A DNA stretch of 64,000 nt from an uncultured Ignavibacteriales bacterium (GTDB lineage: Bacteria > Bacteroidota > Ignavibacteria > Ignavibacteriales > Ignavibacteriaceae): NCBI GenBank assembly GCA_903929035.1, contig CAIYTF010000127.1, forward strand, positions 1 through 64,000, given 5' to 3'. The translations under genes were made by a program, and so were the position numbers. Below the pieces are notes generated by a model. That model was not told where the DNA came from. It did no database searches and was given only the letters and a program-made list of their open reading frames with translations. This document shows, piece by piece, positions 1-64,000 of this stretch (position 1 is the first letter of the stretch; each line of letters starts with the position of its first letter).

Positions 1-71
1 CGTTGGTGGCTAAATAACTACGCGGCGTTAATTTGCCCCCCCCCCCCCCCATCAGGAGACTGAGTAGTTAC
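1..71. repeat. Right end of family-1 MITE-like repeat (copy E), truncated by the window start and containing a 15-bp poly-C tract
   Basis: aactacgcggcgt.aatttgccccc and caggagactgagtagttac match copies at 4118 and 26326. Confidence 0.75.
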
Positions 72-361
72 AAATATAGAAAAAATCGGGATAAATTTCG
101 TGATTATTGCTGAAATTTTTATACCACTAAATATTCTGCCGCTTTAAACCCATCGTTCACCGCCTATAATCATCGTTCACCGTGTTTTATCTTAATTCAT
201 CAGAAAAGTATTGCATATTTCTATATATTATAATAAGTTGAATATTATGTAATAATAATTCTATTTATATCATTGACATAAGATAAATATATACTAAAAT
301 ATTCTGTCGATTTGCCAATAATGTTTGTATAGAAAAATATTTAATTTTTTTCACTTTTCAC

Positions 362-392
362 TTGACAAGTGTTATTTTGTTCACTATGTTTG
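362..392 (+). promoter_or_regulatory. Bacteroidetes-type promoter (TTG, 20-nt spacer, TATGTTTG = TAnnTTTG) upstream of lexA
   Basis: TTG at 362-364 and TATGTTTG at 385-392. Confidence 0.6.
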
Positions 393-403
393 TAGTAAAC
401 AAA
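389..403. promoter_or_regulatory. Candidate LexA operator, inverted repeat TTTGT-AGTAA-ACAAA overlapping the promoter -7 element
   Basis: Palindrome 16 bp upstream of the lexA start. Confidence 0.4.
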
Positions 404-418
404 TGAGCACTATATTAT

Positions 419-1048
419 ATGAGTAAAAATTTATTAACGCCGCGTCAGCAAAAAGTACTCGAGTACATAACTTGGTACATACAAGAAAATGGTTTCCCTC
501 CGACACTCAGGGAAATAGGAGTTAAGTTTGAGATAACCTCAACAAATGGAGTGAAGCGTCACGTGGATGCCCTGCTGAAAAAAGGAGTCCTGACAAGAGG
601 AGTAAACACCAGCAGAACACTTAGCCTGACTAAGCCTGTATCATCAACAGAAAGTAAGTCGGCTCAACAAGTACCAATTGTAGGACGTGTGGCAGCAGGT
701 ATTCCGATTACTGCCTACGAAAACTTGGAAGGCAGCCTTTTAGTGGACAGCGCGTACTTGAAGAGCAAAGACAAACATTTCGCGCTTCAAGTAAAAGGCG
801 ATAGTATGATTGATGACGGCATATTTGAAGCTGACTATGTTATTATATGTCCTGCAGCAGCAGCTCGCCACAATGAGATTGTTGTTGCACGTTTACACGA
901 TGAAGCAACCGTGAAACGGTTCTATAACAAAAACGGTCTTGTGCAGTTATTACCTGCAAACAAGAAATATAAACCCATTGCTATTAACAATTTCGATGAA
1001 TTTTCGATAATTGGAATAGTTGTGGGAGTAATGAGATGGATAAGATGA
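419..1048 (+). CDS. lexA: LexA repressor (S24 peptidase, SOS regulator)
   Basis: N-terminal LexA wHTH (LTPRQQKVLEYI...GFPPTLREIG), VAAGIP cleavage-site region, GDSM catalytic serine, VVARL..EATVKR. Confidence 0.95.
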   Translation: MSKNLLTPRQQKVLEYITWYIQENGFPPTLREIGVKFEITSTNGVKRHVDALLKKGVLTRGVNTSRTLSLTKPVSSTESKSAQQVPIVGRVAAGIPITAYENLEGSLLVDSAYLKSKDKHFALQVKGDSMIDDGIFEADYVIICPAAAARHNEIVVARLHDEATVKRFYNKNGLVQLLPANKKYKPIAINNFDEFSIIGIVVGVMRWIR

Positions 1049-1066
1049 TTTTTTTAAGGAAACCAG

Positions 1067-1318
1067 ATGTATAAATCTGAAATTTTTGCCAAGGCAATGG
1101 CAAATGGTATGAAAGTACGCTTTTATTATAACCTGCAAGAAGAAGTAATATACCCGTATTTCATAATCACTGAAGAAGATGGCACTAAAGCCTTATACGG
1201 CAAGTCAAAGGAAGATAAGAAAGTGAAGAAATACGATTTTAAACGAATTGTAAATATAAGGCTGCTGCCAAATGAGCACTTTATCCCGCTGATCCCGATA
1301 ACAACATTATTTAACTAA
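1067..1318 (+). CDS. Small protein, possibly a standalone WYL-like domain
   Basis: 18 bp after lexA; pattern MKVRFYY...VYPYFI...DGTKALYGKS..KKYDFKRIVNIRLL resembles the WYL domain core. Confidence 0.5.
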   Translation: MYKSEIFAKAMANGMKVRFYYNLQEEVIYPYFIITEEDGTKALYGKSKEDKKVKKYDFKRIVNIRLLPNEHFIPLIPITTLFN

Positions 1319-1338
1319 TTATAAAAGAAGGTGTTAGT

Positions 1339-1779
1339 ATGAATCATAGAAAAGAACTTATCGATACGTTAGTAGCTCAATTTTGGGCTGACGGTTACAA
1401 AATAGTTCACCGCAAATTTGGTAACTATTTAACAGACCCTCCTAAAATAGGCGAGTTTCAGATTGATATATTAGCCCGAAAAGGCAATCGTTTCGCGATG
1501 GGAATTGTCCTTGAGGAAAAAGATTTTTGGAATAACAATCTCGCGGAAATGTTTAATTTCTTGGCAACACGGAAATCCAAATTTGCCAATGCCGCTTCGC
1601 TTTTGTATATCGGTGTTGAACCGAGTTTATACGTGAAACTGGCAGGTATTCTATATAAAATGGATAAGAATATTTCGATTAACATTCGTTCATTCCCGCT
1701 TCAGTTGATTCCTGAACTAACGTTGATGAACGGAACTCAAAAACATCAGGAAGCCACAGCGGCAACATTCTTTCGTTAA
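1339..1779 (+). CDS. Small protein with possible PD-(D/E)XK nuclease-like core
   Basis: 20 bp after preceding ORF; IDILARKGNRFAMGIVLEEKD fits D-xn-(D/E)xK. Confidence 0.45.
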   Translation: MNHRKELIDTLVAQFWADGYKIVHRKFGNYLTDPPKIGEFQIDILARKGNRFAMGIVLEEKDFWNNNLAEMFNFLATRKSKFANAASLLYIGVEPSLYVKLAGILYKMDKNISINIRSFPLQLIPELTLMNGTQKHQEATAATFFR

Positions 1780-1855
1780 TCGTAACTATTTTTTGGCGGG
1801 ACACGTACTCATATTTATGTCGCGCAGAATTTTGACTGTTTCAGGAAACTATAGA

Positions 1856-4066
1856 TTATATTTTTGAAATGTCAATGGAACCATCCCATTCGGGAGGGAT
1901 ACCAGAGGATTGTAAATTTTTTATTCGTTTCATAAAAAGTAGAGATGCAAGATCATTGGGCTGCAGTGTAAGAGCCAAAGTAAACTCTTCAAATGCCGCA
2001 TCGAATTGTTGCACGAAATAATGCTGAAGTCCTGTCTGGAAATGCCTGTAATATGATTCAAGTGCTTCTGAGAGCGGTTCATCTTCAGCAAAACCAAATA
2101 CTTCATAAACCCTCACAGGCATTGTGCGTCCCTTTACAATAATTGAATCTAAAAGGCGCGTTCTGAACTTATTCTTTGTCAGATGCAGGTAAGTAGCTTC
2201 CGAAACAAGCAGGCGCGTTCCGTATAGTTGATTAGCTCCCTCGAGTCGTGAAGCGAGATTCGCGTTATCACCCAATACCGTGTAATCGAATACTTGAGCC
2301 GAGCCTATATTTCCAACTACCACATCCCCTGTGTTAATACCTATACGACACCGTAAAACCGGTAAGCCTTCGCTTGCCCATACTTTATTCAACTTCACCA
2401 AAGCCTCTTGCATTTTTAGTCCGGAAATAACTGCAGCATCCGCGTGCTTTTCAAGATAAAGAGGAGCACCAAACTCTGCCATTATGCCGTCACCAAGATA
2501 CTTATCGATGATTCCTGCGTTTTCAAAAATGACGAGTGTCATTTCGGTCAAATAGCTATTTACTATCCGAACTAATACTTTTGGTTCCATCTTTTCCGAT
2601 ATTGTAGTAAAGCCTTCAATATCACTAAAAAGAATAGTCAACACCCTGTTTTCACCACCTAATTTAAGTTGATCAGGATTATTAACCAAGTTATCCACAA
2701 CTTTGGTTGGAATATATTTAGAAAACGCGCCGCGTATGAAAGCCTGATCTTTTGTAATCAGCGAATGCAGAACTACTAAATATGATAAGCTAATGATTGT
2801 ACCGCAAATAAAGACTGTAACTAACGGAAATAATCGAAAATGCTGCATCTGCTGCAAAGTCAACCCGATCATCCCGCCGTAAATAATAAACGTCGCGATA
2901 AAAAATAAACTATTGCTCTTAAGAATTGCAGAGCCATATAATAACAGACTAATTCCCAAGAGCAATTCAATAATTTCAAGAAGACTCCACTTTGTATAAA
3001 ACGAGTTAGTCAGAAAAGAATTCATTAATGCCGCGTGGATTGCAACTAAAGGAACATTTTTCTCTAACGGTGTCTGTCCGAGATCCGAAATTCCGATTGA
3101 GATATCGCCAATAAAAATAAACTTCCCCTCGAAAAAATCCAGTAATTGACTTGTATTGTCAGGGTCATTTGCAAGTTCAACAACTTTATGAGCTTCCACC
3201 ATTTGCGGTGTTTTCTCCCATTCAGCAGGATAAGGAATAAATACCAGCCCCTGATCATCAATAGGAATATACAAGTCACGAACAAGTTCACTCCCCTTTA
3301 TGGCGGGAATTCGAACATAATTTCCCCAATTTATTTCAATTTTATTGGGCGGCACTTTAACATAATTCAAAAACATTGATAATGCAGTAGCCGGTAAATA
3401 TGATGAATCGATCTTTAGTATCAGTGGGAGATGCCGGGAGATACCATCAGGGTCCGATTCAGCAGATATGTGAGAATGCCCCGCCACATAATCATACAGC
3501 ATAGGAAGTTGCGAAAGCACACGAACTCCATAATACGGGTGTCCTTGTCCAAATTCTACCGGACTGAACAAAAATTCGTTATGCAATTTTTTATAATATG
3601 GTTCATCTTTCCATTCAAAATTTATTGGTTCTGTTGATAGCCTAAACCCCGCGGGCAAAACAGCACAGCCAAGAGTTCCAAGAGATTCAGAGAAAAGCGA
3701 ATCGGCAACAGGCGCAGATGGAGCTGAAAAAATAATATCGTAAAATACCGATTCCGGATTGAATTGTGCTAAGATGCAATTCAATTTAGCAAGAAATATC
3801 CTATCAAGATAGTTATGACCAAAATATGAATATGTGCTATTCGTCAGGTTTACATACGCGATCTTATTACTAATAGGCGGACCTTCGCCACGCTCGATGC
3901 AATATTTATAAAAGAAATCAGTTGCCTTGTAATCGAGCGTATTCCATAAAGGATTCGCGAAGAATAAGATACAGCATATTATAACGAATACAATTCCGCC
4001 GCTAAAAGAAATTGATTTTATGATATTCTTATTTTTGAAATTCAATCTCATATTTCCGTATAACAC
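1856..4066 (-). CDS. CHASE2-domain class III adenylate/guanylate cyclase
   Basis: N-terminal TM and CHASE2-like region, three further TM segments, cyclase domain (LTILFSDIEGFTTISE, GDGIMAEFGAP, RIGINTGDVVVGNIGS). Confidence 0.9.
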   Translation of the reverse strand: MLYGNMRLNFKNKNIIKSISFSGGIVFVIICCILFFANPLWNTLDYKATDFFYKYCIERGEGPPISNKIAYVNLTNSTYSYFGHNYLDRIFLAKLNCILAQFNPESVFYDIIFSAPSAPVADSLFSESLGTLGCAVLPAGFRLSTEPINFEWKDEPYYKKLHNEFLFSPVEFGQGHPYYGVRVLSQLPMLYDYVAGHSHISAESDPDGISRHLPLILKIDSSYLPATALSMFLNYVKVPPNKIEINWGNYVRIPAIKGSELVRDLYIPIDDQGLVFIPYPAEWEKTPQMVEAHKVVELANDPDNTSQLLDFFEGKFIFIGDISIGISDLGQTPLEKNVPLVAIHAALMNSFLTNSFYTKWSLLEIIELLLGISLLLYGSAILKSNSLFFIATFIIYGGMIGLTLQQMQHFRLFPLVTVFICGTIISLSYLVVLHSLITKDQAFIRGAFSKYIPTKVVDNLVNNPDQLKLGGENRVLTILFSDIEGFTTISEKMEPKVLVRIVNSYLTEMTLVIFENAGIIDKYLGDGIMAEFGAPLYLEKHADAAVISGLKMQEALVKLNKVWASEGLPVLRCRIGINTGDVVVGNIGSAQVFDYTVLGDNANLASRLEGANQLYGTRLLVSEATYLHLTKNKFRTRLLDSIIVKGRTMPVRVYEVFGFAEDEPLSEALESYYRHFQTGLQHYFVQQFDAAFEEFTLALTLQPNDLASLLFMKRIKNLQSSGIPPEWDGSIDISKI

Positions 4067-4117
4067 CTTTTTTTATTGATATGAATGATACAAAATATAT
4101 CCAATAGTCCCAAAAAG

Positions 4118-4382
4118 ATAACTACTCAGCCTGTTCTTGAATTTGTCCCAGCGGGACTAAATTTGAATAACCGTGAGTGCTAACTCACGGAAAAGTAAGC
4201 CCAAACAAATAACGTCCCCGAAAGGGGCGAACTAATGCGGCGTGAATTTGCCCCCTTCGGGGACATAGATGCTTTTTATCATTCTCCCGTGAGTTGTCAC
4301 TCACGGTTATTCAAATTTAGTCCCGTTGGGACATAATATCCGTAACGAATATTTTCTTGATTTCAGGAGACTGAGTAGTTAC
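4118..4382. repeat. Family-1 MITE-like multi-hairpin element, copy A (265 bp)
   Basis: TIR ATAACTACTCAG / CTGAGTAGTTAC; flanking direct repeat CCAAAAAG at 4110-4117 and 4383-4390; homologous to 26326-26594 and 39382-39613. Confidence 0.9.
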
Positions 4383-4549
4383 CCAAAAAGATATTTGAAG
4401 ATGGATGTACAACAATAAACAGTTTCTTGTATTATTTCAATTATTTGCTATTTTTTGCAGGTGAATAAAGTTGTTTTTTAGCAAATTACTTTGATATTCA
4501 CTCAAACTATAAAACATTCCGACTTTTAAACTTTTTTGATTGCGGTTTA

Positions 4550-4680
4550 CCGTGCTATGTTTCGATATTGACACAAAAAACAACATAGATTTCCTAACGG
4601 AAAAACGGGATCGGCTTTTGTTTATTTTCTACAAACCTCAATCTCCTAACGGAGATTTGTTAGAGTACCTAAACAGTTAC
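4550..4680. repeat. Family-2 MITE-like element, diverged/truncated copy, right terminus intact
   Basis: Ends ...CTCCTAACGGAG...GTACCTAAACAGTTAC, as in the 5180-5433 copy; left boundary uncertain. Confidence 0.55.
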
Positions 4681-4683
4681 AAA

Positions 4684-4960
4684 AAAATAACGATTAAGAA
4701 TACTTTTATTTTAGAACGCGAGCCGGATGGCCAATTTGAACAGGTCGGGGATATTTTTATTTCGAGATTTCTTAGGAAAAATGTTGGAGATAATGAAGAC
4801 GGGTTGGTTAATAAGTTGGTAGATGGGTTGGTAGATAACCAAAAAAAGATATTGCAGTTGATACGTGCAAATCCAAAAATTTCCATAAAAGATTTGTCAA
4901 CTAAAATTAATATTTCTAAAAGTTATACGAACACCACAAAATATCTTGACATAAAAAACA
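4684..4960 (+). pseudogene. C-terminal remnant of an AlbA_2/RecG-like ATP-binding transcriptional regulator
   Basis: GDIFISRFLRKNVGDNEDGLVNKLVDGLVDNQKKILQLIRANPKISIKDLSTKINISKS resembles the C-terminal linker-wHTH; no N-terminal part; begins right after the family-2 repeat end. Confidence 0.5.
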
Positions 4961-5125
4961 AAGATTTACATTGTAATACTATAATCACGCGAAGGCTAAA
5001 AGAATGCCCGCGTGCAAGTGTTTGCCCGCGAATAGGTTTTACATCATATAAATTTAACCTTCGCGGTCTTCGGGTAAAGTTGTTTTCGAGACAATAACTC
5101 GTTATTCTGGCGTGATTTACTGAAG

Positions 5126-5179
5126 CTAAACTTTTAAAATATATCTTCGATAATATAGTGTAACCTTTATTATTTTTTT
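5126..5179 (+). repeat. Leader repeat L1 upstream of the T9SS cargo gene
   Basis: ctaaacttttaaaatatatcttcgataat...cctttattattttttt, repeated at 5512. Confidence 0.75.
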
Positions 5180-5433
5180 GTAACTATTTAGGTAGTCTTA
5201 CTATTCTCCGTTAGGAGAAAAATGTTTGTAAAAAAAAGCAAAACCACAAGTCTATTTTTCCCGTTAGAGCCTGTCCCGTTTCACGGGAGAATATATGTCG
5301 TTTTAGGGACAGGTAACGAACAAAACATATATTCCCTACGGGAAATCACGGCTGCACGTGGTATGTTTTTTCTACAAACATTTATTCCCTATCGGGAAAC
5401 AAAAAATACTCGTTTTTTTACCTAAACAGTTAC
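5180..5433. repeat. Family-2 MITE-like element (254 bp) with perfect 8-bp TSD
   Basis: TIR GTAACTATTTAGGT / ACCTAAACAGTTAC; TSD ATTTTTTT at 5172-5179 and 5434-5441; core matches 22747-22934 in inverse orientation. Confidence 0.92.
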
Positions 5434-5511
5434 ATTTTTTTAATATAATTTGAAAGAAAAGAGCTATGAAGAATTCACCAAAAATATTTTCCTCTTCCCC
5501 CCTAAACTTTT

Positions 5512-5580
5512 AAAATATATCTTCGATAATGTGTTGTGTCCTTTACTATTTTTTTTAATTTATTTGAAAGGAAAGAACGA
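5512..5580 (+). repeat. Leader repeat L2, an uninterrupted copy of L1
   Basis: ctaaacttttaaaatatatcttcgataat...cctttactattttttttaatttatttgaaagg then ATG at 5580. Confidence 0.75.
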
Positions 5581-5626
5581 TGAAAAGTTCACGGATGTGT
5601 TTCGTGATAATGGCTGTATGCCATTC

Positions 5627-5666
5627 CGGTCAGTTCTCTAAAAGGGAATGACCGTGTATTTTTTTT
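5627..5666 (+). terminator. Rho-independent terminator/attenuator-like hairpin upstream of the T9SS cargo gene
   Basis: CGGTCA-g-TTCTC-taaaa-GGGAA-TGACCG followed by tgtaTTTTTTTT. Confidence 0.65.
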
Positions 5667-5767
5667 GTTTTTTGAGAGTAAACAATAACATATAAACTAC
5701 TCCCAAAAATTTTCTCTGTTTTTTTAACTAAACTAATTTTTAAAATTTAATTTGAAAGGATAATACG

Positions 5768-8700
5768 ATGATTAATTCACGGTCAAATTTTGCGTGGCTC
5801 GTTATGAGCTTTCTTCTATTCTTTAGTATAGAAGCTTTCTCTGCAGATGCAGTTACTGCTCCAGTTGCTGCGAACAATATACTTGCAGGTAGTACTTATA
5901 ATATAACATGGACCATTACAACAACTCCTGCCGGTAATGTTACAATAAAATATTCCCCATCGGGCACATTCCCGAATGCTGACAATGTGACGCTTACTAC
6001 TGGTACTATTGCTGTTGGTATAGGAACATATTCGTGGACTGTTCCCAGTACAGTTTCAACAGGTTGTAAAATACAAATTGTTGATGGTACTCCGACTACA
6101 ATAGTCAGTGGTGCCTTTAATGTTGTTACTTCCCCAACTTTAACTGGACCTACAGCTACACTTGCTTCATTAACCCCAGCTATTACTTGGGGTGCTGTTA
6201 CTAATGCGACCGGATATGACTATCAAATTTCGACCGCATCAGATTTTTCTGCTATTGTGTATTCAACTTCAGTGGGTGCTGTTGTAACAAGTAACGTACC
6301 CGCATCAACGCTCATAAATAATACTATTTATTATGTGCGGATTCGAGCACAAGCAGCTACAGCAATTACCGGTGCTTGGAGTTCGACTTGGCAATTTTCA
6401 ACAACCCCTATTATTACTTTCCCGAGTGGAGGTGCTGCTCTTGTTGCCGGTAACACGTACAATATAACGTGGGGCACGTTTGGCCTTACCGGTGCTGCAG
6501 GTGCTGCTTTAATAGAATTTGCACCGAATGGTGGTGCCTATGTTACAGTTACTGCTGCAGCTTCTGCTCAATCAGGAACATATTCTTGGTTAGTTCCGGC
6601 AACTGCTTCAGCTTCAGCAACCAATACAATTAGGATAACTGACGCTGCTGGTAGCACTACAGTGTTGACCAGTAATGCATTTACTATCCTTACTGCAAAT
6701 GCCACGGATTTAGTGCAGGTTGTATTTGCAAATGGTGTGAATTTTGCTTGGGCTCCTGTCGTAGCAACCACTAGTGATATTCAAATTGGTACCGCTTCTG
6801 ATTTTCTCAGCGGCATTGTTTATTCTGCAAGTTTACTAAGTAATTCAACTACCACGTTAAACGTAAGCGGCGGTTTGTTTCAAAATAATACCAAATATTA
6901 TTGGCGAATTAAATCAAGCCCAAATGCTTGGACGACAACGATAGCAACAGGCAATTTCTGGACAATACCGGGAAATGCCAATCTCCTCCTGCCGGTAGCC
7001 GATGCTGTGGATATTCCGTTAAAGCCGACTTTTACGTGGAGTCCTGTACCCGGGATGAATAACTATCAAGTTATTTATGCAGATAATCCCGGTTTTACCG
7101 GTGGTGTGACATCAGCTGTTCTTACTACGAACACGGTAACATTAGGTTCAGACTTAATTCCTAATTTTTACTATTATTGGAAAGTGAAAGCCTACAATTC
7201 AGCTAATACAGCCAATTTTAGTATAAGCGATGTAAGAAAGTTTATCACTGCATCACCGCTTACCGCACCTACGTTAGGAACACCATCGGCTTTAGCCCTG
7301 GAGGTTTCAATTACCCCCACACTTGCGTGGAGCGGTGTCACCAATGCTGAAGGCTATAGTATTCAAATTGCTGCCGATGCAGCGTTTGCAGCAATTGTCT
7401 ATTCAGGCACAACAACTGAAGTATCCAATACCGTCCTGTCTCCATTATCCTATAATACTACCTATTATTGGAGAGTCAAAGCAACAAAGACAAATGGATT
7501 AGATGCGAGTGTATGGAGTGCGGTAAGAAGTTTTACGACAAAAGTACTCTCAATTCCTGTTCTTGCTCTGCCGGCAGATAATGCAGCGGGTGTTCCTATA
7601 CTCCCCACTCTTTCCTGGGGTGCCGTTCCCGTCAGTGAGGGATATACCGTGCAATTTGCTACGCTTCCTGATTTTACAACCGGCTTAGTACAATTCTCCG
7701 CAGGGAATAACATTAAGTTTACTGTTCCCGTAGGCTCCGAATTATCCCCTAATTTGGTCTATTATTGGCGGGTTCAGGCAACAAAACTTGATGGAAAAAC
7801 AAGCGAATGGAGTACCATAAGAAGTTTTACCACTAATATGGCTCCTCCAATTCTTGCATACCCTCTCGATGACCCAAGTCCTTATGTTCCTATAAGCTAT
7901 TTGCGTGTACCATACAAGTGGCAGAGTGTAGCCGGTGCTTCTTTTTATGATTTGCAGGTGTGCAAAAGCAAGTCTTTTACTACTACTGATTTGAAAACAT
8001 ATTCAAATATTGCCGCTGTTGCAGCAATGCCTGTTATTACCTATACCCCTTCTGACTTTCTTGAGACCGGAACAGTGTACTTTTGGCGCGTACGGGTTAA
8101 AATAGGATCTGTAACATCTGAATATTCAACTCCCTGGGAATTCAAGACAGGTGCAGCGAGTACTTCCATCCCCGGTGGTGATTTAAATGCTACAATATTA
8201 TTTGACCATGCCAACGGCAGAATATCCCAAATTAAATATAAAGCGGCAGGCGGTGGTTCCGATAAACAAATTCTTAATATTAATTTAAATGATAAGAATA
8301 AAACCGGTTTATGCAGAATCAATAGCGAAACTAATACAAAATTAGCCTCTTGGGATGAAACAACATCTCCTAATACCTATGTGTATAACTATGAGAATAC
8401 CTTGTATGGTGCTAAGACTGATTCTATAGTTTGGGGAACAAGCGGAATAGAAGTATATGTCAAACTTAAATTAGATGCAAATAAACAAGCCAACGTAAAT
8501 GCTTCGTTTATGCCGGGCGGAAATATGACGCCGATTTCAGACTATATTATGATTGATTCGGCAGTAACCGCAGCCGGTGATTTGAAAATATCCAAGTATA
8601 ATCTCAATTATTTATCGGGAACAACACCTGTTTATTCCGGTAAATCATCATTAGCCGCAATTTTTGATACAGATTATAGTGAATATTTCGGTTATAAAAG

Positions 8701-10933
8701 CGATTCTGTTGTATCGGCTGTAATACCCGCGGGAGCGGCATTCGGTCCCGTCCTTACTTATCCGAGTAAAGCTACAGCACAAGCCGTTAACATAAACTTC
8801 AGTGTAAAACCAAATAAAAATGCCTTTTTTATTTGGGCGACTAATAATACGTATAATAACTATATAGCTGTAACTGCACCTGTTGCCAGATCTGTGGTGC
8901 CTAATAATTCTTCACAAACTATCACGTGGGATAATTTTGGTACACTGCCGGCGGTAACCGATATAGCCGCTATCCAGCTTTCAACAGACGGCGGAGCTAC
9001 TTTTGGGATTCTTTTGGAGCAAGGTACTACTCCCGTTAATGCTGGTACTACAACACTTACTTTACCTGATTTAAAGGCAGCAGTTTATAGTCTTACTCTA
9101 CCCCAGAGAAATTGCGTGATTAAGGTTTTCGGTAAGAATGCATCGGCAGTTTCCGGTGTTTTCACTATTTCCGATGCAACAGCAAGTACGTTTGCAATTG
9201 CTACCGATTTAGTAGGTTCTCCTACCAATAGGGTAACTATTCCTATTGATATAGCAAGTTACGGCGGTACTCCTATTGGTGCGTTTGATGCCAGAGTACT
9301 GTATGATAAAAACATACTCACGTACGTGGGTTCGAGCAATAACCTGACTAACTGGACAGTTGGAGCAACAAATAATGCCGCAGGCGGTTATGTTCAAATA
9401 GGTGCTTACCAAGGTGGAGGTACACTTATTAGTGCTGCTTCCGCCGGCATTGTTACCTTAGTGTTCTCCATTAATTCTACTGCCCGCTTAGGCACGCAGA
9501 CTTCTTTGCAAATTAACAATACCTATCTGGCTGCATCCGGAGCCACTGGGTCATCACTTAATGTTGCCGGACAAGATGGAAACCTTAGCCTCTTTGGAAG
9601 AGTTTCGGGATTCTTGCGTTACAGCATTAATAAAAAGCCGATAATCGGCAATAGTACTATCAGCTTAACTGATTCCGATAATCCTTCAAATAATGGTTTG
9701 TCCTTAACGGATTTAAATGGTTTCTTTGATTTCTCCGGCAAAAGACCGGGAGGTTTAGTAACTATTGTTCCGGACAGCACCAAAACTTATGACGCGTTAG
9801 CGGTTACTGCAACCGATGCGGCACTTGCCTTTGCGGGCAGAGACGGCGGTCCTACTCCTTTATCATTTGCGCAAATGATTGCTGCCGATGTGAACGGTGA
9901 CGGAATTGTCAATGCTTCTGACGCAGCATCTATCCTGCGGCTTTCATCAGGTTCAGTTACTCCGGCTGCTATTACCACCCCGGCACTCAGTAATTGGATA
10001 TATGTTGATTCAAGTTATAAGTTGACGGCAACGAACTGGCAGACTGCTCCTCGTTACATTCAATATAATCCGCTTGATTCAGTGAAAGCTAAACAAAGCT
10101 TCTGGGGTGTGTTGAGAGGTGATGTTGACGGAAGTTATATTCCAGCTTTCTTAGCAAAACCTGTGTTCGAGAAAACCGCCTATGATTCGACAGCTGTGTT
10201 AATCAGCGTTCCTGAGAAAGTGTATGCTCTCCCGGGCGATACAGTGTATATTCCTGTTAATGCTGCACTGCATAGCAAACAGATAGGAGCTTTCAATCTC
10301 TCCTTGCAGTTAGACACAAACTTTGAATATACAGGCAAGTGCGTGTTTGGTTCGGCAACTAAAAACTTAGGCTGGTCAATGAGTTCTTTTATGGAACCAT
10401 CTGGCCGCCTGAATATAGCGACAACCGATCTGAACGGCACGCTTGATCCAATCAGTACCGATGGCACGCTTTTAGTTCTTTCTTATGTCGTAAAAAATAC
10501 AGCTAAATTGGGTGATTCGTACCAAGTACAATTATCCAGATTCGCGGTTGCAAATTCAAAACTTGCACTTCTTACCATAAATTCAAATGACGGGTTAGTA
10601 TCCGTGAATAAGAACCCCACAGCAGTTGAAAACGACAAAAATTCTATTGTAACGGAATACGCGTTATCGCAGAATTACCCGAATCCGTTCAATCCAAGCA
10701 CGACAATCAGTTATGCTTTGCCTAAAGAAAGTAAAGTTACAATTGAAATTTTTAATTCATTAGGACAGAGTATATCAGTATTGTTCGATGGAAAACAATC
10801 CGCCGGACATCAGTCAGCCATCTGGAATGCCAAGAATATGGCATCAGGTGTTTACTTCTACTCGATAAAAGCAACTTCTGTTTCCGATGGAGCAAAGTTC
10901 AATTCAGTTAAAAAACTGATACTTATGAAATAA
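5768..10933 (+). CDS. Large secreted modular protein: repeated FnIII-like domains, cohesin-like and dockerin-like segments, T9SS type A C-terminal sorting domain
   Basis: Signal peptide; repeated ITPTLAWSGV..AEGY.....YYWRVKA units; DVNGDGIVNASDAASILRL; C-terminal YALSQNYPNPFNPSTTISYALP...GVYFYSIKA...KKLILMK. Confidence 0.9.
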   Translation: MINSRSNFAWLVMSFLLFFSIEAFSADAVTAPVAANNILAGSTYNITWTITTTPAGNVTIKYSPSGTFPNADNVTLTTGTIAVGIGTYSWTVPSTVSTGCKIQIVDGTPTTIVSGAFNVVTSPTLTGPTATLASLTPAITWGAVTNATGYDYQISTASDFSAIVYSTSVGAVVTSNVPASTLINNTIYYVRIRAQAATAITGAWSSTWQFSTTPIITFPSGGAALVAGNTYNITWGTFGLTGAAGAALIEFAPNGGAYVTVTAAASAQSGTYSWLVPATASASATNTIRITDAAGSTTVLTSNAFTILTANATDLVQVVFANGVNFAWAPVVATTSDIQIGTASDFLSGIVYSASLLSNSTTTLNVSGGLFQNNTKYYWRIKSSPNAWTTTIATGNFWTIPGNANLLLPVADAVDIPLKPTFTWSPVPGMNNYQVIYADNPGFTGGVTSAVLTTNTVTLGSDLIPNFYYYWKVKAYNSANTANFSISDVRKFITASPLTAPTLGTPSALALEVSITPTLAWSGVTNAEGYSIQIAADAAFAAIVYSGTTTEVSNTVLSPLSYNTTYYWRVKATKTNGLDASVWSAVRSFTTKVLSIPVLALPADNAAGVPILPTLSWGAVPVSEGYTVQFATLPDFTTGLVQFSAGNNIKFTVPVGSELSPNLVYYWRVQATKLDGKTSEWSTIRSFTTNMAPPILAYPLDDPSPYVPISYLRVPYKWQSVAGASFYDLQVCKSKSFTTTDLKTYSNIAAVAAMPVITYTPSDFLETGTVYFWRVRVKIGSVTSEYSTPWEFKTGAASTSIPGGDLNATILFDHANGRISQIKYKAAGGGSDKQILNINLNDKNKTGLCRINSETNTKLASWDETTSPNTYVYNYENTLYGAKTDSIVWGTSGIEVYVKLKLDANKQANVNASFMPGGNMTPISDYIMIDSAVTAAGDLKISKYNLNYLSGTTPVYSGKSSLAAIFDTDYSEYFGYKSDSVVSAVIPAGAAFGPVLTYPSKATAQAVNINFSVKPNKNAFFIWATNNTYNNYIAVTAPVARSVVPNNSSQTITWDNFGTLPAVTDIAAIQLSTDGGATFGILLEQGTTPVNAGTTTLTLPDLKAAVYSLTLPQRNCVIKVFGKNASAVSGVFTISDATASTFAIATDLVGSPTNRVTIPIDIASYGGTPIGAFDARVLYDKNILTYVGSSNNLTNWTVGATNNAAGGYVQIGAYQGGGTLISAASAGIVTLVFSINSTARLGTQTSLQINNTYLAASGATGSSLNVAGQDGNLSLFGRVSGFLRYSINKKPIIGNSTISLTDSDNPSNNGLSLTDLNGFFDFSGKRPGGLVTIVPDSTKTYDALAVTATDAALAFAGRDGGPTPLSFAQMIAADVNGDGIVNASDAASILRLSSGSVTPAAITTPALSNWIYVDSSYKLTATNWQTAPRYIQYNPLDSVKAKQSFWGVLRGDVDGSYIPAFLAKPVFEKTAYDSTAVLISVPEKVYALPGDTVYIPVNAALHSKQIGAFNLSLQLDTNFEYTGKCVFGSATKNLGWSMSSFMEPSGRLNIATTDLNGTLDPISTDGTLLVLSYVVKNTAKLGDSYQVQLSRFAVANSKLALLTINSNDGLVSVNKNPTAVENDKNSIVTEYALSQNYPNPFNPSTTISYALPKESKVTIEIFNSLGQSISVLFDGKQSAGHQSAIWNAKNMASGVYFYSIKATSVSDGAKFNSVKKLILMK

Positions 10934-10954
10934 CCCAATCATATAATCCATATC

Positions 10955-10992
10955 AAGGGCGGAAGCATTAAAAAGGCTTCCGCCCTTTTTTT
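10955..10992 (+). terminator. Rho-independent terminator after the T9SS cargo gene
   Basis: AAGGGCGGAAGC attaaaaag GCTTCCGCCCTT then T-run. Confidence 0.9.
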
Positions 10993-11082
10993 ATGCACGG
11001 GGAATGTTGTTTGAATGGTCTGCTCAACGGAAGGTATCTCGCGGTGAAATAATAACCCCTCACCCTGCCCTCTCCCGAAAGA

Positions 11083-11219
11083 GTAATGTCACTAACATAG
11101 TAAAAATTGCCCATTTAGGAAAACCCACCCTTAATCCCCCGACTCATCGGGGCAGGCTCTCCCTTATAAAGGGAGGGCGGGGGTGGGTTTGTTTTATTTT
11201 GTTAAGTTAGTGCCATTAC
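11083..11219. repeat. Family-4 MITE-like element (137 bp) with GTAA termini, inserted in a hairpin loop
   Basis: TIR GTAATGTCACTAAC / GTTAGTGCCATTAC (13/14); flanks CCGAAAGA (11075-11082) and CCGAAGGA (11220-11227). Confidence 0.75.
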
Positions 11220-11265
11220 CCGAAGGAGAGGGAATTTTTTCATAGCCTGCTAACAACAACCGGTT

Positions 11266-13722
11266 TTATTCAGCGGAGCCGCTTGTCACTTCTTCCTCAT
11301 CTTCAGGAAGCACTTTTGCAATATCTGCAATAGAATCGCCATCTTTTAATTTAAGCAGGCGCACGCCAACGGTATTCCTGCCCATTACGCGGAGTTCCTT
11401 GATTCCTTGACGAATGACCATACCTCGCGTGGTAATAATTACTAATTCTTCCGCGTCAGTTACCTCCATCATCGCGATCATATTACCGGCTTTTTCAGAT
11501 GTTTTAACGGTTATTACACCCTTTCCGCCTCTTTTCGTAATGCGGTAGTCAGCAATTTCAGAGCGTTTGCCGAAACCGTTCTCTGTAACAACCAATATTG
11601 TTGCCTGTCTTTTTATTACCAATAAACCTACAACTTTGTCGTCTTTGCCAAGGTTCACACCGCGGACACCGGTTGCAGTTCTTCCAATATCACGAACATC
11701 TGATTCGTGGAAACGAATTGCAAAACCGTGTGAAGTGCCAATAACAATGTCGTTGCTTCCATCCGAAAGTTTAACTGAAATCAAGCTGTCGCCTTCGTTC
11801 AAGCCAATCGCGTTGATTCCGCCTTTACGAACATTGCCGTAAGCTGAAAGAACAGTTTTCTTAATAACGCCCTGTTTAGTACACATAATCAAGAATTGAT
11901 CATCCTTAAATTCTTTCACGGCAACAAACGCGCTGATCACTTCATCTTTTTCTTTTTCGATAAGATTAATAATCGATCTGCCTTTTGTCGCTCGTCCTCC
12001 TTCGGGCAGTTCGTGTACTTTCAGCCAATAGCATCTGCCCTTATCGGTGAAGAACAATATATATTGATGCGTTGAAGCAACAAACATATGCTCGATAAAG
12101 TCGTCCTCGTTCATACCTGAACCAATAACACCTTTACCGCCGCGTCCCTGTCTCCTGTAACCGCTCACGGGGAAGCGTTTAATAAAGCCTTTATGGGAAA
12201 TTGTAACTACAACATCTTCTTCCGCGATCATATCCTCGATAGAAAACTCTTCAAAGCTGTATATTATTTCAGTGCGGCGCGCATCTCCATAGCGTTCTTT
12301 CAACTCCAAGAGTTCATTGCGAATAATCAAATTTCGCTGATCTTCATTAGCCAAAATACCGCGCAGCTTTTCAATCAATTTAATAATTTCCTTGTACTCA
12401 TCTTCAATTTTCTTACGCTCAAGTCCGGTAAGACGCTGCAGACGCATATCCAAGATAGCTTTTGCCTGAATTTCCGAAAGCTTAAACTTTCGTATTAAAT
12501 TATTCTTGGCAGTCTCAACATCGCGCGATTTCTTGATTGTTTCAATAACTTCATCAATATTATCAAGCGCGATAATATAGCCTTCTAAAATATGCGCGCG
12601 GCGTTCTGCTGCATCCAGCTCGAACTTTGTTCGCCTGATGAGTACTTCCATCCTGTGGGCAAGGAAGTGAGTCATCATTTCTTTCAAGGTCAAAACTTTT
12701 GGCATCCCGTTAACAAGCGCGAGCATATTAACACCAAAGGTGGTCTGCATTTGTGTATGCTTATAAAGCTGATTGATTACCACTTCCGTTTGGGCATCTC
12801 TCTTTAGTTCGATAACCACGCGCATACCATCTCGGTCGGATTCATCGCGAATATTGGAAATACCATCGATTTTTCCTTCCTTAACCAGACCGGCAATTTT
12901 CTCAATCAAATTGGCTTTATTAACCTGATACGGCAGTTCGGAAATAATAATATTTTCTCTTCCGTTTTTCAACAAATCTTTACTTGTAACAGCGCGAACC
13001 AAAAGTTTCCCGCGCCCTGTAAGATAGGCATCACGCACACCATCATAACCAACAATTTTACCGCCTGTCGGAAAATCGGGAGCAATAACGTGCTTCATAA
13101 GTTTTTCAATAGTAATTTCAGGGTTATTGATTAATGCAATTAATCCGTCAATAACTTCTGTCAAATTGTGCGGAGGAATGTTTGTTGCCATACCAACAGC
13201 AATACCGCTTGAACCGTTAATCAGCAGGTTCGGCAAGTAGCAAGGCATAACTTTTGGCTCTTGCAAAGAATCGTCAAAATTTGGGGCAAAGTCAACAGTA
13301 TTTTTATCAAGATCGCGAAGAATTTCATCCGCGATTCGCGCAAGACGAGCTTCAGTATAACGCATTGCCGCGGGAGAATCACCGTCAACGGAACCGAAGT
13401 TTCCTTGTCCTTGGACCAGCGGATAACGCAAGGAAAAATCCTGCACCATACGCACCATTGTATCATAGACGGCCGAATCACCGTGGGGATGATACTTACC
13501 GAGAACTTCTCCAACGATTCTTGCTGATTTTTTATAGGGTTTATTATGGGCGACACCGAGTTCATACATACCAAAAAGTACGCGGCGGTGAACCGGTTTT
13601 AGACCATCTCTCACGTCAGGCAAGGCACGAGCCACGATAACGGACATTGAATAATCAATATACGATGATCGCATTTCGTCTTCTAACGCGACCGGGTTAA
13701 TATTATCAAACATAGAACTCAT
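11266..13722 (-). CDS. gyrA: DNA gyrase subunit A
   Basis: [37 protein letters not shown], GyrA-box-like QGRGGKG. Confidence 0.97.
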
Positions 13723-13757
13723 AGATAAAATTTATTTTCTTTTTTTCAATTACGAAA

Positions 13758-15767
<2,010 letters not shown>

Positions 15768-15801
15768 TCAACTTTGTCCTATAATTTCTAAATTCATAAT
15801 A

Positions 15802-16113
15802 CTAACAAAAACGGACTTTTTTTACCCGTTCTTCCTTAAAATATTCATTGATTTTTTTTACTATCTCTGTGTCGTGAAATTTTAATTCACCCTTTAGTAC
15901 AGAATAATCAACGTTTATATATAAAATCTTTTTTTCAAACTTTGCCGGTGTGGCTTTACCGAGTAAACCGGGGAATATCACAAAAAAGTTTTCAATTACT
16001 TCACCGTTAAGAATCAGTTCGTGTACTTTCTTCAGCAGGGGCGACGCGGCAATAATTTCGCCAACGCTGTTTGCCTGTTCAATTTTCTCTCTGCGCTTGA
16101 CCTTCTTTGACAT
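15802..16113 (-). CDS. DUF721 / DciA-like protein
   Basis: About 100 aa between recF and gyrB; LYINVDYSVLKGELKFHDTEIVKKINE resembles the DUF721 core. Confidence 0.7.
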   Translation of the reverse strand: MSKKVKRREKIEQANSVGEIIAASPLLKKVHELILNGEVIENFFVIFPGLLGKATPAKFEKKILYINVDYSVLKGELKFHDTEIVKKINEYFKEERVKKVRFC

Positions 16114-17194
16114 AAAATACTTTGTCGCTCGATTGATTTACAACTTGTTCATAATTTGAAAAATCGGTCATTGTCAAAAATGACTGCCCGATATCGTTTA
16201 AATATCCGCTAATATTAAAAGCACGTTTCTTGTCTAATTCGCTGTAAATATCATCAAGTAAAAACAGTGGTTTCTTACCGGTAACATTCTTCAGATAATA
16301 ATATTGGGCGAAACGCAGTGCCACTTGAAATGTTTTATGCTGCCCTTGAGAACCAAACGACTTTAAATTTTTATTATCCACTGAAAAAATAAAATCATCG
16401 CGATGCGGACCAGTCAAATTGGACTCTCTGCGCAATTCTTCATTCCTGCGTTGAAGCAGTTTTTCCATAAAAAACGATTCATTGATTGAACTTGCCGCGC
16501 CCGGGAATGGTTCATATCCGATAAACGGAATTTCACCATCCGGAAAAATTCTTCTATATGCAGTTGTTATGTACTCGGCAAATTCCTCGATAAATTCTCC
16601 GCGTTTATTTATGAGAACCGTGCCGCTTTTAACAAGCTTTTCATCCCATACTTCTAACTGCGATAAATATTCCTGCCGTGAATGCACTTTTATTTGAGAT
16701 AAAAGAGAACTGCGATGTTTTAAGACTTTCCCATAATCGAGCAAACACCCCAAATAATATTCACTTGCCTGAGAAAGAATTGCATCGACAAATTTTCTTC
16801 TTCCGCCGGGCCCGCCTTGAGTAAGTTCGTGGTCTTCAGGGGTTAACAAAACAACCGGAAATTTTCCGATTATACTTGACGGCCGATAAACCGGTTTCCC
16901 GTCAAGAAAATAAGTTCGCCTGCTCTCACCGGGAGCAAAATAAACCCGAACATCGTTAGAAATTGTATCGCGAAATTTTCCTGAGATCTCAAAATTATTC
17001 CCGTCAAAATTTATACACTCGCTATCAGAAGAGTTCCTAAACCCTTTGGTAGTGCATAAAAAATAAATTGCCTCTAAAACTGTTGTTTTCCCTTGTCCGT
17101 TACCTCCAACCAAAAAATTCAATCTATCCGAAAAATCAAATTCTGTCTTTCGATGAATTTTAAAGTTATTTAATTCAACGTGCTCTAAAGCCAT
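16079..17194 (-). CDS. recF: DNA replication and repair protein RecF
   Basis: VGGNGQGKTTVLEAIYFL Walker A, GPHRDDF, SQGQHKT, LLDDIYSELD. Confidence 0.95.
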   Translation of the reverse strand: MALEHVELNNFKIHRKTEFDFSDRLNFLVGGNGQGKTTVLEAIYFLCTTKGFRNSSDSECINFDGNNFEISGKFRDTISNDVRVYFAPGESRRTYFLDGKPVYRPSSIIGKFPVVLLTPEDHELTQGGPGGRRKFVDAILSQASEYYLGCLLDYGKVLKHRSSLLSQIKVHSRQEYLSQLEVWDEKLVKSGTVLINKRGEFIEEFAEYITTAYRRIFPDGEIPFIGYEPFPGAASSINESFFMEKLLQRRNEELRRESNLTGPHRDDFIFSVDNKNLKSFGSQGQHKTFQVALRFAQYYYLKNVTGKKPLFLLDDIYSELDKKRAFNISGYLNDIGQSFLTMTDFSNYEQVVNQSSDKVFYVKEGQAQREN

Positions 17195-18312
17195 CAGGAA
17201 TGAGAAGTCAACCTCACCGGCATAAGAAGTGAAAGAACTTCTTCAGCCTCACTATCCTGTTTATCGGGGAAAATAACCACTGCCCTGGTTGGGGTATCCA
17301 TTTGAATAATCACGTTTTCAGCATTCAAATGGTTAAGCAATTCAGACAAGAAAGTCGGGTTAAAAGAAATTTCCATAGATGATCCTTGAAAATCACAAGA
17401 AAGTGTATCTTCACCGCGTGACTGTGAATTAGAATCTTCCGATGACAGCTTAACTTGAGTTTTGGTAATGCTCAACTTAATCTGCTGATAGCGCGGATTG
17501 GAGAAAACAAGCATTCTCCGCACGGCAGCCGACAGTGCTTTTCGGTCAATAGTCAAAATATTTTCATTCTCAAGCGGAATAACATTGTTGTAATTAGGAA
17601 ATTTCTGGGTAATCAATTTTGAAATAATATAAAAATCCTGCATCTGAAAATGCACGTAATTTTGGCTGTAGTACATAGTCACATCGCCATCATCCATTGA
17701 TTTTAGTAAGATGCCGACAGTCTTTTCAGGAACAACGATGGAAGAAGGTGTTTCAAATGTAAAGTCTTTCAATGTTCGTCTGATTAACTTATGACCATCG
17801 GTTCCAACTACCACGAGTGCATCGGGAGTAAAATCAAACAACATACCGCAAATAGCCATACGCGTTTGATTGTTTTTATCAACGGAAAATAACGTGCCCT
17901 CAATAACTTCGCGCAACATTCTGCCCGATATAGTAAACACATTTTCTTTTTCCACTGAAGGAATTTGAGGAAAATTTTGTTCACTTGAATAATTAACAAA
18001 ATACTCACCGGTTTCAGTGCTGATTCTCAGCTTTAAATGGTCAACCGATTCCACCGTAAGCATCGTTTCAGGCAGTACCTTTACGATATTGGTAAAAAAG
18101 CCCGCGTCCGTGAGTAAATCGAAATCCTCATCTGCATCTATCGGCATAGTATATTGCAGAAAAATTTCTTCGTCAGATGAAGTCATAAAAAGCTGACCAT
18201 CTACAACTTGAATAGAATAATTTAAAAGTACCGGGTTTGTTGTCTTAGATATACCCGGGAATACCTTAGCAACTGCTTTATTTAGAGCATTACTGCTAAC
18301 TGAAAATTTCAT
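17194..18312 (-). CDS. dnaN: DNA polymerase III beta sliding clamp
   Basis: MKFSVSSNALNKAVAKVFPGI, VGTDGHKLI, full length, next to recF. Confidence 0.95.
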   Translation of the reverse strand: MKFSVSSNALNKAVAKVFPGISKTTNPVLLNYSIQVVDGQLFMTSSDEEIFLQYTMPIDADEDFDLLTDAGFFTNIVKVLPETMLTVESVDHLKLRISTETGEYFVNYSSEQNFPQIPSVEKENVFTISGRMLREVIEGTLFSVDKNNQTRMAICGMLFDFTPDALVVVGTDGHKLIRRTLKDFTFETPSSIVVPEKTVGILLKSMDDGDVTMYYSQNYVHFQMQDFYIISKLITQKFPNYNNVIPLENENILTIDRKALSAAVRRMLVFSNPRYQQIKLSITKTQVKLSSEDSNSQSRGEDTLSCDFQGSSMEISFNPTFLSELLNHLNAENVIIQMDTPTRAVVIFPDKQDSEAEEVLSLLMPVRLTSHS

Positions 18313-18430
18313 AGATGTTTCTCCATATTAACATAGAAAATTACGAAAAAAAAACTCCATATTCTAACATATTTATTAATAAATTGCATCATATAAAATT
18401 TAATCGCAAACTAACTGATTTTTAAAGTAA

Positions 18431-19600
18431 ATGAAATCGTTTTATGATGTAATCGTTGTTGGTGCAGGTCCCGCCGGCTCAACGGCGGCAAGATTCGCGG
18501 CTGAACAAGGTGTTTCGGTACTTATGCTTGAAAAAGACAGGGATGTTGGATCCCCTGTCAGGTGTGGTGAAGCAATCGGCAAAGCGGGTGTTGAAGAATT
18601 TATTACCCCTGATCCACGGTGGATTTGCGCGTATATAAATAAATTTTCTCTTAATGCCCCAAATGGCACAGAAACAATTGTAGAATATAAAGATACCGCG
18701 TATGTGCTTGAAAGAAAAATTTTTGATTATGAAATTGCCAAACTTGCCGCGAAAGCAGGCACGGAAATATTAACCAGGGCTTATGTGAATGGTTTAATAA
18801 TCGAGAATGATATTGTCAGCGGGGTAAAATATGAATATCGCGGCGAACAAATTGAAGCCGGTGCTAAAGTGGTTATCGCGGCTGATGGAGTTGAATCTCG
18901 CGTAGGCAGATGGGCAGGATTGCAAACACATATTGATTTTCGCGATATGGAAAGCTGCGTTCAAATTACGGCAACGCTTCCTTCAATAAACACCGAAACG
19001 TGCTATTTTTATCTTGGGAAGGAATTTGCTCCCGGCGGCTATTTATGGATTTTCCCGAAAGGCGAGTCTATTGCAAATATTGGTCTTGGTGTTGGAGGAA
19101 TAACAGGAAAGAATCACCAATCGGCACTGACATTTCTCAATCAATTTATGGAAAAAAGATTCCCCGATGCTTCAATATTGACTTCAATTGCCGGAGGTGT
19201 TCCCTGTATCCCAACCCTGCAAAAAATATCCGCCCCGGGCATTATGCTTGTTGGCGATGCTGCACGGCAAGTAAACCCTCTCAGCGGAGGCGGTATCGCG
19301 AGCGGAATGATTAGCGGGAAAATAGCCGGCGGAATTGCAGGTTCCGCGGTTAAAAACAACCGGCTTAATGATATATTGACTTATGACAAAGCCTGGCACG
19401 ACAGGTTAGGAAAACGGCACGAGACTTTTAATAAAATAAAAGAAGGCATTTATAATTTTTCCGATGAAAAATTTAATAAAATCGCCGGCGTGATTAACTC
19501 GATTCCCGTAGATAAACGAACGCTCGGAAAATTATTTACAACCGCCTTAATTAAACAGCCGTCATTGCTGCTTGACGTGGCAAAAGTGTTCGTGGTATAA
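18431..19600 (+). CDS. Geranylgeranyl reductase family FAD-dependent oxidoreductase
   Basis: YDVIVVGAGPAGSTAARFAAEQG, GSPVRCGEAIG, VGDAARQVNPLSGGGI. Confidence 0.9.
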   Translation: MKSFYDVIVVGAGPAGSTAARFAAEQGVSVLMLEKDRDVGSPVRCGEAIGKAGVEEFITPDPRWICAYINKFSLNAPNGTETIVEYKDTAYVLERKIFDYEIAKLAAKAGTEILTRAYVNGLIIENDIVSGVKYEYRGEQIEAGAKVVIAADGVESRVGRWAGLQTHIDFRDMESCVQITATLPSINTETCYFYLGKEFAPGGYLWIFPKGESIANIGLGVGGITGKNHQSALTFLNQFMEKRFPDASILTSIAGGVPCIPTLQKISAPGIMLVGDAARQVNPLSGGGIASGMISGKIAGGIAGSAVKNNRLNDILTYDKAWHDRLGKRHETFNKIKEGIYNFSDEKFNKIAGVINSIPVDKRTLGKLFTTALIKQPSLLLDVAKVFVV

Positions 19601-19616
19601 GTCAATAGACTGATTA

Positions 19617-20276
19617 TTATTCCTCAAACATATTTTCATCAACCGCGGCGGAATTTAATATTTTCATTACTTCCTTAATTTCATAAAATGTATATCCCCG
19701 CTGCAATAAATAGGAGATGAGTTTTTTTGAAGATTCTTGTTCGGGAGTATTCCTTGATTGTAATTGCTTTAATTTTTTCTTGGCGGCAATCAATAAAGGC
19801 GGTTCTTCATCGGATTCATCTTCGTGTATCAAATCTATCGCTGCATCCGCTATTTTGGAATCGATTCCGCGCTGCCGAAGCATAAGACGAATTTTGTTTT
19901 TCCCAAATCGCTTGTGATAATAGGCATCCGCGCTATATTTTTCGGCAAATATTTTGTCATTAAGCAGAGATTCCCCGGTCAATTTTTGCAATGTCTCATT
20001 GACCAATTGCTTCTCGTAATTTTTCTTTATTAGCTTTCGATACAGTTCAAACCGGCTGTGCATACGTCTTTCAATAAAACGCAATGCAGATTCATATACA
20101 CGATGTTTGTTGGATTCGGCAAGCAGTTCTTCATAAACTGCATCTGTTAGAATATCTCCGCTTCGCAGCTGAAAGCGATATACAATATCAAACGAGAGGA
20201 GAAGTTTTGTATCAAGAAAAGCGACTGTCACTTTCGTTTCAGCCGCTTTTTTGATAGAAATTATTTCGTGAGCCAA
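19617..20276 (-). CDS. recX: Regulatory protein RecX
   Basis: Downstream of recA; ALRFIERRMHSRFELYRKL...LNDKIFAEKYSADAYYHKRFGKNKIRLMLRQRGI. Confidence 0.88.
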   Translation of the reverse strand: MAHEIISIKKAAETKVTVAFLDTKLLLSFDIVYRFQLRSGDILTDAVYEELLAESNKHRVYESALRFIERRMHSRFELYRKLIKKNYEKQLVNETLQKLTGESLLNDKIFAEKYSADAYYHKRFGKNKIRLMLRQRGIDSKIADAAIDLIHEDESDEEPPLLIAAKKKLKQLQSRNTPEQESSKKLISYLLQRGYTFYEIKEVMKILNSAAVDENMFEE

Positions 20277-20278
20277 AA

Positions 20279-21352
20279 TTACGATTTAGCTGATTTTTTT
20301 TCTTTCACTACAGGCGCAGGTTTTTCTATTTCCGTGACAGGTTCTTCGGTGCCATCACCTTTAATCATTCCAAGCCTGACTTTAACAGCTGCCGCGATGT
20401 CATCAAATAGGGCAGGACTTTCGATCATCTTCTGACGAAAAGCTTCCCTGCCTTGGAAACGATCTTCCTTATATGTAAACCACGCGCCGCTCTTTTTCAC
20501 TATATTAAAGTTAGTTGCCAAATCAAGAAGGTCGCCTGATTTACTGATGCCTTCATTATAAAGAACATCAAATTCAACTTCTTTAAATGGAGGAGCAACT
20601 TTGCTCTTGACAATCTTAACTTTAACTCTGCTGCCAATACTCTCGGCACCGTCTTTAATTTGGGCAATTTTCCGTATGTCCATACGAACTGAGGCGTAAA
20701 ATTTCAGCGCGTTGCCGCCGGTGGTAGTTTCAGGATTACCAAACATAATACCTATTTTCATACGAAGCTGATTTGTGAAAATTACGCAGGTTTTTGAACG
20801 GCTGATAGCTCCTGTAAGTTTCCGCAATGCCTGCGACATTAAACGCGCCTGCATTGCCATTTGTGCATCACCCATATCGCCTTCAATCTCCGAGCGCGGA
20901 ACCAGCGCGGCAACCGAATCAATAACAATTACATCTATTGCATTGCTGCGAACCAATGTATCCACAATTTCCAAACCCTGTTCGCCATAATCAGGCTGAG
21001 ATATCAATAAATTATTGGTATCAACACCAAGCCGTTTCGCGTAGTTAATATCAAGCGCGTGTTCAGCATCAATGAAAGCCGCGAGTCCTCCCAGTTTTTG
21101 GGCTTCGCTTATGATGTGCAGACAAACAGTTGTCTTTCCGCTTGATTCGGGACCATATATTTCAACAATTCTTCCTCTTGGAACGCCGCCAATACCTAAA
21201 GCATAATCAAGTGATAACGCGCCGGTTGGGATTGACTCAACCTTGTTAATAACACCATCCCCCAATTTCATTATAATTCCCTTGCCATAGGCTTTTTCCA
21301 AAGTCAGGATGGCTTCATCAACTATTTTTATTTTGTCGTCACGTTCACTCAT
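20279..21352 (-). CDS. recA: Recombinase RecA
   Basis: [52 protein letters not shown]. Confidence 0.98.
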
Positions 21353-21452
21353 TATTGCTCCAATGCTAAAATATTATTCATTTTAATACAAAAATTACAA
21401 TTAAAAACCATAAGAAACGAAAATTCATTTGAGAATTTTCATATTTTTATGC

Positions 21453-22709
21453 CTATACATCAAATGAAATTCCAAGCAGCATTCGCCTGATTAAAGCCAA
21501 GGCTGCCTGAGTCGCCCTTTTTTTATTTAATACCCTGTCATCACCAAATTGGAGTTTAACTGCTTTCACGCTATTTGCATCGCTGATTCCAATATATACT
21601 AATCCAATTGGTTTATCCGGCGTTGCTCCTGTCGGACCAAGAATACCCGTGATTCCTAAACCAATATCAGCCCCGCTATTTAAACGAATACCAACAGCCA
21701 TTTGCTTGGCAGCTTCTTCAGAGACGGCTCCAAATTTGGTAATCGTATTAATATCAACATTTAAAAGTTCAACTTTTGCCGCGTTACTATAAGAGATAAT
21801 ACCACGTTCAAAATATTCGCTCGCGCCGGAAATATTGGTAATTCGGCCTGCTATATTCCCACCGGTACAAGATTCCGCGGTTGCAAGTTTCAGCCCCCGT
21901 TCTTTCAACATCCTGCCGACAACCTCGGCTAAATCATCCTCGTTTTTGCCATAAATAAATCTCCCTGCCGCGGCACGTATTTTCTGCTCTATCTCATCTA
22001 ATCGAGATTCCGCGATTTCTTTTGTTGCAGCACAGACAGTAATTCGCATTTTTACTCCTTCCGGATTAGGGAGGAATGCCAGCTTTGCTCCTTGTAAAAT
22101 TTCATCAAGGCTGCCGAGTTTCTCAAACAAAGTAGATTCCGGAATTCCTGTCGTAAGCAATGTTGATTTAGCAGTATAATGAGCTGCTGAACTATTGAGA
22201 ACAGTTAACCGCGGCAACACAAAACTTGTCATCATAGCTTTCATTTCATAAGGAACACCGGGCATTACTGCCATTATTTTACCATCGCGTTCAATCCAAA
22301 ACCCGGGGGCAGTTCCCATAGTATTTCTGATTGCAATAGCAGCTTCCGGCACCAGCGACTGTTCTTCATTAATTCGGGAAAGCGGGCGATTTAATTTTTT
22401 GAATCGCGCCTGAACATCACTCAACACATCTTCATTCCGTACCAATCCGCATTGAAAAAAAATACATACTGCCGCTCTTGTAATGTCATCGTGAGTGGGT
22501 CCCAATCCGCCGGTGACTATAACCAAATCGTAATTCTTCATTGCCATTGCAAATGCATCAAGAATAATGTCTTCTTCATCGCCTATCACTGTTACTTTCG
22601 CGACAGTAACCTGTGCATCTGTAAGATGCTCGCCAATATAGGCGGCATTCGTATTAACCGTCTGTCCAATTAACAGTTCATCCCCTATAGAAATAATTTC
22701 TGCTTTCAT
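21453..22709 (-). CDS. cinA: CinA family protein (MoCF-like plus nicotinamide-nucleotide amidase)
   Basis: MKAEIISIGDELLIGQTVNTNAAYIGE, VTGGLGPTHDDITR, LATAESCTGGNIAGRIT. Confidence 0.95.
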   Translation of the reverse strand: MKAEIISIGDELLIGQTVNTNAAYIGEHLTDAQVTVAKVTVIGDEEDIILDAFAMAMKNYDLVIVTGGLGPTHDDITRAAVCIFFQCGLVRNEDVLSDVQARFKKLNRPLSRINEEQSLVPEAAIAIRNTMGTAPGFWIERDGKIMAVMPGVPYEMKAMMTSFVLPRLTVLNSSAAHYTAKSTLLTTGIPESTLFEKLGSLDEILQGAKLAFLPNPEGVKMRITVCAATKEIAESRLDEIEQKIRAAAGRFIYGKNEDDLAEVVGRMLKERGLKLATAESCTGGNIAGRITNISGASEYFERGIISYSNAAKVELLNVDINTITKFGAVSEEAAKQMAVGIRLNSGADIGLGITGILGPTGATPDKPIGLVYIGISDANSVKAVKLQFGDDRVLNKKRATQAALALIRRMLLGISFDV

Positions 22710-22746
22710 AATTAACTTATCCGTTTCTTTTGTGGATTAAAATTTC

Positions 22747-22934
22747 ATAACTGTTTAGGTCAAAAATAGTAGATATATTTATTTCCCGTTAGGGAATAAA
22801 TGTTTGTAGAAAAAACATACCACCCGTAGCCGTGATTTCCCGTAGGGAATATATGTTTTATTCGTTACCTGTCCCTAAAACGACATATATTCTCCCGTGA
22901 AACGGGACAGGCTCTAACGGGAAAAAACAGTTAC
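22747..22934. repeat. Family-2 MITE-like element (188 bp)
   Basis: Ends ATAACTGTTTAGGT / AAAACAGTTAC; core shared with 5180-5433; 7-bp flanking repeat AAATTTC (22740-22746 and 22935-22941). Confidence 0.88.
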
Positions 22935-22959
22935 AAATTTCGATAAATATATTTGAATC

Positions 22960-23427
22960 TCAAATCAGCCAATTTCTTATCGGTTCAAACATCACTAACA
23001 AGTTCATAATAATACAGGTATATACACCGCCAATAATATCATCCATCATAATACCATAACCTCCGGGAAGTTTCTCTGCCTCACGGGCGGGAGATGGTTT
23101 CACTATGTCAATTGCCCGCCAAACAAAAAAAGTTACGGCAGCAAGCAATATACTTTTAGGCAAAAACAAAAGAGATATCCACATCCCTGCAACTTCATCC
23201 TGCGTGCATTCGGCAGGGTCTTTGCCGTATTGTTTTTCAAACAAATTACCCGTGTAAAATCCGTACAGTGAAATAATGACAGATGCCGATAATAGAATTT
23301 TCCAATTAACCATTCCGGGAATGAACCAATAAAGAAGCAGCCCCGCGGCACTGCCAAATGTTCCGGAGGCAAATGGAATGTAGCCCGTGTAAAACCCGGA
23401 TCCAAAAAATTTATGTATAGGATTCAT
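22960..23427 (-). CDS. pgpA: Phosphatidylglycerophosphatase A
   Basis: GSGFYTGYIPFASGTFGSAAGLLLYW, PGGYGIMMDDIIGGVYT. Confidence 0.88.
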   Translation of the reverse strand: MNPIHKFFGSGFYTGYIPFASGTFGSAAGLLLYWFIPGMVNWKILLSASVIISLYGFYTGNLFEKQYGKDPAECTQDEVAGMWISLLFLPKSILLAAVTFFVWRAIDIVKPSPAREAEKLPGGYGIMMDDIIGGVYTCIIMNLLVMFEPIRNWLI

Positions 23428-24017
23428 TAGCTCTTGAAGATTGTTTTTAAATACTGTTTGTTATCTAACACGTAGAGAATACCCGAGTGTACAGTGATAA
23501 ATGCTATTAACCACAATAAACCGCCAATAATCATCGGGTGTAATGCCCAATAAAAATAATCTTTGTAGCGAAGTGCCCAATCACCGTGCTTTTCTGCAAC
23601 ATACATTATCAATAGGTAATATAAATATACCATCTGAATAAATGTCTTCCACTTCGCGTATTTACTTGTTGTAAAAGATATTCCGCGATATTCCGCGATA
23701 CCGCGAAATCCTGTGACAAAAAAATCGCGTAACAAAATTATCAGCGACAGCCACAACGACAGTACACCAAGATAGACGAAAGAAAATATTGCTCCTGCAG
23801 TTAGGATTTTGTCTGCCATCGGATCCCAGAATTTACCCCAATTAGTTATATAATTAAATTTTCGCGCGAGCCATCCGTCATACCAGTCGGTGAGTGCCGC
23901 GATAATAAATATGATTAACGATATTTCTTTAAAATTTCTGCCATCAGCCAAAAAGAAATAAATAAATACCGGCGTTAATATAATGCGGAGAACCGTTAAT
24001 TGATTTGGAAGTATCAT
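23427..24017 (-). CDS. pgsA: CDP-diacylglycerol--glycerol-3-phosphate 3-phosphatidyltransferase
   Basis: NQLTVLRIILTPVFIYFF, DWYDGWLARKFN..TNWGKFWDPMADKIL. Confidence 0.93.
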   Translation of the reverse strand: MILPNQLTVLRIILTPVFIYFFLADGRNFKEISLIIFIIAALTDWYDGWLARKFNYITNWGKFWDPMADKILTAGAIFSFVYLGVLSLWLSLIILLRDFFVTGFRGIAEYRGISFTTSKYAKWKTFIQMVYLYYLLIMYVAEKHGDWALRYKDYFYWALHPMIIGGLLWLIAFITVHSGILYVLDNKQYLKTIFKS

Positions 24018-24026
24018 ATAGAAAAC

Positions 24027-24323
24027 TTAATCCGAAACCGGCTGAAAATGAAGTTTTGAATATTCATAAATTCCGGTGTTGTGTCCATCTTCCCATATTA
24101 GATTTATTGCATAAGAACCGACAGGACGTATCTCGCGGAGTGTGATTTGTGATGTCATAAACAGCGGAATAAATGTACTGCTCCATTTGCCGCGTTCTTC
24201 TTCACATATCGCGCACGGACATAACTCACGTAAATACATCAAAGAATAAACGCGGGACTCGCCGTCTTTCCAGACAAGTTTCAGTTTTGTTTTATCGAGT
24301 ACTTCTATTTTTTCCGGTTTCAT
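24027..24323 (-). CDS. DUF971 domain protein
   Basis: LVWKDGESRVYSLMYLRELCPCAIC...GSYAINLIWEDGHNTGIYEYSKL. Confidence 0.85.
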   Translation of the reverse strand: MKPEKIEVLDKTKLKLVWKDGESRVYSLMYLRELCPCAICEEERGKWSSTFIPLFMTSQITLREIRPVGSYAINLIWEDGHNTGIYEYSKLHFQPVSD

Positions 24324-24618
24324 CGGGGCAGTGTTATATCATTGCAGCAACAATGGCAAATAATATTCTCTATGTTAAAAAAATTGAAAATTTTCTGAAC
24401 AGGAATATTTAGCGGGTTCAGAAAACGATGAACTGAAAGTTACGATTTTTATCTATAAATAATGGAAAGAAATTACAGGAAATTTCAATATTTGATTCTG
24501 TATTAATTAACGAAAAGTGTTACTTTTGTATTTTATATTGTTATGTATATATGAAGGTTCCCGAGTATTTAGAGCGGGCAGCAAGTCCGCCTGTATGTAT
24601 TGAAATGGAGATTTAGTT

Positions 24619-25617
24619 ATGATTAAGATTCGCGGACGGCTTCCCAAGAAATTAAAATGGGGAGTGATGGGGCTAGGAAAGTTTTCTGAAACCGCCATAC
24701 TTCCCGCGTTAATGAATACCCGCAAGGCGCGGACAGTTTCTGTTTACAGCCGCAGCTCCGCTCGCGCGAAAACAATTGCTGATAAATTTTCAATTCCGAA
24801 TCACTATGCTGATATGGAGGAGTTTTTGAAATCTGATATTGAGGCAGTGTATGTCGGAAGTGCAAATGTAGATCATTTTAACTATGTGATAGCCGCGGCT
24901 AAAGCAAAAAAGCACATTCTTTGCGACAAACCGCTCGCGCTTAATTCGGCGGAGGCAGAAGAAATGGTTCGTGTTTGCAAAGAAAATAATGTTTTACTCG
25001 CGGTAAACTACGTTTATAGATTTCACCCGTTGATTGATAAGGCAAAAGAGCTGATTGAGAAACAAACGATAGGCAAACTGATTTCGATAACAGCGAATTT
25101 TAATATAAATTGTCCGCCGGATAATAATTTTCGTTTCCAAAAGAAAATGAGCGGCGGCGGGGTTATGAGGGATTTGGGGACCCATACAATTGATATGTTT
25201 CGATTCTTGAATGGGGAAATGGACCCTGTTGCCTGCGTGCTTGATAACTTGCTATACCCTATCGAGGTGGAAGATTACGCGACAGGATTGCTGCATTTTA
25301 AATCAGGGGGGTATGCTTCTTTTTCTGTTTCATCCAACAGTGCCCGCGCGTTTAACCGGATTGAAGTGCTTGGCACGCGCGGAAGTGTCAATATCGAAAA
25401 TTTAATAAGCAGCAGATTTTCTTCTGCCAAAATGACTATTCTGCTGGAACACGAAGCTAAGAAAGCCTTCAGGAAGCGCGCGAATAAGCTGCATATATCA
25501 TTTCGCTCCATCACCAATTCATTTTTAAAAGGAACGCGGCCTATTGTTACCGGCGAGGATGGCTTGATCAATATGCGGTTAATGGAACAGCTCGAAAATT
25601 ATGCCAAAAAAATATGA
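24619..25617 (+). CDS. Gfo/Idh/MocA family oxidoreductase
   Basis: WGVMGLGKFSETAILPAL, AKKHILCDKPLALNSAEAEEMV, GGGVMRDLGTHTIDMFRFL. Confidence 0.92.
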   Translation: MIKIRGRLPKKLKWGVMGLGKFSETAILPALMNTRKARTVSVYSRSSARAKTIADKFSIPNHYADMEEFLKSDIEAVYVGSANVDHFNYVIAAAKAKKHILCDKPLALNSAEAEEMVRVCKENNVLLAVNYVYRFHPLIDKAKELIEKQTIGKLISITANFNINCPPDNNFRFQKKMSGGGVMRDLGTHTIDMFRFLNGEMDPVACVLDNLLYPIEVEDYATGLLHFKSGGYASFSVSSNSARAFNRIEVLGTRGSVNIENLISSRFSSAKMTILLEHEAKKAFRKRANKLHISFRSITNSFLKGTRPIVTGEDGLINMRLMEQLENYAKKI

Positions 25618-26257
25618 ACTGATAAAATTCTGTCATAGAGTTCATCAGGCAGGATATGTAGCGGCAACTGATGGTAATCTTTCTATCCGGATGCCTGACG
25701 GAACTATTTTAATTACCGCATCGGGAAAACGAAAAGAAGATATATCGCGCAGCAATATTTGCCGTGCCACTCTGGAAGGCGGATTATTGTCCTCTAATAA
25801 GAAATACTCAACCGAGAGTAAATTACATTTTCATATATACAAACAAAGACCTGAGATTAACGCGGTGATACATTGCCACCCGCCTTTCGCGACTGCATTC
25901 GCGATCTCGGACAAATCTCTTGATGTTCCCGTGCTGCCTGAAATTATTTTGACGTTAGGAAGAATTCCCCTTTGCAATTATGCCGCTCCCTCAACCGATG
26001 CTCTTCCAAATTCGTTGAATGACACGATTCAATACGCGAACGTATTTTTATTGCAAAACCACGGTGCTGTTGCAGTCGGTAAATCTATTAATGAAGCATA
26101 TAACCATATTGAAAAACTTGAACACTACGCGAGAGTAATGCTGAACGCGGAATTGCTGGGCGGAGCAAAACAATTAAGCAGAGATCAGATTGATGAACTG
26201 TATCGGCTCGCGCCAACCGTGTATGGTTCTAATATAGATGCGAGGAATAGATATTAG
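25601..26257 (+). CDS. Class II aldolase/adducin family protein
   Basis: GYVAATDGNLSIRMPDGTILITASG, AVIHCHPPFATAFA, LLQNHGAVAVG; overlaps the end of the oxidoreductase ORF. Confidence 0.9.
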   Translation: MPKKYELIKFCHRVHQAGYVAATDGNLSIRMPDGTILITASGKRKEDISRSNICRATLEGGLLSSNKKYSTESKLHFHIYKQRPEINAVIHCHPPFATAFAISDKSLDVPVLPEIILTLGRIPLCNYAAPSTDALPNSLNDTIQYANVFLLQNHGAVAVGKSINEAYNHIEKLEHYARVMLNAELLGGAKQLSRDQIDELYRLAPTVYGSNIDARNRY

Positions 26258-26285
26258 AAATGATGAATCTTGTGAAAGAAAAATC

Positions 26286-26325
26286 GTAACTGTTTAGGTC
26301 AAAAATAGATAATAGCAGATATATT
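26286..26325. repeat. Isolated family-2 left terminus abutting family-1 copy B
   Basis: gtaactgtttaggtcaaaaatag...agatatatt matches 22747-22780. Confidence 0.7.
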
Positions 26326-26594
26326 GTAACTACTCAGCCTGTTCTTGAATTTGTCCCAACGGGACTAAATTTGAATAACCGTGAGTGCTAACTCACGGAA
26401 AAGTAAGCCCAGACTAATAACGTCCCCGAAAGGGGGCGAACTAACTACGCGGCGTGAATTTGCCCCCTTCGGGGACATAGATGCTTTTTATCATTCTCCC
26501 GTGAGTTGTCACTCACGGTTATTCAAATTTAGTCCCTTTGGGACATAATATCAGTACCGTATATTTTCTTGATTTCAGGAGGCTGAGTAGTTAC
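26326..26594. repeat. Family-1 MITE-like element, copy B (269 bp)
   Basis: GTAACTACTCAG...CTGAGTAGTTAC, near-identical to 4118-4382; no target duplication seen. Confidence 0.9.
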
Positions 26595-26618
26595 GGAAAA
26601 AGTATTATCGCGTGCGTA

Positions 26619-27995
26619 TCAAACAGTCTTGGAGTATCGAGCAGAATCTATTTTCTTTTCAATATAACCATCAAAATTTATAGCGATATTTCTTATCAGT
26701 AATTGCCCCATTCCTATTACCTCAATCTTGTTGTTATCGATTTTTACTAAACCGTCATTTTGAAATTCGGACAGGTTATCTAATCCCCACTTGAAGTATT
26801 CTGCAAAGTTTATTCCAAATTTTCTTTCAATGCTTTGGAAATCTAATTCAAAATCACACATAAGTTTCATAATTACATATCGCCGCAAGTGATCATCTTG
26901 AGATAAGGTGTAGCCTTTCGCTATTGGCAAGACTTTTTTATCTAAAGATTGATAATACTCTTTCTCGGTCTTATAGTTCTGAGCATATATGTTTTCAAGT
27001 TGACTGATTCCTGTAATCCCAAAGGCATATAAATCCAATCCTGACCGCGTGCTATACCCCTGAAAATTACGGTAAAGTTTTTTTTCTTTCAAAGCAATTG
27101 AAAGTTCATCGTTTGGTTTTGCAAAATGGTCCATCCCGATAAACTCATAACCGGCATTTACTAACTTTTCTATTGTAGATTTTAGTATTGTCAGTTTTAC
27201 TTCTGCCGGAGGAATATTTTCCTCTTTTATGAGGGTCATCTGCTTCTTCATCCAAGGAACGTGCGCATAGTTAAAGACTGCTATTCTATCAGGGGAAATA
27301 TCGATAATCTTATCAACTGTATCAGCGAATGATTCAGCAGTTTGGAAAGGCAGACCATATATTAAATCTAAATTGATGCTCTGAAACCCTAATTCTCGTA
27401 CCCAATCGATTACTTTACGTGTAAGAGATTCCGGCTGAAAGCGATTAACAGCCCGCTGGACTTTTTCGCTAAAGTCTTGCACGCCCATACTTATTCGATT
27501 AAAACCGGTTTGCCGCAGTGCTATTAAATGCTCTTTCAATAAACCGCGCGGGTCAATCTCGCAGCTATTTTCAGCATCGCCTTTGAAAGAGAAAGACGTT
27601 TGAATATACGTTGCTAAATCATTGATTTCATCGGGGGATAAGTGTGTTGGTGTTCCGCCGCCCCAATGCAGCTGTCCCACTTGGCGATTTATGTGCAGAT
27701 AGCTTCGTAATAAATCAATTTCTTTTTTAAGATATGAAATATATTCGTTTACGCGTGAACGGTTTCGGGTTATAATCGTATTACACCCGCAAAAATAACA
27801 GAGTGTATCGCAATACGGCAGATGAAAGTAAATGGACAAATCAGGCAAATTCTCGTGCTTATTCGATGCCCCTATTTCATCAAGATAATGTTCCGCGGTA
27901 AATGAATCATTAAATTGCGGTGCGGTCGGGTAACTCGTGTAGCGAGGTCCGGGTTTATCGTATTTTCTAATCGTATCGAGATTTATCTCAAACAT
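26619..27995 (-). CDS. hemN: Oxygen-independent coproporphyrinogen III oxidase
   Basis: YTSYPTAPQF, YFHLPYCDTLCYFCGCNT radical-SAM motif, LHWGGGTPTHLS, YSTRSGLDLYAFGITGIS. Confidence 0.95.
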   Translation of the reverse strand: MFEINLDTIRKYDKPGPRYTSYPTAPQFNDSFTAEHYLDEIGASNKHENLPDLSIYFHLPYCDTLCYFCGCNTIITRNRSRVNEYISYLKKEIDLLRSYLHINRQVGQLHWGGGTPTHLSPDEINDLATYIQTSFSFKGDAENSCEIDPRGLLKEHLIALRQTGFNRISMGVQDFSEKVQRAVNRFQPESLTRKVIDWVRELGFQSINLDLIYGLPFQTAESFADTVDKIIDISPDRIAVFNYAHVPWMKKQMTLIKEENIPPAEVKLTILKSTIEKLVNAGYEFIGMDHFAKPNDELSIALKEKKLYRNFQGYSTRSGLDLYAFGITGISQLENIYAQNYKTEKEYYQSLDKKVLPIAKGYTLSQDDHLRRYVIMKLMCDFELDFQSIERKFGINFAEYFKWGLDNLSEFQNDGLVKIDNNKIEVIGMGQLLIRNIAINFDGYIEKKIDSARYSKTV

Positions 27996-28028
27996 ATTAA
28001 TCTTTCAAATATCAATGGCATATCAATA

Positions 28029-29105
28029 TTATTTGTGCTTGTTTTTTTTATCGGATTTATAGCCGCGAATTTTCTTACTTTCGGAATGAACGAAATCGAC
28101 TAATGCTTTTGCTTTTTCCGGTTCCATATCAGGGTGAATTCCGTGCCCAAGATTGAAAATATGTCCCGGCGCATCACCAAAAGCATCGAGTATTTTTTTT
28201 GCTTCATATTGAATTTTATCAACAGGTGCATAAAGAATTGCAGGGTCTAAATTGCCTTGCAGGGCAGCACGATTCCCTATTTTTTTACGCGTTTTACCAA
28301 TATCAAAAGTCCAGTCAAGCCCTACTACATCTGCTCCGCATTTTGAAATTGCTTTTATATTAGAGTGAACGCCTTTGGAAAAAACTATTACAGGTTCTTC
28401 TTTTCTTTTAATCAGAGATATAACTTTTTCAATGTATGTTAGGGAATATTCGGCGTACTCGTCCGGTGATAATAAACCGCCCCACGTATCAAATATCTGA
28501 ACAGCATTTGCACCGGATTCGATTTGTGCTGAAAGATAGTCCGCGACCGCGACCGCGATTTTATCCAAAATCTGATGTGTCAGTTCATTTTGATTATAGA
28601 TAAACTTCTTAATTGTCGAAAATGTTTTGGAACCTTTCCCTTCAACCATATATGTCAACAAGGTCCAAGGAGAGCCGCTGAAACCGATAAGAGGCACTCT
28701 GCCGGCAAGCCCTTTTTTGGTCACTTTCAATGCCTTCATAACATAAGACAATTCTTTATGAGGGTCGATTTGTTTCAGCATTGCCGCATCTTCAGACGAA
28801 CGTATTGGATGTTCAAAAACTGGTCCGCGCCCCTCTTCAATTTCCAATTTCATTCCCATAGCTTCGGGTATGACCAATATATCAGAGAAGATGATAGCTG
28901 CATCAACGCCGATTATATCAACAGGCTGTATTGTAACTTCCGCGGCTAAATCGGGGGTTTTGCATAAAGTAAGGAAATCACTTTTTGCGCGTATAGCACG
29001 GTATTCAGGCAAATATCTACCAGCTTGGCGCATTATCCAAATAGGAGTTTTTTCAACCGGCTGACGTTTGCAGGCACGTAAAAATAAATCGTTTTTTAGT
29101 TTCAT
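28029..29105 (-). CDS. hemE: Uroporphyrinogen decarboxylase
   Basis: PIWIMRQAGRYLPEYRAIR, GFSGSPWTLLTYMVEG, FNLGHGIHPD. Confidence 0.97.
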   Translation of the reverse strand: MKLKNDLFLRACKRQPVEKTPIWIMRQAGRYLPEYRAIRAKSDFLTLCKTPDLAAEVTIQPVDIIGVDAAIIFSDILVIPEAMGMKLEIEEGRGPVFEHPIRSSEDAAMLKQIDPHKELSYVMKALKVTKKGLAGRVPLIGFSGSPWTLLTYMVEGKGSKTFSTIKKFIYNQNELTHQILDKIAVAVADYLSAQIESGANAVQIFDTWGGLLSPDEYAEYSLTYIEKVISLIKRKEEPVIVFSKGVHSNIKAISKCGADVVGLDWTFDIGKTRKKIGNRAALQGNLDPAILYAPVDKIQYEAKKILDAFGDAPGHIFNLGHGIHPDMEPEKAKALVDFVHSESKKIRGYKSDKKNKHK

Positions 29106-29130
29106 TTTATCTCTTTATTAGTTTCATATA

Positions 29131-29213
29131 GGGCTCGTTCAGAAATAACATTAACACTTTCTCACGCGAAGATTATCTTTAAGAAGATGTAAAAGTTATT
29201 TCTTAATAAGCCC
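29131..29213. repeat. Family-3 MITE-like element (83 bp)
   Basis: GGGCTCGTTCAGAAATAAC / GTTATTTCTTAATAAGCCC imperfect TIR; homologous to 32507-32588; possible 3-bp ATA duplication. Confidence 0.8.
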
Positions 29214-30065
29214 ATAGTAATTTATTATTTCTTTCGCAATTTCTTCAATCGAGGGAGACTTGGGAACAATATTAACCCGTACACCCGCCTTGGTGATAGC
29301 TGCCTGAGTAGTTTTACCGATAGCCGCAACTTCTTTTCCGTCAAAATATAAACTTGGATCATCAATTTTCATCAACTGCAAAAAGTTATTGAATGCAGAA
29401 GGACTTGTAAAAATATAGCAGTCTATTTCATTTTGTTTAACATATTTTACAGCCGGAGTACTTACTTGTTCATCAGGTAAATTTGTATTATAGATGAATA
29501 ACTGTTTTGCCTCAATGCCGTCTCGCGTTAATCCTGTAAGTATCTCTGTTTTGGCAATTGATGAACACGGTAATAAAACAGTATCACCGGACATAAGTAT
29601 CTTATGTAAATTATTAAGTAAATCGGCGGAAGTGGTGCCTGAGTTTGTATAAAAAATATTCTTGATATACTGCTGCAGAGACTCCGTGGTTTTTATTCCG
29701 ATTGATATAAATCTCGTGTCGGTTTCTAAATATGCAATTTCATTTTTTGAAAATTGTCCGAAAAAATACTTGACAGCCGGAACAGAAGTAAAGATGATGT
29801 AACTATAAAATCCATTCAGTATTTTTTCTTTTTCATTTGCCGGAATTGTTATCTCCGATAATGAAATAGCGGGGAACAGTATTACTTCAGCACCTTCATT
29901 TAAAAGGGATTCTATCTGTTTAGATGGCTGTTCCTGTCCGCGGGTCAAAACAATTTTTTTATCACGCAGCACACCATCTGTGCCCTGCAGCACCGTGGGA
30001 AGTCGAAGAAACTCGGGTAATACTGATTTTGATAAATCAATACTCGTTGTTCTTATTTTCAACAT
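29196..30065 (-). CDS. hemD: Uroporphyrinogen-III synthase
   Basis: KIVLTRGQEQPSKQIESLLNEGAEVILFPAISL; adjacent to hemC. Confidence 0.85.
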   Translation of the reverse strand: MLKIRTTSIDLSKSVLPEFLRLPTVLQGTDGVLRDKKIVLTRGQEQPSKQIESLLNEGAEVILFPAISLSEITIPANEKEKILNGFYSYIIFTSVPAVKYFFGQFSKNEIAYLETDTRFISIGIKTTESLQQYIKNIFYTNSGTTSADLLNNLHKILMSGDTVLLPCSSIAKTEILTGLTRDGIEAKQLFIYNTNLPDEQVSTPAVKYVKQNEIDCYIFTSPSAFNNFLQLMKIDDPSLYFDGKEVAAIGKTTQAAITKAGVRVNIVPKSPSIEEIAKEIINYYGLIKK

Positions 30066-31010
30066 CTAAACTTCAGTTCTTTTGACATATATTTCATTCA
30101 ATATCTCTCCGGCACCTGCTTTTATTAAAGTTCGCGCGAGAGATTTGCCGATTTCTTCAGCATTGGATTTTGCTCCGCTGATTTTATCTCTAAAAATTTT
30201 ACTTCCATCAAGTGACCCGACCAAAGCATCCAAGTATAGATCATTTGATTTAACTTCGCCTAATGCGCCAATAGGTGCTTGGCAGCCGCCTTCAAGCTCT
30301 CTTAGCAATGCTCTTTCCGCGAGTACTGCCTGTTCAGTATCAGTATGATGCAGCACTTGCACAATCTCATAAACTTCCCGATTCTCTTCAAATATTTCAA
30401 TGCCGAGTGCGCCTTGACCAACTGCCGGCAGCATTAAATCAGCGGGTATATATGATGAAATAAATTTTTCTAATTCAAGACGTTCAACTCCTGCACGGGC
30501 AAGAATGACAGCATCCCATTTTGATTCCAAAAATTTGTTAATTCTCGAGGGGACATTGCCGCGAAGCTCCTCAACTTTTATATCCGGACGAAGATGCAGC
30601 AGCTGTGAACGCCGCCGCAATGAACCGGTGCCGACAATTGCATTTTCCGGAAGTTTATTGATAGTCATTCCCTTTTCGCGCGCGATTAAAACGTCCTCGA
30701 CAGGATGGCGTTTGGAAATAGCAGCAAGCTGCAATCCATCGGGAATTAGTGTCTGCAAATCTTTAAGGCTGTGTACAACCAAATCAACCTCGCGATTAAG
30801 GAGTGCATTTTCCAGCTCCTTGGTAAATAATCCTTTGTCCCCGATTTTTGATAAAGCTACGTCAAGTATTTTATCGCCTTTGGTTTTTATGATTTTTATC
30901 TCAAAGGTAAACGATTTGTTATTTTTTTCAAGTTCACTTTTCACGTGATTTGCCTGCCAAAGCGCGAGTTCACTTCCGCGTGAGCCTATTATTATATTCT
31001 TTTGTGACAT
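30066..31010 (-). CDS. hemC: Porphobilinogen deaminase (hydroxymethylbilane synthase)
   Basis: IIGSRGSELALWQANHV, VHSLKDLQT, GTGSLRRRSQL, RELEGGCQAPIGAL. Confidence 0.97.
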   Translation of the reverse strand: MSQKNIIIGSRGSELALWQANHVKSELEKNNKSFTFEIKIIKTKGDKILDVALSKIGDKGLFTKELENALLNREVDLVVHSLKDLQTLIPDGLQLAAISKRHPVEDVLIAREKGMTINKLPENAIVGTGSLRRRSQLLHLRPDIKVEELRGNVPSRINKFLESKWDAVILARAGVERLELEKFISSYIPADLMLPAVGQGALGIEIFEENREVYEIVQVLHHTDTEQAVLAERALLRELEGGCQAPIGALGEVKSNDLYLDALVGSLDGSKIFRDKISGAKSNAEEIGKSLARTLIKAGAGEILNEIYVKRTEV

Positions 31011-31013
31011 TAT

Positions 31014-31057
31014 GATTAGATAATGATTAATGGTTAATTGTTAATGGTTAATGATTT
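31014..31057. repeat. Heptamer-periodic AT repeat (TTAATGG/TTAATTG)
   Basis: taatgattaatggttaattgttaatggttaatgat. Confidence 0.7.
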
Positions 31058-31331
31058 GGTTTGCAATATTTATCCCTTTTATGGGTTTTATAACGTTTTG
31101 TATATTTTCTTTCAGCACAGTCTTTCACCATTTCATTACCATAATATAATAACTTTTCTTGTTTTTGCATAACGTGAGTTATTATTATATTTAATTGATT
31201 TATCTACAAAATTACTTACACTTCATTTTGTTGAAAGAAAAAATTATGAAAAAATCTGTATTTCTAAAAGAAATTGGTTTTGATTAAGTGAGTGCCAAGT
31301 ATAGTATGTCCATTATTGTTTGGAGATTATT

Positions 31332-32507
31332 ATGAAGTTGACACATAATTACTTTGCGCTGTTTGCTGTGTTTATTCTATTGTCGGAGCTTCTTAGAGCT
31401 GCTGACGGAACTCCGGATACTCTTTCAGAACAACCGGAATCTATTACTTCCGAATTTCAATATATTAATGAAACGGCATTCAATTTATCTGGCGGTGAAA
31501 AAACGGGCGCGGCGAATATCAATTTCTTTTCCTGCGCAATAGGTGCTAATCTCGAAAAGCTCGCGGGGCTAAAAGAGGCAAAATTTTATACCCGTGTTAT
31601 TTATAAAAATGGCGGAATGCCAAATGAATTATTTGGAACTTTGCAGGGAGTCAGCAATCTTGAATCCGCCAATATTTTTGCATTACAAGACTGCTGGATA
31701 GAAAAAGAGTTTGGAGACAATACCGCGGTACTGTTCGGAATCCACGATCTCAATACCGAGTTTGACGTGAAAAGTTCGGCTGTTTTGTTTACACAACCTT
31801 CACACGCCATCGGTTCGGAGTTTGCTATGAACGGAATGAATGGACCTTCTATATACCCGTATTCATCTCTCGCGCTGCGTTTCCGTTATGACCCTGTCAA
31901 AAATTTGAGGATTAAGTTTGCGGCATTCGATGGGGTTCCGAATATAGAAAGAAAATTCACAGAGATTAAACTCAGTAAAGATGAAGGCGCGTTATTAGCC
32001 GCGGAGATAGTTGTTCGTACCGCGGATACCGGTTTTTCAGGAATAGGCGGATGGTACTTTAGCGGAAAAACTACCACGGTTAATGCCGGCACTCCACCTG
32101 CCGACAATGAATTACAGACCGGAAGTTCAGGAATTTATTGTTATTATGATAACCCTGAGCTATTGCAAATAAATCAAATGAAACTTGGCGGGTACGCGCG
32201 ATTCGGCGTGGCAAATGCACTGTTTAGTAAATTACATTATTATTTCGGCTGCGGGTCAATATTGCAAAATGTTTTTTCCGAAGGTGATATAGCGGGGATT
32301 TCGTTTGCCGCGGCCAAGCTGAATCCGGAGTATTCCGCGATAGAAGCATTGCAACGCTATGAATCATCAATAGAGCTTTCATATAAACGCGAAATTTTCC
32401 GGTGGTTTCAAGCGCAGCCGTCTGTTTTATATGTTATTAATCCTGCAGGCGGGCAAAACATTCCGAATGCCTTTGGAGTAAATATCCGGTTAATCGCGGT
32501 GTTTTAG
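31332..32507 (+). CDS. OprB-like carbohydrate-selective porin (putative outer-membrane protein)
   Basis: Signal peptide; LQDCWIEKEFGDNTAVLFGIHDLNTEFDVKSSAVLFTQPSHAIGSEFAMNG; start moved from ORF-track TTG at 31320 to ATG at 31332. Confidence 0.65.
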   Translation: MKLTHNYFALFAVFILLSELLRAADGTPDTLSEQPESITSEFQYINETAFNLSGGEKTGAANINFFSCAIGANLEKLAGLKEAKFYTRVIYKNGGMPNELFGTLQGVSNLESANIFALQDCWIEKEFGDNTAVLFGIHDLNTEFDVKSSAVLFTQPSHAIGSEFAMNGMNGPSIYPYSSLALRFRYDPVKNLRIKFAAFDGVPNIERKFTEIKLSKDEGALLAAEIVVRTADTGFSGIGGWYFSGKTTTVNAGTPPADNELQTGSSGIYCYYDNPELLQINQMKLGGYARFGVANALFSKLHYYFGCGSILQNVFSEGDIAGISFAAAKLNPEYSAIEALQRYESSIELSYKREIFRWFQAQPSVLYVINPAGGQNIPNAFGVNIRLIAVF

Positions 32508-32588
32508 TCCTTGTAAAGAAATAACCTTTACAACTTCTAAATCTAATCTTCGCGTGAGAAAATGTTAATGTTATTTCTGAACAAGCCC
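32507..32588. repeat. Family-3 MITE-like element filling the gap between convergent genes
   Basis: GTCCTTGTAAAGAAATAAC...GTTATTTCTGAACAAGCCC; inverse of 29131-29213; TAA on both outer sides when read on the minus strand. Confidence 0.8.
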
Positions 32589-33782
32589 TTACGCGGGATT
32601 CCTTTTTAAAATTAAAATAGTTGCATCATCGTCCCATTTTAGCCCTTGTCCAAATTCGTCCGCGATATTAAACAAGTCTTCTAAAATCTCTTTAGCTGTT
32701 TTATGCCGTACATTTTTCACAACGTCAATAAGCAGCTCATTGCCGAAAAATTCTCCTTCGGGACTAACACGCTCGACAATACCATCGCTAAAGATAACCA
32801 GCACGCTGCCTTTTTCCATAAACACGAAACTACGGCTAAGTTCCATTTTAGGGAATGCCCCAATAACCATACCCGTGGGCTGCAATTCAGTTACTTTGTT
32901 ATCATAAATAAGATACGGCGATGGATGCCCCGCGTTCATATAGAACAAATTGCCGCTTGCTTCAAGCTCGCCAAAAAACAGAGAGATAAAACTTGACGAA
33001 TAAGTTCCGCGATATACAACCTCATTCAATTTTTTGAGCGTGTGTACCATCTTCATATGCTGTTCAACTCCCATACGAAGTCCCGTAACCACATCGCGGA
33101 CCATCAAAGCCGCCGGAAGCCCGTGCCCGCTCGCGTCACCTAAACAAAACCCAAACTCATTTTTATCAAAGTTGAAAAAATCGTATAAGTCGCCGCCAAC
33201 AAGCTCCGCTGCCTGCGAGAAAACTGCAATATCATATCCTTCAAAACGCGGTTCTTCGGACGGCAGCAAACTTTGCTGAATTTTCGCGGTCATCTGCAAT
33301 TCAGATTTTAACGCCTCCGAAAAAAGGCGATAATTTAACGCGCGCCGAATAGCATTAAAACAAAAATCAATTTCATCGCGTACCCATCCGGCGGTCAATT
33401 CAAAAACAAACAGCCACGAAGTATCAAGACTATTCACAACCAACGCCGCCGGAATAGAATACTCGCGTTTACGAACTGCCCTTTTGTCTATCGTAAAATC
33501 TTTATTATCAAAAATGTAAATGCTCGTTTTCAACAGTGCCTGCATTGGTTTGGTATCGCCATCCAATTGTTTCAGCGCGCCGTTATTATCCTTCGGGTAT
33601 AGCAGCTCAAAAAACAGCCCGCGGTTTTCGTATATCCTGCCGTGACAAATATGCAAGTCGGTTCCGAAATTCAGTTCAAATTGTTTTAACAGTTCAATCA
33701 AATAGTCAGCACCGGAAACATTGTGTGATTTGCTTGCCAGCAAGGTGTCTATTTTTCTGTAAAATATTTTAGGATCTATCAT
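32589..33782 (-). CDS. PP2C-type SpoIIE family serine/threonine phosphatase
   Basis: QQSLLPSEEPRFEGYDIAVFSQAAELVGGDLYDFF, GDASGHGLPAALMVRDV, LVIFSDGIVE. Confidence 0.93.
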   Translation of the reverse strand: MIDPKIFYRKIDTLLASKSHNVSGADYLIELLKQFELNFGTDLHICHGRIYENRGLFFELLYPKDNNGALKQLDGDTKPMQALLKTSIYIFDNKDFTIDKRAVRKREYSIPAALVVNSLDTSWLFVFELTAGWVRDEIDFCFNAIRRALNYRLFSEALKSELQMTAKIQQSLLPSEEPRFEGYDIAVFSQAAELVGGDLYDFFNFDKNEFGFCLGDASGHGLPAALMVRDVVTGLRMGVEQHMKMVHTLKKLNEVVYRGTYSSSFISLFFGELEASGNLFYMNAGHPSPYLIYDNKVTELQPTGMVIGAFPKMELSRSFVFMEKGSVLVIFSDGIVERVSPEGEFFGNELLIDVVKNVRHKTAKEILEDLFNIADEFGQGLKWDDDATILILKRNPA

Positions 33783-33915
33783 TAGATATTAATTGTTAAT
33801 GCTAAGTTGTTAATTGTAAATTGTTAATGGTTAGTTGTTAATTGTTAATGGTCAGTTAAAGTGTTTCATTGTATGTTTTTTTAATTAACCATTAACAATT
33901 AATAATTTACCATTA
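33781..33915. repeat. Heptamer-periodic AT repeat in inverted arrangement
   Basis: ttaattgttaatgg...ccattaacaattaa. Confidence 0.7.
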
Positions 33916-34938
33916 TAAAAACAATTTGGTAAATTCTTTCGCGGTACGATTTTTCCACGAACCTTTGTGATAGCCATAGCCGCATATCAAGGGCATTGCA
34001 AGCGTAGCTTCCGCGAATACCATCTGCTCGTAAGTGGTTTCAACTTTGCCCCACGAACTTGCTTCTTTCAAGGTTGAACCGGAAAGACCGCCATCGCGTT
34101 CATCGGCAACTGTCACCTGCACCGCGTATTTGTGCATAGGCGCATTTTCCTGCAAAAGGTCGGCAGCTACAACAATATCCTGCGTGAAGTTTTTAGGAAC
34201 CCCGCCGCCAATCATAAGGATACCGGATTCTTTGGAAGCAATTTTTATTTTTGTCAGTTCAAGAAAATCTTTCGCGCCGTCAAGAGAAACGTGACTTTCG
34301 GGATTCTTTGTTTGGTGCATAACAAAGCCGAAACCGGCAGAGCAATCAGCAAAAGTAGGAACAAAGATTGGAACATTTTTTTTGTAAGCGGCATAAACAA
34401 CACTGTCTTCAACTTTTGGTCCGCCATTGTTTTCCAAATAGCGTCCCATCTCGTGAATCAATTCGCGTGATGAATAAGCACGCGGTGTTAATCCGTCCAA
34501 AATTTGCCCCATTGTTTCATCGCATATACGCAATTCTTCTTCATCGATATACGTGTCATAGATTCTGTCAATCATCAATTCACGCAAGTCATTGTCATCG
34601 CTAAACGGACTGCCGACATAGTGCTTAAATCCGAGAGCCTCAAAAAAATCCTGATCAACAATAATAGCACCGGTAGAAACAATAGCATCAACCATATTAT
34701 TCATAACCATATCATAGACGATTTTCTTCAACCCCGCGCTAAACAAGCTGCCGGCGAGAGTTAATATGACCGCGCAGTCTTTTTCTTGGAGCATCATATC
34801 ATAAATACGCGAAGCGCGATTTAAATTACGTGCCTGAAAAGCCATATTTTCCATAGCCTCAACCATCGGCACCACGTTATGCGCTTTCATATCAAAATGT
34901 TCAATAGTTTTTTGCAGCAAATCCTTTTTTGCAGGCAT
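33913..34938 (-). CDS. Deoxyhypusine synthase family protein
   Basis: MVEAMENMAFQARNLNRASRIYDMML, LAGSLFSAGLKKIVYDMVMNNMVDAIVSTGA, GGGVPKNF. Confidence 0.88.
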   Translation of the reverse strand: MPAKKDLLQKTIEHFDMKAHNVVPMVEAMENMAFQARNLNRASRIYDMMLQEKDCAVILTLAGSLFSAGLKKIVYDMVMNNMVDAIVSTGAIIVDQDFFEALGFKHYVGSPFSDDNDLRELMIDRIYDTYIDEEELRICDETMGQILDGLTPRAYSSRELIHEMGRYLENNGGPKVEDSVVYAAYKKNVPIFVPTFADCSAGFGFVMHQTKNPESHVSLDGAKDFLELTKIKIASKESGILMIGGGVPKNFTQDIVVAADLLQENAPMHKYAVQVTVADERDGGLSGSTLKEASSWGKVETTYEQMVFAEATLAMPLICGYGYHKGSWKNRTAKEFTKLFL

Positions 34939-35036
34939 AGAGTATCCTTTTTTTAATTTTGTTAGTTTTTATGTTACAAAGATAGGAATAATGAGAATCA
35001 GATTGCAGTAGAAATACAGGTAACTACAAATCCACT

Positions 35037-35209
35037 TAGGACTTGTTCAGAAAACTTTCTCACGTGCAGACCGCGAAGGTTAAATTTAGGTAACTACTCA
35101 GCCTGTTCTTGAATTTAGTCCCTTTGGGACATAATATCAGTACCGTATATTTTCTTGATTTCAGGAGGCTGAGTAGTTACAAATTTAGAAGCTGTAAAGG
35201 TTATTTCTT
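35037..35209. repeat. Family-3 MITE-like element interrupted by family-1 copy D
   Basis: ggacttgttcag..actttctcacgtgcagaccgcgaaggttaaatttag / aagctgtaaaggttatttcttt matches the inverse of 32507-32588. Confidence 0.7.
35090..35180. repeat. Family-1 internal-deletion derivative, copy D (91 bp), with perfect 8-bp TSD
   Basis: GTAACTACTCAGCCTGTTCTTGAATTT joined to AGTCCCTTTGGGACATAATATC...GAGTAGTTAC; TSD AAATTTAG at 35082-35089 and 35181-35188. Confidence 0.92.
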
Positions 35210-35386
35210 TAAAAAGAACCCGCGTCAAGCACGTGATGGGCAAGGTATCAATAAAAATGCGCCATCAATTCGGGCATATACTGCAAATTGAACAAACAAC
35301 AAACGCTGTAACCTATATTCAGCACTACCGTAAGGTAAGACACCGTGATAGCACGCGGACGGATAAAATGCAGCATTCTAAATTTA

Positions 35387-35424
35387 TCATTAACAATTAA
35401 TCATTAACCATTAACCACTAACTC
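35387..35424. repeat. Heptamer-periodic AT repeat overlapping the 3' end of a kinase gene
   Basis: tcattaacaattaatcattaaccattaaccactaact. Confidence 0.65.
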
Positions 35425-36547
35425 TCATTGTAAAATGAAAAACACTGCCGTTTCCAATTTTGCTTTCCGCCCAGATCTTTCCGTTATGTTTTTCAACAAA
35501 TTCTTTGCAAAGTATCAAACCTAAACCGGTACTCAATTCTCCCGCGGTACCTCTTGTGCCAACCTTTTCGCCTGCTATAAACAGCTTCTGAATTATTGTT
35601 TCAGACATACCTATTCCCGTATCCTTCACTGAGATTTTTATCATACCGGTTTCAATTGGTACGGAGTTTATGGTTATTTGCCCTTTTCGGTTTGTAAATT
35701 TTACTGCATTAGACAGGAGGTTGAGAATAACAGCATTGATCATATTTTCATCTGCTAAAATATTTACAGCATCAGGAACGTTATTTATTATGGTAATCCC
35801 TTTTTGTGATGCTCTTTCATCAATTTTAGAAATATTATTAGTTATAATATCTTTGAGCTTAAACTCTTCCGGAGAATAAGCAAGTGTGCCGTTTTGCATC
35901 TGTGCCCATTCTAATAAATTACCCAATAGAAGATACAAATTATTCGCGGATTTATTAAGCAATTTACTATTCTCCGAGTATTCGGCTATTGTAAAAAGGT
36001 TACTATCATTTGCCATCATATCGGTTAAGTTTAATATTCCGAAGAAAGGGGCTTTAAGATCGTGAGAAAGAATAGAAAAGAATTTCTTTAATGTCCGATT
36101 TGCTTGATCCAATTCATCTATTACCCGTTTATGACGAAGAAAAGACTCTACCCTGGCAACTAATTCGCGTTTATCAATAGAACGGCTTATAAAACCATCG
36201 GCTCCCATTTCCAAAACCCTTGCCTGATCTTCAGATGATATCTTGAACCCTGTTATCATTACAACAAAGATAGATTTTAGAGAATCGTTTTTCTTTATCT
36301 TTGCAAGTATATCATATCCGAATTCATTGTGCAGAAATACATCAAGCAGAATTAAATCCGGAATGCAGGTCTCTATCACCGCGAATGCTTCGGTTGAAGA
36401 TTTTGCCGTGATAACATTATATTCGGCAGCAATCAATATTTTGGATGTGAACTTCAAATTCAAATCGTCATCATCAACAATCAGAATTGTATTTCTGTCT
36501 TCTGTTTTCATTTTGTTTCCATTCAATATATTAAACACGCGTATCAC
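35411..36547 (-). CDS. Receiver-domain histidine kinase (REC-HisKA-HATPase)
   Basis: ILIVDDDDLNLKFTSKIL, PDLILLDVFL, SILSHDLKAPF, GTGLGLILCKEFVEKHNGKIW-type ATPase (sequence STGLGLILCKEFVEKHNGKIWAES). Confidence 0.93.
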   Translation of the reverse strand: MIRVFNILNGNKMKTEDRNTILIVDDDDLNLKFTSKILIAAEYNVITAKSSTEAFAVIETCIPDLILLDVFLHNEFGYDILAKIKKNDSLKSIFVVMITGFKISSEDQARVLEMGADGFISRSIDKRELVARVESFLRHKRVIDELDQANRTLKKFFSILSHDLKAPFFGILNLTDMMANDSNLFTIAEYSENSKLLNKSANNLYLLLGNLLEWAQMQNGTLAYSPEEFKLKDIITNNISKIDERASQKGITIINNVPDAVNILADENMINAVILNLLSNAVKFTNRKGQITINSVPIETGMIKISVKDTGIGMSETIIQKLFIAGEKVGTRGTAGELSTGLGLILCKEFVEKHNGKIWAESKIGNGSVFHFTMRVSG

Positions 36548-37008
36548 TTATACAATATAACGGCACCGCCGGTTTTATTATTAATCCGGGTTTTGAACAA
36601 TTCTTCCATTTTAATTGAATATGTTAACGGATCGAGATACTTAGCAATTATTTCTACACTATCATCGTCATAGAACCTTATCTTTACAAAGTTTATGACA
36701 AAACCATAACGCGGGTGAGATATTAAAACGCTTTCCGAACAGGCAATGAAAGCTTTTTCATTCCTGACACTCATTTTGGGGAAATATTCGAACGGGAGCA
36801 GTTTCATACCGCCGATAGCATCAATAGATTTTGATTTTCCTGAATCCGAAATGAGGCTTGCTTTTCCATACTCTATTACAGCGGTAACATTTTCTCCGGT
36901 TGTTAAGTTGTCATACAGCGCGGAGAAAGACTCTAATTTCTTCTTTTGACTGAATGAACAGTTTGCTAACAGCAGGAATACGAGCGCGGATTTTATTATA
37001 TTTAACAA
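36544..37008 (-). CDS. Small secreted protein, possibly VirK-family-like
   Basis: Signal/lipoprotein-like N-terminus; LTTGENVTAVIEYGKA...GGMKLLPFEYFP pattern; overlaps the next gene by 4 bp. Confidence 0.4.
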   Translation of the reverse strand: MLNIIKSALVFLLLANCSFSQKKKLESFSALYDNLTTGENVTAVIEYGKASLISDSGKSKSIDAIGGMKLLPFEYFPKMSVRNEKAFIACSESVLISHPRYGFVINFVKIRFYDDDSVEIIAKYLDPLTYSIKMEELFKTRINNKTGGAVILYK

Positions 37009-37013
37009 ATCGG

Positions 37014-38222
37014 TTATCTTTCAAGATTTTGTGAATTTGGAAGGGTAAAGTAAAAAGTAGAGCCTGCACCGACTTTACTTTCTACCCAAATTTTCCCCCC
37101 GTGTCCCTCAACCATTTTTTTACTGATTAATAAACCTAAACCGGTGCTTCTCTCGCCATCGGTACTCCTAACGGAAGTTCTTTGGAACGCGCCAAAAAGT
37201 TTTGGCAGTTCATCTGCCGGAATTCCTTGTCCCTCATCTTTAACCGAGATTGTAACAAATCTTTCATCCCTAATAAGTGTAACTTGAACTTTTGTATCAG
37301 GATACGAATATTTAATAGCATTTGTTAGTAAATTTGTAAGTACTTGATTAACTTTGTTGGGGTCTATCAAAATCATACAGTCCGCGAGAGTTGTAATGAA
37401 GTCTATAGAAATATTTTTTTTATAAGCAACTATCCTGTTAAACGTGAGAGCCTTATGTATAAGCGCGATTAAATCGATATTTGCCAAATCCAGATTCAAG
37501 TTGCCTGAATCAATGCTGGATATATCAAGTAGATCGTTAACAAGCCCGAGCATAAAACTGCTTAAGGAATGTATATCTTGAATTATCTCTAAATGATCTT
37601 TGCTGAATCCGGAGCTTTCTTCTTCCAAGAGTTCGCTGAATGACCGTACAAGTCCCAAAGGATTTCTGAGATCGTGCGCTGCCATACCAAGAAACTGATC
37701 TTTCAAATTATTCAATTTTTCAAGCTCCGCATTTTCCCGGGCTATTTCCCTCTGCATATTGATAAGTTCATTGTTAAGACCGCTTAGTTCATCATATAAC
37801 AGGCTGCTTTTGTTGTCATCAACCATTAAAGTATGGGTATTTTGTTTATATAATGAACGCAGCGTGTTGATAAGCTCATTATTCATACCCATAATTTCAG
37901 TAAATAGTATTTCCGTGTCTCCTTTGGATTTTGATGCCACTATCACTATGTTTTCGTCAATCAAAGCTCCGGCGAATGTAAGAGCGAATTGAATATCGCC
38001 TTTAATAATATTCATTTCATTAGAGTGCGCGGTTCCGGCGTTTTTAACAGCTACAATAAAATCCAGCGCGGAATGCAGGTTATTAATAATGAAACAAGAA
38101 CTAAACAATTTGCCGCGCGGGAAATTGTCCGCGATTCCTAATTCGTCAGTAATAGTCTTAATTATTATGCCGTCGGAATTACAGACTATAACAATTCCCG
38201 GGGCAGTCTTTATATCTTTCAT
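37014..38222 (-). CDS. Sensor histidine kinase with N-terminal PAS-like region
   Basis: MAAHDLRNPLGLVRSFSELLEEES HisKA; STGLGLLISKKMVEGHGGKIWVESKVG HATPase. Confidence 0.9.
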   Translation of the reverse strand: MKDIKTAPGIVIVCNSDGIIIKTITDELGIADNFPRGKLFSSCFIINNLHSALDFIVAVKNAGTAHSNEMNIIKGDIQFALTFAGALIDENIVIVASKSKGDTEILFTEIMGMNNELINTLRSLYKQNTHTLMVDDNKSSLLYDELSGLNNELINMQREIARENAELEKLNNLKDQFLGMAAHDLRNPLGLVRSFSELLEEESSGFSKDHLEIIQDIHSLSSFMLGLVNDLLDISSIDSGNLNLDLANIDLIALIHKALTFNRIVAYKKNISIDFITTLADCMILIDPNKVNQVLTNLLTNAIKYSYPDTKVQVTLIRDERFVTISVKDEGQGIPADELPKLFGAFQRTSVRSTDGERSTGLGLLISKKMVEGHGGKIWVESKVGAGSTFYFTLPNSQNLER

Positions 38223-38223
38223 A

Positions 38224-39279
38224 TTAATTTAATACCAATTGATTTACATAAGATACAGCTTCTTCGGCATTGGCTGCAAAGCCATCCGCGCCAACCAGCT
38301 TCCAAAGATTTGGTGCTATTTTGAATGGATAACCGCCTACAACTATTTTAACAGCCTTAGATACCGGATTGTTTCTAACTTGGATTATGAGTTCTGTTAC
38401 TGCTGAAATATTAAAAGTCATAGTTGCTGATATTGCCAGCACATCTGCTTGATAACTTTCAATTGTTTTAATAATACTCGAAACCGGCGAGTTTGCTCCA
38501 AGATAATAGGTGTTCCATCCATCCATCTCGAAAAAGTCTGCAATCATTCTTGCTCCTATTTCGTGAAGTTCGCCGTTAACACAAGTAATCACTAAATTTT
38601 TGCCGACTTTTTTAGTGTTAAATAAGAAAGGGTAGAGCTGGGACATAATTACCTGCGTTGACGCGGTAATATAATGCTCCTGTGCTACAGATATTTTATT
38701 TGTCTGCCAAAGCCTTCCAACTTCAAGCTGGGCAACTTGAAATACTTTCATATATATATCTTTGATTGATGTGCCGTTTTTGTAAGTCGTCATTATAGTA
38801 TCCAGAGCTTTCCGGCGGTCTGCTTTTAGTAAGGCATCTAAGTATTCTCGCGCGATTATAGCGCAGCTGTCATTAATATCTATAAAGGACTCGATCGATT
38901 GAACAGGTGCTTTAAAAGCAATTATTCCTTCGCTCATAAAATAGTCAATCATAGTATGCATTTCAGCGGGCAGATGTTCTTTTAATTTACTATGAATCAG
39001 TTCAAGATTAATCAGCAGGCTTTTTTCAGGTATCCCGATTCCTGTCAGAAAGTTTTTTGCCCACCGCATATATTCAGTAAAAAGTTCAATCTGTTCAGCG
39101 GCTATAGCTTCGGACAGGTATGCTAAATAATACTCGGTATCCTGCAGGTACAAATTAATTTCACGCCGCGTGTATTTTTCACGCAGTGCAGGTTGTATCT
39201 CGAATTGTTTATTCAGTATTTCAACAGATAAAGTCTTTGAAATATTCTTAATGTAGTCGGAAATAATGCCGGCTTCCAT
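38224..39279 (-). CDS. Cobalamin (B12)-binding sensor protein with CarH/LitR-type sensor module and no MerR HTH
   Basis: W-x9-EH (LWQTNKISVAQEHY) in the helical cap; B12 motif ELHEIG (ExHxxG) and GG downstream. Confidence 0.8.
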   Translation of the reverse strand: MEAGIISDYIKNISKTLSVEILNKQFEIQPALREKYTRREINLYLQDTEYYLAYLSEAIAAEQIELFTEYMRWAKNFLTGIGIPEKSLLINLELIHSKLKEHLPAEMHTMIDYFMSEGIIAFKAPVQSIESFIDINDSCAIIAREYLDALLKADRRKALDTIMTTYKNGTSIKDIYMKVFQVAQLEVGRLWQTNKISVAQEHYITASTQVIMSQLYPFLFNTKKVGKNLVITCVNGELHEIGARMIADFFEMDGWNTYYLGANSPVSSIIKTIESYQADVLAISATMTFNISAVTELIIQVRNNPVSKAVKIVVGGYPFKIAPNLWKLVGADGFAANAEEAVSYVNQLVLN

Positions 39280-39381
39280 TTCGCACCTAATAGTTTAAAT
39301 GGAATATTAATTTTTTGAATTTATTAAGCAAATCTACAATAAATTTTTAAACAGGCAATTCCATAAAACGGATCTTTTTTG

Positions 39382-39613
39382 GTAACTGATATTATGTCCC
39401 AACGGGACTAAATTTGAATAACCGTGAGTAACAACTCACGGGAGAATGATAAAAAGCATCTATGTCCCCGAAGGGGGCAAATTCACGCGGCGTAGTTAGT
39501 TCGCCCCCTTCGGGGACGTTATTAGTTTGGGCTTACTTTTCCGTGAGTTAGCACTCACGGTTATTCAAATTTAGTCCCTTTGGGACAAATTCAAGAACAG
39601 GCTGAGTAGTTAC
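39382..39613. repeat. Family-1 MITE-like element, copy C (232 bp), inverted relative to A/B, one end shortened
   Basis: gtaactgatattatgtcccaacggg...caagaacaggctgagtagttac; possible imperfect flanking repeat CTTTTTT. Confidence 0.9.
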
Positions 39614-39633
39614 ACTTTTTTTATTGGTAAACC

Positions 39634-40434
39634 CTATGAATATAATTTTGCCGCTTTTTCAGCCGAGGTAACTATACCTTTGATAAGGGCAGAACTGAAT
39701 CCGCTGTGCTCCATTTGATTTAAGCCGCTTATCGTGCATCCTCGGGGAGTGGTTACTTTGTCAACTTCATTCTCAGGGTGAAGATGATTCGTTAAAAGGA
39801 GCGTAGCCGCACCTTTGGCTGTTTGTGCCGCCATTAAAAGCGCGTCATCCGCGTGGAAACCAATCTCGATTCCTCCTTGAGATGCGGCTCTGACAGCGCG
39901 AAGAAAGAACGCGATGCCGCAGGCACAAAGCGCGGTCGCGGGAATCATTAAATCTTCTGTTATTTCCACAGTTGAGCCTAACACGTCAAATATTTCTTTT
40001 GTCACGCTTAAAGTTTCTTTATCATCGGCAGTAATGCAGGTCATAGATTCCCTGATGGCAATCGCGGTGTTTGGCATAGCACGGGCAACTTTTATTTCTC
40101 CCCCGACTATGCTTTTGATTGCTGAAATGGACGCACCCGATACAACTGAAATTAAAATATGACTCGATGAGAGTGCCGGTTTAATTTCGTTCAATAGCGT
40201 GTTCAACTGCTGCGGCTGAATAGCCAAAATAATAATACTGCTTGCTTTCACGGCTGCCGCGTTGTCATCGGTTACGTTATATCCTTTATGAGAATATTCT
40301 GAGATGGGAGCGATGCTCCTTCGGGTAAGATATATATTCTCCGGTGCCGATAAATTTGAATTAATAATTCCTCCGGCGATTGCAAGCCCGATATTGCCTG
40401 CTCCAAGTATTGCAACTTTTTGATTATGTTTCAT
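39634..40434 (-). CDS. proC: Pyrroline-5-carboxylate reductase
   Basis: VAILGAGNIGLAIAGGIINS, ARAMPNTAIAIRESMT, LHPENEVDKVTTPRGCTISGL. Confidence 0.95.
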   Translation of the reverse strand: MKHNQKVAILGAGNIGLAIAGGIINSNLSAPENIYLTRRSIAPISEYSHKGYNVTDDNAAAVKASSIIILAIQPQQLNTLLNEIKPALSSSHILISVVSGASISAIKSIVGGEIKVARAMPNTAIAIRESMTCITADDKETLSVTKEIFDVLGSTVEITEDLMIPATALCACGIAFFLRAVRAASQGGIEIGFHADDALLMAAQTAKGAATLLLTNHLHPENEVDKVTTPRGCTISGLNQMEHSGFSSALIKGIVTSAEKAAKLYS

Positions 40435-40575
40435 ATTATTATTATCCTGTAAATTATTTCTGCTACGCGCAAGATAAATAATAAAGTGTAAAATTGCTTG
40501 AATATTTTGACAGAAAGATTTTTTATATTATTTTTATTATTATTTTAGGATTATTAGGATAGCAGCTTAAAGAGT

Positions 40576-42405
40576 ATGAAATCATTTAGAGATAAATTGT
40601 CAAGCGAAATTGTTCTGTTTGACGGCGGAACCGGTACATTGCTTTATGACAAAGGAATATATATTAATCGGTGTTTTGATGAATTAAACATTACCGCCCC
40701 TGAGTTAGTGACTGAAGTCCACAAGGAATACGTTACCGCGGGTGCCGATGTAATTGAAACAAACACGTATGGCGCAAACAAATTCAGGCTGACTCCTCAC
40801 GGTTTAGACAATAAATTATTTGAAATTAATAAACGAGGAGCCGAGCTGGCGTGTGCCATCGCTAAAGATTTGGTTTATGTTGCAGGGTCGGTGGGCCCGC
40901 TGGGGATTCAAATTGAACCTTTAGGTAAAGTTTCATTCACGGAAGCTAAAGACGCTTTCAAAGAGCAAATAAAGGGTTTGATTGCAGGGGGAGTAGATTT
41001 AATCGTATTTGAAAGTTTTGTATCTATTCCTGAGCTTGAGCAGGCGATTATTGCTCTTAGAGAATTGTCTCCCGATATGCCCGTCATTGCACAAATAATG
41101 ATAGGTGATGATTTGAATTTGGTGAATGGGGCTCCTCTATTATCATTTGTTGAAAATATTCAGCATTATAATGTAGATGCACTCGGTTTTAATTGTTCGG
41201 TAGGTCCAAAACTTATGTTAGATGCCCTCGAGATAATTAAACCGCATACATTAATTCCTATTTCGATTCAGCCGAATGCCGGCATACCGCAAAATGTTGG
41301 CGGCAGGAATATGTATATGGCATCTCCTGAATACCTTGCCGAATATGCAAAACGATTTATTCAATCAGGGGCTTCTATTGTTGGAGGGTGCTGCGGAACA
41401 AACGGCACACATATTAAAGCAATGCGCAGGGCAGTGCAGGCATTACAGCCGGCTAAGAGGATGGATATTCACGTTCGTGAGCTTAAAGTAGATTCTACTC
41501 CAAATGTTAAAGTCTATGAGAAAGAAGAGAAAAGCAGATTCTCTACTAAACTCGTTCGGAAAGAATTTGTAAAATTGGTCGAGCTGACTTCGCCAAAGGG
41601 AGCCAATCCCACGCGTGAAATTGATAAAGCAAGGAAGCTGCACTATTTTGGCATTGACGCTATAAATATTCCAGATGGCCCGAGAGCTTCTGCAAGAATG
41701 TCAGCACTTGCTATGGCACTAATGATTCAACGAGATGTTGGAATTGAAACGGTTTTGCATTACGCTTGCAGAGATAGGAATGTCATAGGGATGCAGTCCG
41801 ATTTGCTTGGCGCGTGGGCAATGGGAATTAGAAATGTACTCTCCATTACCGGAGATCCGCCCAAACTTGGTAATTATCCCGATGCAACCGCGGTCTTTGA
41901 TATTGATGCCATAGGGTTAACAAATCTAATTATGCGCCTTAACCACGGGTTGGATTTAACAGGTAATCCCATCGGAGAACCAAGCGGATTTTGTGTAGGC
42001 GTGGGAGTGAACCCGGGAGCTATCAACTTGGATGAAGAACTTAGAAGATTAGATTATAAAATCGAAGCAGGTGCAGAATACGTTATTACACAGCCGGTCT
42101 TTGATATAAAAATATTCGAGCAATTTCTTAAAAGAATCGAGCATATTAAAATTCCGTTGATTTGCGGAATTTGGCCGCTTGTTTCGTATAGAAACGCTCA
42201 GTTTATGAATAACGAAGTGCCGGGTGCTTCGGTTCCCAATGACATTATGGAAAGAATGAGAAAAACTGAGACTAAGGAAGCGGCTTTTGATGAAGGTGTT
42301 GATATCGCGAAAGAAACATTGGCAAGAGTTCGCGGCAAAATAGCAGGAGTCCAACTTTCCGCGCCGCTTGGCAGAATTGACGCGGTTATGAAGATTTTGG
42401 GATAA
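40576..42405 (+). CDS. Bifunctional homocysteine S-methyltransferase / methylenetetrahydrofolate reductase
   Basis: LFDGGTGTLLYDKGI, VGGCCGTNGTHIKAM (zinc Cys motif), C-terminal MTHFR domain (HYACRDRNVIGMQSDLLGAWAMGIRNVLSITGDPP). Confidence 0.93.
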   Translation: MKSFRDKLSSEIVLFDGGTGTLLYDKGIYINRCFDELNITAPELVTEVHKEYVTAGADVIETNTYGANKFRLTPHGLDNKLFEINKRGAELACAIAKDLVYVAGSVGPLGIQIEPLGKVSFTEAKDAFKEQIKGLIAGGVDLIVFESFVSIPELEQAIIALRELSPDMPVIAQIMIGDDLNLVNGAPLLSFVENIQHYNVDALGFNCSVGPKLMLDALEIIKPHTLIPISIQPNAGIPQNVGGRNMYMASPEYLAEYAKRFIQSGASIVGGCCGTNGTHIKAMRRAVQALQPAKRMDIHVRELKVDSTPNVKVYEKEEKSRFSTKLVRKEFVKLVELTSPKGANPTREIDKARKLHYFGIDAINIPDGPRASARMSALAMALMIQRDVGIETVLHYACRDRNVIGMQSDLLGAWAMGIRNVLSITGDPPKLGNYPDATAVFDIDAIGLTNLIMRLNHGLDLTGNPIGEPSGFCVGVGVNPGAINLDEELRRLDYKIEAGAEYVITQPVFDIKIFEQFLKRIEHIKIPLICGIWPLVSYRNAQFMNNEVPGASVPNDIMERMRKTETKEAAFDEGVDIAKETLARVRGKIAGVQLSAPLGRIDAVMKILG

Positions 42406-42587
42406 AGCAAAAGTCCGGCGAATTGTACGATTTGCCGCGGCAAAGGATTTATGAGTTCACTCTACAAAAAAATATGTTTGATGAAAATATGTTGTGTTTA
42501 TTATGCAAAGTCAAACATACGATAAAGTGTTTTGGTTGTTTGTGTAGATTGGACTCATCTGCTTTGACCTGCACAAACCGTTATAGA

Positions 42588-43865
42588 TCAGGTTTTTTCT
42601 TCTTTCGCGTCAATACCGAATAAATCGCGAATGATCGCGATTTTCGCGATGGTTTTCTCGGAATCCATTCCAAAATCTGCTGTTTTTCTCAATTCCATAG
42701 TGGGATGATGCAGTATCTTGTTAATAATTCGTTTAGTAACAATTTCAAGTTTTTCTCTATCGGTTTCGTTAAACCTGTTAATTTGCGATTTAACTTCCTC
42801 GGCACGAATATCTTCAAAATAATCACGCAGTGATTTGATGGTTGGCGCGATTTCAAGCGAATTAAACCAGCTAAAGAATGCGACCAACTCCTCTATGATT
42901 ATTGCCTGTACTTTTGGAATTTCGTCTTTTCGTTTCTTAATATTTTGTTCAACAATGATATTTAGTGAATCAATGTCGTGATAAAATATATTCTCAAATT
43001 TGCGGGCATCAGGGCTGATATCACGGGGGATAGCAATATCCATTAGTATAGTCGGCGACCCGCCGCGTTTTTTGCTTAATGCCGCCAAATCATCTTTGGT
43101 GATGATGAGGTCGGAAGAGGATGTCGCGGAAATAATAATATCATAGTCTTTCAATGATTCTTTAAAAGAACTGAACGGTACAATTCCCGTATGCAATTCT
43201 TCGGCAATTTTTTCTGCTTTTTCAAAAGTCCGGTTCGTTAGTGTAAGTTTGCCAATGCCTTTATCTTTTAAATGGCGTGCTGCAATTTCACCTGTCTCAC
43301 CAAGCCCAATAACCAAAGCAGACTTTTTATTCAGTCCTGAAAATATTTTTTCAATCAACTGAACGGCGGCATAACTGACAGTTATGGCTCCATCGCTTAT
43401 TGTTGTTTCTGTTTTCGAGCGTTTGCCGACTCGAACCGCCGCATCAAACAACCGTTTCAATAGAAATCCTACTGCACCCTGTTCTTCAGCAATTAAAAAA
43501 GATTCTTTGACTTGTCCCAAAATCTGATTGTCGCCAATAAATAGAGAATCAATTCCCGCCGCGACTCGAAATATATGGTTCACAGCTGAGCAAGAAAAGA
43601 ATTTGTGAAAATGTGTGCTATTTATTTCACCAACGGGCTTCTTTTCAATCAGAAAATTTTCTATATGCTCGTAAGTTAATTCATTATTTTTAGGGATACC
43701 GTAAATTTCAGTTCGGTTGCATGTTGATATGATAAATCCTTCATTGAAGTATGAAGCCTTCAATTCAATAAGCATATTCTTTATCTCATCTTGTCTGAGA
43801 TGCAAAGCCTCACGCAGTTCAACCGGAGCAGTGTGATGGTTTACAGAAATACCAATAATATTCAT
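42588..43865 (-). CDS. hemA: Glutamyl-tRNA reductase
   Basis: NHHTAPVELREAL, STCNRTEIYG, GQVKESF, GLGETGEIAARHL. Confidence 0.96.
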   Translation of the reverse strand: MNIIGISVNHHTAPVELREALHLRQDEIKNMLIELKASYFNEGFIISTCNRTEIYGIPKNNELTYEHIENFLIEKKPVGEINSTHFHKFFSCSAVNHIFRVAAGIDSLFIGDNQILGQVKESFLIAEEQGAVGFLLKRLFDAAVRVGKRSKTETTISDGAITVSYAAVQLIEKIFSGLNKKSALVIGLGETGEIAARHLKDKGIGKLTLTNRTFEKAEKIAEELHTGIVPFSSFKESLKDYDIIISATSSSDLIITKDDLAALSKKRGGSPTILMDIAIPRDISPDARKFENIFYHDIDSLNIIVEQNIKKRKDEIPKVQAIIIEELVAFFSWFNSLEIAPTIKSLRDYFEDIRAEEVKSQINRFNETDREKLEIVTKRIINKILHHPTMELRKTADFGMDSEKTIAKIAIIRDLFGIDAKEEKT

Positions 43866-43876
43866 TTATTCAAACT

Positions 43877-44716
43877 CTACTGCAAAGTTCCGGTAAAAGA
43901 AGAGTGAAAACTTTTATAGATAAAATTAGTTACTATTGTTGAAGAAATAGCGATAAGAAATCCCGCGATAGAAAGCGTGACAACTTTTTTCCCCTGCCAT
44001 TTACCCGATATTTTGGATACAATTCCAAACCCGTAAAGCAGCCACACCAATCCGGTGCCAATTAATTTTGGGTCGGAATATGAAAATTTAAGGGCGGGAA
44101 CTTGCGGAAGCCAAACCATACCAACAGCTACGGCAATGGTTAGCATTATAAAGCCAATGATGGCTGAGAAAAAACTTAGCTTTTCCAAAATTTCTAGATT
44201 TGGAAGTCGCCTGAATACCAAACCGAATTTGTTATGTTTTAATTCGTCATAGAGACGCAGATATAAAAATCCATATACCGCGGAAATCGTAATACCTGCA
44301 TAACCAAGCAGTGCTGAAAACACGTGAAACCCGAGATAGGCACTTTTAAAAAGATCGTTAAAACTTTGTTCCCGAATAAATATGCTTGAAATTATTTGGA
44401 ACAACAAAGAAAGAACTATAATAAATAATCCGGTACCGCGAATATCAGTTGCAAGCTCCAGAATAAAATACGAAAAAGTGATAGTGAAGGCGATGACTGT
44501 GAATATTTCAAAAACATTTGTAATCGGCGGATGATGAAATTCAATTGTTCTAACGATCAAATAGATCGCGTGAATCAGAAGCGCGAGGAACAAGAATATC
44601 CTCTTAAAATTGTCAAAATTCTTGAAATCCTTGAAAAAATCCAACAGATATACGCCGAAGCTCAAAGCATAGAGGAACGGGAGGAGTAAGTTGAGTATAT
44701 TTACTGATTCTTGCAT
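43877..44716 (-). CDS. Cytochrome c assembly protein, CcsA/HemX-like
   Basis: Polytopic; FHVFSALLGYAGITISAVYGFLYL; directly upstream of hemA. Confidence 0.8.
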   Translation of the reverse strand: MQESVNILNLLLPFLYALSFGVYLLDFFKDFKNFDNFKRIFLFLALLIHAIYLIVRTIEFHHPPITNVFEIFTVIAFTITFSYFILELATDIRGTGLFIIVLSLLFQIISSIFIREQSFNDLFKSAYLGFHVFSALLGYAGITISAVYGFLYLRLYDELKHNKFGLVFRRLPNLEILEKLSFFSAIIGFIMLTIAVAVGMVWLPQVPALKFSYSDPKLIGTGLVWLLYGFGIVSKISGKWQGKKVVTLSIAGFLIAISSTIVTNFIYKSFHSSFTGTLQ

Positions 44717-44798
44717 AAGTTATTTTATAATATCTTAAAAATTTGTCCTAAAATAGCAAAAGTGAGCGGAGATAACAATACCAAAATGGACCTGTTTA

Positions 44799-44839
44799 AA
44801 AAGAAAAATGGTAACTCGTTATTTTACAACGAATTACCA
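44799..44839 (-). terminator. Rho-independent terminator downstream of tRNA-Ser
   Basis: Minus strand: TGGTAATTCGTT-gtaaaat-AACGAGTTACCA then TTTTTCTTTTT. Confidence 0.75.
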
Positions 44840-44849
44840 AAATTTTCTG

Positions 44850-44939
44850 CGGAGGGACCGGGATTCGAACCCGGGGTAGAGTTTTACACCCTACGACGGT
44901 TTAGCAAACCGTTGGTTTCAGCCACTCACCCATCCCTCC
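44850..44939 (-). tRNA. tRNA-Ser(GCT)
   Basis: Minus strand GGAGGGATGGGTGAGTGGCTGAAACCAACGGTTTGCTAAACCGT...long variable arm...GGGTTCGAATCCCGGTCCCTCCG. Confidence 0.95.
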
Positions 44940-45012
44940 GGATGAATTCTGAAATTTTATTTATCTTTTAAATTTACAAGTTTTCCAATCAATTTCAAAA
45001 TAGAATTTAGAA

Positions 45013-48000
45013 TTATTGAATTGATATTCTCACATCTAAACCGGCTTCATTTGTTGTTGTAGGCGGAACGCGTGCCGCGCCTTCAGGTGTTGTCTTAGAC
45101 CTCTTGTAAAACACTGATAACGTAACCCTTGAACTTATAACATACTTGATTCTTGGCTCCAATGATATACGTGTAGTTCCGTTTTGTGGTGTGCCATTTT
45201 CGTTGAATTGAGCGAGATCATAAAGAATATTGGAGCTCTTTGCTGTTGAATATGAAAAAGAAAACTCAATGTCATTTTTTAATGAAATTCCAAAGAGCGG
45301 TATCTCGAATCCCGACTTTGAGTAGTTAAATGATATACCGATTTCCTTAGAAAAATCTTCAGTTATATTTTTTGTAGTTGCTCCAAGATCATATCCTGAA
45401 CGAGTTGAATATTTAATGTTGCCGGTCATATTTCCACTCCATAAATCATTAAATGTCATATTCAATCCTACTAATGGCTGGAAGCCCATTGTAATTTTTT
45501 GTGACTGTACAACTTGATTTCCTGTCTGGTCTATCTTCCATCCTTCCGTGTATTCAGAAGTATATGAATGGTCTATACTAACCCGCTTAGTAAAACTTCG
45601 GAACAAGATTAGCTTCTCAAGTCCATCCCACGTGATACGCCAATTTGGGCGAGGAATAAAATTAGTAAAGTTTTTCATAAATCCAATTTTCCCCAAAAGC
45701 GGGAGTGTTTCAAATCCTTGTAAAAATGCATTAGATAAGGCAGCCTGGTCTTGCGTTCCTTGGGCATATATTTCGTGTACCCGTTTGACTCCGCTCTTCA
45801 AGAAAGAAAGGAAAAACACCGGTGGCAGCGTAAGAAACGATCTGTTAATAGAACCAGTCGAAGTAACATTTGTAACTGTAACGTGTCCCAAAGAATCGGA
45901 CAATAATGATGTAGATTTGGAAACAGACCATCCAAGTTTCCAAGTGAAATCTATCTTCGCGCCTTCCCATAAAGGTTTGGAGGTTCTTAGATCAATACTG
46001 TTACGCTGAGAAAAATTATCTGTCAGGTTGGCTTTTTTTGCTCTCAACCCGACATCGCTGCTCAATCCAATCATATATAAACGCGATGGACCTTCTTCAG
46101 AGTTGTACTTTATTCCCCAGAAATTCTTTAAACCGTTTCCCGTTCCGCGAATACCTGAGGAACCTAACGTGTTATCATTAGAGAAATTTATCGCGATACT
46201 TTCATAATCAGCTATTAAAATCCTGCCTAATATTTTCAGTGCTAAAAGTCCTTGTTTATAAATTGGACTTTTCGGTTTGACTTGAATTGAATCTTTTTTT
46301 GCCGCGAGAGAATCTTTTTTCAATACGAGAGAATCACTTTTATATGAAACCGAATCTTTTTTTACAAAATTTGAATCAATAACAGGACGGACTGGCTGTG
46401 TACCAACTGTTGCTGATGGATTTTGCATACCCTGTACTTGTCCTGCGGCGGGGGTTTGAGATTGTTCAGTCAATGGATTTTGCCATTCGCCGGGACGCGG
46501 TAAGCCATTTTGCCTTCCTTTTACTTCTCCAAAATCTCTTCCCCGTTCAGGAACTTGCTGTTGCGGTGTATTTGGCTGCTGAGCTGCATTCGGATCATCT
46601 TGAAAAAGCGGATCAAGCAAACTTTTCCATCTTAATGTAAGCCCTAAAGATGTCCTGTTATTATAACCAACAGACCTGCCTAATTCCTCTTGCCTGACAT
46701 CATTGGACCATTGATAACGGACATTATATCCGGCGGTAAGAGTAAGATATTTGCCTAAATCCCAAATATTCGGTAGTCTGGGCGATGTTTTTATATCTAT
46801 ACTTTGGCTATACTGGAAATCTTTACCGAAAAAAGCACTGGTAAATATGTCGCGCCAAATCCTGCTTTCCGGACGCTGCTGTGAGAAAGCATCTGTTTCA
46901 AGATAGCTTAAAGAACTTGCTGCATCAAATGAATAAGTTGTACTAACATTAAAAAATCCATTTTCTGTCATTTTCCAGTTAGATGACAATCCTCGAGTAG
47001 TGGCAAAATCCCTGGCTATAATTTCATTAGCTATGCTGGTGCCGATTGTTCTGTTTGTATTAAAAGACCGTGAACGTTTTGCAGTAATATTGTATGATAT
47101 TGATTGCGGCAAATAATATACACGTGCAGTTCTATAATCGTTGAAATATCCAAATAAACCGCCTATATAAGGCAGTCCCGCGGGATAAAAAGAATAGTCC
47201 GGACTTATATTTAGCGTGTAGTTCATATTGGCATTCCAAAGCCAGCTTCGGCTATCCAAGACTGTTGCATTTCTCGAAAAAGTTTTGTTATAATTAAATC
47301 CGAATGAAAGACTGTTCCAAGTATCGCGAATCAACCAATAGTTGCTCGGCAATTTTAATTTTATATTAGCCACCGTCCACGTTTCCGAAACATTAAGGTT
47401 TTGCGCATCGGTTTCTATATGATTGGCTAAGTTAACAGCCTCTTGCCGGGTTAGATTTGTGTCTTTAAGCAGCTTATCCATTGCCAATTTTTTTGCTTCC
47501 GAAACTTTGATATCTGTTCCTGCCAGATAAAGTGGTTTTCCTATACTTTCAGACCGTGAATAATTAACTTTCAAATTATTATCTTGTCCTCCTAACGGAA
47601 TTATTTTCAACACATCCACGTCAGCTGAAAAGCCCCAAGCCATTTGATCCATTTTTGACCCAAATCGATCAGAAAGACGGTGGAAATATGGGTCAGTATG
47701 ACTAACATTCACGTTAAGCGAAATAACATCTGCTAATTTAAGTGATGCGGAGGCAGTGTAGGCAATGCCTTTGGTATTATCGGCACCAATAACACGGAGT
47801 TCATCTACCCAAATATCGCCGGAGACCGGTTCATTTAGTGCAAGATTGCTGTTTTGCCTGTGCTTAATCCCAAATGAAAGAAACTTAATCGCTGTCAAAG
47901 TCGGATTTCCGCGAACTACATAATAGTGACCGGGTTTACCCGGAACACTTACTTTATAATCCATATTTACAGAATCTCTTATCTGCTTTAATGCTGTTAA

Positions 48001-51000
48001 TTCGCTAAATTTGATATCAATTTCACTCCAGTTCCTTTGGCTCGGGTCCGGTTGAAGCGGCTGACGGTATTCGTAATAATTAAGCGTATCCGTGCCGAAT
48101 CGGAATGACACATCAGAATTATATTCGCTCGTATCCTTAAAATAAGCGATAGATGAGGTTTCATAGCTTTCTGGTGTGTGAATATAAAGTTTCATCTCGC
48201 TATAATTAAACAGATACAGCGGCTGGTAAAGATACTTTATTGCCTGCCGTGAATCATTGACAGCAAGTTTATTAAATCTAAGATTAAGAGACTGCTCGTT
48301 CTTTAAAATATTTTGATCCGGTCTTGTATTATCTTTCTCCCTCTGTACACCACCCGGACTAAAATATTCAGGATTATCTTCAACACTTACCACTGAAATT
48401 GACATTATTGACTTTGTTGTATCGTTTTTTTGCCATTGGTTTCCAACAAGATTAAATTCAGCCATCCTAAAATGGGTTCTACTTGAAACACCGGTAACAA
48501 AAACACGCACCATATCGACAACTGTAAAACTTGGATCACCAACTTTTGTCTTAAATGACTTCAAAGGAACACGAACTAAGTACCATTTATCAGCACTGCC
48601 ACCGCCGCCAGCAATGAATGGATTTACTGATACAGCAGTATCTAATGGAATTTCGTATCTGTAATAGCTGTTAGCATCATCTAAAGTTCCGTTGTGATTT
48701 AGATCCTCTGTATCGGGAAATCTACCCACATCTGTTAATGCCGCGTTTCCTTCAGTTCCATTGATATGCATATAGTCATCTGCCACATAAGTACCTGTTC
48801 TGGAGAACGAAAAATTATCATTGCTTGGGTCGCTATTAGCACTCCCGTACTGATCCCGTTCCTGTCCATCATTCAATCCATCAAGACCGATATCTTCGCC
48901 CTGATCTATAAGTTCATTCAAATTTTTATCTTCGGTATCGAGTCTTCCGTTTGGTATCACGTCTTCAGAAATTCTGCCTAAGTCAATATTGACTTTAGCA
49001 CCTTTAGGTACAACATCCTGCAGCTGCATCCAAAATTCAATAAATTCAATATTCTCTTCATCAAGATTATTCGCTGTTGAAGAAAGCATTTTCATCATAC
49101 CGCCCCAGCTTTTTTCCGGTTCGGTTATTGGATGATTCACGCCGTCAACACCATAATTGTATGCACCGGCAGCATCCGGCTGAAATACAAAATCCAAAAC
49201 AGTAACTGCTTCATCTCCGGTTGCCACTTTCTTGAGCGGCCATATACTTTTATAATTCACGTTTGAAGGAAGCACGTTAAACCACCACGATTTCCCCTTA
49301 TAATCCATTTTTGAAAGACCGGGAAGTGATTCTATTAATGGGTCTAACAAATCGGGGATACTGATGTCTTTCCACGAAGTGTAACTGATACCAATAGGAA
49401 TAATTCGTTTAGCACCTTCAAAATCATCTATATAGGCTACATTGTTCCCATTGTCGCTTGTGATGGTGCTTGTTTTTGTGTTAGGGTTCGGACTCATCAT
49501 AGCAACTTCCCCTGTGAGTTTGAAATTTGACATTTCCTTGGTTGATATAACTTTGTCTATAGCATTTGTCAAAAAGGGCAAATCGCGTGATGTTGTAAAA
49601 TCGAGACCGTAAATAGAGTTGCTGAGAGGCTCTTCACCAATCCTAACCTTGTCACTCAAGGTCTGCTGGCTAAGCGTCAGCATTGAAAAACCTAATTTTG
49701 TGTTTTGCGAAATATCAATCATACCGCGCAACCCGAATAAAGTTTTGGATGCAATCTGAAAAAGATCATTTTCTTCATAAGAAATTTTTAAATTCGCACC
49801 CGGAGCCAACGCGGATTCATTTCTGATGGTTACGGTTCCAATGTTATAATCAACAGTGTAGTCAACTCCATTGGTAAGGTCACGACCATTTAGAGAAACC
49901 TTTACCGAATTCTCTACAATATTGAATCCTAATTGATAGGTTGACTGAGATGAACCGGTTGATTTGCTGACAATGAGAAATTTGTCCTTCATAGTATTCT
50001 GCTTGGCAAAGGTGGTCGAAAGATCATATACATCATTATAGCAAAGGCTTGTATCTGCTAATGGCAAGTTTCTGCCAAAAGGCTGCAAACGAGGAAAAAT
50101 AATTTCACCTGTTTCAGGCAATATTGTTACTCCCGGCTTAAAATCGAAAATACCGTCAGGCTGAGCATTGCCGCTCACGTCAACCAAATCAAAACCAAAA
50201 GCACTTAATAATTTTACATTATTGAGTATAGACTGCGGATCGCTTCCTTGAACTGCATATTTAATATCAAGCTGAAATCCTTCCTTTTTGATATCACGAG
50301 GGCCTAACGGGTAAATATTTTTCAGCATAAGATTCCACGCCTCTGTATTTTCCGGCTGGAGATTTGGCGGCTTTACTAACTTCAGAATTATTCTTTTAGC
50401 CGTATCTGCCTGCGTGGATGAAAGGAACTCGCCATAAAAGAGGTCATCTTCCGCACCAACCATCAGGTTCTCCCTGCGGTAAGAAACCGCGATAGCATCT
50501 TGATCCTGCAAATTTGTCTTGAATGTTATAAAGCCTGTTTCAGGGTGGAGAATATAATCCTGACCTTGCATCAGGCGAACAAAGCGGCCTTTAACAACTG
50601 CTCCCGGGCGGCCCGATGAATCCCTCAAAGACTCAGGATATTTTCCTGCTTCAGTTCGTTCAGGCAAGTTGATATATGCAATACCATTCCTTTCAAGGGA
50701 TTTATCACTAACTGTCTGATATACAGTTTTCCAAACCTCGATATCTTTTACGCGGTATTGCATTGTTATTACAGGCGTAGGATTTCCAAAATACTTGTAA
50801 AACAGATTAAGCTCACTGCCTGCAATTTCCGTTGTATCCGCGTAAACTTTGTCAAGGAAAAAGTGATTTTTGGAATAATCATACGCGTGGATCGTGCTTT
50901 CAGTAGCCTGCGATCCTCCTGATACCGATTTTTCTTTCACTTCACCTTTTTTCTGAGATGCGATAGCCGTGAGTGTCAACGGTCCCATTTTGAAATTAGC

Positions 51001-52260
51001 TTTAATACCAAACAAAGCTTCGCTGCCTCCAACTAAACCGGATGTTGATAAGGAAACATTACCTGCTTCCACGCTTTGAACAATCTCATCTTCAAATCCG
51101 GTATATTTTATTTTTAACTGGTTTTCGTATTCAAAAGTTCGTTCAGTGTTCCAGTCGGCACTAATTTGCAGCTTGTCGCCAATAGTTCCGTTAACATTTA
51201 CCTGTACTTGTTGGCGGAAATCAGGCTCATTGCGGGTATTTCCCAAACTTGAAGCAGTAATTCCTTCAGTGGTTTCGTTTCGCCACGCTCCGTGGATATC
51301 AACTGAACCTCCAATACGCAAACTAATCTTCGGTGCGCCAAAAATGCTTAATACTCCAACGCTTGGCAGAGGAATTTCGAAATCGGTTATATCCTTAATA
51401 ATGTTAGATAAATCTTTTTTACCCGCTTTTGCTTCATATTTCAACGCGAGAGCATCCCACATTTCGTTTTCTCTTGACTTCATCTTCATAGCAATGTAGT
51501 CGTTAATTGGAATTTTTAGCTCAGGCTTAATCAATTGCTCCCCGATTTTCTCGCGGAGTATCATATACTTTCCTGTCGAATCAATTGTTAAAGTCTTTGT
51601 TCTTCGCGTAGAATTTGCAAAAAACTTTGAAGGACGCTTGGTAAAAACCGAAGAGGTTGGAAAATCTTTATGTATATATTTGAAAAATTGTTTACGCGCG
51701 GTTGAATCAATTTTTAGAGAGTCAATTTTAACCGTATCCCTCTTGGCTGTCAATGAATCGATTTTATAATGGGAAGTATCTTTTTTTGCAGTCAATGAAT
51801 CTATCTTTAAATGAGAAGTATCCTTATTGAAAGAAACAGGTTTCAACGAATCCGTTTTTTTTGCAGATGTGTCACCAAATGACAAGAGGCTGTCAACAGG
51901 AACTTGAAATAACTTTAGGCTGTCATTTTTATTGTTGGCAAGTGAGTCCTTAGACATAATGACATTAGAAGTATGAAGTGTATCGCCGTTGAGTTTCGCG
52001 GTTGTATCCAACGAATGTTTCCCATTGGCAACATTCCTAACAGAATCTATTGTAAAGAAATTATAACGCGGATTCCATTTTAAATCAGAAGATTCAAAAC
52101 TCTCGTTCGATAGAACAAAACCAATGCTGAATAGGCACAGCAATACAGCACCGGGTAATAAACCTAACGAGGTTAGAAATCGGATTTGAGAATTTATTTT
52201 AAAAATAATCGGACCTATTTTTCTATGACTACAACTGACTAAAGAAACTCGCGGGAACAC
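45013..52260 (-). CDS. sprA: SprA family T9SS outer-membrane translocon protein
   Basis: 2415 aa; GSVDIHGAWRNETTEG..., IYGLDFTTSRDLPFLTNAIDK, AYIDDFEGAKRIIPIGI. Confidence 0.93.
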   Translation of the reverse strand: MFPRVSLVSCSHRKIGPIIFKINSQIRFLTSLGLLPGAVLLCLFSIGFVLSNESFESSDLKWNPRYNFFTIDSVRNVANGKHSLDTTAKLNGDTLHTSNVIMSKDSLANNKNDSLKLFQVPVDSLLSFGDTSAKKTDSLKPVSFNKDTSHLKIDSLTAKKDTSHYKIDSLTAKRDTVKIDSLKIDSTARKQFFKYIHKDFPTSSVFTKRPSKFFANSTRRTKTLTIDSTGKYMILREKIGEQLIKPELKIPINDYIAMKMKSRENEMWDALALKYEAKAGKKDLSNIIKDITDFEIPLPSVGVLSIFGAPKISLRIGGSVDIHGAWRNETTEGITASSLGNTRNEPDFRQQVQVNVNGTIGDKLQISADWNTERTFEYENQLKIKYTGFEDEIVQSVEAGNVSLSTSGLVGGSEALFGIKANFKMGPLTLTAIASQKKGEVKEKSVSGGSQATESTIHAYDYSKNHFFLDKVYADTTEIAGSELNLFYKYFGNPTPVITMQYRVKDIEVWKTVYQTVSDKSLERNGIAYINLPERTEAGKYPESLRDSSGRPGAVVKGRFVRLMQGQDYILHPETGFITFKTNLQDQDAIAVSYRRENLMVGAEDDLFYGEFLSSTQADTAKRIILKLVKPPNLQPENTEAWNLMLKNIYPLGPRDIKKEGFQLDIKYAVQGSDPQSILNNVKLLSAFGFDLVDVSGNAQPDGIFDFKPGVTILPETGEIIFPRLQPFGRNLPLADTSLCYNDVYDLSTTFAKQNTMKDKFLIVSKSTGSSQSTYQLGFNIVENSVKVSLNGRDLTNGVDYTVDYNIGTVTIRNESALAPGANLKISYEENDLFQIASKTLFGLRGMIDISQNTKLGFSMLTLSQQTLSDKVRIGEEPLSNSIYGLDFTTSRDLPFLTNAIDKVISTKEMSNFKLTGEVAMMSPNPNTKTSTITSDNGNNVAYIDDFEGAKRIIPIGISYTSWKDISIPDLLDPLIESLPGLSKMDYKGKSWWFNVLPSNVNYKSIWPLKKVATGDEAVTVLDFVFQPDAAGAYNYGVDGVNHPITEPEKSWGGMMKMLSSTANNLDEENIEFIEFWMQLQDVVPKGAKVNIDLGRISEDVIPNGRLDTEDKNLNELIDQGEDIGLDGLNDGQERDQYGSANSDPSNDNFSFSRTGTYVADDYMHINGTEGNAALTDVGRFPDTEDLNHNGTLDDANSYYRYEIPLDTAVSVNPFIAGGGGSADKWYLVRVPLKSFKTKVGDPSFTVVDMVRVFVTGVSSRTHFRMAEFNLVGNQWQKNDTTKSIMSISVVSVEDNPEYFSPGGVQREKDNTRPDQNILKNEQSLNLRFNKLAVNDSRQAIKYLYQPLYLFNYSEMKLYIHTPESYETSSIAYFKDTSEYNSDVSFRFGTDTLNYYEYRQPLQPDPSQRNWSEIDIKFSELTALKQIRDSVNMDYKVSVPGKPGHYYVVRGNPTLTAIKFLSFGIKHRQNSNLALNEPVSGDIWVDELRVIGADNTKGIAYTASASLKLADVISLNVNVSHTDPYFHRLSDRFGSKMDQMAWGFSADVDVLKIIPLGGQDNNLKVNYSRSESIGKPLYLAGTDIKVSEAKKLAMDKLLKDTNLTRQEAVNLANHIETDAQNLNVSETWTVANIKLKLPSNYWLIRDTWNSLSFGFNYNKTFSRNATVLDSRSWLWNANMNYTLNISPDYSFYPAGLPYIGGLFGYFNDYRTARVYYLPQSISYNITAKRSRSFNTNRTIGTSIANEIIARDFATTRGLSSNWKMTENGFFNVSTTYSFDAASSLSYLETDAFSQQRPESRIWRDIFTSAFFGKDFQYSQSIDIKTSPRLPNIWDLGKYLTLTAGYNVRYQWSNDVRQEELGRSVGYNNRTSLGLTLRWKSLLDPLFQDDPNAAQQPNTPQQQVPERGRDFGEVKGRQNGLPRPGEWQNPLTEQSQTPAAGQVQGMQNPSATVGTQPVRPVIDSNFVKKDSVSYKSDSLVLKKDSLAAKKDSIQVKPKSPIYKQGLLALKILGRILIADYESIAINFSNDNTLGSSGIRGTGNGLKNFWGIKYNSEEGPSRLYMIGLSSDVGLRAKKANLTDNFSQRNSIDLRTSKPLWEGAKIDFTWKLGWSVSKSTSLLSDSLGHVTVTNVTSTGSINRSFLTLPPVFFLSFLKSGVKRVHEIYAQGTQDQAALSNAFLQGFETLPLLGKIGFMKNFTNFIPRPNWRITWDGLEKLILFRSFTKRVSIDHSYTSEYTEGWKIDQTGNQVVQSQKITMGFQPLVGLNMTFNDLWSGNMTGNIKYSTRSGYDLGATTKNITEDFSKEIGISFNYSKSGFEIPLFGISLKNDIEFSFSYSTAKSSNILYDLAQFNENGTPQNGTTRISLEPRIKYVISSRVTLSVFYKRSKTTPEGAARVPPTTTNEAGLDVRISIQ

Positions 52261-52444
52261 CCTGAAATTTCAGTTAATTAATAGTATCAAGCCTCTATAT
52301 AGTTCTCCGACTTCTCAATTTATTATTCTTAAAGATTAAAACATAAATTTATGAAAATATGACTAAATCTGAAAATATTATTTTTTTTGAAATTTGCTAA
52401 AAAATATGGAAATAATTTCAGAAAGCACAATATCGCTATTATAT

Positions 52445-53140
52445 TCAAAATTCTACCTGACAAAGATCAAGAATGTTCGTTTTTGATGAAAGAGTATCAA
52501 TCCATTTCCCTTTTTCAATGATTACGCACGACAATTTATTAGAGCCGCACGCGCCTGTATCTATATACAATCCGTTGGATTTCTTGTCAAAAGTTACCTC
52601 TTCATATTTTGTATGCCCCACAACTTGGAGCTTACCAATATTAAATAATTTTGATCGGTTCCAGAAAATGTCATCATTAATATCGTTCGCGAAAAAACGT
52701 GTCCATTTGTCATTATCCCAATTTACGCAGTCTTTTAACACATTACCATAATTGATCGAGACTCCGGCGTGTGAAATAAAACAATCTTCAAGGTTATAAA
52801 AAAGTGGAAATGAGTCAATAAAATTGAGATGCTCCCGCAATTTTTCTTGTTCCCACGAATATGAATTAATTGTCTCATAATTACCATTCAATATCCAACT
52901 TCCAAAGTAAGGATGTTTAGGATATTTAAAAGCATACAAGAACATACAATCGTGGTTGCCAAGTGTAACCTTTATATTGTTTGTTATACAATAACTCACC
53001 ACCGGAAGAGAATGTAAACCGCGGTCAACTATGTCGCCAACGCAATAAATATCAATATTTTCATACTTATCACGGACAGCTGCTGCTAAATCACGCAGCG
53101 TATAGTAGCAGCCGTGAATATCACCAATTACGCCTACCAA
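52445..53140 (-). CDS. Metallophosphoesterase (serine/threonine phosphatase-like)
   Basis: GVIGDIHGCYYTLRDL, YCVGDIVDRGLHSLPVV, TLGNHDCMF, VVGHTKYE. Confidence 0.92.
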   Translation of the reverse strand: MVGVIGDIHGCYYTLRDLAAAVRDKYENIDIYCVGDIVDRGLHSLPVVSYCITNNIKVTLGNHDCMFLYAFKYPKHPYFGSWILNGNYETINSYSWEQEKLREHLNFIDSFPLFYNLEDCFISHAGVSINYGNVLKDCVNWDNDKWTRFFANDINDDIFWNRSKLFNIGKLQVVGHTKYEEVTFDKKSNGLYIDTGACGSNKLSCVIIEKGKWIDTLSSKTNILDLCQVEF

Positions 53141-53163
53141 AATATTATCAGATATAATATAGT

Positions 53164-54492
53164 TTAAAGGTTAGCCAGACAGGTTTCCAAATCCATAATC
53201 AAGTCTTCGCTGTTTTCCAGCCCGATCGCGAGGCGAATACCTCCGGGATGTATTCCTGCTGCAAGCAATTCATCAGGGGGGATCATAGAATGAGTCATTG
53301 ATGCAGGATGTTCCATAAGGGTTCTTGTATGCCCTAAACTCACGGCGAGAGTTAGAGTGTAAGCATTTTTTGCAGCATAATTCATAAGCCGCTTGCCGTT
53401 CTCTTTCATCTCCGCGGAATCTTTCCCTTTTACAGTAAAATAAATCAGACTGCCCGGCGAAAAATCACCATCAAAATCGAGCATCTGTTTCATTGCAATA
53501 TTAAAGTATTCAAAAGACGGAAGACCCGGATAGTTCACATATTCAATCAATGGATGCTCTGCAAGATATTCAGCTACCTGCATTGCATTTTGAATTTGTC
53601 TTTGCATACGCAGATGAAGAGTAGGAAGTCCATACGTGAGGATAGACCAAGCAGCTTTTGTCCCAAGTACGGCACCAAAATCTTTTCGGATTAGCAGCAG
53701 CATATCTCTAAAATGTGCCGGACCAATAACCGCGCCACCCATATCAGTTCCAAAACCGCCAATTCCCTTTGTTAGTGAATGAACTACAAAATCGGCTCCG
53801 AACTCAATCGGGCGTTGGCAATATGGTGTTGCAAAAGTGTTATCAACAACAATATATATTTTTTCTTTCTCTTTCCTGTCTTTGTTATATTCATCAACTA
53901 CATCGCGTATAGCTTTAATGTCAATTATATCTAAGGTCGGATTAGAAGGTGATTCAAAATATACTACTCTTGTATTGGAGGATATGACAGTATGTAAATT
54001 TCCGGGGTTCGTTAGATCGATTTGTTTCGAGGAGATATTATAGCGGGGATACCAGTTAACCAATAATGAGTATGTACATCCGTAAAGAGCTTTGTGCGCG
54101 ATAATTTCATTTCCTGATTTACAAAGAACACCCAAGATACCGGAGATTGCTCCCATACCAGATGCAAAAGTAACTGCAGTTCCACCCTTTTCAATATAAG
54201 CAAGATTCTCTTCTAACAAGTCTTTATTAGGCTCGCCTAATCTGTCATATATATATATTGGGAGCTGCCCTTTAACTTCTGAATCCGTGTTAGCAAATTC
54301 GCTAAAGCCTTCAGCACCGCGTTCAACGGAGTCTAAACGAAATATTACTGATGAAGTCATAGGAGTGACAACGTGGTGAGAATAGTCCCACTTGACACTT
54401 TCATTCTTTCCATAAATAAGGTGTGTCTCCATTGAATACTTGGAGTCATCGATATGCTTTTTTGTCTCAGGGGATTCAATTTTTTTTCCCAT
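53164..54492 (-). CDS. PLP-dependent trans-sulfuration family enzyme (Cys/Met metabolism)
   Basis: FASGMGAISGIL, VVDNTFATPYCQRPIEFGADFVVHSLTKGIGGFG. Confidence 0.92.
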   Translation of the reverse strand: MGKKIESPETKKHIDDSKYSMETHLIYGKNESVKWDYSHHVVTPMTSSVIFRLDSVERGAEGFSEFANTDSEVKGQLPIYIYDRLGEPNKDLLEENLAYIEKGGTAVTFASGMGAISGILGVLCKSGNEIIAHKALYGCTYSLLVNWYPRYNISSKQIDLTNPGNLHTVISSNTRVVYFESPSNPTLDIIDIKAIRDVVDEYNKDRKEKEKIYIVVDNTFATPYCQRPIEFGADFVVHSLTKGIGGFGTDMGGAVIGPAHFRDMLLLIRKDFGAVLGTKAAWSILTYGLPTLHLRMQRQIQNAMQVAEYLAEHPLIEYVNYPGLPSFEYFNIAMKQMLDFDGDFSPGSLIYFTVKGKDSAEMKENGKRLMNYAAKNAYTLTLAVSLGHTRTLMEHPASMTHSMIPPDELLAAGIHPGGIRLAIGLENSEDLIMDLETCLANL

Positions 54493-54627
54493 TCGCGCGA
54501 CCTTTCAATTTTCTTAACCGTGAAGTTACGAAAAATGATTGATACCTAAAAATCTAAAAAGGCATATTACACGTTAGGAACAACAAATAAACCTTTTGAC
54601 TTTTTCAGGACACGCTGCCTATTAAAT

Positions 54628-56016
54628 TTACATTCCCTGATTCTTTGATCCGATAATCTGCCAAAACGTGATGAAAATAATCTTAATGTCTAATGATAAA
54701 GACCAGTTTTCTACATACCATATATCGTGCAGGATACGCTTTTCTATATGCAGTTTGTTTAGTTCCGGATCGGCAACATCGCCGCGCAGCCCGTGAATTT
54801 GCGCCCAGCCTGTTATTCCCGGCTTTACCAAGCTCCTAAGCCTGATTTCATCCACATACTCTTTATATCGTTCTTCAAATAACACAGCGTGCGGGCGAGG
54901 ACCTACAAGCGACATATCACCCTTTAGCACGTTAAAAAACTGCGGTAATTCATCCAAATTATATTTGCGTAAAACATTGCCGAATCGGGTTACGCGGTTG
55001 TCATCCCCTATTGAAGCAGCTTTCCCCCCGCGATCATATATCATTGACCGGAGTTTATAGCATAAGAATGTTTTATTGTTTTTCCCCACCCGATCCTGAA
55101 CGTAAAAAACGGGTCCCGAGTTAAATATTTTTTGTAATATAACGAGAATAGATAATAACCACCACCCTGCTAAACCAAAAAAAATTAACGCGAATAAAAT
55201 ATCAACAATTCGTTTTAATACCTGCATTTGGAACTCTTCTAACGGCTCGGAACGGATTGAAAACAATGGATAGCTGCCTATCGTGGATAGCGATACTGTC
55301 TTGGGAAGTAATGAAAGAAAGTCAGGGAGCAAAAAAGTATGCAGCGCGAAAACGTTACAGAGTTTGATAACGCGAAGAATATTTTCTTCACTTACCCGCG
55401 AAGGAGCAATTACTGCCTCGCTTATGTTATTGTTCTCGATAACCGCGCTTAACCGCGTTATTGTTGCATCCATATTATCTTCATCCAAAGCGGCAAGCGG
55501 GAATGTTTCTATTTGTTCATAGCCAAGCGAAGGAATGTTTATTATATCGGATACAAAATTTTCAACTGCCTTTATGTTCCCGATAACTAACAACTTTCTC
55601 TCGAACTTCCCTGTTCGGCGTAAATGCTTCACCGTCTTTCGATAAATAACAAGACGAAGAAATACAAAAAAGAGAAGCAGGAAGGAATAGATGAACAAAA
55701 AGTTTCGAGTAAACAATAATTCTTTCACGATAAATATGAAAAAAACTATTGTCGCGGAATGAATAATCACGAACTTGAAAGTTTGCATTACCTGCTCAAA
55801 ATAAACACGTGCCCCAATATCTTTATAAAACCCTGCCGATGATGTTGAAAAATACCAGATAAATATCAGTATAGGCAATAACGCGAACATATACGAGTGA
55901 AGCATCAGCGTTGCAAACGACTGTGAAACGACCGCCGCGACAAAAAATGATATAATAATGGCGGCTGCATCAGCAGCTAACGCGGAGTTTGATAGTGAAC
56001 GTTGTTTTGTAATCAT
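54628..56016 (-). CDS. Exopolysaccharide polyprenyl glycosylphosphotransferase (WbaP/WcaJ type)
   Basis: N-terminal TM segments; VQDRVGKNNKTFLCYKLRSM, RKYNLDELPQFFNVLKGDMSLVGPRP, KPGITGWAQI. Confidence 0.95.
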   Translation of the reverse strand: MITKQRSLSNSALAADAAAIIISFFVAAVVSQSFATLMLHSYMFALLPILIFIWYFSTSSAGFYKDIGARVYFEQVMQTFKFVIIHSATIVFFIFIVKELLFTRNFLFIYSFLLLFFVFLRLVIYRKTVKHLRRTGKFERKLLVIGNIKAVENFVSDIINIPSLGYEQIETFPLAALDEDNMDATITRLSAVIENNNISEAVIAPSRVSEENILRVIKLCNVFALHTFLLPDFLSLLPKTVSLSTIGSYPLFSIRSEPLEEFQMQVLKRIVDILFALIFFGLAGWWLLSILVILQKIFNSGPVFYVQDRVGKNNKTFLCYKLRSMIYDRGGKAASIGDDNRVTRFGNVLRKYNLDELPQFFNVLKGDMSLVGPRPHAVLFEERYKEYVDEIRLRSLVKPGITGWAQIHGLRGDVADPELNKLHIEKRILHDIWYVENWSLSLDIKIIFITFWQIIGSKNQGM

Positions 56017-56055
56017 AAGTAAAATCCGCCTATTGACTGCAAAATTTTCACTCTG

Positions 56056-57171
56056 CTAATCAAAAAATATCTCAATTTTACTATCTGCAAATAACCTTAT
56101 TTCCTCCTCAAATCGTTTCCGGCTAAACCGCTGTGCATCTTGTGAAATAGCGGCAGATGAAAATGTGTCGATTGTTTTTTCAAAACGTTCAACACCCGCG
56201 CGCAATGAATCCGCTGTTTGTTCATTGAAGTGGATACCGGTTATGCCATCGGTAACCGTTTCTTTCGCTCCGCCTTTTCGCAAAGCAATCACGGGAGTGC
56301 CGCACGAAAGTGCCTCGGGAATAACAATACCGAAATCTTCTTCTGCCGCGAATACGAATGCTTTTGCTTTCTGCAATAAAACTTTTAATTCTGAACGCGG
56401 GCGATACCCCAACAGTTCTATGTTCTTGGCTGAAAGTGATTTTATCTTTGCTAATTCAGGTCCTTCGCCGACTACAAGAAGTTTTTTATCGGGCATTCGC
56501 GCGAATGCCTCGACAATCAAATCTATTTTTTTATAATAGACTAACCGCGAAACAGTAATATAATAGTCGTCCTTATTACTTTCACACGGGAAATTGTCAA
56601 CATCAACGGGTGGATAAATTACCGTTGCAGGTTTGTTATAAATCTTTTGAATCCGCGCCGCGGTATAGCGCGAGTTAGCGATAAAATAATCCACACGGTT
56701 GGCTGTGGTAAAATCCCAGATACGAATTTTGTGAAGAAAATAGCGTGTCAACACGCTTAGCAGTCCCTTGTCAAGTCCTGCAGTACGTAAATACTGATGA
56801 TATAAATCCCACGCGTAGCGCATCGGGCTGTGGCAATAACATATATGAAGTTGATTACTTTTTGTTAAGACCCCTTTAGCAACTGAATGTGAATTACTGA
56901 ACACGACATCGTAGTCTGTCACATCAATCTGTTCGATGGCAATAGGAAATAACGGTAGATATTTTCTGAAATGCTTTTCTGCACCGGGCAATTGCTGAAT
57001 GAAAGATGTTCGTGTTGTTTTACCTTTCAAATATTTAGCACGCGCCTCGTTGGAAAAAAAATCGACAAGCGCGTATACATCAAAATCAGGATAGATGTTC
57101 ATAAACGATTCAACACACTGTTCTGAGCCGGCAGGATACTCGAACCATTCGTGGACAAAAGCTTTTTTCAT
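56056..57171 (-). CDS. Glycosyltransferase family 4 protein
   Basis: VSRLVYYKKIDLIVEAFARMPDKKLLVVGEGPE, FAAEEDFGIVIPEALSCGTPVIALRKGGAKETV. Confidence 0.92.
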   Translation of the reverse strand: MKKAFVHEWFEYPAGSEQCVESFMNIYPDFDVYALVDFFSNEARAKYLKGKTTRTSFIQQLPGAEKHFRKYLPLFPIAIEQIDVTDYDVVFSNSHSVAKGVLTKSNQLHICYCHSPMRYAWDLYHQYLRTAGLDKGLLSVLTRYFLHKIRIWDFTTANRVDYFIANSRYTAARIQKIYNKPATVIYPPVDVDNFPCESNKDDYYITVSRLVYYKKIDLIVEAFARMPDKKLLVVGEGPELAKIKSLSAKNIELLGYRPRSELKVLLQKAKAFVFAAEEDFGIVIPEALSCGTPVIALRKGGAKETVTDGITGIHFNEQTADSLRAGVERFEKTIDTFSSAAISQDAQRFSRKRFEEEIRLFADSKIEIFFD

Positions 57172-57386
57172 TAGCGGATTTATTTTATTGTTAGCACATT
57201 ATAATATTTTTACAAGGCTAAAGATATGAAATTTGAGTGGACTTTTTGTACTGTCATACAACTACTCCAATATTGACAGCCCCTTTATTTCAAGATATTG
57301 GAAGCTCCTTGAGGCGGATTCCAGACCCGACTTAAATTTTACTATTTTTTTCCCACGCGAAATGTTATAGAGCCGGGAAAAGGCTG

Positions 57387-57767
57387 CTATTCAACATAAA
57401 GTTTACTATTCACTATCCTTAAAACAGCTTCGCTGTCAAATGGCTTAAAAATATATTCTTCTGCTCCAAGATCAAACCCGCGAATGAAACTTTGAACATC
57501 TGTTTTACCGGTTACAAATATTATCGGGATAGAAGCAGATCGCGGGTTTGATTTTACCCGCTGAGCAACTTCAAACCCATCAATTTCAGGCATCATTACA
57601 TCAAGGAGTATAAGGTCAAGAGATGCTCCGGAATTGATTATTTCGAGAGCTCGTTTACCGTTTGTTGCAACTTTGATATTATGTTCACTTAGTAGTTCAG
57701 CTAATATTGCAATATTCTCCGATGCATCATCTACTATCAGTATGGTTTTTTCTTTTATTTCACTCAT
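57387..57767 (-). CDS. Single-domain response regulator
   Basis: ILIVDDASENIAILAELL, DLILLDVMMPEIDGFEVAQR. Confidence 0.95.
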   Translation of the reverse strand: MSEIKEKTILIVDDASENIAILAELLSEHNIKVATNGKRALEIINSGASLDLILLDVMMPEIDGFEVAQRVKSNPRSASIPIIFVTGKTDVQSFIRGFDLGAEEYIFKPFDSEAVLRIVNSKLYVE

Positions 57768-57789
57768 TTGTAAATCATTTCAAATCTTA

Positions 57790-58881
57790 TTACAAAATAT
57801 ACTTATTTCTTAAAAAATATGTTCTCATATCACCAATATTTTTTACTTGAACTATGCCCCGTTCTTCAAAAGAATAGGTTTGCCCGATCAGATTATAAGT
57901 GTTTTCAGATACCATTATCCTCATCGGCTCACCGTGACTTTCCATTCTCGATGCGATATTTACCGTGTCGCCGAAAACATCATAGATGAACTTTTTTGTA
58001 CCAACTATACCTCCTACCAATGGACCAGAATTCATTCCGATTCTTATTTCAAACTTATGCTGTCCTTCACTTAATTCTGAATTTCGATCTTTAATATAGC
58101 TTAAAAAATCAATCGCGGCACCCATCAAAAGCTGAGCGTGTTTTTCGTTTTGTTCCGGAACGCCGCAAACAGCCATATATGAATCACCAATTGTTTTTAT
58201 TCTTTCACAATTATAAATATCTGTAATGCTGTCAAACTTCGAGAAAATCTCATTTAATTCATCAATTAGTTTTCTTGGCTGAATTTTTGATGCTAATTTC
58301 GAGAATCCAACGATATCAAGAAACAATACCGAAGCATTTTGATAAAGCATCGGTTCAGTTGATCCTTTTTCCTTTAAATCTTTTATCACCTGTTCGGGAA
58401 GGATGTTGTTTAATAGTTCATCCGCCCGCTTCCTTTCAGCTTCAATAATTTTGTTATTTTCTATCAATTTAGCATTCAGCCGCATAAGTTCTGATTTATT
58501 CGCCTGTAATACCAATTGCGTTAATACTCTGGCTCGCACCACATCCGGCTGAAAGGGTTTAGAGATATAATCCGCGGCACCCAGGGCGAATCCTTTTGTT
58601 TCATCTGTTGCTTCTGAAAGTGCCGTGATAAAAATAACAGGGATTCCCTTCGTAATTTCATCGGATTTCAATCTGCGTATAACTTCATACCCGTCAATAC
58701 CCGGCATCATAATATCAAGTAAAATTAAATCAGGTTTATTATTACCAAAAGCAAGTTTTAAGGCTTTCTCTCCATTAAGAGCAACGCTCAGTTTAAATCC
58801 TTGCAAAAGATTCTGAAGTATATCAATGTTCTCAGGAGCATCATCGACAATTAGTATTTTAGCCTGAGGATTAACGTCCAT
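57790..58881 (-). CDS. Receiver-domain class III adenylate/guanylate cyclase
   Basis: REC domain (DLILLDIMMPGIDGYEV) then LFLDIVGFSKLAS...RIGMNSGPLVGGIVG cyclase. Confidence 0.93.
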   Translation of the reverse strand: MDVNPQAKILIVDDAPENIDILQNLLQGFKLSVALNGEKALKLAFGNNKPDLILLDIMMPGIDGYEVIRRLKSDEITKGIPVIFITALSEATDETKGFALGAADYISKPFQPDVVRARVLTQLVLQANKSELMRLNAKLIENNKIIEAERKRADELLNNILPEQVIKDLKEKGSTEPMLYQNASVLFLDIVGFSKLASKIQPRKLIDELNEIFSKFDSITDIYNCERIKTIGDSYMAVCGVPEQNEKHAQLLMGAAIDFLSYIKDRNSELSEGQHKFEIRIGMNSGPLVGGIVGTKKFIYDVFGDTVNIASRMESHGEPMRIMVSENTYNLIGQTYSFEERGIVQVKNIGDMRTYFLRNKYIL

Positions 58882-58908
58882 ATCTATTCCTTACTGCACA
58901 ATTTCTTA

Positions 58909-61725
58909 TTATAATTCAATCTGTATTTCAATGACTATTTTTTTTAAGAGATCGAGTGACTCATCAAATTCATAGGATTTTATACTTTTAGTAATATCTT
59001 TAAGTATTTTGCTTATGTTTCCGGCACCCGGCAACAGGTTTATTTCATCAATTTTATTGACGGCGGCAACATCGGATTCTTCAAGTAGAGTTTTAAGCTC
59101 CACCAAGTAGGGTCTGAATACATTTACGTCTAATTCTGAAGTATCTTGCTGAGTTTCCGGTTCAATAATTTGCTTTTTGCACTGACCAATTTCATCAAGT
59201 ACATCGAGAAGTTTTGCCTCAAAATCTGCTATGTATTCACCAAATTTTTCCGGTATCTCTTTTTTCAACTCACCTTCAAGGGCTGCAGATGCTTTATGCA
59301 GCTCAACAGCACCTATATTTCCGGCTACACCTTTTACAGTGTGTGCAAAACGTACTGCTTTTTCCCTGCCGGATTGCTTTACTGCCTCCCTTATTTCATT
59401 AACTATATCCTGATTCTTGGAATAGAATTTTTCTAGAAGACTGACATAGAGCTTGATATTACCTCCTACCCTGCGAAGTCCATCTTTAACATCAATATTC
59501 AAAAAGGACGGCAATTCAATCGCAGGGTTTGGTGTCCCTGATACATCAATTGCCATTTTCACAAATTCCCGTTCTCCGGGTTTTACCCATTTCACAAGAG
59601 CACCGAACACTTCATCAGGGTCTATCGGTTTTGTTACAAAACCCTGCATCCCAACTTCAAGGCATTTTTCTTTTACTCCCATCATCGCGTCAGCAGTCAT
59701 AGCTACAATAGGCAGCTCATTATATTCTTTCATTTTCCTGATAGCCTTTGTGGCAGAATAACCGTCCATAATCGGCATTTGCAAATCCATCAGGACAATA
59801 TCATATTTCGATGGCATTCCCGAATTCTTCACCATCTCGACAGATTCTTTCCCGTGATTGGCTATTTCAACAACAAATCCCGCCTGCTCCAATAATTCTG
59901 AAGCAATCTGCTGATTTATCTCGTTATCTTCAGTCAATAAAATTTTCGCGCCTTTTATCATTTCAAGAGAATCTTTATACTTTATTCCTTTCGCCGCTCC
60001 GGTGCGTTTTGTCCTCACTTCTTTACCAAATATATCCATAATAGCATCAAATAGACTTGAATTAGAAACCGGTTTGGTTATAAATCCATTAATACCAATT
60101 CTGCGGGCTTGCTCAGCTATTTCCTCCCGACCAAATGCAGCTACCATCATTATCGTGGGTATATTAATCCGACTATCAAGTATTATTTTCAATGTCTCTA
60201 TCCCATCCATTCCGGGCATTTCCCAATCCATAAGCACAAGCTCGTATGGTTTATCGGACTCGTTAGAAAGCAGCCGGATCGCCTCTTCACCTGAACCGGC
60301 AAGAGTAACATTGAAGGAAAAGGATTCAAGAGCTTCTTTCAGTATTTCCCTGGCGTTTTCATTGTCATCGCACACCAAAACTTTAAGCCCTATCAAATCG
60401 ATATCAAGGATATACTCGTCCTTTTTTTGTACTTTCTGTATTCCAAATTCGGCTGTAAAATAAAAAATACTTCCTTTACCATATTCACTTTCCACCCAGG
60501 TGCTGCCCCCCATCATTTCAGCAAGTTTTTTACAGATAGCCAGCCCTAATCCGGTACCGCCATATTTGCGGGTTGTTGAACTATCCGCTTGACTAAACGA
60601 CTGAAACATTTTATTTTGTTGTTCCTCTGTCAGCCCAATCCCTGTATCCCTGACGGAAAATTTTATCCTTATCTTATCTTCTTTTTTTTCTTCAACCTCT
60701 GCTCTTAAAACAATATCGCCCTTTTCGGTAAATTTAACCGAATTGCTGCAATAGTTTGCCATAATTTGACTAATCCTCAACGGGTCACCAATTACGCTGA
60801 AAGGCACATCCGACGCGATATCTATATTAAATTCCAATCCTTTTTCGTGTGCTTTCTGGGCGACAAGATTGGAAACAGTATCCATAACTTGCTCCAAATC
60901 AAAGTCAATATACTCAACATTCAATTTACCGGATTCAATTTTAGAAAAATCTAGGATATCATTAATGATGCCCATTAAGGAAAGTGCTGACCGCTCTATT
61001 TTTGTAAGATAATCGAATTGCTTCGCATCAAGCTCGGTATTCAATGCCAGATTAGACAACCCTATTATTGCATTCATCGGTGTTCTTATTTCGTGCGACA
61101 TAGTTGCAAGGAACTGGCTTTTTACCACGGTAGCGGCTTCGGACTCTTGTTTTGCAATGTACAGTTGACTATTCAATGTTTCCATCTCTTGCTGAGCAAT
61201 TCTGAGAATGCGGTTCTGCTCGATAGCGTTCTCATAAGTTGACATTAGTAATCGAATAATCTGCTTCTTACCCGCTGTGAAAATATTCAGTCTCCCATCG
61301 TTGGTGCTATATGCTAACTGTTCTTTATTGCTATCATCGATGCGTTCCGTTTTAAAAATGGCAGCAATACGAGTGAGTATATATTCTTGTGAATAAGGCT
61401 TGGTTAGGTAATAGTCAGCACCAGCCTCTAAAGCACGCAGAATATTTTCCGAATCAGAAAGCGTGGTCAAAAGCAATACAGGAATATCCTTAAGCTCCGG
61501 ATATTCCTTGATAGCTTTGCATAACCCGAAACCATCCATTTCAGGCATTATAATGTCGCTGATTATTAGATCGGGTATTGTTTCGCGGCAAACTGCAAGT
61601 GCTTTTACGCCATTATTAGCGGTTATCACTTTGTAGTTGTCTTCTTTAAGTATAATTCTCAGTTTAACAGCCTGAGTTAAACTATCTTCCACGATGACGA
61701 TAGTTTTTGTTTTTTCATTATTCAT
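58909..61725 (-). CDS. Hybrid histidine kinase, REC-HisKA-HATPase-REC-REC-HPt
   Basis: [44 protein letters not shown], two further REC domains ([22 protein letters not shown]), HPt [12 protein letters not shown]. Confidence 0.95.
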
Positions 61726-61834
61726 AGCACCTTTCGGAATTTACTTATTTGCTGCATCAGCTAAATATTTTTTTATCTATTACCTTATACCAAACCAAGA
61801 ACAAGTTAAATTAAATCAAGCGTGTTATTCAGAG

Positions 61835-62090
61835 AACTCTGAAAGAGTTCAATTTGAATAACCGTGAGTTTCGAGCCGCGAAGCGGTAGAAGCTCACGGA
61901 AACGAAACAAACAAGATCCGGTGTACTGTGTAAGGGGACAACCAAAATCCGGTATAATCAGTAACTTTTTGGCAATATTGAGTGGTAAGTTCGCCTCCTA
62001 CGGAGACGAGAGATTGGGCTCTGCGCGTTTTACCGTGAGCATCGCACCGCTTCGCGCACGGTTATTCAAATTTTACTCCTTTGGAGTAAT
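61835..62090. repeat. Diverged relative of family-1 structured repeat (copy F)
   Basis: Shares aatttgaataaccgtgag / cacggttattcaaatttta; hairpins AACTC-TGAAA-GAGTT and ACTCC-TTT-GGAGT; no GTAA terminus. Confidence 0.65.
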
Positions 62091-62322
62091 GCCGCGAGGA
62101 TTCCATTTACTTTGTATCGGCATACTATTCAACTTGTTGTCGGTTTTGTATTAGATTGAAAAAGCCTGATTTTAATTCTATATGTAATCAAGTACGCCGG
62201 AGCAAATGAGTCTCAGAATAGAATAATAAAATTTTCTTTTTATACAACTTGTTTTCTTCTTAATTCAGTGCCAATTTAGTATTAGAATTTTATGATACTT
62301 ACTTACAGGAGCTTTTAGTTTT

Positions 62323-64000
62323 ATGAATTTTGTTTCCGCCATTGCTAAAGAAAATTCCTTCCAACCGGCAAATGTTCAGACTGTTCTCAATCTTCTTGCC
62401 GAAGGTTCTACTATCCCGTTTATTGCACGTTACCGTAAAGAACATACGGGCGGACTTGATGAAGACCAGTTACGCCTTATTGAAGAACGCTTTTCTTATC
62501 TGACCATTCTCGAGGATAGACGCGATACTATTCTCAAGAGTATCGAGGAACAAGGAAAACTTACCGATGAATTGCGGCAAAAAATTGAAGCTTGCACGAA
62601 ACTTCAGGAATTAGAAGACTTGTATCTCCCTTATAAACCCAAGCGTAAAACCCGCGGAACTATCGCCAAGGCAAAGGGGCTTGAACCGCTTGCTTTGTTT
62701 ATATTGGAAAACCCGACTTTTGCAGGCGACTTCCAAGAGAAACTGCGCGAGTTTATTAATATCGAGCTTGGTGTTAACAACGAGGAAGAAGCCTTGCAGG
62801 GCGCGAAAGATATTATCGCGGAAATGATTAACGAAACAGCGGAGGTGCGGCAGTTCACCCGCGAGTTTTTGCAGAAAGAATCGAAACTAAAATCGACAAA
62901 ACGCGATGATGATTCTCTCAAAACAACGAAGAATGAAAAGTTAAAAGACAAAGATAAGAAAGATATTTATCGTGTCTATTATGAATTTCAATCAGATATT
63001 TTCAAGTTGAAACCCTATCAAATTCTCGCGCTCAACAGGGGCGAGATTGAAAAGTTTCTTGATGTTTCTTTTGTTTTTGAAACTGAAACTGCTCTCGCGG
63101 GAATAATTAAAATTTTCCTGAAAGGTGTCGAGACAGTATTCATTGATATAATTAAAGAAACAACCGCCGATTCATTCAAGCGGTTAATATTTCCTTCCGT
63201 TGAAAAAGAAGTGCGAAATATTCTGAGCGAGCAGGCCGACTTGCACGCGATTGAAATTTTCGCGAGCAACCTGCGCAGCTTATTATTGCAGCCCCCGCTG
63301 AGCGATAAAATGATTCTTGGTATTGACCCCGGTTATGTTTCGGGCTGTAAAATAGCCGTCATTGACAGAACCGGAAAATATCTTGCCGGCGCGACAATAT
63401 ATCCCCACGAGCCTAAGAATAAAATGGCTGAAGCAAAGGCAATTACATTGAAGTTCATCCGCGAGTATAATGTTGACTTGATTGCAATCGGCAATGGAAC
63501 CGCGAGCAGGGAAACAGAAGCAATGGCTGCATCACTAATTCAGGATAATAAATTAAATTGCCAATATCTTATGGTAAACGAAGCAGGGGCATCGGTTTAT
63601 TCTGCATCGGAAGTAGCAAAAAAAGAATTTCCTGATTTGGAAGCAAGCCAGCGCGGAAACATTTCTATTGCAAGGCGCGCGCTTGATCCGCTTTCGGAAC
63701 TCGTGAAGATTGACCCGAAATCAATCGGTGTCGGGTTATATCAGCACGATGTGGACCAAAAATTGTTATCCAAAAAACTTGATGACGTGGTTATCAGCTG
63801 CGTGAACTATGTAGGAGTTGATCTGAACACTGCATCGGTTTCACTTCTCGCTTATGTATCCGGTTTGAATAAACGAATCGCGGACAACATATTCAAGTAT
63901 CGTGAATCCAAAGGTAAATTTTCCAGCCGCGCGGATTTGCTCGAGGTAACGGGAGTTGGCGCGAAAGTATTTGAACAGGCAGCAGGATTCCTGAAAATTC
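62323..64000 (+). CDS. tex: Tex family S1 RNA-binding transcription accessory protein, 3' end outside window
   Basis: MNFVSAIAKENSFQPANVQTVLNLLAEGSTIPFIARYRKEHTGGLDEDQLR..., ILGIDPGYVSGCKIAVID, IGNGTASRETEA, GVGLYQHDVDQ; open to window end so absent from the ORF track. Confidence 0.95.
   Translation, partial: MNFVSAIAKENSFQPANVQTVLNLLAEGSTIPFIARYRKEHTGGLDEDQLRLIEERFSYLTILEDRRDTILKSIEEQGKLTDELRQKIEACTKLQELEDLYLPYKPKRKTRGTIAKAKGLEPLALFILENPTFAGDFQEKLREFINIELGVNNEEEALQGAKDIIAEMINETAEVRQFTREFLQKESKLKSTKRDDDSLKTTKNEKLKDKDKKDIYRVYYEFQSDIFKLKPYQILALNRGEIEKFLDVSFVFETETALAGIIKIFLKGVETVFIDIIKETTADSFKRLIFPSVEKEVRNILSEQADLHAIEIFASNLRSLLLQPPLSDKMILGIDPGYVSGCKIAVIDRTGKYLAGATIYPHEPKNKMAEAKAITLKFIREYNVDLIAIGNGTASRETEAMAASLIQDNKLNCQYLMVNEAGASVYSASEVAKKEFPDLEASQRGNISIARRALDPLSELVKIDPKSIGVGLYQHDVDQKLLSKKLDDVVISCVNYVGVDLNTASVSLLAYVSGLNKRIADNIFKYRESKGKFSSRADLLEVTGVGAKVFEQAAGFLKI

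Follow-up and report, generated by a model that had tools for sequence, protein, structure and literature searches.

A putative IS66-mobilised MITE family with REPIN-like cargo in an uncultured Ignavibacteriales bacterium

Positions 4118-4382 of the window (the whole stretch of 64,000 nucleotides that was analysed) form a 265-bp palindromic array of hairpins, of which dozens of copies are present in the genome. In a preliminary description it was presented as a palindromic multi-hairpin MITE with RNA-like tetraloops, which raises the question of what moves this element and what its hairpins are kept for. Our analysis indicates that the element is probably a non-autonomous MITE mobilised by IS66 that carries a REPIN-like cargo. 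It represents a new family that combines mobile repeats of two known kinds, and not a new RNA.

Ends, copies and mobility of family 1

The hairpins and the long inverted arms were indeed present in the array, and the MITE assignment is borne out by terminal inverted repeats (TIRs), target-site duplications (TSDs) and many copies. The true ends of the element had been overlooked: they consist of outer inverted repeats of 12 bp, GTAACTACTCAG...CTGAGTAGTTAC, and are bordered by target duplications of 8 bp. The family (family 1) thus has all the features of a MITE, being short and without coding capacity, with terminal inverted repeats, TSD and many dispersed intergenic copies. No ORF of at least 90 aa was found within 4118-4382, and at the 15 copies examined no long ORF crosses the emptied site. 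The genome search yielded 183 candidates and 40 scored copies, or 80 matches if the palindrome is counted in each orientation. The 14-mer GTAACTACTCAGCC was counted 125 times in this genome, where its reversed control has 0 occurrences. G469, a genome of the same family and a different genus, has the 14-mer 13 times and two other genomes have it once each; it is absent from 162 of the 166 genomes of the order. The features of copy A and of the other elements in the window are collected in Table 1.

Table 1. Elements of families 1 and 2 in the window and their parts
Feature	Position	Strand	Basis or remark
Copy A, full-length 265-bp putative IS66-type MITE	4118-4382	+	End-to-end alignment with 19 other copies; TIRs and TSD
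Left 8-bp target-site duplication CCAAAAAG, copy A	4110-4117	.	Identical to 4383-4390
Left terminal inverted repeat ATAACTACTCAG, copy A	4118-4129	+	GTAACTACTCAG in most copies
Left REP-like unit: hairpin 1 GTCCC/GGGAC, linker TAAATTTGAATAA, hairpin 2 CCGTGAGT/ACTCACGG	4144-4190	+	Covariance model R1 (itself including units from this genome), 64.4 bits, E 9.7e-15
Central hairpin CCCC/GGGG	4216-4227	+	Loop differs between copies
Second central hairpin CCCC/GGGG, TTC loop	4252-4262	+	
Right REP-like unit, inverted relative to left unit	4287-4333	-	R1 (itself including units from this genome), 68 bits, E 1.2e-15
Right terminal inverted repeat CTGAGTAGTTAC, copy A	4371-4382	-	
Right 8-bp target-site duplication CCAAAAAG, copy A	4383-4390	.	
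Copy B, full length	26326-26594	+	94% identity; flanking 8-mers unmatched
Copy C, hairpin array kept	39382-39613	-	One end mostly lost by internal deletion (GTAACT joined to GATATTATG)
Copy D, 91-bp internal-deletion derivative, both TIRs	35090-35180	+	AAATTTAG on each side (perfect 8-bp duplication)
Copy E, right-end fragment	1-71	+	Terminates in CTGAGTAGTTAC at 60-71
Family-2 element, ends ATACCAAACC...GGTTTTGTAT	61787-62151	+	Inverted REP-like units 61835-61899 (+) and 62033-62088 (-)

Copies A, B and C had been said to keep the whole architecture, which is true of A and B and, for C, of the hairpin array only. As for the two presumed deletion derivatives, D is an internal deletion with intact ends, and E a right-end fragment. 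A 91-bp copy built like D was found again at a second locus (L010). The fragment E includes a run of 15 C (window 36-50), a possible assembly artefact, and a near-perfect palindromic 81-bp element with family-1 ends was seen at L143 (1501-1581).

Perfect 8-bp duplications border six of the 13 complete copies of ~265 bp (L001, L002, L012, L013, L016 and L018). The flanks of six others are unmatched, perhaps as a result of recombination or of assembly joins, and one copy is cut by a contig end. Perfect duplications are also found at copy D and at L234 (TGTCACAC), a 200-bp element that has family-1 ends and no hairpin units. Since both of these lack the array, their sequences indicate that the ends suffice for insertion and that the hairpin array would be cargo, not needed for movement. 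Another reading gives the hairpins a role in IS66-type transposition itself, through transposase binding or cruciform formation, so that they would be kept for movement. It would agree with an array that is colinear in two genera, but the array-free D and L234 share the ends and the perfect duplications, and the internal unit also occurs in a second family whose ends are unrelated; we consider it very improbable.

Which transposase may act on these ends is suggested by their surroundings. The ends of IS66-family elements, like those of family 1, generally start with GTAA. Degenerate 3′ ends of IS66 transposase genes adjoin the family-1 TIR at four loci (L144, L145, L146 and L152), where they read '...VVTANE*', followed by ~70 bp to the TIR. 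The longest remnant, at L152, matches NCBIfam NF033517 (transpos_IS66) at 1.5e-13, and its match to PF03050 (Pfam) is slightly under the cut-off. Other IS66 fragments in the genome terminate in a related repeat, GTAACTGTTTAG. In addition, IS66 elements are known to make 8-bp target duplications (PMC3281130). An intact IS66 transposase was not found in this genome, in which only C-terminal fragments passed the Pfam cut-off, nor was any IS66 gene found in G469; both assemblies are fragmented, and such assemblies often lose multi-copy IS genes. As no intact gene was found, we infer that IS66 acts in trans: an IS66-family transposase would recognise the 12-bp ends GTAACTACTCAG and drive insertion, mostly into intergenic DNA, with formation of the 8-bp duplication.

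Conserved stems and variable loops

The preliminary description had named GNRA and UUCG tetraloops as a feature of the family and had suggested selection on a folded transcript or single-stranded DNA. Across an alignment of 20 copies, the loop of the first central hairpin reads GAA, GAAA, GAAAA, GAAAAA, GAAAT, GATA or GAAC, with the exact GAAA in four. The second central hairpin is CCCCTTCGGGG in most copies of this genome and ...TTCAGGG in G469, and the loops of hairpin 1 have three bases (AAC, AAA, GAA, AAT and others) and are not tetraloops. Conserved GNRA/UUCG loops were ruled out, as the length and the sequence of the loops vary while the stems stay.

Family-1 copies of the second genus, in G469, are colinear with those of this genome and align with them end to end; duplications are visible at L233 (AAAATTAA) and L243 (GAATTAAT). 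Several G469 copies have GTGCC/GGCAC as hairpin 1, and the left hairpin 2 of G469 reads CCGCGGGT/ACCCGTGG where this genome has CCGTGAGT/ACTCACGG. Over the local stems 97.8% of the cells were paired and 19 double-sided changes were counted, which none of 500 shuffles reached. Stem-2 changes in five G469 copies (TA to CG and AT to GC), which amount to few independent events as these copies are related, leave the long-range partners unpaired or in wobble pairs. Most G469 copies form all 26 local pairs versus 22-24 of the 26 long-range pairs. Because the compensatory changes in the local stems of G469 break the pairing of the long-range arms, the short hairpins appear to be the kept unit; a single long cruciform as the kept structure is less supported, as long-range pairs are lost in G469. 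The claim that the element goes beyond simple terminal repeats is upheld by local stems that co-vary across genera and phyla. The covariation means that the stems are kept; alone it cannot separate RNA from single-stranded DNA, nor selection from swapping of hairpin modules. Changes in a stem often go with changes in its loop, so that an exchange of entire hairpin modules would explain the pattern just as well as selection acting point by point.

Could the element nevertheless be a structured RNA, either a small RNA or a bidirectional terminator or mRNA stabiliser, that was selected as a transcript and spread as a MITE? The fold of 4118-4382 is very stable, with an energy of -135.5 kcal/mol that lies far outside the range of shuffles (z = -16), although such an energy is expected of any near-perfect palindrome. 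The compensatory changes in the stems and the intergenic position of the copies would also suit a transcript. However, the loops are unconserved, no U-run follows the hairpins, and the Rfam 15 scan of the window returned a single tRNA and no match to the element. Both strands of a palindrome can form the stems, and the signal is thus not strand-specific. Moreover, family-1 units are also found beside Y1 transposase genes (see below); Y1/HUH transposases are the enzyme class that acts on hairpins in single-stranded DNA. We therefore regard selection on a folded transcript as improbable.

The internal unit, family 2 and Y1 transposase genes

The internal unit, hairpin 1-AATTTGAATAA-hairpin 2, is present in family 1 as an inverted pair. 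As in REP/REPIN sequences, short hairpin units form inverted doublets (4144-4190 on the plus and 4287-4333 on the minus strand); a GTAG/GTGG tag was not found at the foot of the hairpins, where the linker is AATTTGAATAA. Atypical structures have been described among RAYT genes (subclass 2.6; PMC6006769). The linker AATTTGAATAACCG has 94 + 81 occurrences in this genome. It is common to family 1 and family 2, the latter comprising the element at 61787-62151 and its relatives, with unrelated ends ATACCAAACC...GGTTTGGTAT. Hairpin 1 of family 2 is TACTCC/GGAGTA or GAACTCT/AGAGTTC, and no target duplication of this family was evident. The element at 61787-62151 has a nested hairpin within hairpin 2, and at L069 (~1428-1916) a family-2 element is nested in a GTAACTGTTTAG-ended element with the duplication AAAAATTG.

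When GTDB contigs were scanned for the linker, at least 12 stretches were found, seven of which, among the matches listed, have hairpins on both sides. These seven belong to MAGs named Niabella, Chitinophagaceae, Cloacimonadota (two), Ignavibacteria, Bacteroidia and Prolixibacteraceae. In 21 of the 28 units of these MAGs both stems reach at least 5 bp, with 16 and 11 different stem sequences; in shuffled flanks the corresponding rates per stem are ~8% and 10%. An alignment of 20 units (A2) showed double-sided changes at 10 of 14 pairs and a score of 0.552 versus 0.249 for shuffled units, values in which pairing is inflated as the A2 units were picked for having stems; the stem counts of the 28 units and alignment A1 are free of that bias. 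An amplified linker was not found in the sampled relatives and phylum members (a sample without G469), which gave isolated matches without hairpins, and the plasmid collection gave no DNA match.

Y1 transposases are present in all seven MAGs that hold hairpin-flanked linkers. Near the Y1 genes of these MAGs the exact linker is almost absent, and the divergent units were recognised only by inspection of the flanks and through a covariance model of the unit that had been built without any RAYT locus. The model matched at the Y1 locus of the Chitinophagaceae MAG (L184, E 3.9e-9), in the Bacteroidia MAG with units on both sides of the gene (L192, E 6.3e-8) and in the Ignavibacteria MAG, where the gene lies between inverted units (L183, 1.9e-4 and 6.9e-4). 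None of the 32 control loci scored above 16 bits, and almost all of their hits fell on the chance matches to the linker by which these loci had been selected. Across the Y1 loci of other genomes the unit is present at just 3 of 30. The Y1 genes of L184 and L192 match NF033573 (IS200/IS605) and, weakly, NF047646 (REP-associated tyrosine transposase).

In this genome no RAYT matched to the family-1 unit was found; its two Y1 genes, L095 and L096, carry other REP types. The RAYT-like Y1 gene of L096 (1101-2115) is flanked by units of a hairpin plus ATGTTTGTAG, and the same units fill GTAACTGTTTAG-ended elements, of which one of 238 bp with the duplication ATTTTTTC adjoins the gene. This second REP type thus lies within GTAACTGTTTAG elements and beside its RAYT, apparently a second case of REP units within IS66-type ends. 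At L095 (1318-1432), an IS200/IS605-type transposase gene is followed by a perfect 34-bp inverted repeat with a GC-rich palindrome.

A plain REPIN/BIME that is moved by RAYT, with outer repeats that are coincidental or a TIRYT-type end, could account for the inverted pair of REP-like units and for units that adjoin RAYT genes in other genomes. This is hardly credible for the whole element, given the exact 12-bp ends, the 8-bp duplications, which largely refute it, the IS66 gene remnants at family-1 ends and a genome without a RAYT that bears the family-1 unit. We favour instead the IS66-mobilised MITE, whose cargo would consist of the inverted pair of REP-type units (hairpin 1, the conserved linker AATTTGAATAA and hairpin 2) and the two central GC hairpins. 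Units of this type flank some Bacteroidota RAYT/Y1 HUH genes, and the single-stranded DNA form should present the hairpins to such an enzyme. The MITE may have acquired the unit by capture of a REPIN, and dispersal in this genome would now proceed via the transposon ends and not via RAYT. More tentatively, REP-type units might in general escape dependence on RAYT by riding the ends of other transposons, having entered at least two families here (the IS66-type and ATACCAAACC), and most of the REP copies in this genome could be due to these carriers rather than to RAYT.

Other dispersed repeats were observed in the window. A 254-bp element, GTAACTATTTAG...CTAAACAGTTAC, at 5180-5433 has ATTTTTTT on each side and a different REP type (CTCCGTTAGGAG...TTTGTA); it is overlapped by one arm of a 165-nt inverted repeat pair (5255-5419 and 22762-22926), the arms of which are 92% alike and 17 kb apart. 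Another dispersed repeat (TTCAGAAATAACATTAACACTTTCTCACGCGAAGA) forms an inverted pair at 29130-29181 and 32538-32589, and similar sequences adjoin elements on other contigs (L025, L028 and L069).

Relation to known mobile repeats

The element joins two groups of small repeats that are usually treated apart, the MITEs of DDE transposases and the REPs of HUH transposases. It also defines a REP unit, present in Bacteroidota and Cloacimonadota, whose linker is not of the GTAG type and whose covariance signature can be used in searches. The genome offers a test case for whether REP hairpins persist in their own right where the matching RAYT is missing.

With IS66 insertion sequences and IS-derived MITEs, family 1 shares the 8-bp duplication (PMC3281130) and the transposase remnants beside its ends, whereas its interior is an inverted pair of REP-type units and not an internally deleted IS66. 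The REP/REPIN (BIME) sequences of RAYT (TnpA-REP) are likewise short imperfect palindromes in inverted pairs, intergenic and in many copies (PMC3116915, PMC6006769), and the family-1 unit, like them, is found beside Y1 genes. It differs from them in its hairpin-linker-hairpin form, in AATTTGAATAA replacing the GTAG/GTGG tag and in copies that sit within DDE-type ends with target duplications. TIRtrons and TIRYT repeats also tie terminal repeats to mobile small repeats (PMC3733652), but the ends of family 1 adjoin IS66 genes and not Y1 tyrosine transposase genes. Finally, the BrickBuilt MITE of Porphyromonas gingivalis (PMC4596501) resembles family 1 in being a Bacteroidota MITE whose core is foldable and rich in repeats and whose ends are IS-like; in contrast, its core is a tandem 23-nt repeat and its ends are of the ISPg type, and neither IS66 ends nor RAYT-type units were reported for it.
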